NCBI RefSeq assembly: GCF_007474535.1
Contig: NZ_VKNW01000007.1
Span: forward strand, 1 to 64,000
DNA length: 64,000 nucleotides
Origin: Chryseobacterium echinoideorum
GTDB taxonomy: Bacteria; Bacteroidota; Bacteroidia; Flavobacteriales; Weeksellaceae
Direction of reading: 5' to 3'
Positions within the stretch are counted from its first letter, which is position 1; each line of letters opens with the position of its first letter. The position numbers were made by a program, and so were the translations under genes. The notes under the pieces were generated by a model, which was given only the letters and a program-made list of their open reading frames with translations, was not told where the DNA came from and ran no database searches. This document shows, piece by piece, positions 1-64,000 of the stretch.

Positions 1-358
1 AATGCAGAATATCTTCTCTCTCATCGGTTTTACTTATCGCAGGAATGGTGTAATACGTTGCATTCTCTGCAGTAATTTTTTGGATGTCATCGGTGTTGAA
101 ATAGTAATTATTGTCTTCGGTATTTTTTTCGGTATTTTTGTTTTCTGACCTTTTTTCCCACGTGAAAGTACTGAGGTCATGGGTAATTTCTTTGTCGTAT
201 TTGGAAGTTTTGGATAGAACTTCTTCAAGGTTTACTTTAAGAATAGCATTTGTATGTTCCTGAATTGAAGGATCTTCCTGATTGAAAGATTCTGTTCTAC
301 AGTTGAGAACTAAAAATAATAATGCAAAAAGCATCAGGAAACTGATTTTTTTCATCAT
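1..358 (-). CDS. Putative lipoprotein, 3' end outside window
   Basis: I do not recognise this gene. It reads leftward from ATG at 358-356 (a second in-frame ATG follows at once) and is still open at base 1, so only the first 119 residues are visible. The N-terminus is a lysine start, a hydrophobic stretch (LFALLFLVLN) and a cysteine near residue 20, a relaxed Bacteroidota lipobox, so export and lipidation are likely. The following residues are polar and acidic, with an Asn/Glu/Thr-rich stretch and no known domain. It is divergent from the XRE gene at 470, and the 111-bp gap must hold both promoters. Coding is supported by the uninterrupted frame and signal peptide only. Confidence 0.7.
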   Translation of the reverse strand, partial: MMKKISFLMLFALLFLVLNCRTESFNQEDPSIQEHTNAILKVNLEEVLSKTSKYDKEITHDLSTFTWEKRSENKNTEKNTEDNNYYFNTDDIQKITAENATYYTIPAISKTDEREDILH

Positions 359-437
359 GGTTTTATTTATTTAATGTTAGAGATACAATATTAATACATT
401 TTTCAAAACCTTTATATAACTTTTTCAGAAAAAATAT

Positions 438-445
438 TACTTTTG
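438..445 (+). promoter_or_regulatory. Candidate -7 box for the XRE gene
   Basis: TACTTTTG matches the Bacteroidota -7 consensus TAnnTTTG and lies 24 bases before the ATG at 470. No good TTTG -33 element is seen at the usual spacing. Confidence 0.45.
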
Positions 446-469
446 TGATTAAAATTATAAGATATAGTA

Positions 470-862
470 ATGGAAACTATGGAAGTCATTATTGAAAGAA
501 TAAAAGAATACCGCAAGAAGAAAGGCTTTTCGCACGAAAATATGGCAGAGGAGCTTCACATCAGCCAGGCAGCCTACAGCAAAATAGAGAAAAACGAAAC
601 CAAGCTTACGGTAGACAGATTGTATCAGATTGCCGAAATACTGGAAACACCTGTTTACGAACTGCTTGATGCAAACCCAAACAATATCTACAATCAGCAG
701 AATTTTTATGATGCTTCGGTAGGACATCAGGAAATTCAAAACCTGTATCAGGAAAATAAAGACAAAACAGATAAGATAGAATCTCTGTACGAAGAACGGC
801 TGAAAGACAAAGATAAAATGATAGAGCAGCTTCAGGATGTCATCAATATTTTAAAAAAATAA
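470..862 (+). CDS. XRE-family helix-turn-helix regulator
   Basis: A 130-residue DNA-binding protein. Residues about 7-62 form a Cro/C1-type HTH (IKEYRKKKGFSHENMAEEL, then SQAAYSKIEKNE as the recognition helix region, and LYQIAEILETPVYELL). The second half, about 85-130, is very rich in Lys, Glu and Asp and looks like a coiled coil, probably for dimerisation (inference). Flavobacterial genomes carry many such small stand-alone regulators; the target cannot be read from the sequence. It is divergent from the truncated lipoprotein gene and convergent with the S9 peptidase gene, with a shared hairpin right after its stop. A second in-frame ATG four codons in (MEVII) could also be the start. Confidence 0.85.
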   Translation: METMEVIIERIKEYRKKKGFSHENMAEELHISQAAYSKIEKNETKLTVDRLYQIAEILETPVYELLDANPNNIYNQQNFYDASVGHQEIQNLYQENKDKTDKIESLYEERLKDKDKMIEQLQDVINILKK

Positions 863-863
863 A

Positions 864-895
864 AAATCCCCCGTTTATTTTGAAGCGGGGGATTT
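864..895 (-). terminator. Rho-independent terminator, mainly for the S9 peptidase gene
   Basis: Perfect 10-bp stem (arms 864-873 and 886-895, aaatcccccg against cgggggattt) with a 12-base loop. Read on the minus strand it ends in a T-rich tract, so it terminates the S9 peptidase gene; it may also stop the XRE transcript from the other side. Confidence 0.85.
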
Positions 896-899
896 ACAA

Positions 900-3302
900 T
901 TATTTTTTCAGACATTTTTCCAGAAACTGATCCTGTTCCCAGAGAAGGTGCAGAATGTTTTCTTTGGCGGCATATCCGTGAGATTCTTTGGGTAGAAGCA
1001 CCATTTTTACCGGAGCTCCAAGGTTTTTCAGCGCCTGAAAATATCTTTCGGTCTGCAGGGTAAATGTTCCCGGATTATTGTCTGCATCACCGTGTACCAA
1101 AAGCAATGGAGTTTTCATCTTATTGGCATTCATGAACGGGGACATCGTATTATAAATTTCCGGAACGTCCCAATAATTTCTTTGTTCGCTCTGAAATCCG
1201 AAAGGCGTTAAAGTTCTGTTGTAGGCTCCGCTTCTTGCAATTCCGCACGCATAATCCTTAGAGTGGGTCAAAAGATTGGCGGTCATAAATGCTCCGTAAG
1301 AATGTCCTCCTACTGCCACTTTCTTTCTGTCGATGTAACCTAACTGATCCACTGCATCAATGGCTGCTTTTCCGTTGGCAACCAGTTGCGGGATAAAAGT
1401 ATCGTTCGGTTCTGTTTTTCCTTCTCCGATAATCGGGAACGCAGCATCGTCCAGAACCGCGTAACCTTTTGCCGTCCAATAGACAAAAGAACCATAATAC
1501 GGGAAGGTAAAATCATTTGGGTTCTGTGTGCTTTGTCCTGCGGTATTTTTATCCTTGTATTCTGTAGGATAAGCCCAAATCAATAAAGGAAGTTTTTCTT
1601 TTTTAGCCTTTCTATCATAGTTCGCAGGCAAATAAAGCGTTCCGGTCAAAGTAACCCCATCGTTTCTTTTATACGTAATCACTTCTTTATACACATCTTT
1701 GATGCTTTCAAAAGGATTCGCAAACTGGGTCACCGGTTCATACTTATTCGATTTGATATTTTTCTTAAAATAATTCGGATATTGACTTGCCGACTGCTGA
1801 ATCGTTAAAACTTCCCCTTTAGAAGGATTAATGATATCAATGATTTCTTCTTTTGCATTTTTTAAATTAGAGGTGTATAACCTTTTCTTTTTTAAAGATT
1901 TTACGTCCATTTCATCAATAAAAGGATGCTGTCCTTCTTTGGTAAAACCATCTCCGATCAGATACGCTTTGCCTCCTTTCATATCCACTACATATCTCCC
2001 GAACTGGTTTTTTGTGGTATTAAAATTTCCGGGATCGCTATAAACATCCTGATAATTTCTGTCATCAATGATTTTAGATGCACCATTATTCAGATCTACC
2101 AGATAAGATTTGGTGTTTCTGGTATCATACCAACTTTCATAAACAATAGCATAGTGATTATTAGTCCAGCTTGTGCCTTCATATCTTTGTTTAGTTTTGA
2201 AAAATGATTTTGGCTGTGTAGTAAACGGTGCTTCCCAGATAAAAATTTCGTCTCTGAAATCTGCTGGTTTAGACTGATCTCCACCATCCAGAGCTTCGGC
2301 AAAAACCAGCGTTGCAGGCTGATCTGATCTCCAGCTCATATCTCTTTTTCCGGTTCGTACAGATGAAAATCCTTTCGGCATAATTTCGTTCAGCAGAACT
2401 TCGTTTACAACTTTTACAAGATTACCTTTCGCATCATATACAGAAGATGTCATGGGAAATCTGTTCAACGGAACGATGTAGGAAAATGGCTTTTTTATTG
2501 TTGTTACCATCAGATAATTTCCATCCGGTGAATAACTTAATCCGGCATAGATATCCTTATCCTTAAATTTTTTAAGATTTCCGCTCAGATCCACGTGGTA
2601 CAAATCAGAATGGGTAAGCATTTCAAAATTCTTTTCATCCTGAGGATTTTTAAGAAGATCCTGATACGTTCTGTTTTGCGAAACTTTTCCGTTGGAAGTA
2701 GAAACGATTGGTCCTGTCGGAAGATCTTTAGAAGAATCTATGAGTTTAGGTCTGTTTTCAGGAAGTACCTTAACAAGGAAACTCTGCGAATCTTTTATCC
2801 AGCTGTAAGGATTTCCTAAATTCGCATTAAGATTGTCTTTGGTTATTTTCTTTGCTAATGCCGTTTCCAGATCGATCACCCAAAGCTCTACACCATTCTG
2901 AGTGGTATTGGTAAAAGCCAACTTTTTTTCATCCGGTGAAAAAGAAGTATTGGTAATTTTCGGATTTTCTGGCAAACCTTTAATCTGAACTTCAGTTTTA
3001 TCGTTCATCTTACGAACTTTCAGATTATTGGAATAGGTTATGGTACTGGAAATATTGGTTATTGGATTAATCCTCAATCCACCCAGTTTCATTTCCTGTT
3101 GGTTGAGATCATCCAAAGTTTTATAAGTTGGTCTGTAAACAAAAACAACCCAATCTTTTTTAGAGTTCATTAAAATGCTTGGTGGTCTGTCATAATCTGC
3201 GAGTTTCAGAATTTCGGCAGAAGGTTTCTGGTAAGAAATGTTTTCCTGGGCTTCATAAAAGTTGAGAAAAGCCAGCAGACAGATGGTGAGTTTGATTTTC
3301 AT
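900..3302 (-). CDS. S9 family serine peptidase, glutamyl-endopeptidase-like (S9D)
   Basis: An exported serine peptidase of 800 residues. A signal peptide (MKIKLTICLLAFLNFYEAQ) is followed by a beta-propeller-type N-terminal domain and a C-terminal alpha/beta-hydrolase domain. The triad is visible: Ser668 in GGHSYGAFM, Asp741 in HGDADNNPG, and His775 in ESHGY. The stretch around the nucleophile (GGHSYGAFMTANLL, ARSGAYNRTLTPFGFQ) closely resembles what I remember of the plant plastid glutamyl endopeptidase group, which points to cleavage after Glu rather than Pro; that specificity is family-based inference. Length fits the family. It stands alone, convergent with the XRE gene. A TAnnTTCG box at 3322-3329 (minus strand) is the best promoter candidate. 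Likely role: periplasmic or extracellular peptide breakdown. Confidence 0.93.
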   Translation of the reverse strand: MKIKLTICLLAFLNFYEAQENISYQKPSAEILKLADYDRPPSILMNSKKDWVVFVYRPTYKTLDDLNQQEMKLGGLRINPITNISSTITYSNNLKVRKMNDKTEVQIKGLPENPKITNTSFSPDEKKLAFTNTTQNGVELWVIDLETALAKKITKDNLNANLGNPYSWIKDSQSFLVKVLPENRPKLIDSSKDLPTGPIVSTSNGKVSQNRTYQDLLKNPQDEKNFEMLTHSDLYHVDLSGNLKKFKDKDIYAGLSYSPDGNYLMVTTIKKPFSYIVPLNRFPMTSSVYDAKGNLVKVVNEVLLNEIMPKGFSSVRTGKRDMSWRSDQPATLVFAEALDGGDQSKPADFRDEIFIWEAPFTTQPKSFFKTKQRYEGTSWTNNHYAIVYESWYDTRNTKSYLVDLNNGASKIIDDRNYQDVYSDPGNFNTTKNQFGRYVVDMKGGKAYLIGDGFTKEGQHPFIDEMDVKSLKKKRLYTSNLKNAKEEIIDIINPSKGEVLTIQQSASQYPNYFKKNIKSNKYEPVTQFANPFESIKDVYKEVITYKRNDGVTLTGTLYLPANYDRKAKKEKLPLLIWAYPTEYKDKNTAGQSTQNPNDFTFPYYGSFVYWTAKGYAVLDDAAFPIIGEGKTEPNDTFIPQLVANGKAAIDAVDQLGYIDRKKVAVGGHSYGAFMTANLLTHSKDYACGIARSGAYNRTLTPFGFQSEQRNYWDVPEIYNTMSPFMNANKMKTPLLLVHGDADNNPGTFTLQTERYFQALKNLGAPVKMVLLPKESHGYAAKENILHLLWEQDQFLEKCLKK

Positions 3303-3448
3303 TTTTAGATTTTGATTTGTACGAATTTAATGAAAAGTTTTAATAAAATTCGGGATAAAAAATACCTGAGAATAGTGGTATTAAAATAATTTAATACAGA
3401 TGATTTGAATTAAGAATATTCTGATGACAGAAATACACCGCTGTGAAC

Positions 3449-3456
3449 TATCTTTG
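3449..3456 (+). promoter_or_regulatory. -7 promoter box for the S1/P1 nuclease gene
   Basis: TATCTTTG, an exact match to TAnnTTTG, 22 bases before the ATG at 3479. It lies downstream of an in-frame GTG at 3443, which argues that the longer reading from that GTG is not translated. Confidence 0.6.
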
Positions 3457-3478
3457 CAGCTTCAAAATTGATATAACA

Positions 3479-4270
3479 ATGAAACGTATTTATTCGAAAT
3501 TTCTGCTTTTGGCATCTATTGCCTTTTCTGTCTACTCTTATGCATGGGGATTAACAGGTCATAGAGTGATTGCAGAGATTGCAGAAAATCATCTTTCCGG
3601 AAAAGCAAAAAAAGAAATCAGGAAAATGTTGGGACAGGAAAGAATGGCCTATTGGGCAAACTGGCCGGATTTCATCAAGTCTGATACTACCGGAGTCTGG
3701 AAGCAGGCTTCGGCATGGCATTATGTAAATATTGATCCCAAAACAGATTTTACAGCTTTCGAAAAAGATCTGAAAGCTCAGGCAGGAGCTAATCTTTATT
3801 CCCAGATTAAAGTATTATCCAGCCAGATTAAAGATGAAAAAACATCTGAAAAAGACAGAAAAATCGCTTTGATTTTTCTCATTCATATGATGGGAGACCT
3901 GGCGCAACCAATGCACACAGGAAGAGCTGAAGATTTGGGAGGAAACAAAATCAACGTAACCTATTTTGGTGATAAAACCAATCTGCATTCCGTTTGGGAC
4001 GGAAAATTAGTCGATTCACAGAAGTACAGCTATACAGAATATGCAAAACTTCTAGACATTAGATCTAAAGATGAAGTCAAAAAGATTCAGTCTGGAACTT
4101 TGGAAAACTGGCTGTATGATTCTCATCAGATTGCCAATAAAATCTATGCACAGACTCCGGATGGCTCAAAATTATCTTACGATTATCAGTATAAATTTAA
4201 TGACGTAATGGAGAGACAGCTTTTGTACGGAGGTTTGAGATTAGCTAAATTATTGAATGATTTGTTTTAA
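3479..4270 (+). CDS. Secreted S1/P1-type zinc nuclease
   Basis: A 263-residue exported nuclease acting on single-stranded nucleic acids and 3'-nucleotides through a three-zinc site. Signal peptide is residues 1-22, ending in SYA, and the mature protein would start at Trp23 (WGLTGHRVIAEIAE). In this family the N-terminal Trp is itself a zinc ligand. Other expected ligand motifs are visible in order: WPDF, SAWHYVNID, HMMGDLAQPMHTG (HxxxDxxxxxH) and LHSVWDGKLV (HxxWD). The start was set at ATG 3479 because it gives a clean signal peptide and lies after the promoter box. Flavobacteria use such enzymes for phosphate and nucleoside scavenging (inference). Confidence 0.93.
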   Translation: MKRIYSKFLLLASIAFSVYSYAWGLTGHRVIAEIAENHLSGKAKKEIRKMLGQERMAYWANWPDFIKSDTTGVWKQASAWHYVNIDPKTDFTAFEKDLKAQAGANLYSQIKVLSSQIKDEKTSEKDRKIALIFLIHMMGDLAQPMHTGRAEDLGGNKINVTYFGDKTNLHSVWDGKLVDSQKYSYTEYAKLLDIRSKDEVKKIQSGTLENWLYDSHQIANKIYAQTPDGSKLSYDYQYKFNDVMERQLLYGGLRLAKLLNDLF

Positions 4271-4323
4271 AAGTGAATTCTCAATCGTGAATTTAGCCAT
4301 CAATTTTATTTTTATTAAAATTC

Positions 4324-4436
4324 CTTATTGATCATACTACGGATTTAAACACGAAGCACACTAAAGATTTCACCAAGTACAAAATACTTTTGAGCTTTGT
4401 GATAATCTTGGTGGTCGTTGTGGTAAAATAGTCATT
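4324..4436 (+). repeat. Dispersed intergenic repeat, copy A (partner at 61739-61848)
   Basis: On the plus strand this reads almost the same as the reverse complement of 61739-61848. Shared blocks in the same order include ttattgatcatacta, atttcaccaag and tgagctttgtga, with diverged spacers between. About 110 bases, no coding potential, no flanking transposase. It looks like a degenerate non-autonomous repeat family. Confidence 0.75.
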
Positions 4437-4583
4437 GTTACAACAAATAGCTTTTAATTATGGCATATTGCGAACAATCAGATTATTTTAATCTTTGAAT
4501 TATAGAGCGGAACTTCGGTTTCGCTTTTTTGTGAAAACCATTCTGGTAAACTTCTCAGTTTTACATTGATTTTACATTGAATT

Positions 4584-4665
4584 ACTAGCCCCGATGGAAA
4601 CGGCATCCTTTTGTGATGAGAAACGAAGAGCAAAAGATATAGTGGACAGCGGGAAATAGCTCCTG
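4584..4665 (+). repeat. Structured intergenic repeat, copy 1 (partner at 35729-35822)
   Basis: The copy begins with actagccccgat, continues with aacggcatcctttt and aaagatatagtgga, and ends with agcggga and agctcct. The same blocks recur in the same orientation at 35729-35822, while the middle (between cctttt and aaagata) differs in length. The flanking blocks can pair (cccg with cggg, atcctttt with aaaagata), so it can fold into a long hairpin with a variable tip. I recall this element as frequent between flavobacterial genes. Confidence 0.75.
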
Positions 4666-4808
4666 AAAAATATAAACCTAAATTATCTGACAATTGACGA
4701 AGCGGAATAATTTACAACTAATTTCCGAACTTTATTTTAATTTAATAAAAAAATATTGTAACATGTGTAACCTTTTTATTATTCCGAACGTATAATATAA
4801 TGTAACTC

Positions 4809-4816
4809 TATTTTTG
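4809..4816 (+). promoter_or_regulatory. Candidate -7 box for rpoD
   Basis: TATTTTTG matches TAnnTTTG and lies 11 bases before the rpoD ATG, giving a very short leader. Confidence 0.45.
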
Positions 4817-4827
4817 AGGAAAATTAA

Positions 4828-5694
4828 ATGAGACAATTAAAAATAACCAAGCAGGTTACCAATAGGGAAACCGCTTCATTAGACAAGTACTTGCAGGAAA
4901 TTGGTAAAGTGGAACTGATAACTGCAGACGAAGAAGTAGATTTGGCACAGAGAATCCGTGCAGGCGACAGAGCCGCTTTGGAAAAATTAATTAAAGCCAA
5001 TCTCCGTTTCGTAGTTTCTGTATCAAAACAGTACCAAAATCAGGGACTTTCTTTGCCCGATCTGATCAACGAAGGAAATTTGGGATTAATGAAAGCTGCC
5101 AAAAGATATGATGAAACCAGAGGTTTCAAATTTATTTCTTATGCAGTTTGGTGGATTCGCCAGTCGATTTTACAGGCATTGGCAGAACAATCAAGAATTG
5201 TAAGGTTGCCTTTAAACAAAATTGGTTCTATCAACAAAATCAATAAAGCTTACGCTCACCTTGAGCAGGAAAACGAAAGACCTCCTTCTCCGGAAGAATT
5301 GGCGGAAGTTTTGGATATGAGCGAAGAAGATATCAAAGAATCAATGAAAAACAGTGGTCGTCACCTTTCGATGGATGCACCGCTTGTTGAAGGTGAAGAT
5401 TCTAATTTGTATGATGTACTTCGTTCCGGAGAATCTCCAAGTCCGGATAAAGATCTGATGCTTGAATCTCTTCAAATCGAAATTGAAAGAGCATTGAATA
5501 CTTTAACGCCGAGAGAAGCAGATTTGGTAAGATTGTATTTCGGACTGAATGGAAAACATCCGATGACTTTGGAAGAAATCGGTGAAACTTTTGACCTTAC
5601 AAGAGAAAGAGTTCGTCAGATTAAAGAAAAGGCAATCAAAAGACTAAAACACAATACCAGAAGTAAGATTTTGAAATCGTATTTAGGTAAATAA
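4828..5694 (+). CDS. rpoD: RNA polymerase primary sigma factor (RpoD/SigA)
   Basis: The housekeeping sigma factor, 288 residues, which directs core RNA polymerase to the TTTG/TAnnTTTG promoters typical of this phylum. Region 1.2 is at about 15-45 ([18 protein letters not shown]). Region 2 is at about 50-120, with the conserved [34 protein letters not shown] and [14 protein letters not shown]. Region 3 covers about 130-205 and region 4 about 215-275, with a C-terminal HTH ([20 protein letters not shown]). The protein lacks the long region 1.1 of proteobacterial sigma-70, which is normal for Bacteroidota. It is monocistronic, with its own box and a strong terminator. Confidence 0.97.
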
Positions 5695-5714
5695 TTTTAG
5701 TTTTAAATATTATT

Positions 5715-5743
5715 AACGGAACTTGATTTTTTCAGGTTCCGTT
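5715..5743 (+). terminator. Terminator of rpoD
   Basis: A 12-bp stem (5715-5726 with 5732-5743, aacggaacttga against tcaggttccgtt, one mismatch), a 5-base T loop, and a following run of seven T. Confidence 0.9.
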
Positions 5744-5809
5744 TTTTTATTGTTAGGATTGTTTAATTATATTTATAAAAATAAATTAAAATAATCTAAA
5801 AAAACAACC

Positions 5810-6382
5810 ATGAACAAACTCAGTATTATTTCATTAGTTATATTTCTACTGTTTTCATGTAAAGAAAATGAAGCAGATAACGCTGTAGAAAATGCACAAT
5901 CAAAAGTATCTTATACAAGATATAGTAAAGGTAAAACTATGCTTGATGCAATATATTTGGAACAAATTAAAAATGACGAAAATCTTAAAGCAATTGATAA
6001 TAGAATAAATATGTTATATGAAGATAGTCAGAAAATAAAAAATATTAATCAGGAAATAACAGATAAATCAACCGAGTATTATCTTGATGCTACATCTGCT
6101 GCTAAACGTATTATTGATTCTAGTTTGAGAAAACAGACAATAGAAATGGTGAATGAAAGTATTGCAAGATATCACTTAAAACAGAAAAAGCTGAATGATT
6201 TACAAGTTAAAATGAACTATAATAATCAATTGGTTTATAGTGAATATAATTCTTTTAAAATAAGAAAAACACTTCCCGAAATCGAAAAGTATCAAAATGC
6301 TCATCCATTGAAAACAGATAGTCTGGAAAAATTTATTGAAAAACAAAAGCAACTTCTTCGCAAATTGAAAAGTTTAAAATAA
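5810..6382 (+). CDS. Hypothetical coiled-coil lipoprotein
   Basis: Not recognised. The product has 190 residues, with a lipoprotein signal peptide (MNKLSIISLVIFLLFSC; lipidated Cys17). The rest is strongly helical and charged, with repeated Lys/Glu/Asn/Gln-rich heptad-like stretches at about 60-190, so it is probably a long helical hairpin or coiled coil on the periplasmic side of a membrane. The ATG at 5810 follows an A-rich leader typical of flavobacterial starts. It sits between rpoD and a convergent TonB-dependent receptor gene, and the hairpin at 6426-6455 serves both. A and AT-rich codons are somewhat more frequent than in the neighbours. No function is proposed. Confidence 0.8.
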   Translation: MNKLSIISLVIFLLFSCKENEADNAVENAQSKVSYTRYSKGKTMLDAIYLEQIKNDENLKAIDNRINMLYEDSQKIKNINQEITDKSTEYYLDATSAAKRIIDSSLRKQTIEMVNESIARYHLKQKKLNDLQVKMNYNNQLVYSEYNSFKIRKTLPEIEKYQNAHPLKTDSLEKFIEKQKQLLRKLKSLK

Positions 6383-6425
6383 TTGACTGCTACCCCAATA
6401 TTTTACGTTTTCACAAAACTGCATA

Positions 6426-6455
6426 AAAACCGGAAGAATATAATCTACCGGTTTT
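6426..6455. terminator. Bidirectional terminator
   Basis: Arms aaaaccgg (6426-6433) and ccggtttt (6448-6455) with a 14-base loop, between convergent genes; T/A tracts on both sides let it work in both directions. Confidence 0.75.
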
Positions 6456-6471
6456 ATTCTGTAAATCTATC

Positions 6472-8697
6472 CTATTTCAGCTTAAAATTAAGAGTCACAT
6501 TAAAAAATCTACCCGTCAAACGAACCGGAACCGGATACATCATACTTGTATTGGCATCGGTGATCCATTGATTGGCAATTGTGTTGTTGATGTTGAAAGC
6601 ATTAAAAACCTGAACCCCTAAACTAAGATCCTCAAACTTGCTTAAGAAACCATACGACTGCTTTTTTTCTTTAGAATCTACAAAAACATACGAAAGTCCT
6701 AAATCGACTCTTTTATAAGAAGGCAATGTTTTCTGATATTGATATGGATCTGTAAAAACAGGAGCTCCGTTGGGTAATCCCATAGCATAGGTCAAAGTAA
6801 GATTGACACGCATTTGTGGGAATTTAGGCATATAATCCTGATAAAACATTGCAAATCTGAATCTCTGGTCAGTTGGTCTAGGAATATCTCCTCTTCCGTC
6901 GATATTCTCAAAAACTCTTGCATAACTTGCCGAAAGCCATGAATCTACCCCCGGAACAAATTCTCCGAATAATCTTGTATCTATTCCGTAAGCATGACCT
7001 GAAGCATTATTTTCTCCAGAATAACGAATTCTTACATTATCCATAAAATAAGGAATCAGATTGTCCATTTTTTTGTAATACAACTCCGTAGTAAGTTTGA
7101 ATGGTCTGTCTTCAAACTCAAATTCAACTTCATTGGCCAGAATTGCCTGAATGGAACGCTGAGATTTTATATTGGGATTAAAACCGCCATTCAAATCTTT
7201 AATTTCGCGATAAAAAGGAGCCTGATAATAAACTCCCCCCGAAAGTCTGAACCATGTTTCAGTATCCCAGTCCGGTTTGATGGCAAACTGTGCTCTTGGT
7301 GAAAAAATAGTTTCATTATTAAAACTCCAGTGTGCAACTCTTGCTCCGGCATTGATAAGAACACGATTGGATCCCCAGAAAAACTTCTGAGAGTACTGTC
7401 CGTAAGCTGATAATCTTGTAGGCTGGATATGATTACTTCCTGCAATGCTGTAAAACAGATCCAGATCTGAAGCATCCGGAAATCGGGGATCATCAAGCGG
7501 TCTGGGAATGCTGTATCCTGATGAATCTACTAATTTGTATTCGTTGGTAAGATCACGAAGGTTTTCTTTTTCATATTTAAAACCTAATTCTATATCTGTA
7601 TTTACATTCGGAGAAAAGCGTGTTCTGAACTGCGTTCCGTATGTTCGGACAAACAGATCATTTCTTGCATGCTCAATTTGTCCGCCCACATCATAAGAAG
7701 TAATCGGATTTCCTGTCACCGGATCATAGGTCTGTAAAACATAGCTGGACGCAATTGTATAATATTCTCTTTCGCGATTCTGATACGCAAAATTATCAAG
7801 AGTAAATCTCCATTTATCTGATGCTTTGAAATTGGCAGAAAAAGTTCCCATCATATTTTTGTACTGGTCATTTTCTCTACCATTATAAAATACAGTAAGA
7901 TTGAGTGGTTGATTGATAGAACCAAAATCTACACTTCTCTGTTTGGGAATCATTTCATAATCATTCTTAGAATAATATCCTATGAAAGAGAAATTAAGCT
8001 TTTCGGTTGCATGAAAATTCAGATAAGACTGAAAGTCATAATAGGTGGGATTGAAATCTGTATCTTCATTTAACGTGTTTAAAACCAGATTGGTATTTCG
8101 GTATCTTCCCGAAAATAAAGCAGTAAATTTTTTATTGCCGCTTTCGTTTTCTTTTCCTGAAGCAAAACCCGTCGTCAATCTCCCTCCGATTAAACTTGCT
8201 TCTCCTCCAAGTTCAAATTTTTTCGGTTCACGATAATAAACATTTAAAGCAGATGACATTTTATCACCATATCTCGGTTCAAAACCTCCAGCCGAAAAGT
8301 TAACAGCGGAAACCATATCGGGATTAATGATACTTAAACCTTCCTGCTGTGAATTTCTGATCAGAAACGGTCTGTAAATTTCAATATCATTAATATAAAT
8401 TAAGTTTTCATCATAATTTCCTCCACGTACCATATATTGTGAGGAAAGCTCTGTGTTGGAGTTTACCGAAGGAAGTGTTTTGAGCAAACTTTCTACTCCG
8501 CCCGAAATACTGGAAACATTTTTGGCATCTTTTCCCGAGATACTTACAGCAGTAATATCATTGGTGCGTCCTGTACCTCTTTTCTGGAAAATAACTTCCT
8601 CAATTTGCGTGGTTCTTGTTGTTGTATCTCTTTTTCTGTTTTGTGAGAAAAACAGCATCGGAACCATTAAGCTCAGTGGTAAAACTAGTTTTTTCAA
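6472..8697 (-). CDS. TonB-dependent outer-membrane receptor
   Basis: A 741-residue outer-membrane active transporter. The start is a TTG at 8697, which gives a proper signal peptide (MKKLVLPLSLMVPMLFFSQ); no suitable in-frame ATG is present. A plug domain follows at about 30-160, recognised by SGGVESLLKTLPSVNSN, YMVRGGNYDENLIYINDIE and SAGGFEPRYGDKMSSALNV. The remaining 550 or so residues are alternating aromatic strands of a 22-stranded barrel, ending in a typical FNVTLNFKLK. No carboxypeptidase-like N-terminal domain precedes the plug, unlike many Bacteroidota receptors. No SusD partner is adjacent, so the substrate (siderophore, cobalamin, peptide or other) cannot be told. The next gene downstream is convergent. 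Confidence 0.93.
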   Translation of the reverse strand: MKKLVLPLSLMVPMLFFSQNRKRDTTTRTTQIEEVIFQKRGTGRTNDITAVSISGKDAKNVSSISGGVESLLKTLPSVNSNTELSSQYMVRGGNYDENLIYINDIEIYRPFLIRNSQQEGLSIINPDMVSAVNFSAGGFEPRYGDKMSSALNVYYREPKKFELGGEASLIGGRLTTGFASGKENESGNKKFTALFSGRYRNTNLVLNTLNEDTDFNPTYYDFQSYLNFHATEKLNFSFIGYYSKNDYEMIPKQRSVDFGSINQPLNLTVFYNGRENDQYKNMMGTFSANFKASDKWRFTLDNFAYQNREREYYTIASSYVLQTYDPVTGNPITSYDVGGQIEHARNDLFVRTYGTQFRTRFSPNVNTDIELGFKYEKENLRDLTNEYKLVDSSGYSIPRPLDDPRFPDASDLDLFYSIAGSNHIQPTRLSAYGQYSQKFFWGSNRVLINAGARVAHWSFNNETIFSPRAQFAIKPDWDTETWFRLSGGVYYQAPFYREIKDLNGGFNPNIKSQRSIQAILANEVEFEFEDRPFKLTTELYYKKMDNLIPYFMDNVRIRYSGENNASGHAYGIDTRLFGEFVPGVDSWLSASYARVFENIDGRGDIPRPTDQRFRFAMFYQDYMPKFPQMRVNLTLTYAMGLPNGAPVFTDPYQYQKTLPSYKRVDLGLSYVFVDSKEKKQSYGFLSKFEDLSLGVQVFNAFNINNTIANQWITDANTSMMYPVPVRLTGRFFNVTLNFKLK

Positions 8698-8740
8698 GCG
8701 GAATTTTTTAGAATTTCTAAAATTAAGTATTTTTTAACAA

Positions 8741-9550
8741 TTATAGTATAGATTCTCTTACTCTTGTCAGTTTTTGTAACAAATCTTCCAATAAATCTAA
8801 TCTTAACATATTGGCTCCATCAGAAAGAGCAGTTTCGGGAGTCGGATGTGTTTCAATGAAGATTCCGTCTGCTCCCACAGCAATTCCCGCTTTGGCAACA
8901 GTTTCAATCAGATCCGGTCTTCCTCCTGTTACTCCTGAACTTTGATTGGGTTGCTGCAAAGAATGAGTAACATCCAGAATAACCGGTGCATAATTTCTCA
9001 TGGTAGGAATCCCTCTGTAATCAACAATCAAATCGGTATATCCGAAAGAATTTCCTCTTTCGATGATGGCTACCTTATCGTTACCTGAATCGGTCACTTT
9101 TTCAACGGCAAACTTCATGGATTCGGGAGAAAGAAACTGCCCTTTTTTCAGCGTAACACATTTTCCTGTTTTTGCAGCAGCTATCAAAAGATCTGTCTGA
9201 CGAACCAAAAATGCAGGTATTTGCAATACATCTACAAACTGAGCAGCCAAAGCTGCATGCTCGTTTTCGTGGATATCTGTAGTGGTAGGAATATTAAATG
9301 TCTCCCCTACTTTCTTAAGAATTTCCAGAGACTTTTCTTCGCCAATTGTCGTGAAAGAATCTACCCTGCTCCGATTGGCTTTTTTGAAACTTCCCTTGAA
9401 AATGTAAGGAATATTGTATTTATTGGTCAGTTCAATTACTTTTTCGGCAATTCTGAGAGCCATATCTTCACCCTCGATGATGCATGGTCCTGCGATTAAA
9501 AAAAAGTTTTTTGAATCTTTGTGGTGTATGTTTTCTAAATGTTGAATCAT
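8741..9550 (-). CDS. kdsA: 3-deoxy-8-phosphooctulonate synthase (metal-dependent class)
   Basis: A cytoplasmic enzyme of 269 residues that condenses phosphoenolpyruvate with arabinose 5-phosphate to make KDO 8-phosphate for lipid A core assembly. The TIM-barrel signatures are clear: LIAGPCIIE (19-26), FKGSFKKANRSR, TTDIHE, QIPAFLVRQTDLL, KKGQFLSPESM, DVTHSLQQP and FIETHPTPETALSDG. Cys23 in the GPC motif is, from family knowledge, the metal ligand that separates the metallo class from the E. coli-type class with Asn there. It lies between a TonB receptor and a DUF1697 gene on the same strand, with 160 bases before it. A TAnnTTCG box at 9601-9608 (minus strand) is a weak promoter candidate. Confidence 0.97.
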   Translation of the reverse strand: MIQHLENIHHKDSKNFFLIAGPCIIEGEDMALRIAEKVIELTNKYNIPYIFKGSFKKANRSRVDSFTTIGEEKSLEILKKVGETFNIPTTTDIHENEHAALAAQFVDVLQIPAFLVRQTDLLIAAAKTGKCVTLKKGQFLSPESMKFAVEKVTDSGNDKVAIIERGNSFGYTDLIVDYRGIPTMRNYAPVILDVTHSLQQPNQSSGVTGGRPDLIETVAKAGIAVGADGIFIETHPTPETALSDGANMLRLDLLEDLLQKLTRVRESIL

Positions 9551-9710
9551 TTTTTAAGTAAATTAAATGTGAGTAAAAATACTGAGAAAGTTCCAAAAAG
9601 CGAAATTATTTGGAGTTGAATAGATTTCAGCCTTAGACTTCAAGAAGTTTAATATCATAAAATAAGGATTAAGGATCAATTATTATCCATTTACAGCAAA
9701 GACAATGGAG

Positions 9711-10235
9711 CTAAAACTTTTTAATGATTTTTTCAAATGTATTCAAATTTCTGCTCGTAAACTGATCTTTTAAACTTTTTTTGCCTAAAATTTTACCAAA
9801 ACTCGAATCTAATGTATTTCCTTTTGGAACCTGCCAATAAAATATATGGTTAGTAATTTCTGCTTTTTCATTCTCAGTTTTTACCGCCTCCTGAAACTCT
9901 TTCATTAAAACATTTTCTATTTGCTCGTTTCCTACAAATACATAAGTATGAAAATCAGCGATACGATCAAACGGATTTGCATTCCAGATATTTTTTGTTT
10001 CTTTTTCAGTTTTCAGAAACAGAAATGCTTCATAATTAAAATACTCAGACATTGATTTTTCAAGAATTACTTTTACATCTTCCGCTTTTTTATCAGACGA
10101 GAAAATAATATTTCCTGATGCTAAAACCGAAGTAACATTTTCCATTCCTGCATCTTTGAAAACCTTACAGACATCTGCCATCTTCATATTGGTTCCTTTT
10201 ACATTAACGCCGCGGAGGAAAGCACAGTATTTCAT
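9711..10235 (-). CDS. DUF1697 domain protein
   Basis: A 174-residue cytoplasmic protein of the DUF1697 family. The family N-terminus is clear (YCAFLRGVNVKGTNMKMADV), followed by VTSVLASGNIIFSS and the central KTEKETKNIWNANPFD. The length is normal. The biochemical role is unknown, and neither membrane segments nor a signal peptide is seen. It follows the GT-C membrane protein gene on the same strand with a 30-base gap, so the two are probably co-transcribed, although no functional link is evident. Confidence 0.9.
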   Translation of the reverse strand: MKYCAFLRGVNVKGTNMKMADVCKVFKDAGMENVTSVLASGNIIFSSDKKAEDVKVILEKSMSEYFNYEAFLFLKTEKETKNIWNANPFDRIADFHTYVFVGNEQIENVLMKEFQEAVKTENEKAEITNHIFYWQVPKGNTLDSSFGKILGKKSLKDQFTSRNLNTFEKIIKKF

Positions 10236-10265
10236 TGTTTTGAAGTTTGAGAATAAAATTAATTT

Positions 10266-11756
10266 TTAGTTTTTAATCTTTTCATACAAATTATAATCGG
10301 TGCCGGAAGGTTTTAGTTTATAAATTTTTTCTAAAACAGGATTATCGCTTTCCAGATGATTTTTGATTCTGAACTCTTTCAATAATTTGTATTTTGATCG
10401 GTAGTAATCAGCATTTTTTCCTTCAAAAAGATCTTTATTACAAAGAAGATATTTAGGTTTTCTGTTTTTAACAGTATTAAGCCAGTAATTTGGCTTATCT
10501 TTTTTTATTTCTTCCTGAATTTGCTTATCTACCAATCCTACTTCGTCAATGGTTTTTAAACCTGAAAAATAGGGAACATAACCGGCAGGTTCCAATAAAA
10601 TCCATTGTTTTTTATCTTTTTCGTACTGATTCAGAAACAATCCGATAGATCTTCTGTAATTCCATTCTCCGTTCCCTGTTGCAATAGAATGTATGGTCTG
10701 AAATGCTGTCATTGGTAGAATATAGAAGATCACGAGTAAAGCAAGCCAAAGATTCCGTTTTGCTTTCTGTTCTAAAACAAAAATAAGAACAGGAACGAAA
10801 AGCAGGATCTGCGGAACCCAATAATACCAGTCAAAAAGGCTTTTTTGAGAAAGAAAGATCATCTGTTTTGCCCATGCAAAAAGAAAAATGATCCACAAAA
10901 AGAAGTTTCTCTTCTCTTGTTGACGGATTAAATAAATAAAGCATAAAAGTTCAAAAACAATAATAATGATAGTGATCGGATTAAAATCTGAAGGCACCTT
11001 CAACATTCCCCAGAAATTTCCGTAATTCAATCTGAAATATTCGAAATTCTGGTAAAAAGTATAGCCTCTGTCATATGCCAGTTTTTTAGCGACGATGGTA
11101 TTATTTACCCACTCTCCAAAGTAAAACCAATTAAAACAGATACAAACGGTAGCACCAATAATTCCACCTAAAACATAATTCCATCTTACTTTTTTGTTCC
11201 AGAAAATATCTGTCAGAAAGATGATGCCCAGAAAAATAGCCGTATCAATTCTTGTGAATAGAATCAGTGTTGGAAGTATAAGTAAAGCCCATTTTTTTTC
11301 TTTTTTAAAACCGTAGTATAATAAAGCCATTTCAAGAAAAAACAGGATTCCGTATTCCATTCCAAGAATAGAAATTTTAATAGAAGGTGGTAAAATTCCA
11401 AATAAAATAATGAAAACAGCTTTATGCCTATTGTTTTTGAATAAAAGATGCGAAAGCAGCAAACTTCCTATCGAAAATAAAACAGTATTAAAAACTAAAA
11501 TAGGAATGACAAAGTTTTCTTTGCCGAACATTAGATTAAATATAGATGAAACAAAAACATACAGGTGCGTGGTAGATGCCGAAATTTTAGTATCTCCATT
11601 AAAACCGATAACACCATAATCTATCAAATTTTGAGCAACTCTCCAGGTAATGAATGCATCCTCCTGAATGTGATGGGTAAGGAAAAAAATAAACTTGATC
11701 AGTATAGCAAAAATGACTGCGTAAATCGGGAGTTTTCTGTATTGGGTTTCAGACAT
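10266..11756 (-). CDS. Multi-pass GT-C-type glycosyltransferase candidate
   Basis: An inner-membrane protein of 496 residues with about ten hydrophobic segments in the first 370 residues and a soluble C-terminal part. The first external loop has EDAFITWRVAQNLIDYGV followed by FNGDTKISASTTHLY. This acidic-motif-plus-serine arrangement resembles GT-C transferases that use polyprenyl-phosphate sugars (family knowledge). I cannot assign a sugar or acceptor. It begins with ATG 11756, 18 bases after a TATATTTG box, and is followed closely by the DUF1697 gene. The DUF2723 gene upstream is also a likely polytopic glycosyltransferase and has its own terminator between them. Confidence 0.75.
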   Translation of the reverse strand: MSETQYRKLPIYAVIFAILIKFIFFLTHHIQEDAFITWRVAQNLIDYGVIGFNGDTKISASTTHLYVFVSSIFNLMFGKENFVIPILVFNTVLFSIGSLLLSHLLFKNNRHKAVFIILFGILPPSIKISILGMEYGILFFLEMALLYYGFKKEKKWALLILPTLILFTRIDTAIFLGIIFLTDIFWNKKVRWNYVLGGIIGATVCICFNWFYFGEWVNNTIVAKKLAYDRGYTFYQNFEYFRLNYGNFWGMLKVPSDFNPITIIIIVFELLCFIYLIRQQEKRNFFLWIIFLFAWAKQMIFLSQKSLFDWYYWVPQILLFVPVLIFVLEQKAKRNLWLALLVIFYILPMTAFQTIHSIATGNGEWNYRRSIGLFLNQYEKDKKQWILLEPAGYVPYFSGLKTIDEVGLVDKQIQEEIKKDKPNYWLNTVKNRKPKYLLCNKDLFEGKNADYYRSKYKLLKEFRIKNHLESDNPVLEKIYKLKPSGTDYNLYEKIKN

Positions 11757-11774
11757 TGCGTTTTTTTAGATGCA

Positions 11775-11782
11775 CAAATATA
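11775..11782 (-). promoter_or_regulatory. -7 promoter box for the GT-C gene
   Basis: Minus-strand TATATTTG matches TAnnTTTG, 18 bases upstream of the ATG at 11756; a TTG lies about 20 bases further upstream. Confidence 0.55.
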
Positions 11783-11812
11783 ATTTTAAATTTTATGAAT
11801 ATCAACAAAAAA

Positions 11813-11834
11813 AAACGGAACCGAAGTTCCGTTT
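11813..11834 (-). terminator. Terminator of the DUF2723 gene
   Basis: Perfect 9-bp stem (11813-11821 with 11826-11834, aaacggaac against gttccgttt), 4-base loop, and a T-run on the minus strand. Confidence 0.88.
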
Positions 11835-11850
11835 ATATAATATGCTTATG

Positions 11851-14800
11851 TTATTGTGTTGCTTTGATGATCGCTGTCGTAATCTGATCTTCTTTTTCTT
11901 TAGCATAAGTAGAGTCATACTTTTCCATGACATCAAACAAATATTGGTAATAAGGCGTGATCTTCTGCACTTTTTCAGATTCTTTCATCGCTTTTTCTTT
12001 GCCCATTTGCTGCAGATCTTTAATGAATACATTAAACTTCTGATCAATTGGCTCAATAGACTTCACCAAATAGGCATAAGCTTTATCTTTTTGACCTATT
12101 TTTTGATAAGCATCTGTAACCGAAGTTACTACTAAAGAATATTCCATAGGCTTCGATCTCATGGCTCTTCCCATATATCTTTGTTCGCTTGGGCTTAGTA
12201 AAAGATAATAATCGTATTCCGAGAAGACACCTTTTTTAAGGATTTCAGCCAGCTTTAAGCCTTTTTGTTCCTGACCAGAAACAATATAACCATATACCAT
12301 AGAACTCAAAGATCTTGGATCGTTATATTTCTCAGCAGGAATTTCTTTTGATGCCAAATCCAGAATCTCTATCGCTTTTGCTTTCTGCCCTGCTAATGCC
12401 AAAGCAGCTGCTGCTCTGCTTGCCGAACTTCTGTAGCTCATAATGTTAGATGTTGCTGTCTCATCAAAATGTACATCAATATTTTTAAAATTACCCCATC
12501 TGAAATTTTTCACAATATTGTAAAGTGAGTTAGCATCTACTCTTCCCATTTCGCCATCGCTACTTCTTGGTGTATAGATCGGAATAAAACGGTAGCTGAA
12601 GCCATCAAACTGAAGATAATCATCCAGATAGAAGATATTTTCACTGTCATAAACTCCGCCTGAAGAAAAATTGATAGGTCTTTTCCAATCGAAATTAGCT
12701 AAAAGATCAAACATCATCAGATTGTTTTTGTACAATGTGCCGGCTTTGTAGTCTACAATGATCTGATCTGCAGCCCGGCTTGCTTCCGAAGCACTGATGA
12801 TCCCTGCTTTTACTGCATTTGCTTTATTAACCGGAATTACAAACTTATTCACAGGTAAAAAATTGTATTTCTCGTAACGTTCTTCACCATAAATCATTTT
12901 CAGAACTTCATCTTTTTCAGGCGATTTCATTTTAATAAAATCTACTGCTTCTTTTACCGTCATAGAATCCTGTACAAGATATTTCTGGAATGGTTTGATG
13001 ATTTCTTCAGGAGCACCAGACTGCTGAAGGTTTTCAAGAATATTTTTCCAATCATTCTTTTTCATCAGATAAATCTGGTCATTTACTCCGTCTCTGTAAT
13101 CTTCATGGGTAAGCTGGCTCGGTATTCCTTCTGCATTGTAAGTTTTTCTTTTCACCTGATCAATATTCCATGGGGTGGAAAGAAGGGTGAAATTAACTAC
13201 TTTCACATCGTCTCTGAACCTTTCTGTCTCTTGCATTGCCCAAACCGGATATGTATCATTATCACCGTATACAAACAATATATCATTCTTTGGCAACGAC
13301 TTTAATACGGAGTAAGAATAATCATAAGCAGTATATCTTTCGCTTCTGTCATGGGAAGAATAATTCTGGAAGCCCATCATCAAAGGAATTCCCAATAGAA
13401 TAACACCAAATCCGATATTAGCTGCATTAGACTTTACCTTTGATTGTAAATACCAAAGAATAGCTCCTGCTCCCAGACCAATCCATATTGCAAAAGCATA
13501 GAAAGATCCTACCATTGCATAATCTCTTTCTCTTGGCTCAAAAGGTTTTACACCAGTATAGAAGATAATTCCGACACTTGTAAGGACGAACAATGATAAT
13601 ATCGCATAAAATCTTCCGAAATCTCTACTGAACTGGAAATAGCATCCCAAAATCCCTAAAATAAGAGGTAAAAAGAAAAAGGCTACTGTACTTTCGTTTT
13701 TATATTTGGCAGGCATTGCATCCTGATTTCCAAGCCTTGCGTCGTCGATAAAAGAAATTCCGGAGATCCAGTTTCCTCTTAAATCGTCTGTAGAACCTTC
13801 TAGGTCATTTTGTCTTCCGGCAAAATTCCACAAAAGATATCTTAAGAAATAATAACCATTTTGAAACGTGATGAAGTAATCCATATTCTGCATCAAAGAA
13901 GGTTTCTGAACTTTAATAAGATTATAAGGTCTTACTTTCAAATAATCTGCTGCGGTAATATCACCATCATTATACTTTGCTTTCAGTTCACTGAAAATTT
14001 CCTGAGCTTCAGGGCTGTCTGCAACATCTTCATTATCATAATTAAATGTAAAATCAGGAGCGCCGTACATGGAAATGTAATTATTCATTACATCTTTATC
14101 ATCATTAAACATTCTCGGCATAAGACTCACATGAGATTTATCGAAAACATAATTGAAACGCTCACTGGTTTTTATATATCTTCCTGTTTTTTCGTCTTTT
14201 TCATAAACATCACCTTTTTTCGTTGTTTTGAAACTTCCGTCTTCATTTTTTTGAATTCCGTTAGCATCTAAAAAGGCAGTGTAGTTTTGTCCGTAAATTG
14301 TTGGCCAGTCACCGTACTGTTCTCTATTATAATAATCCAGCATTCCGATTGCGGTATCCGGATCATTAAGGTTCATTGGAGGATTTGCATTAGCCCTGAT
14401 CGGAATAACCATCCAACATGAGAAACCAATGATCATATAAACGACGGATAAAGCAATGGTCTGATAAATATTTCTTTTCGCTTTTTTTGCATATTTAATC
14501 ATTAAGTAGCAAAGCCCGACCATAATGATAAATCCTGCAATTGTTCCTGAATGAAATGGCAAACTTAAACCATTCACAAAGAAGATCTCAAGTCTTCCGA
14601 ACAAGGTCATGATGATAGGGAAAATAAGTTTAAAAACAATAATTAGAATCCCTAAAGTAATGGCATTTGCCCAAAGAAAGTTCATCCATGTGAACTTATA
14701 ATTTCTGGCATAATATACAAGACAAACTGCAGGAATTGCCAGCATACACATCATGTGAACGCCTACAGAAAGCCCAAGAATAAAGAAAATTAAAATGATC

Positions 14801-15336
14801 CATCTTTCGCTGTCTCTTTCAAGATATTCGTTTTCCCATTTGGTAATCAACCACACAAGCAAAGCAATAAACATGGAAGCCATTGAGTAAACCTCGCCTT
14901 CTACCGCAGAAAACCAAAAAGTATCTGAAAATGTAAAACATAAGGAGCCGATAACACCGGCAAAAAGTATGGCAATTTCCTGATGTCTGGTAATCTCTTC
15001 AAAATCTTTGTTTAAAAGTCTTCTCACAAAATGAGTAATCGTCCAGAATAAAAACAAAATGGTCAGCGCACTGAATAAAGCCGACATTCCATTAATCACA
15101 ACAGAATAATTTTCACCCTGTCCAAAAGCAAAAATAGCAGCAACAGCTCCTACAATCTGAAATAATGCAGCACCGGGAGCATGGGTGACTTCCAGTTTTA
15201 CTGCGGAAGAAATATATTCACCACAATCCCAAAAACTAAAGTTGGGTTCTATGGTTGATAAGTACGTGAAAAATGCAATAACGAAAATCACCCACCCGAG
15301 AATGGTATTCCATTGCCTAAAAGTCCAGTTTTTCAT
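11851..15336 (-). CDS. DUF2723 / GT117 membrane glycosyltransferase
   Basis: A 1161-residue inner-membrane protein. The N-terminal half has about a dozen transmembrane segments and begins with the DUF2723 hallmark EPNFSFWDCGEYISSAVKL, followed by THAPGAALFQI. The C-terminal part (about 680-1161) is soluble and periplasmic, ending in helical repeats of TPR character at about 990-1140 (AALALAGQKAKAIEILDLA). The family is related to PMT-like protein O-mannosyltransferases and eukaryotic TMEM260. In Bacteroidota it is a candidate for the periplasmic general protein O-glycosylation or lipid-linked sugar transfer step (inference). It is the last gene of its strand block, divergent from the cysteine-synthase-like gene; a TAnnTTCG box at 15355-15362 may be its promoter. 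Confidence 0.9.
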   Translation of the reverse strand: MKNWTFRQWNTILGWVIFVIAFFTYLSTIEPNFSFWDCGEYISSAVKLEVTHAPGAALFQIVGAVAAIFAFGQGENYSVVINGMSALFSALTILFLFWTITHFVRRLLNKDFEEITRHQEIAILFAGVIGSLCFTFSDTFWFSAVEGEVYSMASMFIALLVWLITKWENEYLERDSERWIILIFFILGLSVGVHMMCMLAIPAVCLVYYARNYKFTWMNFLWANAITLGILIIVFKLIFPIIMTLFGRLEIFFVNGLSLPFHSGTIAGFIIMVGLCYLMIKYAKKAKRNIYQTIALSVVYMIIGFSCWMVIPIRANANPPMNLNDPDTAIGMLDYYNREQYGDWPTIYGQNYTAFLDANGIQKNEDGSFKTTKKGDVYEKDEKTGRYIKTSERFNYVFDKSHVSLMPRMFNDDKDVMNNYISMYGAPDFTFNYDNEDVADSPEAQEIFSELKAKYNDGDITAADYLKVRPYNLIKVQKPSLMQNMDYFITFQNGYYFLRYLLWNFAGRQNDLEGSTDDLRGNWISGISFIDDARLGNQDAMPAKYKNESTVAFFFLPLILGILGCYFQFSRDFGRFYAILSLFVLTSVGIIFYTGVKPFEPRERDYAMVGSFYAFAIWIGLGAGAILWYLQSKVKSNAANIGFGVILLGIPLMMGFQNYSSHDRSERYTAYDYSYSVLKSLPKNDILFVYGDNDTYPVWAMQETERFRDDVKVVNFTLLSTPWNIDQVKRKTYNAEGIPSQLTHEDYRDGVNDQIYLMKKNDWKNILENLQQSGAPEEIIKPFQKYLVQDSMTVKEAVDFIKMKSPEKDEVLKMIYGEERYEKYNFLPVNKFVIPVNKANAVKAGIISASEASRAADQIIVDYKAGTLYKNNLMMFDLLANFDWKRPINFSSGGVYDSENIFYLDDYLQFDGFSYRFIPIYTPRSSDGEMGRVDANSLYNIVKNFRWGNFKNIDVHFDETATSNIMSYRSSASRAAAALALAGQKAKAIEILDLASKEIPAEKYNDPRSLSSMVYGYIVSGQEQKGLKLAEILKKGVFSEYDYYLLLSPSEQRYMGRAMRSKPMEYSLVVTSVTDAYQKIGQKDKAYAYLVKSIEPIDQKFNVFIKDLQQMGKEKAMKESEKVQKITPYYQYLFDVMEKYDSTYAKEKEDQITTAIIKATQ

Positions 15337-15518
15337 AGTATAAAATCAATGATGCGAAAATAAGGTTTTTAGATTAGTTTATCTTCATTTTAACAAATTT
15401 TAAAAAATGTGGCGTAATTTTTGTCTGTTTCGCATTGCTGTAGGCTGAAATAAATCACTTATTTGCATGTTAATAAACTTATAATTGACTAAAAGTTTAA
15501 AAAGTATTTATTTTTTTG

Positions 15519-15526
15519 TATTTTTG
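15519..15526 (+). promoter_or_regulatory. -7 promoter box for the cysteine-synthase-family gene
   Basis: TATTTTTG matches TAnnTTTG. With TTTA 19 bases upstream (15496-15499) in the -33 position, it makes a reasonable promoter 31 bases before the ATG. Confidence 0.55.
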
Positions 15527-15557
15527 CCGACAGATTTTTATTGAAAAATAACAAATA

Positions 15558-16595
15558 ATGAGTAATGTTTACGATAATATTCTTGGCTTAATCGGGAGCA
15601 CGCCTTTGGTAAAATTAAATACCGTCACAAAAGACATACCTGCAACTGTTTATGCTAAGTTAGAATCATATAATCCTGGACATTCCACAAAAGATAGAAT
15701 CGCACTTCATATCATAGAAAACGCTGAGAAAAAAGGTTTATTAAAGGAAGATTCTGTAGTGGTAGAAACCACTTCCGGAAATACAGGTTTCTCAATTGCC
15801 ATGGTCTGCATTATTAAAGGTTATAAATGCATACTGGCAGTGAGTGATAAAACTAAGCCTGAAAAAATTGCTTACCTTAAAGCTTTAGGAGCAAAAGTTT
15901 ATGTGTGTCCTGCGAATGTTCCCGCGAATGACCCTAGATCTTATTATGAAGTAGCAAAAAGAATTGCTGCTGAGACCCCTAATTCTATTTACATCAATCA
16001 ATACTTTAATGAGTTGAATGTTGATGCCCATTACAAGACCACCGGTCCTGAATTATGGGAACAGACTCAGGGGAAAATCACCCACCTTTTTGCATGTACA
16101 GGAACAGGAGGAACACTCTCAGGATCTGCCAAATTTTTAAAAGAAAAAAATCCTGATATAAAGATTATAGGTGTAGATGCAGACGGATCTATTCTTAAAA
16201 GTTATCATGAAACCGGCGAAATCCACAAAGAAGATGTACATCCTTATCAGATTGAGGGAATGGGTAAAAATTTAATCCCTTCTGCTCTTCTTTTTGAGAA
16301 AGTAGATCATTTTGTGAGAGTAAATGACGAGATGTCTGCCTACAGAACCAGAGAAATCGCTCTAAAAGAAGCCATCATGGGTGGGTATACAACAGGAGCT
16401 GTAACTCAGGCATTGATTCAGTATGCCAATTCTTACCAATTTACTGAAAAAGACTGTGTCGTATTGATCTATCCTGATCATGGTTCCAGATATATAACAA
16501 AAGTTTACAGCGATAAATGGATGGAAGAGCAAGGTTTTATCAATAACTGTTTTCACAATTATGAAGAAGTCTTCAAGACAGAAATTATCAAATAA
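15558..16595 (+). CDS. PLP-dependent cysteine-synthase-family enzyme, probable cysteate synthase
   Basis: A fold-type II PLP enzyme of 345 residues. The PLP lysine is Lys45 in GHSTKDR, the substrate loop is TTSGNTG (71-77), and the phosphate-binding loop is TGTGGT (181-186). The body and the C-terminus (SDKWMEEQGF) resemble the catalytic core of cystathionine beta-synthase, with neither heme nor CBS domains. A plain O-acetylserine sulfhydrylase usually has about 300-310 residues. The next gene encodes an alpha-oxoamine synthase. From memory of capnine synthesis in Capnocytophaga and Flavobacterium, such a pair makes L-cysteate (from phosphoserine and sulfite) and then acylates it. I therefore infer cysteate synthase; cysteine synthase or cystathionine beta-synthase activity remains possible. 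Confidence 0.8.
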   Translation: MSNVYDNILGLIGSTPLVKLNTVTKDIPATVYAKLESYNPGHSTKDRIALHIIENAEKKGLLKEDSVVVETTSGNTGFSIAMVCIIKGYKCILAVSDKTKPEKIAYLKALGAKVYVCPANVPANDPRSYYEVAKRIAAETPNSIYINQYFNELNVDAHYKTTGPELWEQTQGKITHLFACTGTGGTLSGSAKFLKEKNPDIKIIGVDADGSILKSYHETGEIHKEDVHPYQIEGMGKNLIPSALLFEKVDHFVRVNDEMSAYRTREIALKEAIMGGYTTGAVTQALIQYANSYQFTEKDCVVLIYPDHGSRYITKVYSDKWMEEQGFINNCFHNYEEVFKTEIIK

Positions 16596-16616
16596 AAATT
16601 TTAACTGATAAAAAGT

Positions 16617-16645
16617 AAGCCTTTTTTGTAATTCATAAAAGGCTT
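16617..16645 (+). terminator. Hairpin terminator or attenuator between the two sulfonolipid-candidate genes
   Basis: Arms aagcctttt (16617-16625) and aaaaggctt (16637-16645), followed by a T-run. It separates genes only 75 bases apart, so it either ends the first transcript or sets a ratio through partial readthrough. Confidence 0.8.
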
Positions 16646-16670
16646 TTTTACTTAAAAAAACTACAACATA

Positions 16671-17945
16671 ATGTTAGATATTTTTGAAAGAATAAAGCAA
16701 AACCCAGGTCCATTGGGACAATTTGCAGATTATGGTGAAGGATATTTTATTTTCCCGAAGCTTGAAGGTCCTATTGGTCCTAGAATGCAGTTTCAGGGAA
16801 GAGAAGTCATTTTTTGGAGTGCCAATGACTATTTAGGATTGTGTAATCATCCTGAAGTTTTGGAAGCAGACGCAAAAGCTGCAGCAGAATTCGGAATGTA
16901 CTATCCGATGGGAGCAAGAGCAATGTCGGGAGAGACGCATCAGCATTTGCAGCTGGAAAAAGAACTGGCAGAATTTGTTCAGAAAGAGTCAGCATATTTA
17001 TTAAACTTCGGTTATCAGGGAATGGTTTCTACTATAGATGCCCTGGTTGGAAGAAACGATGTGATTGTTTATGATGTAGATTCTCACGCCTGTATTGTAG
17101 ACGGTGTAAGACTTCATTCCGGAAAAAGATTCACTTACCGTCACAATGATATTGAAAGTCTTGAAAAAAACCTGCAGAGAGCAACAAAAGTAGCTGAAGA
17201 AACAGGAGGAGGAATTTTAGTAATTACTGAGGGTGTTTTCGGAATGAGAGGGCAGCAGGGCAAACTAAAAGAAATCTGCGAGCTGAAATCTAAATACCAG
17301 TTCAGACTTTTAGTAGACGATGCCCATGGATTTGGTACCCTTGGTAAAACAGGAGCCGGAGCCGGAGAAGAACAAGGATGTCAGGATAAAATTGACGTTT
17401 ATTTTTCAACTTTTGCAAAATCTATGGCAGGTTTCGGAGCTTTTATTGCGGGAGATAAAGAAATCATCAGATATTTAAAATTCAATCTTAGATCTCAGAT
17501 TTTCGCGAAATCTTTAACGATGCCTATGGTAATCGGGGGGTTGAAAAGACTGGAATTATTAAGAACAAGACCAGAAATCAAAGCAAAACTTTGGGAAAAT
17601 ACCAATAAACTTCAAAAAGGTCTTTTAGAAAGAGGATTTAACATTGGAGACACCAATACTTGTGTAACACCTGTTATGATGCAGGGAACTCCTGTAGAAG
17701 CTACTCTGTTGGTAAAAGATTTAAGAGAAAACTTCGGAATCTTTACCTCCGTGGTTGTTTACCCGGTAATTCCAAAAGGAATGATTTTATTAAGGTTGAT
17801 TCCTACTGCTTCTCATACGGATGCAGAAATTAATGAAACATTGGCCGCATTTGAAGCAATACATGATAAGTTGACAAACGGATTTTATAAAGATCAGGAG
17901 CAGAAACTCCTTGCTGAACAAGGTTTAAGTTTCAAGGAAATTTAA
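16671..17945 (+). CDS. Alpha-oxoamine synthase, probable cysteate fatty acyltransferase (capnine synthase)
   Basis: A fold-type I PLP enzyme of 424 residues in the serine palmitoyltransferase / KBL / BioF family. The PLP lysine is Lys250 in STFAKSMAGFGAF, the cofactor aspartate is in DDAHGFG (216-222), and the N-terminal half has SANDYLGLCNHPEV and GARAMSGETHQHLQLE. These enzymes join an acyl thioester to an amino acid with loss of CO2. The protein is longer than Sphingobacterium serine palmitoyltransferase as I remember it, with an extended C-terminus. Next to a cysteate-synthase candidate, it best fits the acyltransferase that makes 3-keto-capnine, precursor of sulfobacin-type lipids known from Chryseobacterium. 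Serine palmitoyltransferase or 2-amino-3-ketobutyrate CoA ligase are alternatives. Confidence 0.82.
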   Translation: MLDIFERIKQNPGPLGQFADYGEGYFIFPKLEGPIGPRMQFQGREVIFWSANDYLGLCNHPEVLEADAKAAAEFGMYYPMGARAMSGETHQHLQLEKELAEFVQKESAYLLNFGYQGMVSTIDALVGRNDVIVYDVDSHACIVDGVRLHSGKRFTYRHNDIESLEKNLQRATKVAEETGGGILVITEGVFGMRGQQGKLKEICELKSKYQFRLLVDDAHGFGTLGKTGAGAGEEQGCQDKIDVYFSTFAKSMAGFGAFIAGDKEIIRYLKFNLRSQIFAKSLTMPMVIGGLKRLELLRTRPEIKAKLWENTNKLQKGLLERGFNIGDTNTCVTPVMMQGTPVEATLLVKDLRENFGIFTSVVVYPVIPKGMILLRLIPTASHTDAEINETLAAFEAIHDKLTNGFYKDQEQKLLAEQGLSFKEI

Positions 17946-17956
17946 GTTAAAATATA

Positions 17957-17980
17957 AAACCTCAGAAATTTCTGAGGTTT
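17957..17980 (+). terminator. Terminator after the alpha-oxoamine synthase gene
   Basis: A perfect 24-base palindrome, aaacctcagaaa followed by its reverse complement, then a T-run. Confidence 0.88.
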
Positions 17981-18029
17981 TTTTCCATCATTACTTGCAA
18001 GAATCAACAATATCAATAAAGCTTTTCTT

Positions 18030-20225
18030 TTGAAAGACATTCTTCTTATTACGCCGCCTTTTACGCAACTCAACACACCATATCCTGCAACGGCATACAT
18101 CAAAGGTTTCCTGAATACTAAAGGTATTTCAAGCTACCAGATTGATTTGGGAATTGAGGTAATATTAAAACTATTTTCAAAAGAAGGTTTTCAGAAGATT
18201 TTTGCGAATAGTAAAGGAAAAAATATTATCTCAGAAAACTCACAAAGAATTTTCGCTTTAAGAGATGAATATATTAAAACCATTGATCAGGTTATTCTTT
18301 TTCTGCAGGGAAAAAATCCTACTTTAGCAAGACAGATCTGTTCGATGAATTTTCTTCCCGAAGCTTCCCGTTTCAACCTGCTGGATGATATGGAATTTGC
18401 TTTTGGGAATATGGGTTTACAGGACAAAGCCAAACATTTGGCCACTCTTTATCTGGAAGATATTTCTGATTATATTGTAGAAAATACAGATGCCGATTTT
18501 GGTTTCAGCAGATATGCGGAAAGATTAGGTAAATCTGCTAATTCTTTTGATGAATTGTACTCCAAACTACATCAGGATGTTACTTTCACAGATGATTTCA
18601 CTTTGGAAATTCTTCAGGAAAAAATAGAGTTTATTAAACCTAAACTTATTTGTTTTTCAGTTCCTTTTCCGGGAAATTTATATTCGGCTTTTCGTTCTGC
18701 GAAATTTATCAAAACAAACTATCCTCATATTAAAACAGCAATGGGAGGTGGTTTTCCAAACACAGAACTCAGAGATCTGAAAGATGAAAGAGTTTTTGAG
18801 TTTTTCGATTTCATCACTTTAGATGACGGAGAACTTCCTATTGAGTTGGTGTATGAAGATATTTGTAGTCCGAAAAAAACTCAGGAATCTCAGCTTAAGC
18901 GAACTTTCCTTCTTGAAAATCAAAAAGTTGTTTATAAAAACAATTCTTTAAAACACGATTACAAACAATCAGAAATAGGAACTCCTGATTATACAGATTT
19001 ACGACTAGATCAATATATTTCTGTGATTGAAATTGCCAATCCTATGCACAGTTTATGGAGCGACGGAAGATGGAATAAATTGACGATGGCACATGGTTGC
19101 TATTGGGGGAAATGTACTTTTTGCGATATTTCATTAGACTATATCAAAATCTACGAGCCTATTTCTGCAAAAATTCTGGTCGACAGAATGCAAGAACTGA
19201 TTACCCAAACAGGAGAAACCGGCTTTCACTTTGTAGATGAAGCTGCACCTCCTGCTTTAATGCGGGAAGTTGCTCTTGAGATTTTGCGAAGAAATCTTGT
19301 AGTCACCTGGTGGACAAATATTCGTTTTGAGAAAAGTTTCACACAGGATTTATGCTTTTTGCTTAAAATGTCAGGATGCGTTGCTGTTTCCGGTGGACTT
19401 GAAGTGGCAAGTGACAGACTTTTAAAATTAATTGATAAAGGAGTTTCTGTAGATCAGGTGGCAAAAGTTACAAGAAATTTTACAGAATCCGGAATCATGG
19501 TTCATGCTTATCTTATGTACGGCTATCCTACTCAAACGGTGCAGGAAACAGTAGATTCATTAGAAATGGTTCGTCAGCTTTTTGAAATGGGAATTTTGCA
19601 AAGTGGTTTTTGGCATCAGTTTGCGATGACCACACATTCACCTGTAGGAAAAAATCCTGAACAATTTGGTATCATTCCGGTACACCAAGAGATAAAATTT
19701 GCCAATAATGATATTGATTTTAAAGATAAAACAGGAGTTGATCACAGCAAATTCAGTTTTGGACTAAAAAAGTCGCTTTTTAATTATATGCACGGAATTA
19801 ATTTTGAAATTCCTCTGCAGGAATGGTTTGATTTCAAAATACCTAAAACTACAGTTCATCCGGATTACATTCACGACTGCCTTTTAGAAGAAGACTCCTT
19901 TGTTTTTAAACCCAATTCAAAAATTATATTTTTAGCTAAAAATATGGTCGTTGAAAATTATATTAAAACAAAAAAACAACATTCATGGTCTTATTCTAAA
20001 GTGACTTTTCATTTAAAAACCAATATTGTTACCATAGATATCGAGCAGGAAAAAGCAAGTTGGCTAATCAAAACCATGGAAAACAATTCGTTGGATAATA
20101 ATCATAGAATAACTTTGAATCAAATTAAAACTCAATTTGAGGAGAAGTTTGAAAACTTTGAATTGTTTTGGTTTTCTAAGCCGATTCAGCAACTGAAGGA
20201 AAACGGAATTATTCTTAGTTTATAA
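18030..20225 (+). CDS. B12-binding-type radical SAM protein of unknown substrate
   Basis: A 731-residue protein. The start is a TTG at 18030; the frame opens at 17976 with no ATG before the conserved ILLITPPFTQLNTPYPA, so TTG is the best choice. Residues about 1-280 resemble a cobalamin-binding (Rossmann) domain, with GGGFPNTELRDL and DDGELPIEL. The radical SAM core is about 345-590. Its cluster-binding cysteines are Cys357, Cys362 and Cys365 in GCYWGKCTFC, so the spacing is C-x4-C-x2-C rather than the usual C-x3-C-x2-C. The last 140 residues are unassigned. Class members methylate or rearrange unactivated carbons, but the substrate here is unknown. It lies 36 bases before the ABC ATPase gene. 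Confidence 0.85.
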   Translation: MKDILLITPPFTQLNTPYPATAYIKGFLNTKGISSYQIDLGIEVILKLFSKEGFQKIFANSKGKNIISENSQRIFALRDEYIKTIDQVILFLQGKNPTLARQICSMNFLPEASRFNLLDDMEFAFGNMGLQDKAKHLATLYLEDISDYIVENTDADFGFSRYAERLGKSANSFDELYSKLHQDVTFTDDFTLEILQEKIEFIKPKLICFSVPFPGNLYSAFRSAKFIKTNYPHIKTAMGGGFPNTELRDLKDERVFEFFDFITLDDGELPIELVYEDICSPKKTQESQLKRTFLLENQKVVYKNNSLKHDYKQSEIGTPDYTDLRLDQYISVIEIANPMHSLWSDGRWNKLTMAHGCYWGKCTFCDISLDYIKIYEPISAKILVDRMQELITQTGETGFHFVDEAAPPALMREVALEILRRNLVVTWWTNIRFEKSFTQDLCFLLKMSGCVAVSGGLEVASDRLLKLIDKGVSVDQVAKVTRNFTESGIMVHAYLMYGYPTQTVQETVDSLEMVRQLFEMGILQSGFWHQFAMTTHSPVGKNPEQFGIIPVHQEIKFANNDIDFKDKTGVDHSKFSFGLKKSLFNYMHGINFEIPLQEWFDFKIPKTTVHPDYIHDCLLEEDSFVFKPNSKIIFLAKNMVVENYIKTKKQHSWSYSKVTFHLKTNIVTIDIEQEKASWLIKTMENNSLDNNHRITLNQIKTQFEEKFENFELFWFSKPIQQLKENGIILSL

Positions 20226-20261
20226 TTTTTTGTACATTTAAACTGTAATCCTCCCAAATCT

Positions 20262-21185
20262 ATGCATCTCCAAATCAATCAAGCTGACATAGGCTATAAT
20301 AAAACATTAATTTCAAAAGCAAATGCGAATTTGAATCTGGGAGAAGTATGTCTCTTGATTGGAAATAATGGGGTGGGAAAAACAACTTTAATCAAATCTA
20401 TTCTGCATCAGCTTCCGCTTTTAAGAGGAGATATTTCTATTAATAATAAAAACATCAGAAATCTTTCAGTAAAAGAAATTGCAGAGCAGATTGCTGTTGT
20501 TTTTTCCAAATCGGTAATTCCTCAGAATTATACTGTAGAAGATCTTATTTCTTTAGGAAAATACATTTATTATCCTTTTTATTTTGAATTAAAAAAAGAA
20601 GACAGAGAAGAAGTTTCCCATATTATTGAAGAGTTGGAGCTAACCCAGTATAAAAATACACTACTTAAAAATCTTTCTGACGGAAATCTTCAAAAAGCCT
20701 TTATCGGAAGAGCAATCACTCAAAATGCACCCATTATCATCCTTGATGAACCTACCACACATTTGGATGAAAAGAATAAAGTTATCATTTTGCAAACACT
20801 CAGAAAGCTCGCAAAAAAACAAAATAAACTGATTCTTTTCTCTTCTCATGACTGGCGACTGGCAAAAGAATTTGCAGATAAAATCTGGTATTTGAAAGAT
20901 CAAAATCTATATTCGGGCATTGTTGAAGATGTTTTGCTTCAGCATGAAGAGTTGACGAATGCTTCGCTTTTCACAATAAATGAACAATTTGTTGCTCCAC
21001 ACATTATTGCGCCAGAGGTTTATAAAGAGATGCTGTTCTCTTTGTTGCAGAAAAATTTTGAAAAAAACCTTTCTACTTTGTTTTTTGAATGGGACAATCA
21101 AAAATGGATTATTACTCATCAAACAGAAAAACATCAATGCGAATCCTTTGAAGAAATCGTTAATTTTGTAAAAACCATTCATTAA
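20262..21185 (+). CDS. ABC transporter ATP-binding protein, FecE/BtuD type
   Basis: A cytoplasmic ATPase of 307 residues. Walker A is GNNGVGKTT (34-42), the signature is LSDGNLQK (138-145), Walker B is IIILDEP (158-164), and the switch histidine is in SSHDW. The LSDG variant and overall pattern match ATPases of FecCD/BtuC-type importers for siderophores, heme or cobalamin. The last 75 or so residues form an extra C-terminal extension outside the ATPase fold. No permease or binding protein is adjacent, so it must work with subunits encoded elsewhere. Its position directly after a B12-binding radical SAM gene makes corrinoid uptake an attractive but unproven role. Confidence 0.9.
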   Translation: MHLQINQADIGYNKTLISKANANLNLGEVCLLIGNNGVGKTTLIKSILHQLPLLRGDISINNKNIRNLSVKEIAEQIAVVFSKSVIPQNYTVEDLISLGKYIYYPFYFELKKEDREEVSHIIEELELTQYKNTLLKNLSDGNLQKAFIGRAITQNAPIIILDEPTTHLDEKNKVIILQTLRKLAKKQNKLILFSSHDWRLAKEFADKIWYLKDQNLYSGIVEDVLLQHEELTNASLFTINEQFVAPHIIAPEVYKEMLFSLLQKNFEKNLSTLFFEWDNQKWIITHQTEKHQCESFEEIVNFVKTIH

Positions 21186-21211
21186 TTCTTTAAATTCTTT
21201 ATTGTTTATAC

Positions 21212-21231
21212 ATACTATGCATGCATAGTAT
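21212..21231. promoter_or_regulatory. Operator palindrome 1 upstream of the MarR gene
   Basis: Perfect 20-bp palindrome atactatgcatgcatagtat. It shares the core tatgcatgcata with palindrome 2; the centres are 83 bp apart, close to eight helical turns, suggesting two dimers bound on one DNA face. Confidence 0.75.
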
Positions 21232-21292
21232 TATGCTGTTCATATAATTTAATGATTTAATTTTCAGAAAGTTAACAAATTTTAACGTAAAT

Positions 21293-21316
21293 AAATATTA
21301 TGCATGCATAATATTT
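21293..21316. promoter_or_regulatory. Operator palindrome 2 overlapping the MarR promoter
   Basis: Perfect 24-bp palindrome with the same tatgcatgcata core, ending 2 bases before the TAAATTTG -7 box at 21319-21326. A protein bound here would block RNA polymerase, so autorepression by the MarR protein is the simple reading. Confidence 0.8.
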
Positions 21317-21318
21317 GC

Positions 21319-21326
21319 TAAATTTG
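21319..21326 (+). promoter_or_regulatory. -7 box of the MarR-fad transcription unit
   Basis: TAAATTTG, an exact TAnnTTTG, 22 bases before the MarR ATG; palindrome 2 occupies the region where the -33 contact would be. Confidence 0.6.
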
Positions 21327-21348
21327 GATAAACCATGACACGAAAAGT

Positions 21349-21798
21349 ATGGAACCAAATAAAGATAAAATAGAAAACATTGATCTTATTCTGAAACAAA
21401 CGTGGATTTCGGTACAGAAAATGTACTCAGATTTGGCACAGGAATATGACTCTACGGCTGTACAAGCACTCACCTTATTGAAAATCGACCCCAAAGAAGG
21501 TACAAGAAGTACCAATTTGGGTCCTAAAATGGCAATTGAGCCAACTTCGCTTACAAGAATTATTAAACTTCTGGAAGACAATGGCTATATCTACAAAGAA
21601 AAAACTACAGCCGATAAGCGGGAAGTCATTATTAAACTTACCGAAAAAGGACTTAGTTCAAGAAATCTTTCAAAAGAAGTGGTCGTTAATTTCAATAAAA
21701 AAATAATGGAGAAGATTTCACCGGAAAAACTGGAAATATTCAAAGAAGTAATGACAGAAATCATGAAAATTTCTCATGACCTTAATAATAAGAAATAA
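21349..21798 (+). CDS. MarR-family regulator of the beta-oxidation operon
   Basis: A 149-residue dimeric winged-helix repressor. The N-terminal helix region (LILKQTWISVQKMYSDLA) is followed by the DNA-binding core at about 50-115: GPKMAIEPTSLTRIIKLLEDNGYIYKE, the wing KTTADKREVIIKLTEKG, and a C-terminal dimerisation helix. It is the first gene of a row with fadN, fadA and fadE on the same strand, 90 bases before fadN. Two matching palindromes lie upstream. By analogy with fatty-acid-responsive repressors, acyl-CoA or a fatty acid would release it from DNA (inference); this would be a MarR counterpart of the TetR-type FadR that controls fad genes in Bacillus. Confidence 0.9.
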   Translation: MEPNKDKIENIDLILKQTWISVQKMYSDLAQEYDSTAVQALTLLKIDPKEGTRSTNLGPKMAIEPTSLTRIIKLLEDNGYIYKEKTTADKREVIIKLTEKGLSSRNLSKEVVVNFNKKIMEKISPEKLEIFKEVMTEIMKISHDLNNKK

Positions 21799-21888
21799 AT
21801 TGATCTATGAAAGCACTATTACCTATAAAAATGGTTTAAATAATAGAGCAATATTCATTTGACCATTAAAAATAATAAATATCTAAAT

Positions 21889-24282
21889 ATGAAAAGACGA
21901 ATCAAACACGTTACGGTTCTCGGTTCAGGAATTATGGGAAGCGGTATTGCTGCACACTTTGCCAATATTGGGGTAGAAGTTTTGCTGCTGGATATCGTTC
22001 CTTTTGAATTGACCGAAGCAGAGCAGAAAAAAGGTTTGACCAAAGATGACAAAGCGGTAAGAAACAGAATCGCTTCAGAAAACTTTGAAAAACTCAAGAA
22101 AGCAAGTCCTGCACTACTCTATTCTCCGAAATTTGCAGATAGAATTAAAGTTGGCAACTTTGATGATGATTTACCTAAAATAAAAAATACAGACTGGATT
22201 ATTGAAGTTGTCGTTGAAAAGCTCGACATCAAAAAATCCGTTTATGAAAAAATCGAACAGTTCAGAAAGTCCGGAACTTTAGTTTCTTCAAATACTTCAG
22301 GAATTCCAATTAATATGTTGGTGGAAGGAAGAAGCGATGATTTCAAACATTATTTTGCAGGAACACACTTCTTCAATCCTGTGAGATATCTTCCTCTTTT
22401 AGAGATTATTCCAACCAACGATACGAATCCAGAAATCATTGATTTCTATATGAACTACGGAGCAAAATTCTTAGGAAAAACAACCGTCTTAGCAAAAGAT
22501 ACTCCTGCTTTTATTGCCAATAGAATCGGAGTTTTCTCAATGATGGATCTCCTTCATAATGTTCAGAAATTAGGATTAACGGTTTCCGAAGTTGATAAAT
22601 TAACTGGTCCAGTAATCGGTCGTCCAAAATCTGCAACGTTCAGAACCGCTGATGTTGTTGGTTTGGATACTTTGGTGATGGTGGCAAACGGCGTTCGCCA
22701 AAGCGGTGCCGAAGCGAATGATTTCAACGACGTTTTTGCCCTTCCTGATTACATCCAGAAAATGGTTGATAATAAATGGTTAGGATCTAAAACAGATGGA
22801 GGCTTCTATAAAAAAGTAAAAAATGCAGAAGGAAAATCTGAAATTCAAGGATTAAATCTGGATACTTTAGAATACGAACTTCAGGGAAAATCTTCTTTTC
22901 CGACATTAGAATTAACAAAAAATATTGACAAACCAATTGACAGATTTAAAGTGTTAATTGGTGGAAAAGATAAAGCCGGAGAATTGTACAGAAAATCTTT
23001 GGGAGCATTATTCGCTTATATTTCGCATAAAGTTCCGGAAATTTCCGATGAAGTTTACAAAATCGACGATGCCATGAGAGCTGGTTTTGGTTGGGAAAAC
23101 GGTCCCTTTGAAATCTGGGATGCGGTAGGCGTTCAGAAAGGTATTGAATTGGCCAAAGAAGCCGGCTACGAAGTGTCAGACTGGGTGAAAAATGTGGAAA
23201 CTTTCTATAAAGTGAATGACGAGGGACAAAGCATTTATGTTGATAAAAGCTCTGGTGAATACAACAAAATTCCGGGTCAGGATTCTTTCATTATTTTAGA
23301 TAATATCAGAAAAAATAAAACGCTTTGGAGTAATTCAGGAGCTGCGATTGAAGATCTAGGTGACGAAATTATCAACTTCGAGATTCGTTCTAAAATGAAT
23401 TCTTTGGGAGGCGAAGTTTTGGATGGATTAAACAGAGCGATTGATTTAGCTGAAAAAGAATACGACGGATTAGTGATTGGAAATCAAGGCACGAATTTCT
23501 CTGTGGGTGCCAATTTAGCGATGATTTTAATGATGGCCATCGAACAGGATTGGGATGATTTGAATATGGCAATTGCCTATTTCCAAAAATCAATGATGAG
23601 AGTTCGCTACTCTTCTATTCCTGTGGTTGTTGCTCCTCACGGAATGACGCTTGGCGGTGGTTGCGAAATGACCATGCACGCAGACAGAGTTGTCGCAGCA
23701 GCAGAAACTTACATCGGATTGGTGGAAACCGGAGTTGGTGTAATTCCTGGCGGTGGCGGAACTAAAGAATTGACCTTGAGAACATCCAGAGAATTTCACA
23801 ATGATGACGTGAAAAATAACAGACTTCGTGAAGCTTTCATGAATATTGCGATGGGTAAAGTAGCAACCTCTGCTTACGAAGCCTATGATATGGGAATTTT
23901 AGAGCATGGAAAAGATATTGTTTCAGTTGATAAAAGAAGCCAGATTAAGACCGCTAAAATGCTCGCTAAAAGTTTAGCAGAACACGGATACACACAACCT
24001 ATCGAACAGAAAGTAAAAGTTCTAGGTAAAGATGCTTTAGGAATGTTCTATGTAGGAACTGACCAGATGCTAACAGGAAATTATATTTCTGAACACGATA
24101 AAAAAATCGCAGATAAATTAGCTAACGTAATGGTCGGCGGAAATCTTTCTGAACCAACAGTCGTTACCGAACAATATTTATTGAATCTTGAAAGAGAGAC
24201 ATTCTTACAGCTTTGCGGTGAAAGAAAAACGTTGGAGAGAATTCAGCATATGTTACAAAAAGGTAAACCGTTGAGAAACTAG
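21889..24282 (+). CDS. fadN: 3-hydroxyacyl-CoA dehydrogenase / enoyl-CoA hydratase, FadN type
   Basis: A bifunctional beta-oxidation enzyme of 797 residues. The NAD-binding 3-hydroxyacyl-CoA dehydrogenase domain is N-terminal (HVTVLGSGIMGSGIAAHFA; HFFNPVRYLPLLEI; KDTPAFIANRIGVF). A second dehydrogenase C-domain lies near 360-410, and an enoyl-CoA hydratase/crotonase part is C-terminal (LVIGNQGTNFSVGANL; PHGMTLGGGCEMTMHADRVV; ETGVGVIPGGGGTKEL). This order is that of Bacillus FadN rather than E. coli FadB. The start was placed at ATG 21889, since an upstream TTG at 21859 adds only ten unconserved residues. It hydrates trans-2-enoyl-CoA and oxidises the 3-hydroxyacyl-CoA in the cytoplasm. Confidence 0.95.
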   Translation: MKRRIKHVTVLGSGIMGSGIAAHFANIGVEVLLLDIVPFELTEAEQKKGLTKDDKAVRNRIASENFEKLKKASPALLYSPKFADRIKVGNFDDDLPKIKNTDWIIEVVVEKLDIKKSVYEKIEQFRKSGTLVSSNTSGIPINMLVEGRSDDFKHYFAGTHFFNPVRYLPLLEIIPTNDTNPEIIDFYMNYGAKFLGKTTVLAKDTPAFIANRIGVFSMMDLLHNVQKLGLTVSEVDKLTGPVIGRPKSATFRTADVVGLDTLVMVANGVRQSGAEANDFNDVFALPDYIQKMVDNKWLGSKTDGGFYKKVKNAEGKSEIQGLNLDTLEYELQGKSSFPTLELTKNIDKPIDRFKVLIGGKDKAGELYRKSLGALFAYISHKVPEISDEVYKIDDAMRAGFGWENGPFEIWDAVGVQKGIELAKEAGYEVSDWVKNVETFYKVNDEGQSIYVDKSSGEYNKIPGQDSFIILDNIRKNKTLWSNSGAAIEDLGDEIINFEIRSKMNSLGGEVLDGLNRAIDLAEKEYDGLVIGNQGTNFSVGANLAMILMMAIEQDWDDLNMAIAYFQKSMMRVRYSSIPVVVAPHGMTLGGGCEMTMHADRVVAAAETYIGLVETGVGVIPGGGGTKELTLRTSREFHNDDVKNNRLREAFMNIAMGKVATSAYEAYDMGILEHGKDIVSVDKRSQIKTAKMLAKSLAEHGYTQPIEQKVKVLGKDALGMFYVGTDQMLTGNYISEHDKKIADKLANVMVGGNLSEPTVVTEQYLLNLERETFLQLCGERKTLERIQHMLQKGKPLRN

Positions 24283-24290
24283 ATTTTTCT

Positions 24291-24717
24291 GTAAAATGTA
24301 AAAAGTATTAATGTACTAACGATGCACAACTTTAGAGATTTAGAAGTTTGGACAAAATCAATGAAACTTTGTAAAATATTTATTTAGCTTCTAATAATTT
24401 TCCAAAAAATGAAATATTCGGATTGACTTCACAGTCAAGAAGAAGCTTATATTCAATTCCTTCTAATATTGCTGAAGGTGCAGGTCGAGATACAAATGCC
24501 CAATTTTCACATTTTCTGAATATTGCATTAGGTTCTTCATTTGAATTCGAAACTCAGATTTTAATTGCTGATGAGTTGGAATTCTTTAAAAATGATGATT
24601 TTAATATGATTTATTCCGAAATTAAACATATACAAAATATGTTGGTAAAACTGAAGCAGAAGTTTAATACTTAAGCATTTTAAATCATAAATACATTTTA
24701 CGTAAATACATTAATAC
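24291..24717. repeat. Inverted-repeat pairs bracketing the first four-helix-bundle gene
   Basis: On the left, gtaaaatgta (24291-24300) and gtattaatgta (24305-24315). On the right, their exact reverse complements tacattttac (24692-24701) and tacattaatac (24707-24717). The order within each side is the same rather than mirrored. The units flank the frameshifted gene tightly. Confidence 0.6.
24322..24674 (+). pseudogene. Frameshifted four-helix-bundle (S23/IVS) gene
   Basis: The reading frame starts MHNFRDLEVWTKSMKLCK from ATG 24322 and hits a TAG at 24385-24387. From about base 24375 the family sequence continues in another frame (IYLASNNFPKNEIFGLTSQ, then SIPSNIAEGAGRDTN, NIALGSSFEFETQILIA) to TAA at 24674. 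One base missing from the A-run in the tgtaaaa stretch would restore a single frame of about 117 codons. The joined product matches the 23S rRNA intervening-sequence four-helix-bundle family and resembles the intact gene at 25956. It lies between fadN and fadA. A sequencing error in the homopolymer would give the same picture. Confidence 0.8.
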
Positions 24718-24723
24718 AAACAA

Positions 24724-25902
24724 ATGAAAACAGCATACATAGTAAAAGGATTCAGAACTGCCGTTGGAAAAGCTCCAAAAGGAAGTTTAAGATTCACGAG
24801 ACCCGATGTAATGGCGGCAACCGTAATTGAAAAATTAATGGCTGAACTTCCGCAATTGGATAAAAACAGAATCGATGACCTTATCGTTGGAAACGCGATG
24901 CCCGAAGCCGAACAAGGCTTAAACGTAGCGCGTTTAATTTCTTTAATGGGATTAAATACAGACAAAGTTCCCGGAGTTACCGTAAACAGATATTGCGCAT
25001 CAGGAAGTGAGGCGATTGCGATTGCTTCTGCAAAAATTCAGGCAGGAATGGCGGACTGCATTATTGCAGGAGGTACAGAATCTATGTCTTACATTCCGAT
25101 GGGTGGATACAAACCCGTTCCTGAAACTGAAATTGCCAAAACAAATCCTGATTATTACTGGGGAATGGGTTACACCGCAGAAGAAGTTGCAAAACAATAT
25201 AATATCACGAGAGAAGAACAGGATCAGTTCGCTTTTGAATCTCATCAAAAAGCTTTAAAAGCCAATAAGGAAGGTAGATTTGCTAATCAGATTGTTCCGA
25301 TTCCTGTTGAATATAATTTTTTGGATGAAAACCAGAAAATGCAGACTAAAAAGTTTGACTTCTCTGTTGATGAAGGTCCAAGAGCAGATACCTCTTTGGA
25401 AGGTTTGGCTAAATTGAGACCTGTTTTTGCTAACGGAGGAAGCGTAACAGCCGGAAACTCATCACAGATGAGCGATGGAGCGGCTTTCGTCATGGTAATG
25501 AGTGAAGAAATGGTAAAAGAATTAGGTCTTGAGCCAGAAGCAAGATTGGTAGCTTATGCAGCTGCAGGATTAGAACCAAGAATCATGGGAATGGGACCAA
25601 TTTATGCAATTCCAAAAGCTTTGAAACAGGCAGGTTTAGAATTAAAAGATATTGAATTAATTGAGTTAAATGAAGCATTCGCATCACAATCTGTTGCCAT
25701 CAAAAAAGAATTAGGCTTAAATTCAGATATCTTAAATGTAAACGGAGGTGCCATTGCTTTAGGTCACCCTCTTGGCTGCACCGGAACAAAATTAACCGTT
25801 CAGCTTCTTGACGAAATGAGAAAACGCGGAAATAAATACGGAATGGTTTCCATGTGTGTAGGAACAGGACAAGGAGCGGCAAGCATATTCGAACTTCTTT
25901 AA
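24724..25902 (+). CDS. fadA: Acetyl-CoA acyltransferase (thiolase), FadA
   Basis: A 392-residue thiolase that cleaves 3-ketoacyl-CoA with CoA to release acetyl-CoA, the last step of beta-oxidation. The nucleophile is Cys91 in VNRYCASGSEAI. The second catalytic region is GGAIALGHPLGCTGTK (His), and the C-terminal catalytic Cys is in MCVGTGQGAA. NEAFASQ is also present. The length is standard. ATG 24724 follows an A-rich leader. It lies between fadN and fadE, and each junction of this row is occupied by a four-helix-bundle gene. A biosynthetic acetoacetyl-CoA thiolase is less likely given the operon. Confidence 0.96.
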   Translation: MKTAYIVKGFRTAVGKAPKGSLRFTRPDVMAATVIEKLMAELPQLDKNRIDDLIVGNAMPEAEQGLNVARLISLMGLNTDKVPGVTVNRYCASGSEAIAIASAKIQAGMADCIIAGGTESMSYIPMGGYKPVPETEIAKTNPDYYWGMGYTAEEVAKQYNITREEQDQFAFESHQKALKANKEGRFANQIVPIPVEYNFLDENQKMQTKKFDFSVDEGPRADTSLEGLAKLRPVFANGGSVTAGNSSQMSDGAAFVMVMSEEMVKELGLEPEARLVAYAAAGLEPRIMGMGPIYAIPKALKQAGLELKDIELIELNEAFASQSVAIKKELGLNSDILNVNGGAIALGHPLGCTGTKLTVQLLDEMRKRGNKYGMVSMCVGTGQGAASIFELL

Positions 25903-25914
25903 AGACAAAAAGAA

Positions 25915-26403
25915 AATAGACAGATAGATAATGGACACTTAGAAACACACAAGAAATGATGGATGATTTTAAAAGACATAATTTTAAAAAGCTTAAAATT
26001 TGGAAAATGGGTATGGAATTGTCAAGAGCAACATTAGATCTTACCGATACTTTTCCAACTTATGAAAAATATGGTTTGAAAAGCCAAATGGATCGATGTT
26101 CAATCTCTATTCCTTCAAATATAGCTGAAGGTTCAAGCAGAACAAATAAATCTTTTAGTCATTTTTTAGATATTTCTTTGGGTTCGTCATTTGAATTGCA
26201 AACTCAAATATTATTGGCAAATCATAAAAAATATTTATCTGATGAAAAATGTGAAATCTTTGAAGTAAAAATTGAAGAATTCCAAAGAGCAACAATGGTA
26301 TTTCAAAATATACTTAATAAAGACTAAAAAGATGATAGACTGACAGAAAATAGATAATAAAATGATTTTGATAAATAATAAGTCTATCATCTATCCGTCT
26401 ATT
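25915..26403. repeat. Imperfect terminal inverted repeats around the second four-helix-bundle gene
   Basis: The 22 bases at 25915-25936 match the reverse complement of 26382-26403 at 19 of 22 positions, and the three differences are all transitions. Built of gatagac/gatagat-like words. A further partial copy in direct orientation lies at 26331-26356, and gatgatagact (26331-26341) pairs exactly with agtctatcatc (26381-26391). Confidence 0.65.
25956..26327 (+). CDS. Four-helix-bundle protein (S23/IVS family)
   Basis: A 123-residue all-helical protein of the 23S rRNA intervening-sequence four-helix-bundle family. Signatures are FKKLKIWKMGMELSRA, YGLKSQMDRCSISIPSNIAEG, and HFLDISLGSSFELQTQILLA. 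The family name comes from its first discovery inside 23S rRNA insertions, and the molecular role is unknown; members are also related to the Avd protein of diversity-generating retroelements, of which no reverse transcriptase is seen here. The gene sits between fadA and fadE on the same strand. It starts at ATG 25956 (ATGATG; the second is four residues before FKRHNFKK). Flanking inverted repeats suggest that it entered the operon as a unit. Confidence 0.88.
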   Translation: MMDDFKRHNFKKLKIWKMGMELSRATLDLTDTFPTYEKYGLKSQMDRCSISIPSNIAEGSSRTNKSFSHFLDISLGSSFELQTQILLANHKKYLSDEKCEIFEVKIEEFQRATMVFQNILNKD

Positions 26404-26446
26404 ATCTAAAAATCTAAATAATTAAAAGAAAAAAATCAAATATTAA

Positions 26447-28225
26447 ATGAGCAATATAGTAAAAGGCGGTGAATTCCTGATCAAAGAAATTCCTGCAAAC
26501 GAAATTTTCAGTCTTGAAGAACTGAGTGAAGAGCAAAAAATGCTTCGTGATTCAGCAAAAGAATTTATTGATAGAGAGGTTGTTCCGCATCATGATCGTT
26601 TTGAGAAAAAAGATTATGCATTGACGGAAGAAACAATGCGTAAATTAGGCGAAATGGGACTTCTTGGAATTACTGTTCCTGAAGAGTATGGCGGTCTTGG
26701 AATGGGATTCGTAAGTACCATGTTGGCTTGCGATTATGTTTCAGGTGGAAACGGATCATTAGCAACAGCTTACGGTGCGCATACCGGAATTGGAACTTTA
26801 CCTACTCTTCTTTATGGAAGTGAAGAATTGAAAAAGAAATATCTTCCGGATTTAGCTACAGGAACAAAATTCGGAGCGTATTGTTTGACTGAACCCGATG
26901 CCGGATCAGACGCCAACTCGGGAAAAACAAGAGCAAAATTGTCAGAAGATGGAAAACATTACATCATCAACGGACAAAAAATGTGGATTTCGAATGCTGG
27001 TTTTGCAGACACTTTCACTTTGTTTGCTAAAATTGATGATGATAAAAATATCACTGGTTTTGTGATTAACCGTTCTGAATTGGAAAATCCTGAAAGCTTG
27101 ACTTTTGGTGAGGAAGAGCATAAATTAGGTATTCGCTCATCGTCCACACGTCAGGTTTTCTTTAATGATATGAAAGTTCCTGTTGAGAATATGTTGGGCG
27201 AAAGAAATAATGGTTTCAAAATCGCTTTGAACGCATTGAATGTTGGAAGAATTAAATTAGCTGCGGCAAATCTTGACGGACAAAGAAGAATTTTAAATCA
27301 CTCTATTCAATATTCAAACGAAAGAAAACAATTTGGTGTTTCAATTTCTACTTTCGGAGCCATCAGAAAGAAGATTGCTGAAATGTCAACAGGAGTTTTT
27401 GTAAGTGAAGCTGGTTCATATCGTTTAGCGAAAAATGTTGAAGATAAAATTGCAGAATTGGTTGCAGGGGGAATGGATCATCAACAAGCTGAATTAAAAG
27501 GTGTTGAAGAATTTGCAGTAGAAGCTTCTATTCTAAAAGTTTTTGTTTCAGATCTTACCCAAAATACAGCCGATGAAGGAATCCAAATCTATGGTGGAAT
27601 GGGCTTCTCAGAAGACACTCCGATGGAATCTGCATGGAGAGATGCAAGAATCGGAAGAATTTATGAAGGAACTAATGAAATTAACAGACTTTTAGCCGTT
27701 GGAATGTTAATCAAGAGAGCAATGAAAGGAGAATTAGATTTACTTTCTCCTGCAATGGCGATCAGCAAAGAATTGATGGGAATCCCGTCATTTGAAGTTC
27801 CTGATTATTCTGAATTTATGAGCGAAGAAAAAGCAATTATTGCCAATCTTAAGAAGGTTTTCTTAATGGTTTCCGGTGCTGCTCTTCAAAAATACATGAT
27901 GGATATTGAGAAACAGCAACATTTATTATTAAACGCATCTGAAATTCTTAACCAAATCTACATGGCAGAATCTACAGTTTTAAGAGCCGAAAAACATTTC
28001 TCAGCAGATTCTGTAGAAGCTGCAATGGCTCAATTGAATCTTTATAAAGCGGTGGAAAAAATTATCGTTGCCGCAAAAGAGGGAATCGTTTCCTTTGCAG
28101 AAGGTGACGAACAGAGAATGATGCTTTCAGGATTAAGAAGATTTACAAAATACACCAACAATCCTAATGTTGTTGCTCTAACTGAAAAGGTTGCAGCTCA
28201 TTATATTGCAAAAGGACATTACTAA
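26447..28225 (+). CDS. fadE: Acyl-CoA dehydrogenase, FadE type
   Basis: An FAD flavoenzyme of 592 residues catalysing the first step of beta-oxidation, acyl-CoA to trans-2-enoyl-CoA. The N-terminal helical part has EEQKMLRDSAKEFIDREVVP. The FAD/substrate region has YCLTEPDAGSDANS and INGQKMWISNAGFADTF. The C-terminal region has QIYGGMGFSEDTPMESAWRDAR and IYEGTNEINRL. The extended C-terminal domain (about 430-592) gives the length of Bacillus FadE (close to 594 residues), matching the fadNAE gene order seen here. It is the last gene of the row, ended by an 18-bp terminator stem. Confidence 0.95.
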   Translation: MSNIVKGGEFLIKEIPANEIFSLEELSEEQKMLRDSAKEFIDREVVPHHDRFEKKDYALTEETMRKLGEMGLLGITVPEEYGGLGMGFVSTMLACDYVSGGNGSLATAYGAHTGIGTLPTLLYGSEELKKKYLPDLATGTKFGAYCLTEPDAGSDANSGKTRAKLSEDGKHYIINGQKMWISNAGFADTFTLFAKIDDDKNITGFVINRSELENPESLTFGEEEHKLGIRSSSTRQVFFNDMKVPVENMLGERNNGFKIALNALNVGRIKLAAANLDGQRRILNHSIQYSNERKQFGVSISTFGAIRKKIAEMSTGVFVSEAGSYRLAKNVEDKIAELVAGGMDHQQAELKGVEEFAVEASILKVFVSDLTQNTADEGIQIYGGMGFSEDTPMESAWRDARIGRIYEGTNEINRLLAVGMLIKRAMKGELDLLSPAMAISKELMGIPSFEVPDYSEFMSEEKAIIANLKKVFLMVSGAALQKYMMDIEKQQHLLLNASEILNQIYMAESTVLRAEKHFSADSVEAAMAQLNLYKAVEKIIVAAKEGIVSFAEGDEQRMMLSGLRRFTKYTNNPNVVALTEKVAAHYIAKGHY

Positions 28226-28240
28226 ACCAGTAAATCTTAT

Positions 28241-28279
28241 AAACAAAAAACGCTTCAATATTTGAAGCGTTTTTTGTTT
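28241..28279. terminator. Terminator of the fad operon
   Basis: Perfect 18-bp stem (28241-28258 with 28262-28279) around a 3-base loop; core cgcttcaa / ttgaagcg with A/T tracts on both sides, so it can serve the convergent DUF805 gene too. Confidence 0.92.
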
Positions 28280-28298
28280 TTTATTTGTTGTTGTAAGA

Positions 28299-28703
28299 TT
28301 AATAGTCTTTTGTGCCTATTTCATTGATTTCGCTGAAATTTTCTTTAGGATTTAAACCATATTGATTTGTACCCGAATCTCCTTCTGTAAAATACAAAAT
28401 CAATAACCAGATGGCTCCAATTATTGGAATAAATGCAATGAGCAGAAACCATCCACTTTTCCCCACGTCATGTAATCTTCTCACGGAAACGGCTAATCCC
28501 GGGATGAAAACAGCCAAAGCATAAACCATATAAATAAATCCGTATGGACTTTCAGACGAAAATTTTAATCCTAAAATATTGTCCAAAATTACAGCTGCAA
28601 TTGTAAAAAGCATATTGAATAAAATATACATCCAATATTCAGTCCTTCTAGCTCTTCCGTTAAAATCTGTGTACTGTTTAAGTACCTTTAAATACCATTT
28701 CAT
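28299..28703 (-). CDS. DUF805 family membrane protein
   Basis: A 134-residue inner-membrane protein. The DUF805 start is seen in MKWYLKVLKQYTDFNGRARRTEYW, and four hydrophobic segments follow. The conserved VSVRRLHDVGKSGWF lies between segments, and the tail after YFTEGDSGTNQYGLNP is cytoplasmic. ATG 28703 was chosen because the family starts here; a TTG at 28730 would add nine unconserved residues. Function unknown across the family. It is convergent with fadE. Confidence 0.9.
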   Translation of the reverse strand: MKWYLKVLKQYTDFNGRARRTEYWMYILFNMLFTIAAVILDNILGLKFSSESPYGFIYMVYALAVFIPGLAVSVRRLHDVGKSGWFLLIAFIPIIGAIWLLILYFTEGDSGTNQYGLNPKENFSEINEIGTKDY

Positions 28704-28897
28704 AGTTATATTTTTTATAGTTAAATCCAAAAGTATAATTTTTTTTTAAACAAAAAATTATTTCTTTTAATTTTCATAGTATTTTATATAAAAAAATTCT
28801 AATATAAACGTGTTTCAAATTATTGAAGCGGGTTTTAAGTTAAAAGTTGATCTGTTTATTAAGTATTATTTTATTATCATAATACTTAGATGATTAT

Positions 28898-29566
28898 TCA
28901 TTTATTAGTATTATTAGAAAATTTGCTGATGATAATTCCCACCAAAACAACGGAATAAAACTGTCCGATAATTCCAATCAGTGAAGTGATGAGTTTAGTT
29001 TGGTAAGAATTAGGAGTAATATCACCATAACCAATCGTAGTTAGAGTAACAGAACAAAAGTATACCAGATCAATAAACGTATGCGCCGGACTGGAATAGT
29101 TTAATCCTTTAAAAGATTGAAGATCTGAATATGCATAAATCTGAAACATAAAAACAGATACTTCTAAAAGCAATAATAATCCGCAGGCTGAAGCAGAAAT
29201 AATATCTGTATTAATATAGCCGGGTTTTATTAAAAACTTGAAAACCTCCAAAAAAATAAAAAAATAAAATACAATATAACTGATATTTAGAAAAAACATA
29301 AACTCCGGAACTCCTTTAAAAAAAGACAGCAAAATAGGGAGTATAATGACCAAAACGGACAAAACATTCTTCGTTATATTTTTAAATTTTCCTTTTTCAA
29401 TAAAAACACCAATACTTGCTAAACCCAAAATAACCATATTAATTGGCCATAAAACCTCAGTATAAAATGTCATATCATTGACAATGATGCCAATAAAAAG
29501 ATGTTGAATAAGTGCTGCTAAAAGCAGTTCGTATTTTCTATTACTTAAAAAATTTTTGATCTTCAT
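28898..29566 (-). CDS. Potassium-channel-like membrane protein
   Basis: A 222-residue protein with about six hydrophobic segments. The last two enclose a pore loop with a potassium selectivity filter, TTIGYGD (176-182), within SVTLTTIGYGDITPNS. The first four helices are not an obvious voltage sensor, since no regular Arg series is seen. No cytoplasmic ligand-binding (RCK) domain follows the pore, because the protein ends shortly after the last helix. It is therefore a minimal ion-channel subunit, probably a tetramer. It stands alone downstream of the guaA terminator. Confidence 0.9.
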   Translation of the reverse strand: MKIKNFLSNRKYELLLAALIQHLFIGIIVNDMTFYTEVLWPINMVILGLASIGVFIEKGKFKNITKNVLSVLVIILPILLSFFKGVPEFMFFLNISYIVFYFFIFLEVFKFLIKPGYINTDIISASACGLLLLLEVSVFMFQIYAYSDLQSFKGLNYSSPAHTFIDLVYFCSVTLTTIGYGDITPNSYQTKLITSLIGIIGQFYSVVLVGIIISKFSNNTNK

Positions 29567-29629
29567 TGTATAGTGTCTTTTTAAAAATTAACAGTGTAAG
29601 CTTAATCAACAAAAATACTAAAACAAAAA

Positions 29630-29652
29630 ATCCTGTCTACTAAAGACAGGAT
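29630..29652 (-). terminator. Terminator of guaA
   Basis: Arms atcctgtct (29630-29638) and agacaggat (29644-29652), 5-base loop, and a T-rich tract on the minus strand. Confidence 0.9.
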
Positions 29653-29673
29653 GATTATTTTACTCTTAACAAA

Positions 29674-31203
29674 TTACTCCCACTCAATGGTTGCAGGAGG
29701 TTTGCTTGAAATATCGTACGCTACTCTGTTGATTCCTCTTACTTCATTAATAATTCTGCTTGAAACAGTATCCAAAAATTCATAAGGAAGTCTGCTCCAT
29801 GTTGCTGTCATAAAGTCGATCGTGTTTGCAGAACGAACTACTGCTGTGTACTCATACGTTCTCTCATCACCCATTACTCCTACAGATTTTACAGGAAGTA
29901 GAACAACGAAAGCCTGAGAAACTTTTTCGTATAAATCATTTTTATATAATTCTTCAATGAAAATATCATCAGCCTCCTGCAAAATTCTTACTTTTTCTGC
30001 ATCAACAGCTCCCAATACTCTGATTCCTAAACCAGGACCAGGAAAAGGATGTCTGTGCACCAAATGATGAGGAATTCCCAATTCTTCCCCTACTTTTCTT
30101 ACTTCATCTTTGAAGAGTTCTCTTAAAGGTTCAAGCAGTTCAAACTCCATTTCTTCCGGAAGTCCGCCAACATTGTGGTGAGATTTGATTACTGCAGAAG
30201 GTCCGTTTACTGACTGGCTCTCGATAACATCAGGATAAATTGTTCCCTGCGCTAAAAATTTGGCGCCTTCAATTTTATGAGATTCTTCATCAAAAACATG
30301 AACAAATTCATTTCCAATGATTTTTCTTTTGGCTTCAGGATCATCTACTCCGGCTAGTTTTGAGAGGAATCTTTCTTTAGCATCTACCAACTTGATATTC
30401 ATATGAAAATGCTCGCCATAATTATCCATTACTTTTTTGTCTTCATCTTTCCTCAGCAAACCAGTATCAACAAAAATACAAGTCAGCTGATCTCCGATTG
30501 CCTTGTGAATCAAAACCGCAGCAACAGAAGAATCTACTCCACCGGATAACCCTAAAATTACTTTTTGATCTCCTACTCTTTCACGTATTTCTTCGACGGT
30601 TTTTTCGATATAATTGGTCAGTTTCCAGTTTTTTTCTGCATTACAGATTCCGAAAACGAAATTTTCAAGCATTTTTCCGCCTTCTTCTGTGTGAGAAACT
30701 TCAGGATGAAACTGTACACAATAGATTTTCTTTTCTTCGTTTGCAATAGATGCGATTACTCCGGATTGTGCATTCAGTTCAAAACCTGGAGGCAGCATTC
30801 CGACTTCGTCAAAATGACTCATCCAAACCACAGAATTGTTGGTAACTCCTCTTAACAGAGAAGATTCTTTTACAATTTCAAGGTGAGCTTTTCCGTATTC
30901 TCCTTTCACACCTTTATGAACTTTTCCGCCTAAAAGATGTGCAGTGAGTTGCATTCCGTAGCAAATTCCCAATACAGGGATTCCCTGCTCGTATAATTCT
31001 TTTTCAACGAGATGAGCATTTTCTGCATTCACAGAACTTGGTCCCCCGGAAAGAATAATTCCTTTTGGTTGTTTTTCTAAAAGTATTTCTAATGGTGTAT
31101 TGAAAGGCAATATTTCAGAATAAACACCCATCTCACGGATTCTTCTTCCGATGAGCTGATTGTATTGTGATCCGAAATCGAGTATGATAATACCGTTGTT
31201 CAT
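29674..31203 (-). CDS. guaA: GMP synthase (glutamine-hydrolysing)
   Basis: Converts XMP, glutamine and ATP to GMP. 509 residues, normal length. Class I glutamine amidotransferase domain at about 1-190, with nucleophile Cys81 in GICYGMQL and His166/Glu168 in QFHPE. The ATP pyrophosphatase domain has the PP-loop SGGVDSS at 220-226. The C-terminal dimerisation domain carries HRHPFPGPGLGIR and ends in the conserved PPATIEWE. It is the last gene of the purine cluster. A 153-base gap with inverted repeats separates it from purD upstream, so it may have its own promoter. Confidence 0.98.
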   Translation of the reverse strand: MNNGIIILDFGSQYNQLIGRRIREMGVYSEILPFNTPLEILLEKQPKGIILSGGPSSVNAENAHLVEKELYEQGIPVLGICYGMQLTAHLLGGKVHKGVKGEYGKAHLEIVKESSLLRGVTNNSVVWMSHFDEVGMLPPGFELNAQSGVIASIANEEKKIYCVQFHPEVSHTEEGGKMLENFVFGICNAEKNWKLTNYIEKTVEEIRERVGDQKVILGLSGGVDSSVAAVLIHKAIGDQLTCIFVDTGLLRKDEDKKVMDNYGEHFHMNIKLVDAKERFLSKLAGVDDPEAKRKIIGNEFVHVFDEESHKIEGAKFLAQGTIYPDVIESQSVNGPSAVIKSHHNVGGLPEEMEFELLEPLRELFKDEVRKVGEELGIPHHLVHRHPFPGPGLGIRVLGAVDAEKVRILQEADDIFIEELYKNDLYEKVSQAFVVLLPVKSVGVMGDERTYEYTAVVRSANTIDFMTATWSRLPYEFLDTVSSRIINEVRGINRVAYDISSKPPATIEWE

Positions 31204-31220
31204 TTTAAAATTTTATTAAT

Positions 31221-31290
31221 GCTTTAAGCTATAGGCTGTAAGCAGTAGGCTATTTGTGAGTTCTAAAGCTTATCGCCTATAGCTTAAAGC
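31221..31290. repeat. Inverted repeat between purD and guaA
   Basis: gctttaagctataggc (31221-31236) is the exact reverse complement of 31275-31290. Pairing continues inward for seven more bases with two mismatches. Nearby taagcagta and ttactgct words are also mutually inverted. It can form a long stem-loop in the 153-base gap. Confidence 0.75.
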
Positions 31291-31313
31291 TTACTGCTAT
31301 TAAATTCTTTACA

Positions 31314-31345
31314 AAAAAAGACCTGGATTTCTCCAAATCTTTTTT
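31314..31345 (-). terminator. Probable terminator of purD
   Basis: A-rich arm, aaga, a 2x2 internal mismatch, then tgga/tcca around a 4-base loop, followed on the minus strand by seven T. Confidence 0.7.
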
Positions 31346-31356
31346 CGTGATTTATT

Positions 31357-32595
31357 TTAAAACTTTCCGATGTCTTCTCTGTAAAAACTGTAATCGAAAT
31401 GTACAGGAAGTGCATCTTCATATACTTTTTTACGTGCATCTTCATAGGTTGCTCCTGTTGCCACCAAGTTTAACACTCTACCACCGTTAGAAATAACCTT
31501 ATCTCCTTTTCTGGTAGCTCCTGCATATAATAGCTGGCTGTGTTTTACTTTGTCTTCACCTTTGATCTCAAAGCCAAGTTCCATATTTCTTGGATAACCT
31601 CCCGAACACATAACTAAGCAGACTGCCTTTTCATCTTTAAATTTCAGCTCAATGTCTTTACCTTCCATACAGTCCTGAATTACATCAAGCAGATTATTCT
31701 CCATTAATGCCATCAAAACCTGAGTTTCAGGATCTCCAAATCTCATGTTATATTCAAGAAGATAGGTTCCGTTTTTGGTGATCATCAATCCGAAGAAGAT
31801 AATTCCTTTGAAACTGAAGCCTTCTGCTTTAAGACCTTTTAAGGTAGGCTCAAGAATATTTTTTTCAAAATCTGCAAAATGTTCCTGTGTAAACTCGGGA
31901 CTTGGAGCTACTGCACCCATTCCTCCTGTATTGGAACCTGTATCTCCGTTACCTACTTTTTTGTAATCTTTAGCGGCAACGCAAGGGAAAAGTTTGTCTC
32001 CATTTGAGAATGCAATAATTGATGCTTCAAAACCTTCCAGATATTCTTCAATAACCAAACGAATTCCTGCATCACCATAGATTCTTCTGATCATAAAATC
32101 GTGAATTGTAGCTTCTGCTTCTTCAATCGTTTCGCAGATTACCACCCCTTTTCCACCAGCAAGACCACTGGCTTTTACCACTAAAGGATAATTTTGTGTC
32201 TGTACATATTCTTTAGCTTCAGGATAAGAATCAAAAACCACAGCTTTAGCTGTTTTGATATCATAGGTTTGCATAAACTTCTTAGAAAAAGCTTTGCTTC
32301 CTTCAAGACTCGCCACTTTTTGGTTGGGTCCGAAAACTTTAAGACCATGCTTTTTAAACTCGTCTTTCAAACCTGCAACAAGCGGAGCTTCCGGTCCTAC
32401 AATCGTTAAATCTACTTTTTCCTTTATTGCAAAATCTCTTAATTCTTTGATATCGGATAAATGTACATTCTTACCAATTGCATCAGTAGTTGCGTTTCCG
32501 TTTGCAAAAAACATCTTTGTAATTCTGGAATCCTTCTGAAGTTTTGCTGCTAAAGCAGATTCTCTTCCGCCTTCACCTATGATTAATATTCTCAT
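31357..32595 (-). CDS. purD: Phosphoribosylamine-glycine ligase
   Basis: An ATP-grasp enzyme of 412 residues making GAR from phosphoribosylamine and glycine, step 2 of purine synthesis. The N-terminus is MRILIIGEGGRESALAAKL (normally VLVIGxGGREHALAW; here Ser replaces the usual His). Further motifs are LTIVGPEAPLVAGL, FGPNQKVASLEGSKAFSK, VVKASGLAGGKGV, and NTGGMGAVAPSPE, with LLEYNMRFGDPETQ near the C-terminal metal site. It begins 29 bases after a TATATTTG promoter box, so it can be transcribed apart from purH. Confidence 0.97.
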   Translation of the reverse strand: MRILIIGEGGRESALAAKLQKDSRITKMFFANGNATTDAIGKNVHLSDIKELRDFAIKEKVDLTIVGPEAPLVAGLKDEFKKHGLKVFGPNQKVASLEGSKAFSKKFMQTYDIKTAKAVVFDSYPEAKEYVQTQNYPLVVKASGLAGGKGVVICETIEEAEATIHDFMIRRIYGDAGIRLVIEEYLEGFEASIIAFSNGDKLFPCVAAKDYKKVGNGDTGSNTGGMGAVAPSPEFTQEHFADFEKNILEPTLKGLKAEGFSFKGIIFFGLMITKNGTYLLEYNMRFGDPETQVLMALMENNLLDVIQDCMEGKDIELKFKDEKAVCLVMCSGGYPRNMELGFEIKGEDKVKHSQLLYAGATRKGDKVISNGGRVLNLVATGATYEDARKKVYEDALPVHFDYSFYREDIGKF

Positions 32596-32623
32596 ATTTT
32601 ATATAATTAACTAGTCTATTTTA

Positions 32624-32631
32624 CAAATATA
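32624..32631 (-). promoter_or_regulatory. -7 promoter box for purD
   Basis: Minus-strand TATATTTG, an exact TAnnTTTG, 28 bases before the purD ATG, with a TTG 21 bases further upstream. Confidence 0.55.
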
Positions 32632-32838
32632 TAATTTTGGATGCTATAAATACAATCTCAAAATATAATTTCAGGATGTATGCATTTTATATTAATAAAA
32701 ATTTTAATGAAAAATTAGCAAATATTTTTGATTAACTAACTGTTTTTTAGTTTGTAAAAGCGTTAGCATTCAGCAAATACTGAAAACCAATCTATCCTAA
32801 ATTACAGATTTCCATCTATATTTTTAATTTAATTTTAA

Positions 32839-34356
32839 TTAATGTAAAAAATGTCTAATTCCTGTAAACATCATCGGGATTTTGTGTTCATTAGCAGCAT
32901 CAATGCTATCCTGATCTTTTACACTTCCTCCGGGCTGAATGATTGCTGTAATACCTTCCTGAGCGCAAAAATCTACCACATCACGGAAAGGGAAAAAGGC
33001 ATCAGAAGCTAAAACCAATTCTCCTGAAAACTTTTCCTTCGCTCTTTCAATTGCCTGCTGAGTAGCCCAAATTCTGTTTACCTGTCCTCCTCCGATTCCG
33101 AAAGCCTGAATTCCGTTGGAAACAACTATTGCATTAGATTTTACATATTTCACAACTCTCTGAGAAAATAACAATGCTTTTTTCTGCTCTTCTGTAGGTT
33201 GCGTTTCAGTTACAATCTTAATGTCATCCGAAAAAATACTGTCATTGTCCTGAACCAGAATTCCTCCATCTACTTTAACCCAAGTTTTTTTGTCGGAAAC
33301 AGGGTTTATTATTTTTATAATTCTTAAATTTTTCTTCTTTCTTAAAATTTCCAAAGCCTCTTCATCAAACTCAGGAGCCATAACGATTTCAAGAAAAGTT
33401 TTGTTTAATTCTTCTGCCGTTGCTGCATCAATTTTGTAGTTCATTGCAACAATTCCGCCAAAGATAGACACAGGATCACACTCGAAAGTTTTCTGATATG
33501 TTTCCAATGCTGAAGTTCCGATCGCCACTCCACACGGAGTAGAGTGTTTTACAGCACAGCAAGCCATTTCTTCTTTAAATTCAGTCACTACTTTCCAACA
33601 AAGATCCATATCGCGAAGATTGTTGAAAGACAATTCTTTACCTCCTAACTGCTCAAAATCTTTCATCGCACCATTTTCGAAAGTAGAAACGTAATAAGCC
33701 GCTGTCTGATGCGGGTTTTCACCATATCTAAGATCAGCAACTTTTTTGTAAGATGCATTCAGATATGTAGGATATTCTTCATCCAAAAGCATTTTGGAAA
33801 TTGCAGCATCATAAGCTGAAGTAAGATTGAAAACTTTACCTGCTAATTTTCTACGAGTCTCAATAAATGTATCTCCATTTTGTTCCATTTCGATTTTTAC
33901 AGTTGAATAATCTTCAACGTCAGTAATTACCGTTACAGAATCAAAGTTTTTGGCTGCTGAACGAAGCATTGAAGGACCACCAATGTCAATAAATTCTACC
34001 TTTTCGTGGAGAGAAATGTCTTTATTCACATTCTCGAAGAACGGATAAAGATTTACGATCACCATGTCAATCAGACCAATTCCGTGCTCCTGAACTGTTT
34101 TCATGTGTTCTTCGTTGGAACGAACCGCCAACAAACCACCGTGAACTTTCGGGTGGAGTGTTTTCACTCTTCCATCTAACATTTCAGGAAAATCGGTTAT
34201 TTCATCAATTTGAATCGGATTTAAACCAGCGTCTTTCAAATGTTTGAATGTCCCTCCTGTAGAAATCAATTCATAGTTTTGGGCTTCTAAAAACTTTGCG
34301 AATTCGGTCAATCCACTTTTGTCAGAAACACTGATTAAAACTCTCTTTTTGCTCAT
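32839..34356 (-). CDS. purH: Bifunctional AICAR formyltransferase / IMP cyclohydrolase
   Basis: Catalyses the last two steps to IMP. 505 residues, normal length. The IMP cyclohydrolase domain is N-terminal ([66 protein letters not shown]). The formyltransferase domain is C-terminal ([65 protein letters not shown]). The formyltransferase motif reads KHSTPCG where KHxNPCG is usual. The gene follows the TrpF-like gene by 93 bases on the same strand. Confidence 0.98.
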
Positions 34357-34449
34357 TTTACTTTCGATTTTTTTACTTTTTACAGCTATTTCAAACTGTA
34401 GACCGGGTCTTTCACCTCCGATCTTTTATTTTTATTTAGATTTTTCTTC

Positions 34450-35103
34450 CTAAATTTTTTCAATTTCATTGAAAAAAGCATGTAATTTTTTTTCATCAAG
34501 TTTTCCATCTGTCCTTACACTACTGCATAAATCTAGCCCGAAAGGCTGTACTTTTTTTATAGCTTCTCTTATATTTTCTACTTTTAAGCCTCCTGCAAGA
34601 AATATGGGAACATCAACAGAATCTTTTATTTTTTTACTTAAATTCCAATCATGAATATTTCCTGTTCCGCCCAATATCTTAATTTTAAGATTGGGATTTC
34701 CGCTATCAAGCAATAAAGCATCTACGTATGGAGCCACTTCAATAGCTTCCTGAACAGATTTTTCATCAATCACATGAATCACTTGAACCAGTTTTATGCC
34801 TGGTAAATTTTGTCTCAAAAGATGATATTCGTTATTTTCCAGTGCATCCACCAACTGAATTACTGATGTCTGCACTTTTCTGTGATGGGTAATTACATCC
34901 TGAACGCTAGTTTCACTTGTTAGAAGAAATGTTGAAATAGGAGGCGGTGTATTTTTTTGAATATCTAAAATAAGTTCATCTTCTATAACTCCCGGTCCGC
35001 TTGGCATTTTCCCCACCAATCCCAGAGCTGAAGCTCCGTATTGGATAGCCAGCTTTGCTTCTTTTAAACTGCTTATACAACAGATTTTTACTCTTGGTTT
35101 CAT
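34450..35103 (-). CDS. Phosphoribosylanthranilate-isomerase-like TIM barrel in the purine cluster
   Basis: A 217-residue TIM barrel of the TrpF family. Family points seen are VKICCISS near the N-terminus (Cys8/Cys9 where TrpF has KICGIT), LLLDSG (the general-acid Asp), KILGGTGNIHDW, IFLAGGLKVENI and FGLDLCSS. It lacks the usual FxxxSxR segment that holds the carboxyphenyl/ribose part of the TrpF substrate; GLVGKMPSGPGVI stands in its place. No other trp gene is near. It lies 4 bases after purN and 93 before purH, so it is translated as part of the purine operon. Either a TrpF relative with another isomerase substrate or a displaced TrpF. Confidence 0.8.
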   Translation of the reverse strand: MKPRVKICCISSLKEAKLAIQYGASALGLVGKMPSGPGVIEDELILDIQKNTPPPISTFLLTSETSVQDVITHHRKVQTSVIQLVDALENNEYHLLRQNLPGIKLVQVIHVIDEKSVQEAIEVAPYVDALLLDSGNPNLKIKILGGTGNIHDWNLSKKIKDSVDVPIFLAGGLKVENIREAIKKVQPFGLDLCSSVRTDGKLDEKKLHAFFNEIEKI

Positions 35104-35107
35104 TATC

Positions 35108-35671
35108 TTAATTTCCTAAAACTTTGTTTATTGCTTTTGGAAAAATTTCATATTCTATTAAATGAACTTTCTCTGCTACGGTTTCGGGAGTATCATCTTT
35201 TGTAATTTCGAACGATTTTTGAAGAATGGCTTCTCCTTCATCAATTCCTGAAGTTACAAAATGTACGGTTGCTCCGCTTTCTTTTTCTTTTGCTTCAATC
35301 ACCGCATTATGAACGTGGTGCCCCCACATTCCTTTTCCTCCAAATTTTGGGAGCAAAGCAGGATGAATATTGATTATTTTTTCGCTCCATTTTTCACAAA
35401 ATTCAGGTTTTAGAATGGATAAAAATCCTGCCAATACGATTAAATCTGTATTTTCAGGGATGATTTTACTCAATTCGCTGCTGAAATTTTTTCCTCTCGG
35501 AATCAGAATATTTTCTATGTTATGATTTTTGGCTCTTTCCAGTCCGTAACATTCTCTATCGGCAACAACTAAAGATACTTTTGCATTCTGGATTTCTCCA
35601 TTATCAATAGTATCAATAATTCTCTGAAGATTGGTTCCTGACCCTGAAACGAGTATAACTAAGTTTTTCAT
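35108..35671 (-). CDS. purN: Phosphoribosylglycinamide formyltransferase
   Basis: Transfers a formyl group from 10-formyl-THF to GAR, step 3 of purine synthesis. 187 residues, normal for PurN. Motifs: LVILVSGSGTNLQRIID at the N-terminus (phosphate-binding), LAGFLSIL, NIHPALLPKFGGKGMWG (catalytic Asn and His), HNAVIEAKEKESGATVHFV and the Asp of SGIDEGEAI. It is followed by the TrpF-like gene after 4 bases. The 230-base region upstream, before purM, holds a palindrome and a copy of the dispersed repeat. Confidence 0.97.
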   Translation of the reverse strand: MKNLVILVSGSGTNLQRIIDTIDNGEIQNAKVSLVVADRECYGLERAKNHNIENILIPRGKNFSSELSKIIPENTDLIVLAGFLSILKPEFCEKWSEKIINIHPALLPKFGGKGMWGHHVHNAVIEAKEKESGATVHFVTSGIDEGEAILQKSFEITKDDTPETVAEKVHLIEYEIFPKAINKVLGN

Positions 35672-35682
35672 TTTATTTTGTG

Positions 35683-35715
35683 AGCCTTGTCAAGGTTTTA
35701 AACCTTAACAAGGCT
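35683..35715. repeat. Palindromic element upstream of purN
   Basis: agccttgtcaaggttt (35683-35698) pairs with 35700-35715, one mismatch, nearly no loop. Related words (gtcaaggtt / aaccttgac) form a second inverted repeat at 62397-62433. Confidence 0.7.
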
Positions 35716-35728
35716 TTGTCTGTTATTA

Positions 35729-35822
35729 ACTAGCCCCGATTGCAACGGCATCCTTTTTCTAAAATGGCTTTGTAAAAAAGCGATGGCGAAAAAGATATAG
35801 TGGAAAGCGGGATTAAGCTTCT
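35729..35822 (+). repeat. Structured intergenic repeat, copy 2 (partner at 4584-4665)
   Basis: Same block order as the copy near rpoD: actagccccgat, aacggcatcctttt, aaagatatagtgga, agcggga, and an agct-containing end. The central part is about 12 bases longer. It is in the same orientation on the plus strand, opposite to the purine genes around it. Confidence 0.75.
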
Positions 35823-35901
35823 AAAATTGAATTTAATGTAACAATGTATCAGTTAAACAATATTCCAAATTGGTAAACTGTTCCATTATTATATTGGTAC
35901 A

Positions 35902-36894
35902 TTAAAATGATAATTTTATTTTTTCGCTTCCTTCTGTAATCTCACCAATTTCGTAAGCGTCATCAAGAAGATGCATTACTTTTTCAGCATGTTCTGAATC
36001 TACCACAACGATCATTCCCACTCCCATATTGAAAGTTCCGAACATTTCTTCACGAGCTACTCCCCCTCTTTTTTCCAATTCCAGCATGATATTCGGAATC
36101 TGGATTTTTGAAGCATTAATTGTAGCACAAAGCCCATCTCCGATAATTCTTGGAATGTTTTCATATAAACCTCCACCTGTAATGTGTGCGATTCCTGAAA
36201 CTTCCACTTCCTCAAGGATTTTATGAATATCTTTATAATATAATCTTGTCGGCACTAAAAGCGTTTCATACAAAGGTTTTTCTTCGAATACTTCATTGAA
36301 GTCAGGAAAGACTTTTCTTACCAGAGAAAATCCGTTTGAATGAAATCCTGAACTGGGTAACGCGATGATTTTATCTCCTTTTTTGATTTTAGAACCGTCA
36401 ATAATCTGATCTTTTTCAACAATTCCTACACAAAATCCTGCAACATCGTAATCTCCGGGTTGATACATTCCCGGCATTTCAGCAGTTTCTCCGCCGATTA
36501 AAGCACAGTTGTTGTCTTTACAAGCTTCTACCATTCCTAAAACGATTTCCGCAGCGATTTCCGAATCCAGTTTTCCACAAGCCAGATAATCAAGGAAAAA
36601 TAAAGGTTTTGCACCATGGCAAAGTATATCGTTGGCACACATTGCAAAACAGTCTACTCCGATGGAATCATATTTTTTTGAGTCTAAAGCCACTTTGAGC
36701 TTCGTTCCTACTCCATCTGTTCCTGAAACCAAAACAGGATTTTTGTAACCTCCGATTTCATAGAAAGCTCCAAAACTCCCCAAATGATTGAGAACATTTG
36801 AATTGTGCGTTTCACCAACCGCTTTTTTGATCTTATCAACGGTTTTATATCCTTCCTCTTTGTCTACTCCTGCTGATTTGTATGTGTTGCTCAT
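35902..36894 (-). CDS. purM: Phosphoribosylformylglycinamidine cyclo-ligase (AIR synthetase)
   Basis: Closes the imidazole ring (FGAM to AIR). 330 residues, slightly shorter than E. coli PurM. N-terminal YKSAGVDKEEGYKTVDKIK, then VLVSGTDGVGTKLKVA, the loop DCFAMCANDILCHGAKPLFFLDY, IGGETAEMPGMY, SSGFHSNGFSLVRKV, and HITGGGLYENIPRI. It is the most upstream gene of the purine block. The purL/purF/purB/purK/purE genes are not in the window. The small transcription unit at 36983-37135 lies just upstream. Confidence 0.98.
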   Translation of the reverse strand: MSNTYKSAGVDKEEGYKTVDKIKKAVGETHNSNVLNHLGSFGAFYEIGGYKNPVLVSGTDGVGTKLKVALDSKKYDSIGVDCFAMCANDILCHGAKPLFFLDYLACGKLDSEIAAEIVLGMVEACKDNNCALIGGETAEMPGMYQPGDYDVAGFCVGIVEKDQIIDGSKIKKGDKIIALPSSGFHSNGFSLVRKVFPDFNEVFEEKPLYETLLVPTRLYYKDIHKILEEVEVSGIAHITGGGLYENIPRIIGDGLCATINASKIQIPNIMLELEKRGGVAREEMFGTFNMGVGMIVVVDSEHAEKVMHLLDDAYEIGEITEGSEKIKLSF

Positions 36895-36982
36895 AGTATA
36901 TGTATCAGTTTATCAATCTAACAATGAATATTGTTATAAAGAAAATTTCACAATTATTGTATTAAAATTAATTAAATAAAAA

Positions 36983-37010
36983 AGCCGACAATCTTTGTCG
37001 ATTATCGGCT
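36983..37010 (-). terminator. Terminator of the small transcription unit upstream of purM
   Basis: agccgacaat (36983-36992) pairs with attatcggct (37001-37010), one mismatch; on the minus strand a run of T follows directly. Confidence 0.85.
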
Positions 37011-37016
37011 GTTGTT

Positions 37017-37091
37017 TTATCTGAAAGTTTCAGAGTCCACAGTTTTTCCATATTTTGAAAAACATTCTTTAAAAGTGGACTGAATCTTCAT
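37017..37091 (-). CDS. 24-codon small ORF with its own promoter and terminator (small protein or sRNA)
   Basis: Not recognised. ATG 37091 to TAA 37017 encodes 24 residues, starting MKIQSTFKEC and ending DSETFR. The ATG follows a 13-base A-rich leader, the usual flavobacterial initiation context. Upstream is a textbook promoter (TTTG, 19 bases, TATCTTTG), and the stop codon is 6 bases before a strong hairpin terminator. The unit is about 115 bases and lies between the FMN reductase gene and purM. The RNA can also fold (gtccac with gtggac across the ORF), so it may act as an sRNA or a leader of purM rather than through the peptide. Confidence 0.5.
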   Translation of the reverse strand: MKIQSTFKECFSKYGKTVDSETFR

Positions 37092-37104
37092 TTTTTTCTT
37101 TTTG

Positions 37105-37135
37105 CAAAGATATTAATTTTCTGTTAAACTTCAAA
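37105..37135 (-). promoter_or_regulatory. Canonical Bacteroidota promoter for the small unit
   Basis: Minus strand: TTTG (-33, bases 37135-37132), 19-base spacer, TATCTTTG (-7, bases 37112-37105). This is the best promoter match I found in the window. Confidence 0.8.
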
Positions 37136-37136
37136 T

Positions 37137-37688
37137 CTATTTTTCTAGTATTGATTCTAACTTAGCAATTTTGGTTACTTTTTCTTTTAATTCACTGTTT
37201 TTTTCTTCATTAGAAATAATCTGGCTTTCCCTGTTAAAGTTATCGTTAAAGAATGGAAGTGAAAAAGTTTCTATAATATTTCCTCCATGCAGCGGAAAAC
37301 GCTTTTCGGCAGCTTCCAAAACTCCTAAGCCACCTCTTCCGCCTGGAGCCGTTGCCATCAGCAACATTGGTTTTTCGTTCCAAACTGCTCTTTCTTTGAT
37401 TCTTGAAGTCCAGTCGAATACATTTTTAAATGCTGAAGAATAGGTTCCGTTATGTTCGGCCAAAGAAACCAATAAAACATCTGCTCTATCGATTTTTGAG
37501 GCAAAATCCTGCGCTTCCTTTGGAACTCCGCTTTCCACTTCACGCTGATGTTTATAGATTGGCATTTCAAAAGCATTCATGTCTACAATTTCTACTTCTG
37601 CATTTGGAATTAATGAAGCGGTATAAGTAACCAGCATTTTATTGATTGATGTATCGGAATTGCTTCCTGCTATTGCCAGAATTTTCAT
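37137..37688 (-). CDS. NADPH-dependent FMN reductase family protein
   Basis: A 183-residue flavodoxin-like oxidoreductase. N-terminal MKILAIAGSNSDTSINKML is the FMN phosphate-binding loop, EHNGTYSSAFKNVFDW the flavin loop, and MLLMATAPGGRGG the conserved strand-turn. Family members reduce FMN, quinones or azo dyes with NAD(P)H; the substrate is not deducible here. ATG 37688 was chosen because the family starts here; the longer frame upstream runs through a structured intergenic element and is not coding. The pirin gene lies 108 bases upstream on the same strand, so the two may form a redox/quercetin-type stress pair (inference). Confidence 0.92.
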   Translation of the reverse strand: MKILAIAGSNSDTSINKMLVTYTASLIPNAEVEIVDMNAFEMPIYKHQREVESGVPKEAQDFASKIDRADVLLVSLAEHNGTYSSAFKNVFDWTSRIKERAVWNEKPMLLMATAPGGRGGLGVLEAAEKRFPLHGGNIIETFSLPFFNDNFNRESQIISNEEKNSELKEKVTKIAKLESILEK

Positions 37689-37717
37689 TGTTCTATTTTT
37701 AATATATTTTATTTTTA

Positions 37718-37784
37718 AACCACCCCGGCAAAAATTCATTCTGAATTTTCGCCACCCCTCCGAAGGATGGGAATTTTTGTGGTT
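37718..37784. repeat. GC-rich structured intergenic element
   Basis: aaccac (37718-37723) and aaaaatt (37730-37736) pair with aattttt/gtggtt at 37772-37784. Inside is a second stem around gaa (37755-37761 with 37765-37771, one mismatch). Base composition is clearly higher in GC than the surroundings. It resembles an intergenic repeat I remember from flavobacteria, but only one copy is in the window. Confidence 0.6.
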
Positions 37785-37796
37785 CAAAATTAGGGT

Positions 37797-38525
37797 TTAT
37801 TTAAGATATGCCGGTAATTCCATTGGAACTTCCATTAATAATATTTCAGCGTCTTCTACCGCTTCAATGTTGAAACTTTGGGTGTCCCAGATTCCTAAAC
37901 CATCTCTGCTTTTTAAAATCTGATCTGCAATTTTTGCACTTCCACTAAGAACGAAAACATAGACACCGTTGCTGGATTTATTCAACTTGTATTCTTTTGA
38001 ATTGTTTTTATTAAAATTGGCTAAATTAAACCATGCGTCCTGATGAATCCAAACTCCGGCATCATTTTGATCAGGTGACAGAATCTGTTGGAAATCATTC
38101 ATATTTTCATGATGTTTTATACTTTGTTGATCGTATCTCGGTTTAACACCAACTTCTCTGGGGAAGACCCAGATCTGCAAAAATTTGACAGGCTCATCTT
38201 TATTTTTGTTGTATTCGCTGTGTTGAACTCCTGTCCCGGCACTCATTACCTGAATTTCTCCTTTTTTAATGACCGCCGTTGTCCCCATTGAGTCTTTATG
38301 CTCAAGATCTCCTTCCAATGGAATGGATATAATTTCCATATCTCTGTGAGGGTGTGTCCCGAAACCCATTCCCTGAGAAACCGTATCGTCATTTAAAACC
38401 CGTAAAACTCCAAAATTCATTCTTTCGGGATTCTGATAGCCTGCAAAACTGAAGGTATGATAAGAATTTAACCAGCCATGATTGGCATGACCTCTTGTAT
38501 CTGCTTTGTGATAAACTGTTTTCAT
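37797..38525 (-). CDS. Pirin family protein (bicupin)
   Basis: A 242-residue bicupin. The metal site is formed by His58, His60 (GTHPHRDMEI), His102 and Glu104 (GTGVQHSEYN), the complete pirin set. The opening NSYHTFSFAGYQNPERMNFG is typical. Length and layout match E. coli YhhW, a quercetin 2,3-dioxygenase; true substrate unknown. The start is ATG 38525, after a TACATTTG box. The FMN reductase gene follows. Confidence 0.94.
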   Translation of the reverse strand: MKTVYHKADTRGHANHGWLNSYHTFSFAGYQNPERMNFGVLRVLNDDTVSQGMGFGTHPHRDMEIISIPLEGDLEHKDSMGTTAVIKKGEIQVMSAGTGVQHSEYNKNKDEPVKFLQIWVFPREVGVKPRYDQQSIKHHENMNDFQQILSPDQNDAGVWIHQDAWFNLANFNKNNSKEYKLNKSSNGVYVFVLSGSAKIADQILKSRDGLGIWDTQSFNIEAVEDAEILLMEVPMELPAYLK

Positions 38526-38568
38526 ATTTTTTGTATTATTTAATATATTGTTATCATTAATTACAATA

Positions 38569-38576
38569 CAAATGTA
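38569..38576 (-). promoter_or_regulatory. -7 promoter box for the pirin gene
   Basis: Minus-strand TACATTTG, an exact TAnnTTTG, 43 bases before the pirin ATG. Confidence 0.45.
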
Positions 38577-38672
38577 AATCTTGTAAGCCCTGAAAATGTT
38601 GACGTAAGATAAGAAAGCTTTTGATGTATTTCATTTTAACAAAATTCAAAAATGTTATCTGTAGAAAATAAA

Positions 38673-38696
38673 AAAGCGAACAATGATGTCCGCTTT
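38673..38696 (-). terminator. Terminator of the starch locus / MFS gene
   Basis: aaagcgaaca (38673-38682) pairs with tgtccgcttt (38687-38696), one mismatch, 4-base loop, T-run on the minus strand. Confidence 0.85.
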
Positions 38697-38719
38697 ATAT
38701 ATGAAAATTTTAAATATTG

Positions 38720-40102
38720 TTAAAAATGTACCTGCTGAATTTCTTCCTCAATTTCTTTTGGTGTGTTATGTTCCGATTTAACAAAAATAAGGGTTAAAAC
38801 AGCTCCCAACAACATACAAATACCACCTACAACAACATAATCAATGGCCATTTTTCCAAAAATTCCGCTTACGATTGGACCCCCGAATATACCGTTGATG
38901 ATCTGAGGAATAACAATAAAAAAATTAAAAATCCCCATATAAACGCCCATTTTCTTTTGTGGAATAGAATCAATAAGCATGGCATAGGGCATTGCCAGAA
39001 TACTTGCCCAGGCAAAACCTAATCCAATCATCGAAATCCATAATAACGAAATATCTTTAATAAAATACATCGAAATCAATCCAAAACCTCCACTAGCCAA
39101 AGCCAAAGCATGAGTCTGCTTTTTACCGATAAATTTAGCAATGGGTGTCAAAGCAAAAGCAAAGAAAATGGCATATAAATTATAACTTCCGAATAAACTT
39201 CCCGTTAAATCTCCTGCTTTATTAAATTCTGCAGAATGAGTATCTTCCGGAGAAAGACCAAAGTGATGTGTTGCCAAAGCACTTGTCGTAAAAACCCACA
39301 TCGTAAACAACGCAAACCATGAGAAAAACTGTACGATTCCCAGTTTTTTCATCTGAGATGGTGCATTGGCAAAATCCTTGAAAATATCCGACAGTTTGGA
39401 TTTTGTTTCTGCAATTGGCTTTCCACCTTCAAATGATGCAAATTCTTCAGGAGAATATTCTTTAGTTGTTACAATTGTATATAAAATTGATAAAATAAGT
39501 ACCGCTGCTCCAATATAAAAAGAATAGATGACGTTATCTGCGACAAATCCTTTTGGAGCTTCATTAGAAATTCCCCAATTTGCCAGCCAGTTCGGTAAAT
39601 TTGAACCAATTACCGCCCCTATTCCTATCAAAATTGTCTGAACCGAAAAGCCAACCGTCGCCTGATGTTTTGGCAGCATATCCCCTACCAAAGCGCGGAA
39701 TGGTTCCATTGCTACATTGATAGAGGCATCCATCATGGCTAAGAAAATTACCGCGATCAGTAAAACATTTGCAGCCATCATTTGTGTTGCAGAAGCCGCA
39801 TTCGGAAGCATCACTAATCCTATTGAGCATAAAATAGCTCCGATTAAAAAGTAAGGTTTTCTTCTGCCTAAAGGACTCCATGTATTATCTCCCATGTGAC
39901 CTATAATTGGCTGTACAATTAATCCTGTGATGGGTGCAACCAGCCAGAACCATGATAACTCATGTACATCGGCTCCAAAGTTTGCCAAAATTCGGCTGGC
40001 GTTTCCGTTTTGCAGACCAAATGCCATCTGAATTCCTAAAAATCCCATACTCATATTAATAATCTGAAGCATGGATAAATTCGGTTTTGTTTTTTTCATC
40101 AT
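38720..40102 (-). CDS. MFS sugar transporter, SLC45/GPH-like
   Basis: A 12-segment inner-membrane transporter of 460 residues. The loop between the second and third helices, GDNTWSPLGRRKPYF (71-85), carries the RxxRRP-like signature of SLC45/sucrose-type H+ symporters. A second SIPQKKMGVYMG loop lies near 385. It is the last gene of the SusC/D/E-GH97-GH13 row. It would import the glucose or maltose released in the periplasm (inference from context). Its ATG overlaps the stop of the SnoaL-like gene (ATGA type), so the two are translationally coupled. Confidence 0.93.
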   Translation of the reverse strand: MMKKTKPNLSMLQIINMSMGFLGIQMAFGLQNGNASRILANFGADVHELSWFWLVAPITGLIVQPIIGHMGDNTWSPLGRRKPYFLIGAILCSIGLVMLPNAASATQMMAANVLLIAVIFLAMMDASINVAMEPFRALVGDMLPKHQATVGFSVQTILIGIGAVIGSNLPNWLANWGISNEAPKGFVADNVIYSFYIGAAVLILSILYTIVTTKEYSPEEFASFEGGKPIAETKSKLSDIFKDFANAPSQMKKLGIVQFFSWFALFTMWVFTTSALATHHFGLSPEDTHSAEFNKAGDLTGSLFGSYNLYAIFFAFALTPIAKFIGKKQTHALALASGGFGLISMYFIKDISLLWISMIGLGFAWASILAMPYAMLIDSIPQKKMGVYMGIFNFFIVIPQIINGIFGGPIVSGIFGKMAIDYVVVGGICMLLGAVLTLIFVKSEHNTPKEIEEEIQQVHF

Positions 40103-40608
40103 TTTTGAGTGATTTCTTGGATTAATATATTTTCAATCGGTGCTTTTATCTCTACAACTTTATCTACTACGTCATTGGGAACTGTCACAGAAAGTACGTA
40201 CTGTTTTACTTTCCATGTTCCGTTGATTTTTTCAACAACACCTGAACCGCGGCAGATTTTCATCTGTGTATCTAACAGTTCATCAAACCACGCCAGTTTT
40301 CCGTCTTTGCTGAAATAGATATTTCTTTTGAGGGAAGTGAAATTCCATGTTTTCTTTTTATCGAAATAAGGTTTTGCCCAAACCATAAAAGCTTTTTTGT
40401 CCCAGACTTCTGTAGCATCTGTCCCGATAAAAACAGATTCATCGGCAAAATAATTAAAATAGGTGGTGAAATCTGCTCTTGCAGCCGCTACATTAAATCC
40501 ATCAAGCATGATTCCGATTTCTGTTTTTTCTTTATCAAATTTTGACTGAGCAGAAAGGGCTGTAAAACTGAGGATAAAAAATATAAAATATATTGTTGTT
40601 GTTTTCAT
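40099..40608 (-). CDS. Exported SnoaL/NTF2-like protein
   Basis: A 169-residue protein with a cleavable signal peptide (MKTTTIYFIFFILSFTALSAQ) and an NTF2/SnoaL-like cone fold. Recognisable parts are MLDGFNVAAARADFTTYFNYFADESVFIGTDATEVW, then FMVWAKPYF, and the C-terminal strands GSGVVEKINGTWKVKQYVLSV. In flavobacteria such proteins occur next to peptidase or transporter genes, but their role is unknown. Here it overlaps the MFS gene by 4 bases and follows the GH13 gene after a hairpin, so it is placed inside the starch locus. Confidence 0.85.
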   Translation of the reverse strand: MKTTTIYFIFFILSFTALSAQSKFDKEKTEIGIMLDGFNVAAARADFTTYFNYFADESVFIGTDATEVWDKKAFMVWAKPYFDKKKTWNFTSLKRNIYFSKDGKLAWFDELLDTQMKICRGSGVVEKINGTWKVKQYVLSVTVPNDVVDKVVEIKAPIENILIQEITQK

Positions 40609-40621
40609 AGATCATAATTTG

Positions 40622-40654
40622 AAACCTAACAGGTTTTGAAAACCTGTTAGGTTT
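40622..40654 (-). terminator. Hairpin between the GH13 and SnoaL-like genes
   Basis: Perfect 15-bp stem aaacctaacaggttt (40622-40636) with 40640-40654, 3-base loop. There is no clear T-run, so it may stabilise or separate transcripts rather than end them. Confidence 0.65.
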
Positions 40655-40666
40655 AGTAGTTAAAAC

Positions 40667-42523
40667 TTATTTTAATTCAATAACCATCGACGATTTTGCA
40701 GGAATTTTAAATTGATCCTTTACCGAAAATTCTTTACCGGAAATGATGTCTTTCCCTTTTGAAAAATTGTTCAGGGATTCTGCGAAATGTTTTACATCAA
40801 TCGTTTGTTCCGAGTTATTATTATTTAAAATAACCATTACGCTTTCTTTTTCGTTGTATCTAAAATACACAAAAACATTATTCTGCGGAACAAAATTTCT
40901 AGTTTTTCCAGTATGAATAACCTCTTTACCTTTTCTCCAGTTAAGCAATTTCTGAGTAAACCCGTAAAATTCTTTTTGCTGAGAAGTCTGAGATGAAGGA
41001 TTAAAAGCATTGACTTTATCCGTCCTCCAGCCTCCAGGAAAATCTCGTCTGATATCTGCGTCACCTCCTTTATTTTTATCACCACGCATTCCTACTTCAG
41101 AACCGTAATACAGCTGAGGAATTCCGCGAACTGTCGAGATTAAAGTCATTGCCAATTTATATTCCGCAGGATTTCCATTGAAAACTTCGTTGAACCTTTC
41201 TGTATCGTGATTTTCAAAAAAAACCAATAGATTATTGATATTCGGATAAAGGAAATCGCTGGTAAAAGCATTATATAGCTTTACCATTCCGGAATCCCAA
41301 CCGTCCTTTTCTTTCAGAGCTTTCGGAAGATCAGAATACAGTGTGAAATCCATTACAGAAGGAAGATTTGAGTTATAATTTGCTGCCTCCCCTATTTTAG
41401 AATCTTTTTGCCATGCTGAAATATGTGCACTGGAATATAACCATGCTTCTCCTACGATATTGAAGTTCGGATATTCGTCCGTAATAGCTTTTGCCCATTT
41501 TGCCATCGCTTCTTTATCGTTGTAAGGATAGGTATCTACACGAAAACCTCCCAATTCGGCATATTCGATCCACCAGATAGCATTCTGTGTTAAATATTTT
41601 AAAACCAAAGGGTTTTTCTGGTTAATATCAGGCATTGTCGTGTCAAACCACCCGTCTAAGGCTAATTTTTTATCAACCTCAGAAGCATTTGTATCAAACT
41701 GAGTAGTTGTTTTATAGTTGGAACGCTTAAAGCCGTTTTCTCCGTCGTTAAACCAGTGAATCCAGTCTTTTGTGGGTAAATCTTTGATCATCCAGTGAGA
41801 AACTCCCCAATGATTGGTTACATAATCCATCACGAGTTTCATTTTTCTCTGATTTAGCTTTTGGGAAAGTTCTTTATACTCTTCGTTGGTTCCGTAACGT
41901 TCATCAATTTTATATAAATCTGTCTGCGCATATCCATGGTAAGAATATACTTTTTCGTTGTCCTCATTAACCGGAGTAAGCCAGACTGCCGTTGCTCCAA
42001 GTTTCTGAATATAATCTAAATTGTTGATGATTCCGCGCAGATCTCCACCATGTCTGCCGTTGGGAAGATTTCGGTTTACCTTTTCCGTTAAATTCGGGCT
42101 GGAATCGTTTTTTTCATCACCATTCGCAAAACGATCAGGCATGATAAGGTACATCACGTCCTTTGAAGAATAGGATTCTCTGTTTGCCGAATTCAGATTT
42201 CTCTGTTTTAATTCATAGGTGTAAGAACCTATATTTTTCTTTCCGTTTTTAATATTAATTTTAAACTTCGGAACATTAATCTCATTGGTGTTAACGGTTA
42301 CAAAAACATAATTTGGATTTTCGACCTTCCGGATATCCTTAATCTGAACTCCGTCTGAAAGTTCAATTTCGTTATTAGCAATATCTTTTCCGTACACCAG
42401 AATCTGAAGTTCGGGATTTTTCATTCCCTTCCACCAGAATGCAGGTTCCACTTTATCTAAAGGTTTTTGTGAAAAAGCAAATGCTGCTGATGAAAGTGCA
42501 ATTACTGCATATATTTTTTTCAT
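40667..42523 (-). CDS. GH13 alpha-amylase family enzyme, neopullulanase/cyclomaltodextrinase type
   Basis: An exported alpha-glucan hydrolase of 618 residues. Signal peptide MKKIYAVIALSSAAFAFSQ; N-terminal beta domain at about 25-110 of the cyclomaltodextrinase kind; GH13 barrel at about 120-520. Catalytic residues are Asp330 (GFRVDTYPY, nucleophile), Glu359 (VGEAW, acid/base) and Asp440 (FFENHDTER); DYVTNH (233-238) is conserved region I. A C-terminal beta domain follows. It corresponds to SusA of Bacteroides, cutting maltodextrins in the periplasm. It is 68 bases downstream of the GH97 gene on the same strand. Confidence 0.95.
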   Translation of the reverse strand: MKKIYAVIALSSAAFAFSQKPLDKVEPAFWWKGMKNPELQILVYGKDIANNEIELSDGVQIKDIRKVENPNYVFVTVNTNEINVPKFKINIKNGKKNIGSYTYELKQRNLNSANRESYSSKDVMYLIMPDRFANGDEKNDSSPNLTEKVNRNLPNGRHGGDLRGIINNLDYIQKLGATAVWLTPVNEDNEKVYSYHGYAQTDLYKIDERYGTNEEYKELSQKLNQRKMKLVMDYVTNHWGVSHWMIKDLPTKDWIHWFNDGENGFKRSNYKTTTQFDTNASEVDKKLALDGWFDTTMPDINQKNPLVLKYLTQNAIWWIEYAELGGFRVDTYPYNDKEAMAKWAKAITDEYPNFNIVGEAWLYSSAHISAWQKDSKIGEAANYNSNLPSVMDFTLYSDLPKALKEKDGWDSGMVKLYNAFTSDFLYPNINNLLVFFENHDTERFNEVFNGNPAEYKLAMTLISTVRGIPQLYYGSEVGMRGDKNKGGDADIRRDFPGGWRTDKVNAFNPSSQTSQQKEFYGFTQKLLNWRKGKEVIHTGKTRNFVPQNNVFVYFRYNEKESVMVILNNNNSEQTIDVKHFAESLNNFSKGKDIISGKEFSVKDQFKIPAKSSMVIELK

Positions 42524-42539
42524 ATAAAATTCGGATTAA

Positions 42540-42569
42540 AAAACCTTACAGGAAATCCCATAAGGTTTT
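42540..42569 (-). other. Hairpin between GH97 and GH13 genes
   Basis: aaaacctta (42540-42548) pairs with taaggtttt (42561-42569) around a 12-base loop in the 68-base gap; possible weak terminator or RNA-stability element. Confidence 0.5.
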
Positions 42570-42591
42570 GATTTTTAATTTAATTCAAAAT

Positions 42592-44751
42592 TTATTTTAC
42601 AGGTTTGATAGAGATGGCAAAACCGCCGCTTCTTACCATTTTAAAATTGATTTTAGATTTGCTTGTGATTTGCTTTTTGTAGATGTTATAACTTTGGGGA
42701 TTGTTGATATAATCCGCATCTTTTCCATCCTCATAGATCGTGGCTTCATATTTCTGTCCCTTATTGAGGAATGAGAAATCTACCGTATAATCACGTCTGT
42801 TTTCATCGGTAATTCCACCTACGAACCAGTTTTCACTCCCTTTTGCTTTTCTTGCGGTTACTACATAATCTCCCGGTTCTGCTGATAAAATTTTCGTATC
42901 GTCCCAATCTGCAGCAACATCTTTAATAAACTGGAAAGCATCCATGTGTTTTCTATAGTTTTCGGGTAAATCTGCAGCCATCTGAAGAGGCATATACATG
43001 GTTACATACAATGCCAGCTGCTTTGCCAGTGTCGTTTTGACAAATCTTGTGTCTCCAGGAAAATAATAATCCAGCTTTGTCTGGAAAATTCCAGGGGTGT
43101 AATCCATTGACCCTCCCATCCATCTTGTAAAAGGAAGAATAGTCTGATGATCAGGATTATTCCCTCCAAAAGCCTCATATTCAGTACCTCTCGCTGCTTC
43201 TGCAGAAATATAGTTTGGATAGGTGCGGCTTTCTCCTGTAGGACGTACCGATTCGTGAGAATTAATCATGATTTTATACTCATTTGCTTTCTCAGCAATT
43301 CTGTAAAAATGATTAATTGTCCATTGCGAGTAATGATGCTCTCCTCTTGGAATAATATCTCCTACATATCCTGTTTTTACCGCATCATATCCATATTTAT
43401 TCATCAGCTGAAAAGCTTTGTCTGCCCATCTTTCATAGTTGGTGGCTGAACCTGAGGTCTCATGATGCATGATGAGTTTTATCCCTTTTGAGTGTGCATA
43501 TTCATTCAACATTTTAATATCAAAATCAGGATATGGAGTGATAAAATCAAACACAAATTCTTTTGAATTTCCAAACCAGTCTTCCCATCCGATGTTCCAG
43601 CCTTCTATCAGCAATCCGTCGAAACCATTTTCAGCAGCAAAATCAATATATTCTTTTACTTTCGTATTGTTTGCGGCATGTTTTCCGTTGGGAGTCAATT
43701 TTGTAAAGTCAGTTTCACCAATGCGAACATTGGATTCCGGTTGACCGTATGCCCACTGTGATTTACCGATAATCATTTCCCACCAAACGCCCATGTATTT
43801 TGTAGGATGAATATAAGAAGTATCAGTATATTTTGTAGGCTCATTAAGATTGAAAAGCATTTTTGAAGCCATTACTTCTTCTGCTTTCGGGGAAACAATA
43901 ATGGTTCTCCAAGGCGTAACCATAGGAGTCTGAATGTAGCCTTTCGCTCCTTGTCTGTCGGCAGTAAGATGCGTTTTAAACTTAAAATTCTGAGAATCAA
44001 CTTCTAAATGAGAAGCTGGATAGTCTAAAACTGCCGCTTCAGCAATATTGATATATAAAGGTTCCTTGCCTTCTTTTTTGAGCATTAAAGGTGACTGTAC
44101 TGCATTTTTTATTAACGTCTGAGAAGCATTTGCATCTGCTGCACCTGCCCATTTTGAAGGGATCTCAGAAATTTTGGTCTCCTGATATTTGTATTCCTGA
44201 GAATCATAATCTGCTACCATCCACCATGCTTTCATATCGGAAGGTAAATCTATTTCAGAATCTTCTTCTCTGATCACGAAGTAATTTAGATTTTTCTGCT
44301 GCGGAAATTCATACCTGAAACCTAATCCATCATTAAATAATCTGAATTTAACAATGATATTTCTTTCTGTAGAAGCCTGATTAAGAGTAAAAGATAATTC
44401 GTTATAATGATTAATATAATTTTTCTTTTCACCTAATATAGGCTGCCAGGTTTCATTTTTAGAGTCTCTTTTTTCTGAAATTTTTGCAAATCCGCTATTA
44501 AGATCAAATTTTGCGTCTTCAGGCTTTGCTATTTCAGATGCAAACTTTATAGCTTTATCTTTAAAAATTCTCAGTCCTAATTTTGAATCTTCTACAACAA
44601 TATTTCCATTATATTTAAGATTATAGTATGGAACTCCCTGCTTTAGCTGGAAGTTCATTTCAAATTTTCCATCCGGAGATTTGAGTGATTGTGCGTTGAT
44701 ACCGGCAAACATCATAGAGAACAAAGCTGCTCCTATTGTAATTTTCTTCAT
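42592..44751 (-). CDS. GH97 alpha-glucosidase, SusB-like
   Basis: An exported calcium-dependent glycosidase of 719 residues, with signal peptide MKKITIGAALFSMMFAGINAQ. It has an N-terminal beta-sandwich (about 25-285), a central barrel (about 310-580) and a C-terminal beta domain. Glu431 (MHHETSGS), Glu500 (INSHE) and Glu524 (AARGTEYEAF) align by motif with the three glutamates of Bacteroides SusB that bind calcium, activate water and donate the proton, so an inverting alpha-glucosidase (GH97a) is expected. It would release glucose from maltodextrins entering through SusC. Between susE and this gene is a hairpin that may lower expression. Confidence 0.95.
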   Translation of the reverse strand: MKKITIGAALFSMMFAGINAQSLKSPDGKFEMNFQLKQGVPYYNLKYNGNIVVEDSKLGLRIFKDKAIKFASEIAKPEDAKFDLNSGFAKISEKRDSKNETWQPILGEKKNYINHYNELSFTLNQASTERNIIVKFRLFNDGLGFRYEFPQQKNLNYFVIREEDSEIDLPSDMKAWWMVADYDSQEYKYQETKISEIPSKWAGAADANASQTLIKNAVQSPLMLKKEGKEPLYINIAEAAVLDYPASHLEVDSQNFKFKTHLTADRQGAKGYIQTPMVTPWRTIIVSPKAEEVMASKMLFNLNEPTKYTDTSYIHPTKYMGVWWEMIIGKSQWAYGQPESNVRIGETDFTKLTPNGKHAANNTKVKEYIDFAAENGFDGLLIEGWNIGWEDWFGNSKEFVFDFITPYPDFDIKMLNEYAHSKGIKLIMHHETSGSATNYERWADKAFQLMNKYGYDAVKTGYVGDIIPRGEHHYSQWTINHFYRIAEKANEYKIMINSHESVRPTGESRTYPNYISAEAARGTEYEAFGGNNPDHQTILPFTRWMGGSMDYTPGIFQTKLDYYFPGDTRFVKTTLAKQLALYVTMYMPLQMAADLPENYRKHMDAFQFIKDVAADWDDTKILSAEPGDYVVTARKAKGSENWFVGGITDENRRDYTVDFSFLNKGQKYEATIYEDGKDADYINNPQSYNIYKKQITSKSKINFKMVRSGGFAISIKPVK

Positions 44752-44783
44752 AATGACAATTTAATTATGGTTTAAAAATAAAT

Positions 44784-44809
44784 AAAGTGCTGCCGAAAAG
44801 CAACACTTT
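44784..44809 (-). terminator. Terminator/attenuator after susE
   Basis: aaagtgctgc (44784-44793) pairs with gcaacacttt (44800-44809), one mismatch, 6-base loop; T-rich on the minus strand. Likely lets the binding-protein genes be expressed above the enzyme genes. Confidence 0.75.
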
Positions 44810-44828
44810 TTATTTTTTTTATATGATG

Positions 44829-45941
44829 TTATAGTTTAGTTAAAGTCAGCTTATAATATGCCGAGTTATGTACATCAAGTTCAATTTTATAATTACCTGA
44901 TTGTGAAACTTTGTAGTTTGGATCTCCAGTTACAGTTCCCTCAGAGCTTAAATATGTTTGTATAGCTGCTCCGGAAGCAATAGTTTGATCGTTTGCATCA
45001 GGCTGAAACTTCATAGCCCAATCGTCATTTGCTCTAAACTTGAATATTCCTGAAGCCGATAAAGCTATCGAATTGATTACATAAGTTTTGGTAGTAGGAT
45101 TGTAAGTAAAATCAGTATCTGAAGACCATCCTGTAGGAGTTGCATCACCAATTACACCAAAGTTGGCAATTGCAGCTGAGTAAGTATTTGCATTCCAATC
45201 AACTTTTAAATAATAAGTTCCGGCAGCTGCTGCTTTAATATTTTGTTCTCCAGTTTCAACTAACTTACCCGTAAAAGTACCATCATCACCTTTGTCTCCA
45301 GCCCAATCCTGATTGATTGTAAATTTGTATTCACTATTTGGATTGGTTACATAAATAAATCCTCTGTATTTATTATCTTTTTCGGGAGAAAATAAATTTG
45401 GAGAATCACCTGGATTCCATTCCTGATAACCCGCTGCTCCGGCATAACCACCCGGAACATTAATTTTAGGATAGATTAAATCAGGGTTTGGAGTGTAGCC
45501 TGTCATTGAAATAGTGAGTACATTTGAATAAAATGCAGTAACGCTGTTTGCACTAGACTTTAGTCTCACTTCAATGTTTTTTGCAGAGTTAGGAGCAATT
45601 TCTAATTCTGCTAAAACATTATTAAGTTGTAAATGTGTAAGAGAAAAAGTGTTGTTTTCCTTAGAAACTGCAACAGTTGTACTCGGTGAAAAATTGGTTC
45701 CTGCCAGTGCAAGCTCTACAGAATTTGTAAATGATATGTCAGGATTAAACACAGGATTTGTGTAGGTAAAAGTAACAGCAGCCTGATCAGCCATTGTCTC
45801 ATCTAAAACAACCGATGTTTTGTTTGATAAAAGAGTACTTGGTGTAGTATTATTTAAAATCAATTTTTCATCTTCACTTTCACATGAGATAACGAATGCT
45901 GAAATTAATCCTACCAGCAATATACTTAGTATTTTTTTCAT
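44829..45941 (-). CDS. susE: SusE-type outer-membrane starch-binding lipoprotein
   Basis: A 370-residue surface lipoprotein. Signal peptide to SAFVISC with lipidated Cys20; ATG 45941 chosen over an upstream TTG. N-terminal SusE (PKD-like) domain at about 30-150, then two starch-binding modules of the SusE/F kind. The clearest is GVIGDATPTGWSSDTDFTYN with the GIFKFRANDDWAMKF strand. The Trp-rich strands are the expected glucan-binding faces. It is co-transcribed with susC and susD and would hold starch at the cell surface. Confidence 0.92.
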   Translation of the reverse strand: MKKILSILLVGLISAFVISCESEDEKLILNNTTPSTLLSNKTSVVLDETMADQAAVTFTYTNPVFNPDISFTNSVELALAGTNFSPSTTVAVSKENNTFSLTHLQLNNVLAELEIAPNSAKNIEVRLKSSANSVTAFYSNVLTISMTGYTPNPDLIYPKINVPGGYAGAAGYQEWNPGDSPNLFSPEKDNKYRGFIYVTNPNSEYKFTINQDWAGDKGDDGTFTGKLVETGEQNIKAAAAGTYYLKVDWNANTYSAAIANFGVIGDATPTGWSSDTDFTYNPTTKTYVINSIALSASGIFKFRANDDWAMKFQPDANDQTIASGAAIQTYLSSEGTVTGDPNYKVSQSGNYKIELDVHNSAYYKLTLTKL

Positions 45942-45959
45942 TTTAATCAATTTTAAAAA

Positions 45960-47519
45960 TTAATAACCTGAGTTTTGTGTTAAATTGGGGTTTGATTGTA
46001 GTGCTGAACTTGGAATAGGAAACAACTTATAATTATCCGAAATTGATGTTCCATTTTTAACCCCTCCTTTCCATGGCCATAAATAGTTACCTCCTGTAAA
46101 TTTTCCAAACCTTATTAAATCTTGTCTTCTCATTCCTTCGAAGTTTAATTCTCTTGCTCTTTCATCTAAAAGAATGTCTAATGTAATAGATGTTAATGGA
46201 GTAGCATTGGATCTAGTTCTGACCTGATTTACATAATTCAGTCCTTGAGAAACGGTTGTTCCGGTAGCTCCTCTTAATGCACATTCGGCATACATCAAAT
46301 AAACATCGGCTAATCTGAATAATGGAAAATCTGTTGATGAGAATTTGGTTGCACCACCGTTCCCATTAGAATCTTTATTCCAGAATTTATCCGACGGCAA
46401 CCCGTCAGTCCACGCTTTATAATCATTCATTTCCCAATTATGCCCCTGAGACCAAAATAATTTAGCCCTTTTGTCAGTACTCGCTTGAAGATCTGCAATA
46501 CTATTTCCAAATAATCCATACCATGCTTTTGTTGCTCTGTGACCGGCCCAGGCTTCTAAAGCTCCAAAGTTTGCAGGAATCATAGTATCGGTACTAAGAC
46601 TACCGTTTACAAGATAAGTTGTATTTCCAAAACTCTGACTGGAAATCGCATCTGCAAGAAGAGGAAAAATAATCTCTTTCGAAGTATTGTTATCAGATGA
46701 AAAATTTTTTCTGATATTTGGTTCCAGCTGATAACCGCCTTCATTAATAATTTTATTGATAGAGTTAGCAGCATCACTATACCTGGCTGTTCCAGTGTAC
46801 ACCTCCGCATTAAGATATAACTTTGCCAATAGCATTCTTGCACAAGACTTGTTTGCTCTGCCATAAGAGTTTGTTGCAGGTAAAGTAGACTCAATAGCTA
46901 GAAGCTCGCTTTCAACATAATTGAAAATATCTTTTCTGGAAGTTTCTGGTAAAAGTGTAGACGTGTTAAAATTATCATCTTTTACCAATACTCCTTTTCC
47001 GAATAAATCAATTAAATAGTAGTATGATAAAGCCCTTAGAAATCTCAATTCGTCAACAACCTGATCTTTATTCGCATAATTAATCTGATCACTCTTCATG
47101 ATTAGAATTAAATTAGTAGCTTGAGGAATCGTGTAATAAATTCTGTCATAAACATACTTAAAGAATTTATTATTTGAAGTCCAATTTGAAGTAGTAGTAA
47201 GCTGATCAAGCCCATTGTCTCCCCATCTGTTTTTCATATCATCTGCAGTGAAATCCTGAAGATTTACTAAACCTCTTACAAAAGGAGATTCTCCCGGATC
47301 TGCGCCTGATATGTCAGACTTATCTGGTCCCTCCACACTTGAAAGCGCAAAACTTGCATATAATCTTGAAAGCATTCCTTCTACCGCATTTGGATCTGCT
47401 GCCAAAAGGTTTTCTAACGTTAATTCTACTTTAGGCTCGGTGTCCAAATCATTTGTACAAGATGTAGTCACAGCTAGAAATGTCAAAAGAGTAATTACTT
47501 TATATTTAATATTTTTCAT
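45960..47519 (-). CDS. susD: SusD/RagB family surface lipoprotein
   Basis: A 519-residue glycan-binding lid of the SusCD transporter. Lipoprotein signal with lipidated Cys21 (TTSC). Helical TPR-like scaffold: LRFLRALSYYYLIDLFGKG, ARMLLAKLYLNAEVY and the late RLADVYLMYAECALR. C-terminal ILLDERARELNFEGMRRQDLIRFG is a SusD hallmark. Only 11 bases separate it from susC. With susC it forms the outer-membrane importer for maltooligosaccharides, as implied by the GH97/GH13 enzymes. Confidence 0.97.
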   Translation of the reverse strand: MKNIKYKVITLLTFLAVTTSCTNDLDTEPKVELTLENLLAADPNAVEGMLSRLYASFALSSVEGPDKSDISGADPGESPFVRGLVNLQDFTADDMKNRWGDNGLDQLTTTSNWTSNNKFFKYVYDRIYYTIPQATNLILIMKSDQINYANKDQVVDELRFLRALSYYYLIDLFGKGVLVKDDNFNTSTLLPETSRKDIFNYVESELLAIESTLPATNSYGRANKSCARMLLAKLYLNAEVYTGTARYSDAANSINKIINEGGYQLEPNIRKNFSSDNNTSKEIIFPLLADAISSQSFGNTTYLVNGSLSTDTMIPANFGALEAWAGHRATKAWYGLFGNSIADLQASTDKRAKLFWSQGHNWEMNDYKAWTDGLPSDKFWNKDSNGNGGATKFSSTDFPLFRLADVYLMYAECALRGATGTTVSQGLNYVNQVRTRSNATPLTSITLDILLDERARELNFEGMRRQDLIRFGKFTGGNYLWPWKGGVKNGTSISDNYKLFPIPSSALQSNPNLTQNSGY

Positions 47520-47530
47520 TTTTAGTATTT

Positions 47531-50392
47531 TTAGAAATTAAAGTTAAATCCAATTGTATATGTTCTTGGTCTTGGATAAAAATTATTGTCAATACCATTA
47601 AAGTTTTCAGGATCCTGACCTGAATAATTAGTCCATGTGTAAACATTGTTTGCTGATGCATACACTCTTACATTTGTATCTTTAAATACATTTTTAAATA
47701 AGTAACCAATTGTTACATTATCTAATCTCAAAAAAGAAGCATCTTCCAGAAAGTAATCTGAAAAATACAAATTATCGGAAAGTGTAAATGGAGAATCTGC
47801 GGTAGAAACAAGAACATTATTTAAACTTTGAGAGTTTTGAGGAATAGTATAACTCTTAAATCCTTGTGCAAGTTTTCTAGTATTATAGATTAATCCTCCT
47901 ATCTGTCCTCTGAAAGCTGCATTAAGATCCCAGTTTTTATAAGTTAGAGAGGTACTAAAACCATATGTCCATCTAGGTCTGATCGCTTTATAATATCTAT
48001 CATTATCATTAATAACACCATCATTATTTCGGTCAACGTATACGTTATCAAGTGGGTTCCCATTAGAATCATACACCTGTTCCAATACCCATGCAGAATA
48101 AGGTTGATAATTTACAGCATTATTAGCAAGCCTAACTCCTGTTCCAATTGGTAAATTACTTGAAGTGTCAGGTAAATAGCTTACATCACCAAGATCTAGT
48201 ATTTTAGAATCATTATATCCAAAATTTCCTGCTAATGACCAGTTTAAATTTTCATTTTTTACAGGAATCACCATTAAATTTAATTCAATTCCTTTATTTT
48301 CTAAAGATCCTACATTTCTCGTAAATTCGTTTGTTAAGCCTTGCCCCGATGGTAAAGGAACTTTTGCAAGAAGATTAGTTGTTTTTCTTGAATATACATC
48401 AATACTACCAGATATTCTTTCTTGTTTGAAGAAAGAAAAATCAATTCCACCATTCCACGTGTCCGTTACTTCCCAAGTCAATCCAGGATTAAATGGCAAT
48501 GCACTATATGTTCCTACTCCTGGAAAATATTGAGAATTTGATCCTCCGATTGCAAAGTATGGACTTGAAGGATAAAATCCAGCAATACCAACAATATCTG
48601 CGTTACCTGTTCTACCCCATCCTAATCTTAATTTAAGGTCTTTTATATCTGAAGAATTATTGAAAAAATCTTTATTAACTTTCCAAGCAAAAGCTACTCC
48701 TGGAAAATATCCCCACCTTTCGCCTTTTTGAAACAATGATGAAGCATCTGCCCTAAAATTTAAGGTAAATAAATATTTATCATAAAAGTCAATATTTGCT
48801 CTTCCAATGAATGATTGAAGATTCAATACATTATAATATCTATTATTAGGATTTAGAGCAGTACCCGGATTTGAAACCCTTAAACCGCTAGAATCATCGT
48901 ATCTGTAATTATCTTTATAGCCATCATTTTTAAAATTTTGGTAAGAATATCCTCCCTGAACAAGGAAATGAGATAGAAAACCTGAATATTTCTTTTCATA
49001 AACCAAATAAGCGTCCATGGTTTGATTTGTAATGTTTTGACGCTCAGCATAATCTACTCCAGGACTAAATACAAAATCATTTGGAGCTAAAGAATTCTCA
49101 GGATTTCTATAGGTAGCAATGGCATTATTACCAAAAACTGTCTTAAGATTTGACCTAGAGGCCTCCAAGCCTAAATTTATGATAGCTCTTAAATCTGGTA
49201 AAAAATGGAATTTATAATTGATCTCCGCATTTCCTAAGAATTTAGCAATTTCTTGTGGAGACTCTCTTTGTAAAAGAATAGCTAATGGATTACTTTGTCC
49301 CTGTATAAGATATTGATTACCTATCAATGCAGTATTTTGATAATATCCTTCGAACCTATTAGAAGCACCTCCAGATAATCCAGTTTGAGAGAGGTATATC
49401 GGAAGTGTAGGATTCATATTAACGGCACCACCAATTGCTCCTCCATCGTCAATGGCGTTAAGTTTTGAAAATAATCCTTTTAAGCTAAAATCAACTTTCA
49501 AATGATTATCAAAAAAAGAAGGCGTAATATTTAATCCAGCGGAAAATCTTTCATAATTACTGGTTTTTACAACACCTTCTGTTCTGTTATATCCTAATGA
49601 TAACCTCGTTGGAACTCTATTAAATAAACTTCCAGAAATACTAAGGTTGTTATCTGAAGAAACCGTAGTTCTATATATTGCTTTTTGCCAATCAGTATCG
49701 TATATAGTTCCTTCTTGATTTGGGCTTAAAACATCCCCTCCAACACCTAATAAATAGTTATAATCCGGATAATTCTGATTAATAAAGCTTTTGAACTGAT
49801 TAGCATTCATTACATCAACATAACGTGTTACAGAACCTACCGAAACATTTGTATTCAAATTTACCTTAAGTTTTCCACCACCTCTTTTGGTCTTAATAAT
49901 AATAACACCATTTGAACCTCTATTTCCATAAATTGCTGTAGCGGAAGCATCTTTTAATATTGAAAAAGATTCAATATCATTTGGATTAATCAAATTTAAT
50001 GGATTTGCAACTCCGGCAGGATTATTAGTATCTAAAGGAACGCCATCAATTACAATCAAAGGATTGTTATTAGCGCTAAATGAGGATCCTCCTCTAATTC
50101 TGATATTTGGGGCAGCATCTGGAGAACCACCAGAATTTGTTATTCTAACTCCTGGCGCTTTACCGTTAATCAGCTGGTCTGCGGAGACAATTGCACCTTT
50201 GTTGAAATCTTTTTCAGAAACTGCCGTTACTGATCCAGTAAGGTCTGATTTCTTTTTGGATCCATATCCTATCAATACAACTTCTTCAATAGCCTTTTCT
50301 TTTGTAAGAGAGTCTTGTGTTTGTGCCTGCAATATTGAGCTTGCCAATAAAAATGCTGGCGCAATTTTTAACACCGTTGTAAAATTTTTCAC
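47531..50392 (-). CDS. susC: SusC/RagA family TonB-linked outer-membrane transporter
   Basis: A 953-residue TonB-dependent transporter. GTG start at 50392 gives the signal peptide MKNFTTVLKIAPAFLLASSILQAQ. The TonB-box-like IEEVVLIGYGSKKKSDLTGSV is followed directly by the plug (APGVRITNSGG; IRIRGGSSFSANNNPLIVIDGVP; SILKDASATAIYGNRGSNGVI, the SusC signature). The barrel fills the rest and ends in YTIGFNFNF. It lacks the N-terminal carboxypeptidase-like domain that most SusC proteins carry. It is the first gene of the locus and is preceded by a long AT-rich region with a 17-bp-arm palindrome. Confidence 0.96.
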   Translation of the reverse strand: MKNFTTVLKIAPAFLLASSILQAQTQDSLTKEKAIEEVVLIGYGSKKKSDLTGSVTAVSEKDFNKGAIVSADQLINGKAPGVRITNSGGSPDAAPNIRIRGGSSFSANNNPLIVIDGVPLDTNNPAGVANPLNLINPNDIESFSILKDASATAIYGNRGSNGVIIIKTKRGGGKLKVNLNTNVSVGSVTRYVDVMNANQFKSFINQNYPDYNYLLGVGGDVLSPNQEGTIYDTDWQKAIYRTTVSSDNNLSISGSLFNRVPTRLSLGYNRTEGVVKTSNYERFSAGLNITPSFFDNHLKVDFSLKGLFSKLNAIDDGGAIGGAVNMNPTLPIYLSQTGLSGGASNRFEGYYQNTALIGNQYLIQGQSNPLAILLQRESPQEIAKFLGNAEINYKFHFLPDLRAIINLGLEASRSNLKTVFGNNAIATYRNPENSLAPNDFVFSPGVDYAERQNITNQTMDAYLVYEKKYSGFLSHFLVQGGYSYQNFKNDGYKDNYRYDDSSGLRVSNPGTALNPNNRYYNVLNLQSFIGRANIDFYDKYLFTLNFRADASSLFQKGERWGYFPGVAFAWKVNKDFFNNSSDIKDLKLRLGWGRTGNADIVGIAGFYPSSPYFAIGGSNSQYFPGVGTYSALPFNPGLTWEVTDTWNGGIDFSFFKQERISGSIDVYSRKTTNLLAKVPLPSGQGLTNEFTRNVGSLENKGIELNLMVIPVKNENLNWSLAGNFGYNDSKILDLGDVSYLPDTSSNLPIGTGVRLANNAVNYQPYSAWVLEQVYDSNGNPLDNVYVDRNNDGVINDNDRYYKAIRPRWTYGFSTSLTYKNWDLNAAFRGQIGGLIYNTRKLAQGFKSYTIPQNSQSLNNVLVSTADSPFTLSDNLYFSDYFLEDASFLRLDNVTIGYLFKNVFKDTNVRVYASANNVYTWTNYSGQDPENFNGIDNNFYPRPRTYTIGFNFNF

Positions 50393-50589
50393 AATATTTA
50401 TATTTTATATAGTTTATTTTGTTACTTGTAGCTTTGTGCTTGTGGTGCAATTTATAAAAAAATTATAATTATCATAATTTTATTTTAATTTAACATAAAA
50501 TTATGTATATTAAACGAGTTATTTTATTCATTATGCTGATTATCAAATTTTTATTAAAAAATATGCATAACATAGCATGACTTGAAAAT

Positions 50590-50625
50590 TTACAATAAGT
50601 TAAACAAATGTTTAACTTATTGTAA
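50590..50625. promoter_or_regulatory. Long palindrome between susC and metG
   Basis: ttacaataagttaaaca (50590-50606) is exactly complementary to 50609-50625, with only two bases between. Both neighbours point away from it, so it is not a terminator for them; an operator or a small-transcript end is more likely. Confidence 0.65.
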
Positions 50626-50696
50626 TATTAAATTGCTTTATTGGTTTTATTTAGCTTCATGAATTTCAATTTTCTGCAATTTTGAAGGATTTACCT

Positions 50697-50704
50697 TATC
50701 TTTG
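50697..50704 (+). promoter_or_regulatory. -7 promoter box for metG
   Basis: TATCTTTG, an exact TAnnTTTG, 23 bases before the metG ATG. The -33 element is weak. Confidence 0.6.
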
Positions 50705-50727
50705 CAGACCTAAAACTATACTATTAA

Positions 50728-52761
50728 ATGTCAAACAGAAAGATGATTACGGCTGCGTTGCCTTACGCCAACGGACCGGTTCATATTGGGCATTTGGCGG
50801 GGGTTTATATTCCTGCAGATGTTTATGCAAGATTTCAGAGAAGATCGGGAAAAGATGTGGCTTTTATCTGTGGATCAGATGAGCATGGAATTCCTATTAC
50901 CATAAGAGCTAAAAAAGAAGGGGTGACCCCTCAGGATATTGTAAATAAATATCACGAAATCATCAAAAAATCGTTCTCAGATTTAGGGATTTCTTTTGAT
51001 GAATATTCCAGAACGACTTCTCCAAAACATTATGAAACCAGTCAGGATTTCTTTAAAGTTTTGTATGAAAAAGGGAAATTTACCGAAGAAATGTCTGAGC
51101 AGTATTTCGACGAACAAGCCGGAGAGTTTCTTGCAGACAGATATATCGTCGGAACCTGCCCAAATTGTGGCAACGAAAATGCATACGGAGATCAGTGCGA
51201 AAAATGCGGCACTACCCTTTCACCGTCTGAATTGATTAATCCGAAATCAATGTTGAGCGGCAATGTTCCGATCTTAAAAGAGACAAAAAACTGGTATTTA
51301 CCATTAAATGAATATGAGAATTTCTTAAACGAATGGATCATCGAAGGTCACAAAGACGACTGGAAACCTAATGTTTACGGACAGGTAAAATCATGGTTGA
51401 ATGACGGTTTGAAACCTCGTGCGATGACCAGAGATCTGAACTGGGGTGTTCCGGTTCCGCTTCCTAATGCAGAAGGAAAAGTGCTTTATGTTTGGTTTGA
51501 TGCACCCATCGGGTATATTTCTTTTACCAAAGAATGGGCGGAGAAAAACGGAAAAAACTGGAAAGATTATTGGCAGAGCGAAGAAAGTGATTTGGTTCAC
51601 TTTATTGGAAAAGATAATATTGTATTCCACTGTATTATTTTCCCTGCGATGATGAAAGCAAACGGCGATTTTAATATGCCAAAAAATGTCCCTGCTTTTG
51701 AATTTCTGAATCTTGAAAACGATAAAATTTCCACCTCAAGAAACTGGGCGGTATGGGCACACGAATATGTACAAGATTTCCCGGGACAGCAGGATGTGCT
51801 GAGATATGCGCTTCTTTCTTCCGCTCCGGAAACCAAGGATAATAATTTCACATGGAAGGATTTCCAGACGAAGAATAATTCTGAACTGGTAGGTATTTTT
51901 GGAAACTTCATCAACAGAGTTGCTGTTTTAATTCATAAATATTATAACGGTGTAGTTCCTCAAGGTGATGTCAATGCTCCTGAACTAAATGAAATCAATA
52001 AATCTGCAAAAGAAATTTCAGGTTTCCTGGAAAACTATGAATTCAGAAATTCTTTAATGGCTCTAATGAACTTAGCTCGTTTTGGAAATCAATACCTTCA
52101 AACAGAAGAACCTTGGAAAACCATTAAAGACAATCCTGAAAAAGCAGCAAATTCTTTATTTGTAGGCGCTCAGATTGCTGTAGCTTTGGCTCAGTTGTGT
52201 GAACCGTTCATGCCTTTCAGTTCTGAGAAACTATTGACTCTGTTTAATGTTCAAAAATCGGATTGGAACACTATCGAAACCAAATCTGTTTTAATTGAAA
52301 CCGGACATGAGATCAACGAAGCATCTCTTCTTTTCTCAAAAATTGAAGATGATGTCATTGAAGCTCAAATCCAGAAACTGGAAAACACCAAACAAAATAA
52401 TAAAAAAACAAACCCTAACGCCAACCCTATGAAAGACGAAATCACTTTTGATGATTTTACAAAAATCGACTTGAGAACAGCAACGATCATTGAAGCTGAA
52501 AAAGTAGAAAAAGCAGATAAATTATTAAAACTGACGGTCGATACAGGTGTAGATATAAGAACCGTGGTTTCAGGAATTGCGGAAAGCTTTACGCCGGAAG
52601 AAGTGATCGGAAAGCAGGTCATGATTTTATTAAATCTTGCGCCAAGAAAGATCAGAGGAATTGAATCCCAGGGAATGTTGCTTTTAACCACAAAACCGGA
52701 CGGAAAATTATCTTTTGTGACTCCTGACGAAACGGTGGAAAATGGTATTGAGATTGGATAA
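50728..52761 (+). CDS. metG: Methionyl-tRNA synthetase
   Basis: Charges tRNA-Met with methionine. 677 residues. Class I HIGH motif at 19-22 (PVHIGHLAG); a zinc knuckle with Cys144, Cys147, Cys157 and Cys160; the KMSKS loop reads KISTS (in ENDKISTSRNW), the form common in Bacteroidota and many MetRS. The anticodon-binding helical domain follows, and a C-terminal tRNA-binding OB fold at about 570-677 (ITFDDFTKIDLRTATI, IRGIESQGMLL) is fused after a Lys/Asn-rich linker. A terminator follows. Confidence 0.98.
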   Translation: MSNRKMITAALPYANGPVHIGHLAGVYIPADVYARFQRRSGKDVAFICGSDEHGIPITIRAKKEGVTPQDIVNKYHEIIKKSFSDLGISFDEYSRTTSPKHYETSQDFFKVLYEKGKFTEEMSEQYFDEQAGEFLADRYIVGTCPNCGNENAYGDQCEKCGTTLSPSELINPKSMLSGNVPILKETKNWYLPLNEYENFLNEWIIEGHKDDWKPNVYGQVKSWLNDGLKPRAMTRDLNWGVPVPLPNAEGKVLYVWFDAPIGYISFTKEWAEKNGKNWKDYWQSEESDLVHFIGKDNIVFHCIIFPAMMKANGDFNMPKNVPAFEFLNLENDKISTSRNWAVWAHEYVQDFPGQQDVLRYALLSSAPETKDNNFTWKDFQTKNNSELVGIFGNFINRVAVLIHKYYNGVVPQGDVNAPELNEINKSAKEISGFLENYEFRNSLMALMNLARFGNQYLQTEEPWKTIKDNPEKAANSLFVGAQIAVALAQLCEPFMPFSSEKLLTLFNVQKSDWNTIETKSVLIETGHEINEASLLFSKIEDDVIEAQIQKLENTKQNNKKTNPNANPMKDEITFDDFTKIDLRTATIIEAEKVEKADKLLKLTVDTGVDIRTVVSGIAESFTPEEVIGKQVMILLNLAPRKIRGIESQGMLLLTTKPDGKLSFVTPDETVENGIEIG

Positions 52762-52780
52762 AGTTAATTTCACATAAAAG

Positions 52781-52807
52781 AATAGCTCCTCATAAAAAGG
52801 AGCTATT
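52781..52807. terminator. Terminator of metG (bidirectional)
   Basis: aatagctcct (52781-52790) with aggagctatt (52798-52807), 7-base loop, T-run after it on the plus strand and A-rich before it. Serves metG and perhaps the convergent secreted-protein operon. Confidence 0.88.
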
Positions 52808-52840
52808 TTTTTATTCTTTTTAATCAAAAGAATAAACTAT

Positions 52841-53362
52841 TTAATAAACCTGAATATAGCTGTAAACACTTCCTCCCGAAGCAATTGTAAACCATTCGGT
52901 TTCTGAAGCTGAACCCAACTGATTTGTGGGATAGTTACCCGCACATGGAGCAACTCCTATTTCAAAATGATCTAAAACATTATTGGATGCATCTCTCACA
53001 TCAAACGCAAAAAACGACCAATCTGTAGTGGGTGAAATAGCCAGTACATTCGGATGGTTGTACGGAAGAACAGAAGCGGGCGTGGTATTGGACATTCTGA
53101 CTAAATAATCAAATACCGGGACAGTAGCTGTATTAGCAGTGTAATATTTAGAATATTCCGTACTCGAAGAAGCTGGAATCGTAAAATTACCACTGGATAA
53201 TATATTCCCCATATACAGTTCCGGAACGCAGTTCGTTAAATCTGCAGCTCTTAATCTTCCCGTAAGCTTATAAGTAGTATAATTATTAATCACCAGCGTA
53301 CTGACTTGGGAAAATGCGATTGCACTCAATAATAAACTAAAGGTTAAAAATATCTTTTTCAT
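52841..53362 (-). CDS. Secreted protein of an unnamed paralogous family, member 1
   Basis: Not recognised as a named family. 173 residues with a Sec signal peptide (MKKIFLTFSLLLSAIAFSQ). The mature part is beta-rich. It shares with the genes at 53372 and 54980 the N-terminal S-L-V-NY-T-Y pattern, a Cys before Pro, PASSS, an HP motif, TTDW, a second Cys region, and an end of the type EWFTIASGG plus YIQVY, finishing on an aromatic residue. There is no type IX secretion C-terminal domain that I can recognise. It is the last gene of a three-gene operon, starting 9 bases after member 2. Confidence 0.8.
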   Translation of the reverse strand: MKKIFLTFSLLLSAIAFSQVSTLVINNYTTYKLTGRLRAADLTNCVPELYMGNILSSGNFTIPASSSTEYSKYYTANTATVPVFDYLVRMSNTTPASVLPYNHPNVLAISPTTDWSFFAFDVRDASNNVLDHFEIGVAPCAGNYPTNQLGSASETEWFTIASGGSVYSYIQVY

Positions 53363-53371
53363 AAGACTCTA

Positions 53372-53935
53372 TTAATAAATTTGAATATAAGTATATTTTA
53401 CTCCTCCAGAAGATATGTTAAACCATTCGGCATCTCCATAAACACTAGAAATATAAGATGGACCTGTAAAACAACTGTTGGTACCGTCTCCCATATTACC
53501 TAAAAAATAAGTTTCAGGCACATTTGTTCCTCCTGAAGACAATGGGGTGTTTGTTCCAGCAAAAAACATCTGAAATTTTGTGTGTCTCCAATCGGTATTT
53601 GTTGAGATCGCTCCACTCGGTGATAAGCTAGGATGGCTTGGAACCCTTGGAACTGCTGGATTGGTTGGCGAAGTAACTACTGAAAAAGAACTAATACCGG
53701 CACCCACCCCATCACTGTATGTTGGTAAATAAAAACTGTTTGATGCAGGTACAATAAGCTGATCAGGAACGGCAGGACTGGCAATAGCTATCATGGGATA
53801 GCAGGTTCCTAACGGAGTTGCCATTAATTGACCGTGAAAATCGTAAGTTGAATAATTGTTTACCGTAAGTCTGCTTTGCTGTGCAGAGATCTGAACTCCT
53901 AAAGCACAACAGATCATTAGAAAATGTTTTTTCAT
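53372..53935 (-). CDS. Secreted protein of the same paralogous family, member 2
   Basis: 187 residues with a signal peptide (MKKHFLMICCALGVQISAQ), start at ATG 53935 rather than the upstream TTG. The mature protein begins QQSRLTVNNYSTY, has a CYP motif, VPASNSFY, RVPSHPSLSP, TNTDW, a Gly/Ser/Thr-rich insert, and ends AEWFNISSGG plus YIQIY. The family pattern is shared with members 1 and 3. The lipoprotein gene ends 4 bases before its start, so the three genes are one transcript. The conserved terminal strand resembles the final strand of a beta barrel or jelly roll (inference). Function unknown. Confidence 0.8.
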   Translation of the reverse strand: MKKHFLMICCALGVQISAQQSRLTVNNYSTYDFHGQLMATPLGTCYPMIAIASPAVPDQLIVPASNSFYLPTYSDGVGAGISSFSVVTSPTNPAVPRVPSHPSLSPSGAISTNTDWRHTKFQMFFAGTNTPLSSGGTNVPETYFLGNMGDGTNSCFTGPSYISSVYGDAEWFNISSGGVKYTYIQIY

Positions 53936-53939
53936 AATA

Positions 53940-54311
53940 TTATAGTTTAACATTATTTTTTATTTGAGCCATTTTTTCCTGATTAATCTGAATAGCCCAG
54001 ACTAAAATTGCAGATACATCTCCATTGGTTTTCTGCTGAATCTGAGCATCCGTAACTCCGGTAGACTTAATAAGATCTGTTGCAGAAGGAAGAAGGATTT
54101 TTTTTCTTCTGTCGCTCAGTTCTGTACTTCCGCTTCTTTTTTCTTCCTCGGTTGCTCTGTTGGCTGGATCTCCAAGACTTCTCATCGCCATGTCGAAATT
54201 TTGCATTTCGGGAGTTTTCATTGATTCTACTGTGTTAACAACTCCGCTTTCATTAGTACATGAATGTAATACAACCGCTAAAAGGCTAAGTGTAAAAAGA
54301 ATTTTTTTCAT
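53940..54311 (-). CDS. Small lipoprotein heading the secreted-family operon
   Basis: A 123-residue lipoprotein: MKKILFTLSLLAVVLHSC, lipidated Cys18, then a polar linker and a helical C-terminal half with charged segments (EEEKRSGSTELSDRRKKILLPSATDLIKSTG). I do not recognise the family. As first gene of the operon and the only member with a lipid anchor, it could hold the two secreted paralogues at a membrane, but nothing in the sequence proves contact. Confidence 0.78.
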   Translation of the reverse strand: MKKILFTLSLLAVVLHSCTNESGVVNTVESMKTPEMQNFDMAMRSLGDPANRATEEEKRSGSTELSDRRKKILLPSATDLIKSTGVTDAQIQQKTNGDVSAILVWAIQINQEKMAQIKNNVKL

Positions 54312-54979
54312 AGTAAATAAATTTGTTAGTAAAAAAGTTTTTTTGAATTATAGAAATTATTTTTAGACTCGATCATTTTTTCCAAAAATATTGAATTAAA
54401 TGTGCTGCAATTTAATAATTAATTATCTCCAAAATAATTGATTAATTTAAAATATTTACAAATAATGGGAATTATTTATAAATTATTACTTATGATTAAA
54501 TTATAAATAATTAAAATTCAATGTTTTACATAATAAATAAAAACCTTTTAAATTATATTTGCTATTATTATTCATAAATAAATGATATATATGCTATGTT
54601 TAAAGATTAAATTTATTTGAATAAAAAAAGTGTCGTAATTTATTTCACGAACAGCAAACTTCTTAAACAATTCATTTTAAAGAACTTAATACAAATTAAT
54701 CTGTCTATGTTTTTACCGAAACTTTTGATGAAAATATAAAATTCATAAATTATTACAACGATTGCTTGTACAATTGATGATCTATAATTAGTTTTAAAAT
54801 AAATCAAAAAGTAATGAAAAATGTGTTTTATCTGCTACATTTCTTTAAAAAGTGAAATTATTATTCTTTACTCATTAGAAACCTACAGTTGATCTCTTAT
54901 TTTCATTAATAAGAGCAGTAATCTAAGACAGATTCTCACCAGAAATATAACGTATTATCCAAAAACTAAATTAACTATT
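54312..54979. other. 668-base very AT-rich gap between divergent secreted-protein genes
   Basis: Long A/T runs and only short random frames. It must contain the promoters of the lipoprotein operon (minus) and of family member 3 (plus); I see no exact TAnnTTTG box near either start. No tRNA, hairpin terminator or repeat copy stands out. It is the most AT-rich long stretch in the window. Confidence 0.6.
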
Positions 54980-55540
54980 ATGAAAAAGAACATTTTAACT
55001 TTATTCTCTTTAGTGTGGCTTTCAGTATATACTAATGCTCAGCAGTCGACTTTGCTTGTTTACAATTATTCTTCCTACTTTCTGGAAGCAAGAATTGAAG
55101 CGAATGGTCTAAACGGCAATTGTTATCCGAGAATTTCAAGCAACGATTACAGCAGCTACAATCTAACTTTTGATCCTGCAAGTGGAGGGACTCCTTTTAT
55201 TGCACAGTTTAAAAAATTCAATCAGGGATTATCTTCTACCCCACCGGTTAGCCAATGGTTGGTACAAAGTTCAGCTACCAATCCTCCGTTATGGAGAATT
55301 CCCAGTCATCCTGTATTTGTTGATACCAGTGTTTTTACAACATCAACAGACTGGACAGATTGTCTGATGGTTGCAAGAGATGCCAGCTTTAATTACGGTG
55401 CAGAGCTTGAATTGGGTGATCCTGCCTATGACTCCTGCAACGGTGTTTCAGAAACCTATCAATTCAGATCAACTTTGGAAGGAGAATGGTTTACGCTTAC
55501 TTCGGGATCTGAGAAATTCACTATTGTACAGGTTTTTTAA
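54980..55540 (+). CDS. Secreted protein of the same paralogous family, member 3
   Basis: 186 residues, signal peptide MKKNILTLFSLVWLSVYTNAQ. The mature start QQSTLLVYNYSSYF, NCYPRISS, DPASGG, RIPSHPVF, TSTDW and the end GEWFTLTSGSEKF plus VQVF place it with the genes at 52841 and 53372, though on the other strand and 0.67 kb away. It has the two Cys regions in the same relative places. Divergence between the three is large outside these motifs, so duplication is old. Function unknown. Confidence 0.8.
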   Translation: MKKNILTLFSLVWLSVYTNAQQSTLLVYNYSSYFLEARIEANGLNGNCYPRISSNDYSSYNLTFDPASGGTPFIAQFKKFNQGLSSTPPVSQWLVQSSATNPPLWRIPSHPVFVDTSVFTTSTDWTDCLMVARDASFNYGAELELGDPAYDSCNGVSETYQFRSTLEGEWFTLTSGSEKFTIVQVF

Positions 55541-55551
55541 CCTTAAAAAAT

Positions 55552-55574
55552 AAGGCTGATCATCTGTCAGCCTT
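55552..55574. terminator. Bidirectional terminator
   Basis: aaggctga (55552-55559) with tcagcctt (55567-55574), 7-base loop, T/A tracts outside; lies between convergent genes. Confidence 0.8.
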
Positions 55575-55586
55575 TATTTTAATTTA

Positions 55587-57176
55587 TTATTTCACTCTTT
55601 TCGCCATATAATCACTTTCGTTTCCTAGGCGGTCAATGGCTTTTATTGCTACTGCATTTAATGTTTTACCATTTTTAAGCTTAGGGATTTCTTTTGAAAG
55701 TTTATCCAGAGTGAGGATTTCGGTTTCCCAGACTCCGTTGTACTGTGTAAAAAGCACCCATTGAAAAACATTTGCTATTTTTTTTGAACTCCAGCTTGTT
55801 TGTACGAAACTGCCGTTGTCATTGGTAAATAAAGTGGGTCTTTCTAAAGGTGTTGTTTTGATCCACGGACTTCTCGGCGGTAATGCTTTTTCTTTATAAG
55901 GTCCGTTCTTCAATGTGGGCAGCATATTGGCATTTTTCGTTAAGCCGGCAATACTCCAATGAATTGTTCCTGTATTGTTATTTAAAATCTGTCTTGATAT
56001 TTCAACCTGATTTTTAATCTCAGAAGGACGATCAGAAACTTTTACTTCTACCGTATTTAAGCCGGGCCAGAGATGGCGGTTCATGGTATTTTCTGATTTC
56101 CACCAATTGAGCAAAGCAGGAAAACTTTGTCCTTTAGACTCAATAGGCCAGTATAACTGTGGCGAAAAATAATCTACCCAACCTTTATTAAGCCATAATT
56201 TAGCATCAGCGTACAACTCATCATATTGTGACGAACCGACAATTCCTTCAGGATAACCGGGTTTCCAAATCCCGAACGGACTGATTCCGAACTTTACATA
56301 ATTTTTTTCTGCATGAATTTCTTTATAAATTCTTTCTACAAATTTATTGACGTTATCTCTTCTCCAGTCTGCCCTGTTTAATGTTCCTCCACTTTTTACA
56401 TATTCGTTCCAGGTTGTATGATCGGGGAAATCTGCTCCACGGTTATACGTTGCATAGGGATAAAAATAGTCATCAAAATGTACGGCATCAATATCATATC
56501 TTTTCACAATGTCTTTGACCACATTAGAAACGTGCCCCTGAGTTTTCGGATTAGCAGGATCAAACCAGTACATTCCGTTTTTTAATCTGATGGTTATATC
56601 GGAAAGTTTATTAACCATTGATTGATTTGTGACTGTTCCTCCGTTGGAATGATGCGCTCTGTAGGGATTCAGCCATACATGAAGTTCCATTCCTCTTTTA
56701 TGGGATTCTTCAATCCAGAACTGCAAAGGATCGTAATTGGGATAAGGCGGCTCGCCGGTTTTTCCGGTTAAGAAATACGACCAAGGCTCAAGCTCGCTCG
56801 TATATAAAGCGTCTGCAGAAGGACGAACCTGAAAAATCACAGCATTAAAATTGTTTTCCTCTAACATATTCAACATACTGATGGCTTCTCTCTTTTGCTG
56901 CTCTACAGAAAGATTGTTTCTTGAAGGCCAGTTGATATTGGCCACACTTGCGATCCAGACTCCGCGGAATTCACGGTTGATTGCCGGAAGATCAACTTTC
57001 AAGTCTTCTTCAACTGCTGCAATAGGCGGAATAGGTTTAGGATCTGGAATTTTAACGGTCTTGTTTGGTGCTTTTGCGGGTTTTGTCGCAGTTAATTTTT
57101 CTTTGACAGCACACGAAGTACTGAAAGATGCAAACAATCCCAAAAGGCAGACTAATTTTATGTGAGTGATTTTCAT
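55587..57176 (-). CDS. GH10-like (DUF187) lipoprotein glycoside hydrolase
   Basis: A 529-residue lipoprotein (signal to FSTSC; ATG 57176 chosen, since an upstream TTG adds five residues). After a Pro/Lys-rich linker comes a TIM-barrel of the glycosyl hydrolase-like GH10/YngK family: REFRGVWIASVANINWPSR, NFNAVIFQVRPSADALY, GMELHVWLNPYRAH, FDPANP, and DAVHFDDYFYPY, where the acidic pair is probably catalytic. The C-terminal part (about 430-529) is a fibronectin-like domain. Related proteins act on bacterial or host glycans, possibly peptidoglycan; the substrate is unknown. The M23 peptidase gene is immediately upstream on the same strand, hinting at a cell-wall role. Confidence 0.9.
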   Translation of the reverse strand: MKITHIKLVCLLGLFASFSTSCAVKEKLTATKPAKAPNKTVKIPDPKPIPPIAAVEEDLKVDLPAINREFRGVWIASVANINWPSRNNLSVEQQKREAISMLNMLEENNFNAVIFQVRPSADALYTSELEPWSYFLTGKTGEPPYPNYDPLQFWIEESHKRGMELHVWLNPYRAHHSNGGTVTNQSMVNKLSDITIRLKNGMYWFDPANPKTQGHVSNVVKDIVKRYDIDAVHFDDYFYPYATYNRGADFPDHTTWNEYVKSGGTLNRADWRRDNVNKFVERIYKEIHAEKNYVKFGISPFGIWKPGYPEGIVGSSQYDELYADAKLWLNKGWVDYFSPQLYWPIESKGQSFPALLNWWKSENTMNRHLWPGLNTVEVKVSDRPSEIKNQVEISRQILNNNTGTIHWSIAGLTKNANMLPTLKNGPYKEKALPPRSPWIKTTPLERPTLFTNDNGSFVQTSWSSKKIANVFQWVLFTQYNGVWETEILTLDKLSKEIPKLKNGKTLNAVAIKAIDRLGNESDYMAKRVK

Positions 57177-57280
57177 TGATCTATGATTCAAACTGATCGA
57201 TTATTAAGGATTTCAAGATAATAAAATTCAGAATATAAAAAAAGCATATACCTGCCTACTCTTATTAATAATGACAAAAA

Positions 57281-58390
57281 TTATTCAAGCCTGTCTGAAT
57301 ACATAAATCCTTCTGCTCCGTCAGAGGTTTTTACGTGACACCAGTCTTTTCCTGCTGCAAGAATTGTTATGGCTGTTCTGTCTGTTAATTTTTTAAGAAT
57401 GGTGTAATTAATACCCGGTCCGGATCTCAGAACAGATTCTGCTTTGACGAACTTGGCAGAAAATATTTTCAATGGAGGAGAAACAGACTCAGGGAGTTTA
57501 CGGTTTTTCACAAAAGGGTAAGGGTCTATCGCTCCTCCTGAAGTGTAAATTCCGAAATGAAGATGGGGTGCTCCTCCTGCTGCATTCCCTGTACTTCCCA
57601 CTAATCCTAATGTGTCACCTGCTTTTACCCGCTGTCCGTTGTTTGCAATAATACTGTCTAAATGGGCATAATAGTAAGAATAATTCATTTCCGAATCTCT
57701 TATCCACACCTGTTTTCCGCCTAACCCCTGATTTCCGGTTCTTGTGACAGTTCCGCTGATCACGGCAGTTACAGGAGTTCCCTTTCGTGCAAAAATATCT
57801 ATTCCTTCATGGCTTCTGCCGCCGCCGTCACGGCTTGCTCCCCAAAAACTCTGAACATCTTTATTTCCTTTTCCTGATACAGGAAAATCGAGTGAAGGCT
57901 GTGTATATATCTTCAAAGCAAATGTTCCTGTGAAATTAATTTCCGGCTGTACAATAATTTTATAGCATCCTGTATTTTCAATTCTTTTTCTGAATTTCCC
58001 GTTACTGATCATAGCACTTTCTGCCTTTTCCTTGGAATAATTGTTTTCGCTGATGTCTACAAAGATTTTCGTGTGGGGATCATTGGCGATTGCTTCCACC
58101 ACTAAAAGCTGTCCGTGCTGAAGTTCTAAAGAATAACCCAAAGCAGGAATATTGCTGTCATTGATCTGTACAGAAAAAACAGCGTCCTCTTTTATGACTA
58201 ACTGATTATCTGCTGCAGATGCAAAATTTGTTTTCCATTGTGTCATGAGACTGTCTGCACCTGAGAAACTTCTTTCATATTTGATACGCTCTGAAGTTTC
58301 AAAAATATTTCTTGCTTTTTTTAATCCGTCACATGATATGAGAATAATAAAAAGAAAAGAAATAATGAAGATGGATCGGAATTTTTTCAT
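57281..58390 (-). CDS. M23 family metallopeptidase with SH3 domain, lipoprotein
   Basis: A 369-residue envelope peptidase. Lipoprotein signal MKKFRSIFIISFLFIILISC; the ATG at 58390 was chosen because the frame upstream codes for no recognisable sequence. The M23 (LytM) domain has the zinc motifs HEGIDIFARKGTPV and HLHFGIY, so the catalytic set is complete and the protein should cleave peptidoglycan cross-bridges. A bacterial SH3 domain closes the protein (VLRSGPGINYTILKKL to GFMYSDRLE), likely for binding the wall. The N-terminal 150 residues are a beta domain of unknown role. Confidence 0.94.
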   Translation of the reverse strand: MKKFRSIFIISFLFIILISCDGLKKARNIFETSERIKYERSFSGADSLMTQWKTNFASAADNQLVIKEDAVFSVQINDSNIPALGYSLELQHGQLLVVEAIANDPHTKIFVDISENNYSKEKAESAMISNGKFRKRIENTGCYKIIVQPEINFTGTFALKIYTQPSLDFPVSGKGNKDVQSFWGASRDGGGRSHEGIDIFARKGTPVTAVISGTVTRTGNQGLGGKQVWIRDSEMNYSYYYAHLDSIIANNGQRVKAGDTLGLVGSTGNAAGGAPHLHFGIYTSGGAIDPYPFVKNRKLPESVSPPLKIFSAKFVKAESVLRSGPGINYTILKKLTDRTAITILAAGKDWCHVKTSDGAEGFMYSDRLE

Positions 58391-58565
58391 GCTCAGCTCT
58401 ATATCAGTTTGTTTAGGTTCGCTTATGAAGTTTAAAATAATTGATTGTAAATGAATACATAAAGTCTTAATTAATAAAAAACTCTTTATCATAAGATATT
58501 CTAAATGATTTTTATACAAATATTCAGCCGTTAACAGATGAATGTTATACTTAGCTCAATAGAAA

Positions 58566-58588
58566 AAGCCCCGGAAATTCCGAGGCTT
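58566..58588 (-). terminator. Terminator of typA
   Basis: aagccccggaa (58566-58576) pairs with 58578-58588, one mismatch; minus-strand T-run follows. Confidence 0.85.
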
Positions 58589-58610
58589 GATTGATATTTT
58601 AGATGGCAAA

Positions 58611-60416
58611 TTATGCTTTTGCCATTCTTTCCACTTTTTTTCTTTCTTCTTCAGAAAGCAATTTCTTTCTCATTCTGATGAAGTTTGGAGTTACCTCTAT
58701 CGCTTCATCACCTTGGATGTATTCCATACATTCTTCCAGAGAGAATAAGATTTTCGGTGCAACACCAGTATCTTTATCTTTACCTGAAGCTCTCATGTTA
58801 TTCAACTGTTTTGCTTCTACGATATTTACTACCAAATCTCCCGGCTTGTTTTGCTCACCGATGATCATACCTGCATAAATTTCTTCACCCGGATCTACAA
58901 AAAACTTACCTCTGTCCTGTAGTTTAGCAATAGAATATTCAGTTGCCGGACCTTGAGTTTTGCTGATCAATACCCCATTGTTTCTTCCCGGAATCGCACC
59001 TTTGAAAGGCTTGTATTCTGTGAAACGGTGTGCCATAATAGCCTCACCTGCAGTAGCGGTCAACATCTGAGAACGCAGCCCGATCAAACCTCTTGAAGGA
59101 ATTTCAAATTCCATGTGCTGCATCTCTCCTTTAGTTTCCATAATATGAAGATCCCCTTTTCTCTGAGTAGCCAGATCAATTACCCTTGAAGCATACTCCT
59201 CAGGAACGTCTACCACCAAAGATTCGTAAGGCTCGCATTTTTCACCGTCAATTTCTCTCAGGATAACCTGCGGCTGACCGATCGTCATTTCATACCCTTC
59301 TCTTCTCATGGTTTCAATTAAAACGGATAAGTGAAGAATACCTCTACCAAAAACAAGGAATGTATTGGCATCATCTGTCTGCTGAACTCTTAGTGCAAGG
59401 TTTTTCTCTAATTCTTTGTGTAATCTTTCTTTCAGGTGGTTAGAAGTAACATATTTACCGTCTTTACCAAAGAAAGGTGAATTGTTGATGGAGAATGTCA
59501 TGTTAAGGGTAGGCTCATCAATCGCCGTTCTTTCCAATGGTTCAGGATTTTCAAGATCTACGAAAGAATCACCGATCTGGAAAGCATCAAAACCTACTAC
59601 CGCACAGATGTCTCCTGCCTGCACTTCGGTTACTTTTTTCTTTCCTAAACCTTCAAAAACATACAGTTCCTTTACCTTTCCTTTTACGATTTTTCCGTCT
59701 GCCTGTGCAAGACCGATCCATTGAGATTCCTTAAGCTCCCCTCTTGTTACTTTTCCGATCGCAATTCTTCCCAAGAAAGAAGAAAAATCAAGAGAAGTAA
59801 TCTGCATCTGAAGATTTCCTTCAGAAACTTTTGGTGCAGGAACATATTGTAAAATACCATCTAATAATGGTAAAATATCTTCGGTCTGTTCCAATGAAGT
59901 GTTGAACCAACCTTGTTTTGAAGAACCGTAGAATGTTGGGAAATCCAACTGCTCTTCAGTGGCTTCCAAGTTAAAGAACAAATCAAAAACCTGATCATGA
60001 ACTTCATCCGGACGACAGTTAGGCTTGTCTACTTTGTTGATTACCACCAATGGTCTTAATCCTAATTCCAAAGCTTTCTGCAATACGAATCTTGTCTGAG
60101 GCATTGGTCCTTCAAATGCATCTACCAACAAGATTACTCCATCTGCCATTTTCAATACTCTTTCTACTTCCCCACCAAAATCGGCGTGACCGGGAGTATC
60201 AATTACATTAATTTTTGTATCTTTATAAGTAACAGAAATATTTTTTGATAAAATGGTAATTCCTCTTTCTCTTTCAAGATCGTTGTTATCCATTATTAAT
60301 TCTCCACTTTCCTGATTTTCTCTGAAAATGTTTGTAGCATGAATAATCTTATCAACCAAAGTAGTTTTACCGTGGTCAACGTGTGCGATAATCGCAATAT
60401 TTCTAATGTTTTGCAT
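58611..60416 (-). CDS. typA: Translational GTPase TypA/BipA
   Basis: A ribosome-binding GTPase of 601 residues that helps large-subunit assembly and stress responses. G1 is AHVDHGKTTL (11-20), G2 lies in RERGITILSKN, G3 is DTPGHADFGGEV, and G4 is NKVDKP. Domain II, the EF-G-like domains III and V (GRGILHLSVLIETMRREG), and the specific C-terminal domain (IEVTPNFIRMRKKLL) are all present at the expected length. It is monocistronic. A TAnnTTCG box at 60435-60442 is the promoter candidate. Confidence 0.98.
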   Translation of the reverse strand: MQNIRNIAIIAHVDHGKTTLVDKIIHATNIFRENQESGELIMDNNDLERERGITILSKNISVTYKDTKINVIDTPGHADFGGEVERVLKMADGVILLVDAFEGPMPQTRFVLQKALELGLRPLVVINKVDKPNCRPDEVHDQVFDLFFNLEATEEQLDFPTFYGSSKQGWFNTSLEQTEDILPLLDGILQYVPAPKVSEGNLQMQITSLDFSSFLGRIAIGKVTRGELKESQWIGLAQADGKIVKGKVKELYVFEGLGKKKVTEVQAGDICAVVGFDAFQIGDSFVDLENPEPLERTAIDEPTLNMTFSINNSPFFGKDGKYVTSNHLKERLHKELEKNLALRVQQTDDANTFLVFGRGILHLSVLIETMRREGYEMTIGQPQVILREIDGEKCEPYESLVVDVPEEYASRVIDLATQRKGDLHIMETKGEMQHMEFEIPSRGLIGLRSQMLTATAGEAIMAHRFTEYKPFKGAIPGRNNGVLISKTQGPATEYSIAKLQDRGKFFVDPGEEIYAGMIIGEQNKPGDLVVNIVEAKQLNNMRASGKDKDTGVAPKILFSLEECMEYIQGDEAIEVTPNFIRMRKKLLSEEERKKVERMAKA

Positions 60417-60584
60417 GAATGATTTTTACGGGTGCGAAATTAGTGATTTTTAATGAATTAAACATCAACAATATCTATTATTTAACAAATTAATAATGAA
60501 GACGTTATTCGGAAGAACTAAAAACAAGGAAGATTCTGAGATCTGAAAATAATCGTCCCGATTAAATTTTACAGTCTTACAAAA

Positions 60585-60618
60585 AAAAGGTTTAAATCTA
60601 TGGAGACTTAAACCTTTT
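60585..60618 (-). terminator. Terminator of the PfpI gene
   Basis: aaaaggtttaa (60585-60595) pairs with 60608-60618, 12-base loop, eight T on the minus strand. Confidence 0.82.
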
Positions 60619-60654
60619 CTACTTAACTTATAAAATACAATATATTGGATGCTT

Positions 60655-61203
60655 TTATAAGGTCTGTTCCTGATGTTTTCCTTCTTTTACTTCTTCTACC
60701 AGTTTCGCATTAAAGGCAGGCAGATCTTCAGGAGTTCTGCTCGTAACCAGACCGCTGTCTACCACTACTTCGCTGTCTTCCCATTTGGCACCCGCATTTT
60801 TCAGATCTTTACTGATAGATTGTACAGAAGTCATGTTACGACCTTCCACAGCATCAGCGTTGATAAGAATCTGAGGTCCATGACAGATTGCTGCGACCGG
60901 TTTATGCTGCTTGAAAAAATCTTTAACGAATGATAAAGCTTCCTCATTGGTTCTCAATTGATCCGGGTTGATGACACCACCCGGTAAAACCAGTGCATCA
61001 TAATCTGATGCCGATGCTTCACTTAATTTTTTATCAACGGAATATTCTTTCCCCCAGTCTTTCCCTGACCATGCTTTAATGCTTCCGCTTTCTGGACTCA
61101 CAATATGAGCTGTCCATCCCTGCTGTTCCAAATGTTCTTTTGGAGAACTTAGTTCGCTTTCTTCAAATCCGTGTGTTGCCAAAATGGCGATTTTTTTAGA
61201 CAT
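60655..61203 (-). CDS. PfpI/DJ-1 family protein (type 1 glutamine amidotransferase-like)
   Basis: A 182-residue DJ-1/PfpI fold. Nucleophile elbow Cys107 with the following His (AAICHGPQILI), acidic partner in HGFEESEL, and the strand DYDALVLPGGVINPD. The closest remembered relatives are general stress protein 18/YhbO, reported as protease-like or deglycase enzymes for glycated proteins. Length is normal; no signal peptide. It stands alone. Confidence 0.94.
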   Translation of the reverse strand: MSKKIAILATHGFEESELSSPKEHLEQQGWTAHIVSPESGSIKAWSGKDWGKEYSVDKKLSEASASDYDALVLPGGVINPDQLRTNEEALSFVKDFFKQHKPVAAICHGPQILINADAVEGRNMTSVQSISKDLKNAGAKWEDSEVVVDSGLVTSRTPEDLPAFNAKLVEEVKEGKHQEQTL

Positions 61204-61416
61204 ATTATTAAATTTTTGGTGTTATGTACTAAGAGACTTGAAAAAATAATGCCGTGAACTGAATTGAAATGCTAAAACTTTGTTAAATGAACTGTTAAAA
61301 TTATTTATTGAGCTTTATTAATGCTTTTATATAATGATCCACCTGAAAACTTTTGAAATTATAAGCTGATATCCCAACAATTGACCATACTGATGAGAAT
61401 CCTATAAGACTTTTTG

Positions 61417-61680
61417 TTAAATTTTTAAAAATCTGCTGTAAAGCAATACTGCCACTATTTGCAAAACAATAATAAAACCCGTTTTGAAGATAAACGATTT
61501 TTTGGAGATCTTATGTCTGAAAAGGATCATTCCCAGAATAGTTCCTATGGTTCCGCCTAATAAAGTCATCGTTAATAAAGTAGATTCAGGGATTCTTCTC
61601 TGACGCTTTACTGCTTTCATTTTATCAAATCCAAATAATCCAAAGCTGATGATACTGATCACAGACACATAATAAATCAT
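61417..61680 (-). CDS. DUF1294 family small membrane protein
   Basis: An 87-residue inner-membrane protein. The DUF1294 core FGFDKMKAVKRQRRIPESTLL followed by GGTIGTILGMILFRHK is clear. Three hydrophobic segments. An ATG at 61728 would give 103 residues, but a TATATTTG box lies between the two ATGs, so the shorter start is preferred. Function unknown; the family is sometimes fused to cold-shock domains. Confidence 0.85.
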   Translation of the reverse strand: MIYYVSVISIISFGLFGFDKMKAVKRQRRIPESTLLTMTLLGGTIGTILGMILFRHKISKKSFIFKTGFIIVLQIVAVLLYSRFLKI

Positions 61681-61685
61681 AGCTG

Positions 61686-61693
61686 CAAATATA
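61686..61693 (-). promoter_or_regulatory. -7 box directly before the DUF1294 start
   Basis: Minus-strand TATATTTG, with TTG 16 bases upstream. Only five bases separate it from the ATG at 61680, which would make the transcript nearly leaderless. Confidence 0.45.
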
Positions 61694-61738
61694 CATAACC
61701 TGAACGAGCCAATGTGATTATAAACCATTTGTTGTAAT

Positions 61739-61848
61739 GATGGTTATTTTATCACAACGCAAAAGCTGTTCACAAAGCTCACAAGTATTGTGTTCTTGGT
61801 GAAATTTTTAGTGTTTTGTGATTGAAACAATAGTATGATCAATAACGG
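61739..61848 (-). repeat. Dispersed intergenic repeat, copy B (partner at 4324-4436)
   Basis: The reverse complement carries the same ordered blocks as copy A near rpoD (ttattgatcatacta, atttcaccaag, tgagctttgtga). It fills the gap between DUF1294 and the next gene. Confidence 0.75.
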
Positions 61849-61872
61849 ATATCCAAAATAAAAAAGCTCTGA

Positions 61873-62271
<399 letters not shown>

Positions 62272-62396
62272 AAGTTAATTTTAAGAGTGATTCTATCTTG
62301 CTCTGTGTAAAAACAAAAGAACTTAATACTACTCGTCTCTTCGAGTTATTTTAAAAAAAGTATCGGGAAGTTTGTTTTAAGGATTGAAGTAAACCA

Positions 62397-62433
62397 TGTC
62401 AAGGTTGAGCAGTTCTATGTAATAACCTTGACA
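62397..62433. repeat. Inverted repeat downstream of the HsdR gene
   Basis: tgtcaaggtt (62397-62406) pairs exactly with aaccttgaca (62424-62433). The same word makes the palindrome at 35683-35715. Its position near the end of hsdR fits an RNA-end hairpin, but there is no clear T-run. Confidence 0.55.
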
Positions 62434-62490
62434 AGATTGTTGCTAATTCTAAAAAAGTCATTGTATAATTATTTTTTCTAATATTTATGT

Positions 62491-64000
62491 TTAAATCTTA
62501 TTCTTCTTAAAATTCTCCGCCTGCTCCAGCACATTTTTATACACCTCATCCTGCGTAATTGGTGGATAACCGAACTCGTGCAGCTTCACAATAATTTCCA
62601 TCTTTAGCTGCGCTTTGATGTCATCCCTGTCACTCCAATCCGGAAACTTAGCAGTATCATCTACAATCCTCTTGATTTCTCTGGCAAGTTCCAGCATTTT
62701 GTCTTTGTCAAACTCAAAACCGTACTGTTTGCATACCATATCCAGAATATCATAAAACGCTTTTTCTTCATAGTCAATTCCCAGATCTTCAAAGGATGCC
62801 ATTTCTGTACGCAGTTTTAAAATCAGGTCTAGAATCTGTTCGGAAGTATCAGCCTGAATACCATCGTAATCCAAAATATCCAGTTCGCTACGTTCATTAT
62901 AACTATTGATGATTTTCTGCAGTCTCTCAGAAAATTCAATACCTTTTACTTTATTGACTTTTTTGAAATCGGAGATTGCCTGTTTCAGCAGTCTTTCAAG
63001 AATTTTAATCTTGGTATTTGGTAATTCCAATGCATTGATTTTCTCAAGAAACTTATCATTAAACAGATCAATTGCATTGGCTTTGTTGTCATCCAGTTTA
63101 AAGATTTCTTCCACACCCTCAGAAACAATAGCTTCTTCTACCATTTTACTCACTTTAGCATTCATCTGTGCCGTGTCGGGAGCTTCGCCTTTGGTCAGTT
63201 TGATAATAATTGATTTAATGGCAAAATAAAAATGAACTTCATCGGTTTCCTTTTCGTTAAAGATTTCTGAACCGCAAGTCAGATTGTAGGCTGCTTTCAG
63301 TTTTTTGGTGACATCTACAAAGAAATTTTCAGATTTCTCCGTGTGCAAAACCAATTCAGAAGCCCGGTTTAGGCAATTCAGCTGTTCAATCGGTGAACCT
63401 TTAAAATAATCTGTCGTATCGAACTGATAGAAAAACTGTCGCAAAAGTTCAAGTTGATCTTTTACAATAATGACGGCTTTATCAATATCTTCAAAATCAT
63501 CTGCAGCCGTCGTGTTATTGAATAAGCCCAAAGCATGATTCAGGTTTTTCTTGATGCCAATGTAATCGACAACCAGACCCTTGTCCTTGCCTTCAAACTT
63601 TCGGTTCACACGTGAAATCGTCTGAATCAGATTGTGCGTCTGCAATGGCTTGTCGATATAAATTGTATCCAAAAACGGAACATCAAAACCAGTCAGCCAC
63701 ATATCAACCACAACAGCTATTTTGAAATTGGAATGGAATTGTTTAAACTGTCTGTCCAGTTCTTTTCGGTCTTCTTTATTGCCGAGCAGATTCCACAAAC
63801 TTTCTTCGTCATCTTTGTTTCTGGTCATCACCATTTTGATGCGCTCGATGGGTTTGATTTCTTTCTGCTCCTTTTTGCTCAGGTTTTCCGCAAGACTTTT
63901 TTCATTCCATTCTGGTCTTAGTTTAATGATTTCTTTAAAAAGTTTGTAGGCTATTTCTCTTGAGACACACACAAACATTACCTTTCCGGCAACAGTCGCT
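62491..64000 (-). CDS. hsdR: Type I restriction enzyme R subunit (HsdR), C-terminal part only
   Basis: The frame runs to the window edge, so only about the last 503 residues are visible; the endonuclease and first helicase domains lie outside. At the left of the visible protein is helicase lobe 2: VMFVCVSREIAYKL, VVVDMWLTGFDVPFLDTIYIDKP (motif V) and LIQTISRVNRKFEGKDKGLVVDYIG (motif VI). The rest is the helical C-terminal domain that binds the HsdM/HsdS methylase (DUF3387-like). The subunit moves DNA with ATP and cuts unmodified DNA. hsdM and hsdS are not in the window and should lie upstream on the minus strand, beyond base 64000. Confidence 0.93.
   Translation of the reverse strand, partial: ATVAGKVMFVCVSREIAYKLFKEIIKLRPEWNEKSLAENLSKKEQKEIKPIERIKMVMTRNKDDEESLWNLLGNKEDRKELDRQFKQFHSNFKIAVVVDMWLTGFDVPFLDTIYIDKPLQTHNLIQTISRVNRKFEGKDKGLVVDYIGIKKNLNHALGLFNNTTAADDFEDIDKAVIIVKDQLELLRQFFYQFDTTDYFKGSPIEQLNCLNRASELVLHTEKSENFFVDVTKKLKAAYNLTCGSEIFNEKETDEVHFYFAIKSIIIKLTKGEAPDTAQMNAKVSKMVEEAIVSEGVEEIFKLDDNKANAIDLFNDKFLEKINALELPNTKIKILERLLKQAISDFKKVNKVKGIEFSERLQKIINSYNERSELDILDYDGIQADTSEQILDLILKLRTEMASFEDLGIDYEEKAFYDILDMVCKQYGFEFDKDKMLELAREIKRIVDDTAKFPDWSDRDDIKAQLKMEIIVKLHEFGYPPITQDEVYKNVLEQAENFKKNKI

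Follow-up and report, generated by a model that had tools for sequence, protein, structure and literature searches.

Sulfonolipids matter for gliding, choanoflagellate development and host inflammation, according to PMC9304779, where the mechanism of the acyltransferase SulA is also described. The cysteate synthase and the cysteate fatty acyltransferase (CFAT) of Chryseobacterium gleum have been characterised (PMC11211663, crediting Hou et al. 2022), and the same source says that in that species the reductase genes do not adjoin the genes of these two enzymes. CapA, CapB and CapC were reported from Capnocytophaga (PMC10191378, crediting Liu et al. 2022), and the reaction of CapA is described in the same source. 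Since the enzymes are already described from C. gleum and Capnocytophaga, the gene pair presented here is a further case of a known system, and its conservation throughout the genus points to orthology with the assayed C. gleum proteins. The pathway is known from close relatives; less familiar are the gene switch between the two genes and how widely the pathway occurs among Bacteroidia.

The pair was found in a stretch of 64,000 nucleotides from Chryseobacterium echinoideorum (contig NZ_VKNW01000007.1), which as a whole is called the window, and its products very probably catalyse the two initial steps leading to capnine-type sulfonolipids. By analogy with the characterised relatives, sulfite would displace the phosphate of O-phospho-L-serine in CapA, with PLP on Lys45, giving L-cysteate. 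CapB would form an external aldimine of cysteate at Lys250; after decarboxylation, condensation with acyl-ACP or acyl-CoA as the fatty acyl thioester would give 3-ketocapnine. Reductases whose genes lie elsewhere, together with an N-acyltransferase, would then lead to capnine and sulfobacin-type lipids.

The gene pair and its conservation

Both genes lie on the forward strand, capA at 15558..16595 (345 aa) and capB at 16671..17945 (424 aa), separated by 75 bases. Two reading frames of these lengths and positions had been proposed in an earlier note made from the letters of the window alone, with the first protein described as a cystathionine-beta-synthase (CBS) type core lacking CBS domains, and with Lys45 and Lys250 singled out. 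Start and stop codons of both frames were verified, both lysines are present, and Pfam finds PALP (PF00291) alone in the first protein and Aminotran_1_2 alone in the second. Lys45 aligns with the Lys column of CBS, which we take to be its PLP lysine, and Lys250 aligns with the Lys found in all rows of serine palmitoyltransferase (SPT), in 2-amino-3-ketobutyrate CoA ligase (KBL) and in BioF. The assignment of the PLP lysine of SulA is given in PMC9304779.

A radical SAM protein of 731 aa is encoded downstream of capB, at 18030-20225. Its similarity to B12-type C- and P-methyltransferases is weak and far under every cut-off, and relatives of it were seen near capA in 25 of 80 loci, within the flanks searched. 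The possible products of two small ORFs, at 24423-24674 and 25956-26327 of the window, resemble four-helix-bundle proteins of the kind found in 23S rRNA intervening sequences.

Within the genus, full-length CapA was found in 57 of the 59 genomes searched (own copy 100%, the others 90-95% identity); of the two exceptions, G021 lacks CapA, and G054 has it only as partial copies where contigs end. In 119 genomes of Flavobacteriales, with CapA called at E <= 1e-146, CapA was present in 29 and CapB in 70, and all 29 genomes with CapA also have CapB (Fisher 1e-8). A hand count placed capA directly upstream of capB, on the same strand and less than 600 bases away, in 20 of these 29 genomes, with two more within 2 kb. 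The genes are apart in the remaining seven, six of which belong to one genus (g2), while in G318 they are on two contigs. G334, a same-genus genome, has CapB and no CapA at E 1e-146. Adjacency is not due to chance, because 69 of the 80 named capA loci have a same-strand capB just downstream; the other 11 include two second copies and five loci titled Flavobacterium.

Second copies of capA occur in some Chryseobacterium-type genomes: in G053, G036 and L129, where they are 74-78% identical to that of the window, and in L078 (92%); those in L129 and L078 have no capB beside them. Two types of capB occur in Chryseobacterium (L071-L128), one with about 85% and the other with 91-95% identity to the capB of the window, and the capA genes beside both types show 90-93% identity. 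The two types possibly go back to in-place replacement of capB. This is not statistically secured: the one-clade constraint was not rejected (p-AU 0.07), with groups picked post hoc.

Identity of the two enzymes

As a check on its own reading, the earlier note had named the position of the first protein relative to the cysteine synthase/CBS clade, and that of the second relative to SPT and KBL. In a tree of 66 proteins, built by a quick method with SH-aLRT as the only support value, the first protein fell outside the cysteine synthase/CBS clade and inside a CapA clade (support 97), which consists of 38 CapA rows, the window protein among them, and the structure 9k2p. This clade is also apart from CysK and CysM of E. 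coli, and the named relatives among the rows nearest to the window protein are from Chryseobacterium. Of the CBS rows from Bacteroidia, 21 of 23 group in a separate clade (99); the remaining two (family f52) lie in neither the CBS nor the CapA clade. All 89 CapA rows, including 9k2p and an outlier from G199, carry Lys237-Asn238, and all 23 Bacteroidia CBS rows have Glu-Asp in the same columns. Lys237 may assist in binding either sulfite or the departing phosphate.

The best sequence match of the first protein in the PDB was 9k2p, titled CapA1 from Capnocytophaga ochracea, with 433 bits, followed by CBS with 256. In the structural comparison 9k2p gave Z 38.4 and rmsd 3.3 over 328 aligned residues, at 56% identity, and CBS entries reached Z up to 37.3 at 39% identity, which means that CapA and CBS cannot be told apart by fold.

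The NCBIfam profiles ranked CysteaSynCapA (NF053679) first, at 541 bits. This is below the cut-off of 600, which is a curator's threshold and not a biochemical feature. The cut-offs for CBS (TIGR01137, 356 of 510 bits) and CysK (TIGR01139, 258 of 351 bits) were also missed, and 18 residues of the window CapA lie past the end of the match to NF053679. The CapA cut-off was passed in 14 of 29 CapA-bearing Flavobacteriales genomes and in none of the 13 from the window's own family. We read it as narrow, because the tree and the signature residues agree on CapA.

A CBS-like paralogue in the same genome (G000:C4; 327 aa, 51% identical to CapA) is its other protein of the CysK/CBS type, and a similar protein was found in nearly all genomes of the genus searched. 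Its best NCBIfam match is also the CapA model (441 bits, CBS 422); with the window protein also below the cut-off, the model alone is not decisive. Since the paralogue is also too short for CBS domains, their absence is no marker of CapA in this genome.

That the first protein could be a common cysteine synthase or CBS of sulfur assimilation, merely lying beside a lipid gene, has some points in its favour: it shares their fold and PLP core, its next best families are CBS and CysK, and the NCBIfam profile search found no CysK above cut-off in this genome, so some cysteine synthase is needed. That role can be served by the paralogue, which is likely the cysteine synthase or CBS of the genome. 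With the separate CapA clade containing the structure from C. ochracea, the CapA-specific Lys237-Asn238, and CapA never occurring without CapB in the 29 genomes, such an assimilatory role for the first protein is very unlikely.

The second protein fell outside both SPT and KBL. A tree of 71 proteins gave a single CapB clade (support 100, with the structures 7u7h and 28eh inside), apart from SPT (99), KBL (100) and BioF, with the order among families unsure as the tool flags long branches at the deep joins. Residue 280 is Lys in all 98 CapB rows and in another 20, less identical, CapB rows, Ala in all 11 SPT rows and Asn in both KBL rows. The corresponding Lys281 of AfSulA may tell sulfonolipid from sphingolipid enzymes (PMC9304779), and the four active-site residues named in the same source, i.e., Asn52, His139, Lys250 and Arg375, are all kept in the window CapB. 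The top PDB sequence matches were 28eh (titled 'Cysteate-C-fatty acyltransferase', 650 bits) and 7u7h (cysteate acyl-ACP transferase of Alistipes finegoldii, 569 bits), and the next was an SPT with 237 bits. The clades of both proteins, together with the Lys280 marker, support the sulfonolipid pair that had been suggested from the letters.

As an SPT or a KBL, the second protein would serve sphingolipid or aminoketobutyrate metabolism. The alpha-oxoamine synthase (AOS) fold is common to all candidates: structural comparison gave Z 52.5 for 7u7h (rmsd 2.0, 398 residues aligned, 60% identity), and also Z 50.0 for the KBL 1fc4 and 49.7 for the SPT 3a2b. In addition, CapB matched no NCBIfam model of its own, and the search lists SPT and KBL first, though far below cut-off (SPT NF047600, 293 of 640 bits; the glycine C-acetyltransferase and KBL models, 293 of 460 and 257 of 493 bits). 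Such a role is hardly conceivable, given the separate CapB clade and Lys280 in place of the Ala of SPT and the Asn of KBL. The other AOS protein of the genome is a KBL in its own right (633 bits, cut-off 493), and no SPT was found in the genome at E 1e-150. Curated annotation can miss sulfonolipid genes like these, the CapA cut-off being missed in all 13 CapA genomes of the window's own family and CapB matching no model of its own.

The intergenic hairpin and the transcription of capB

The gap between capA and capB holds a hairpin followed by a T run at 16617..16649 (forward strand, arms 16617-16625 and 16637-16645), and a similar terminator-like structure lies 3' of capB at 17956..17984 on the same strand. 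The earlier note had suggested that the intergenic hairpin may set a ratio. This is supported in part: the hairpin is terminator-like and recurs at the same place in other loci, and it might set a ratio. Hairpins and boxes were compared in 70 adjacent pairs, i.e., 69 loci and the window. A strict terminator filter was passed by 53 of the 70 pairs and by 0-2 of 70 in ten shuffled sets; it misses 17 pairs, and a looser listing has a hairpin for several of these. Covariation in the hairpin is weak, with double changes at one of six consensus pairs, in three of 26 sequences. In several species a short direct repeat (about ATYACGATACAA) was seen on both sides of the hairpin (intergenic regions of L077, L085 and L087).

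TAnnTTTG is the consensus of a promoter type of Bacteroidota (-7-like box). In the window the box TATTTTTG lies 5' of capA at 15519..15526 (forward strand), and in 77 of 81 loci a box of this type precedes capA by no more than 150 bases, compared to 11-23 in five shuffled sets. Boxes before capB depended on the width of the gap. Of the 30 pairs with gaps of at least 90 bases, 28 have a box before capB, on the 3' side of any hairpin that was called (1-7 of 30 in shuffled gaps), whereas of the 40 pairs with gaps below 90 bases, the class of the window, one has it. The last 250 bases of capA contained a box in one of 40 narrow-gap and six of 30 wide-gap pairs. Most, but not all, of the listed Chryseobacterium loci belong to the narrow-gap class.

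By these patterns, each wide-gap pair seems to form two separate transcription units, and in the narrow-gap pairs capB would be supplied either by read-through past the hairpin or by an unrecognised promoter. No promoter-like box was found between the hairpin and capB in the window. With a hairpin between the genes and no box after it, transcription of capB here probably comes from partial read-through past the terminator-like hairpin. Alternatively, transcription of capA would simply stop at the hairpin and capB would be driven by a promoter of its own, in which case no ratio is set. The boxes before capB in the wide-gap pairs speak for this; their near absence in the narrow-gap pairs, the window included, both in the gap and at the end of capA, speaks against it, though such a promoter could be degenerate, and we give this alternative somewhat less than an even chance.

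Cysteate supply across Bacteroidia and comparison with known systems

In a sample of 198 genomes of Bacteroidia, with CapA called above 500 bits, CapB was found in 172, CapA in 8, the archaeal-type cysteate synthase in 2, SPT over cut-off in 12 and phosphosulfolactate synthase (ComA) in 166. ComA was present in 156 of the 164 genomes with CapB and without CapA, and in none of the eight with CapA. The numbers of genomes with both CapB and ComA, with CapB only, with ComA only and with neither were 156, 16, 10 and 16 (Fisher 9e-9). In the quality subset (at least 90% complete, at most 5% contaminated; 175 genomes before the CapA genomes were left out) they were 139, 6, 6 and 16 (5e-13). These statistics ignore shared descent, and seven of the eight CapA genomes belong to one order. 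Three of the ComA proteins from Bacteroidia are just under the cut-off of the archaeal model (251-271 of 280). ComA is a possible alternative supply of cysteate. Against the link stand the 10 genomes with ComA and without CapB, and seven CapB genomes without CapA, ComA or archaeal-type synthase.

For the 119 Flavobacteriales genomes it was predicted before testing that ComA would be present where CapB occurs without CapA, absent from CapA genomes and mostly absent where CapB is lacking. As predicted, none of the 29 CapA genomes has ComA. ComA was found in 26 of 41 genomes with CapB and without CapA, in partial agreement, and in 18 of 49 without CapB, weaker than predicted (11 of the 18 from family f75). 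The association between CapB and ComA is weaker in this order (p 0.02). Fifteen CapB-positive genomes have neither CapA nor ComA. According to PMC12927429, 'Labilibaculum euxinus' has capnine lipids, a CapB match of 61% and a CapA match of only 32%, though its authors still score CapA as present. We count this paper in favour of the ComA link. In the open-licence library searched, no paper joining phosphosulfolactate and sulfonolipid was found.

A search for a conserved neighbour that might supply cysteate, in 20 capB loci from other genomes of the class, gave besides capB only four recurrent ORF clusters, each in 4 or 5 of 21 loci. CapA-like ORFs were restricted to the window and the G199 locus among these 21. 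In L174, L176, L183 and L185, from four class genomes of different families, four recurrent ORF clusters adjoin capB. A common theme downstream of capB was sought and not found among ten ORFs tested with Pfam (stress protein, HHH motif, pirin, DUF2911, polysaccharide deacetylase, pseudouridine synthase, rhomboid). Around ComA (20 loci, L219-L238), clustering placed a TPR protein directly upstream in 15, and the neighbourhood included a shikimate-dehydrogenase-type protein in 12, a VCA0040-like translocase and a rhodanese in six each, and a VTT protein in four. No ComB or ComC was among ten neighbour proteins named by Pfam, and part of the ComA cluster also occurs in G263, a genome without CapB. 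Neither this neighbour content nor the cluster in G263 supports a dedicated cysteate operon around ComA.

The review PMC10191378 asks why synthesis of sphingolipids and sulfonolipids appears mutually exclusive, and the counts of CapB, ComA and SPT make this question testable. Of the 12 genomes with Bacteroidota-type SPT, six have CapB, all with ComA, and six have neither, four of the latter from one family (f33). CapB is absent from six of the 12 SPT genomes and from 20 of the 186 others (p 0.0016). Genes for the two kinds of lipid can occur in one genome, so exclusion between them is not strict.

We suggest tentatively that, beside a CapB that is near-universal in the Bacteroidia sampled, the cysteate supply has been exchanged: Weeksellaceae, Flavobacteriaceae and some few other groups would use CapA, most of the class the ComA route, and a few members an archaeal-type synthase. 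If so, sulfonolipid capacity would be a default trait of the class and not peculiar to a small number of genera, and outside the CapA lineages the missing first step would be ComA.

In comparison with the known systems, the window CapA is 56% identical to CapA1 of C. ochracea, falls into the same clade and carries the same Lys237-Asn238, and its gene is adjoined by capB. CapB is 60% identical to 7u7h and 67.5% to 28eh; Fjoh_2419 of Flavobacterium johnsoniae is another CapB/SulA/CFAT system. Unlike in Alistipes and Odoribacter, where cysteate comes from an archaeal-type synthase and not from CapA according to PMC10191378, the gene here is of the CapA type. CapA shares the PLP fold, the TSGNT stretch and the Lys column with CBS and O-acetylserine sulfhydrylase, but it belongs to another clade than CBS, with Lys237-Asn238 where the Bacteroidia CBS rows have Glu-Asp. 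Likewise, CapB shares its fold with SPT of the Sphingobacterium and Bacteroides type, but it is only 34% identical to 3a2b and has Lys280 in place of Ala.
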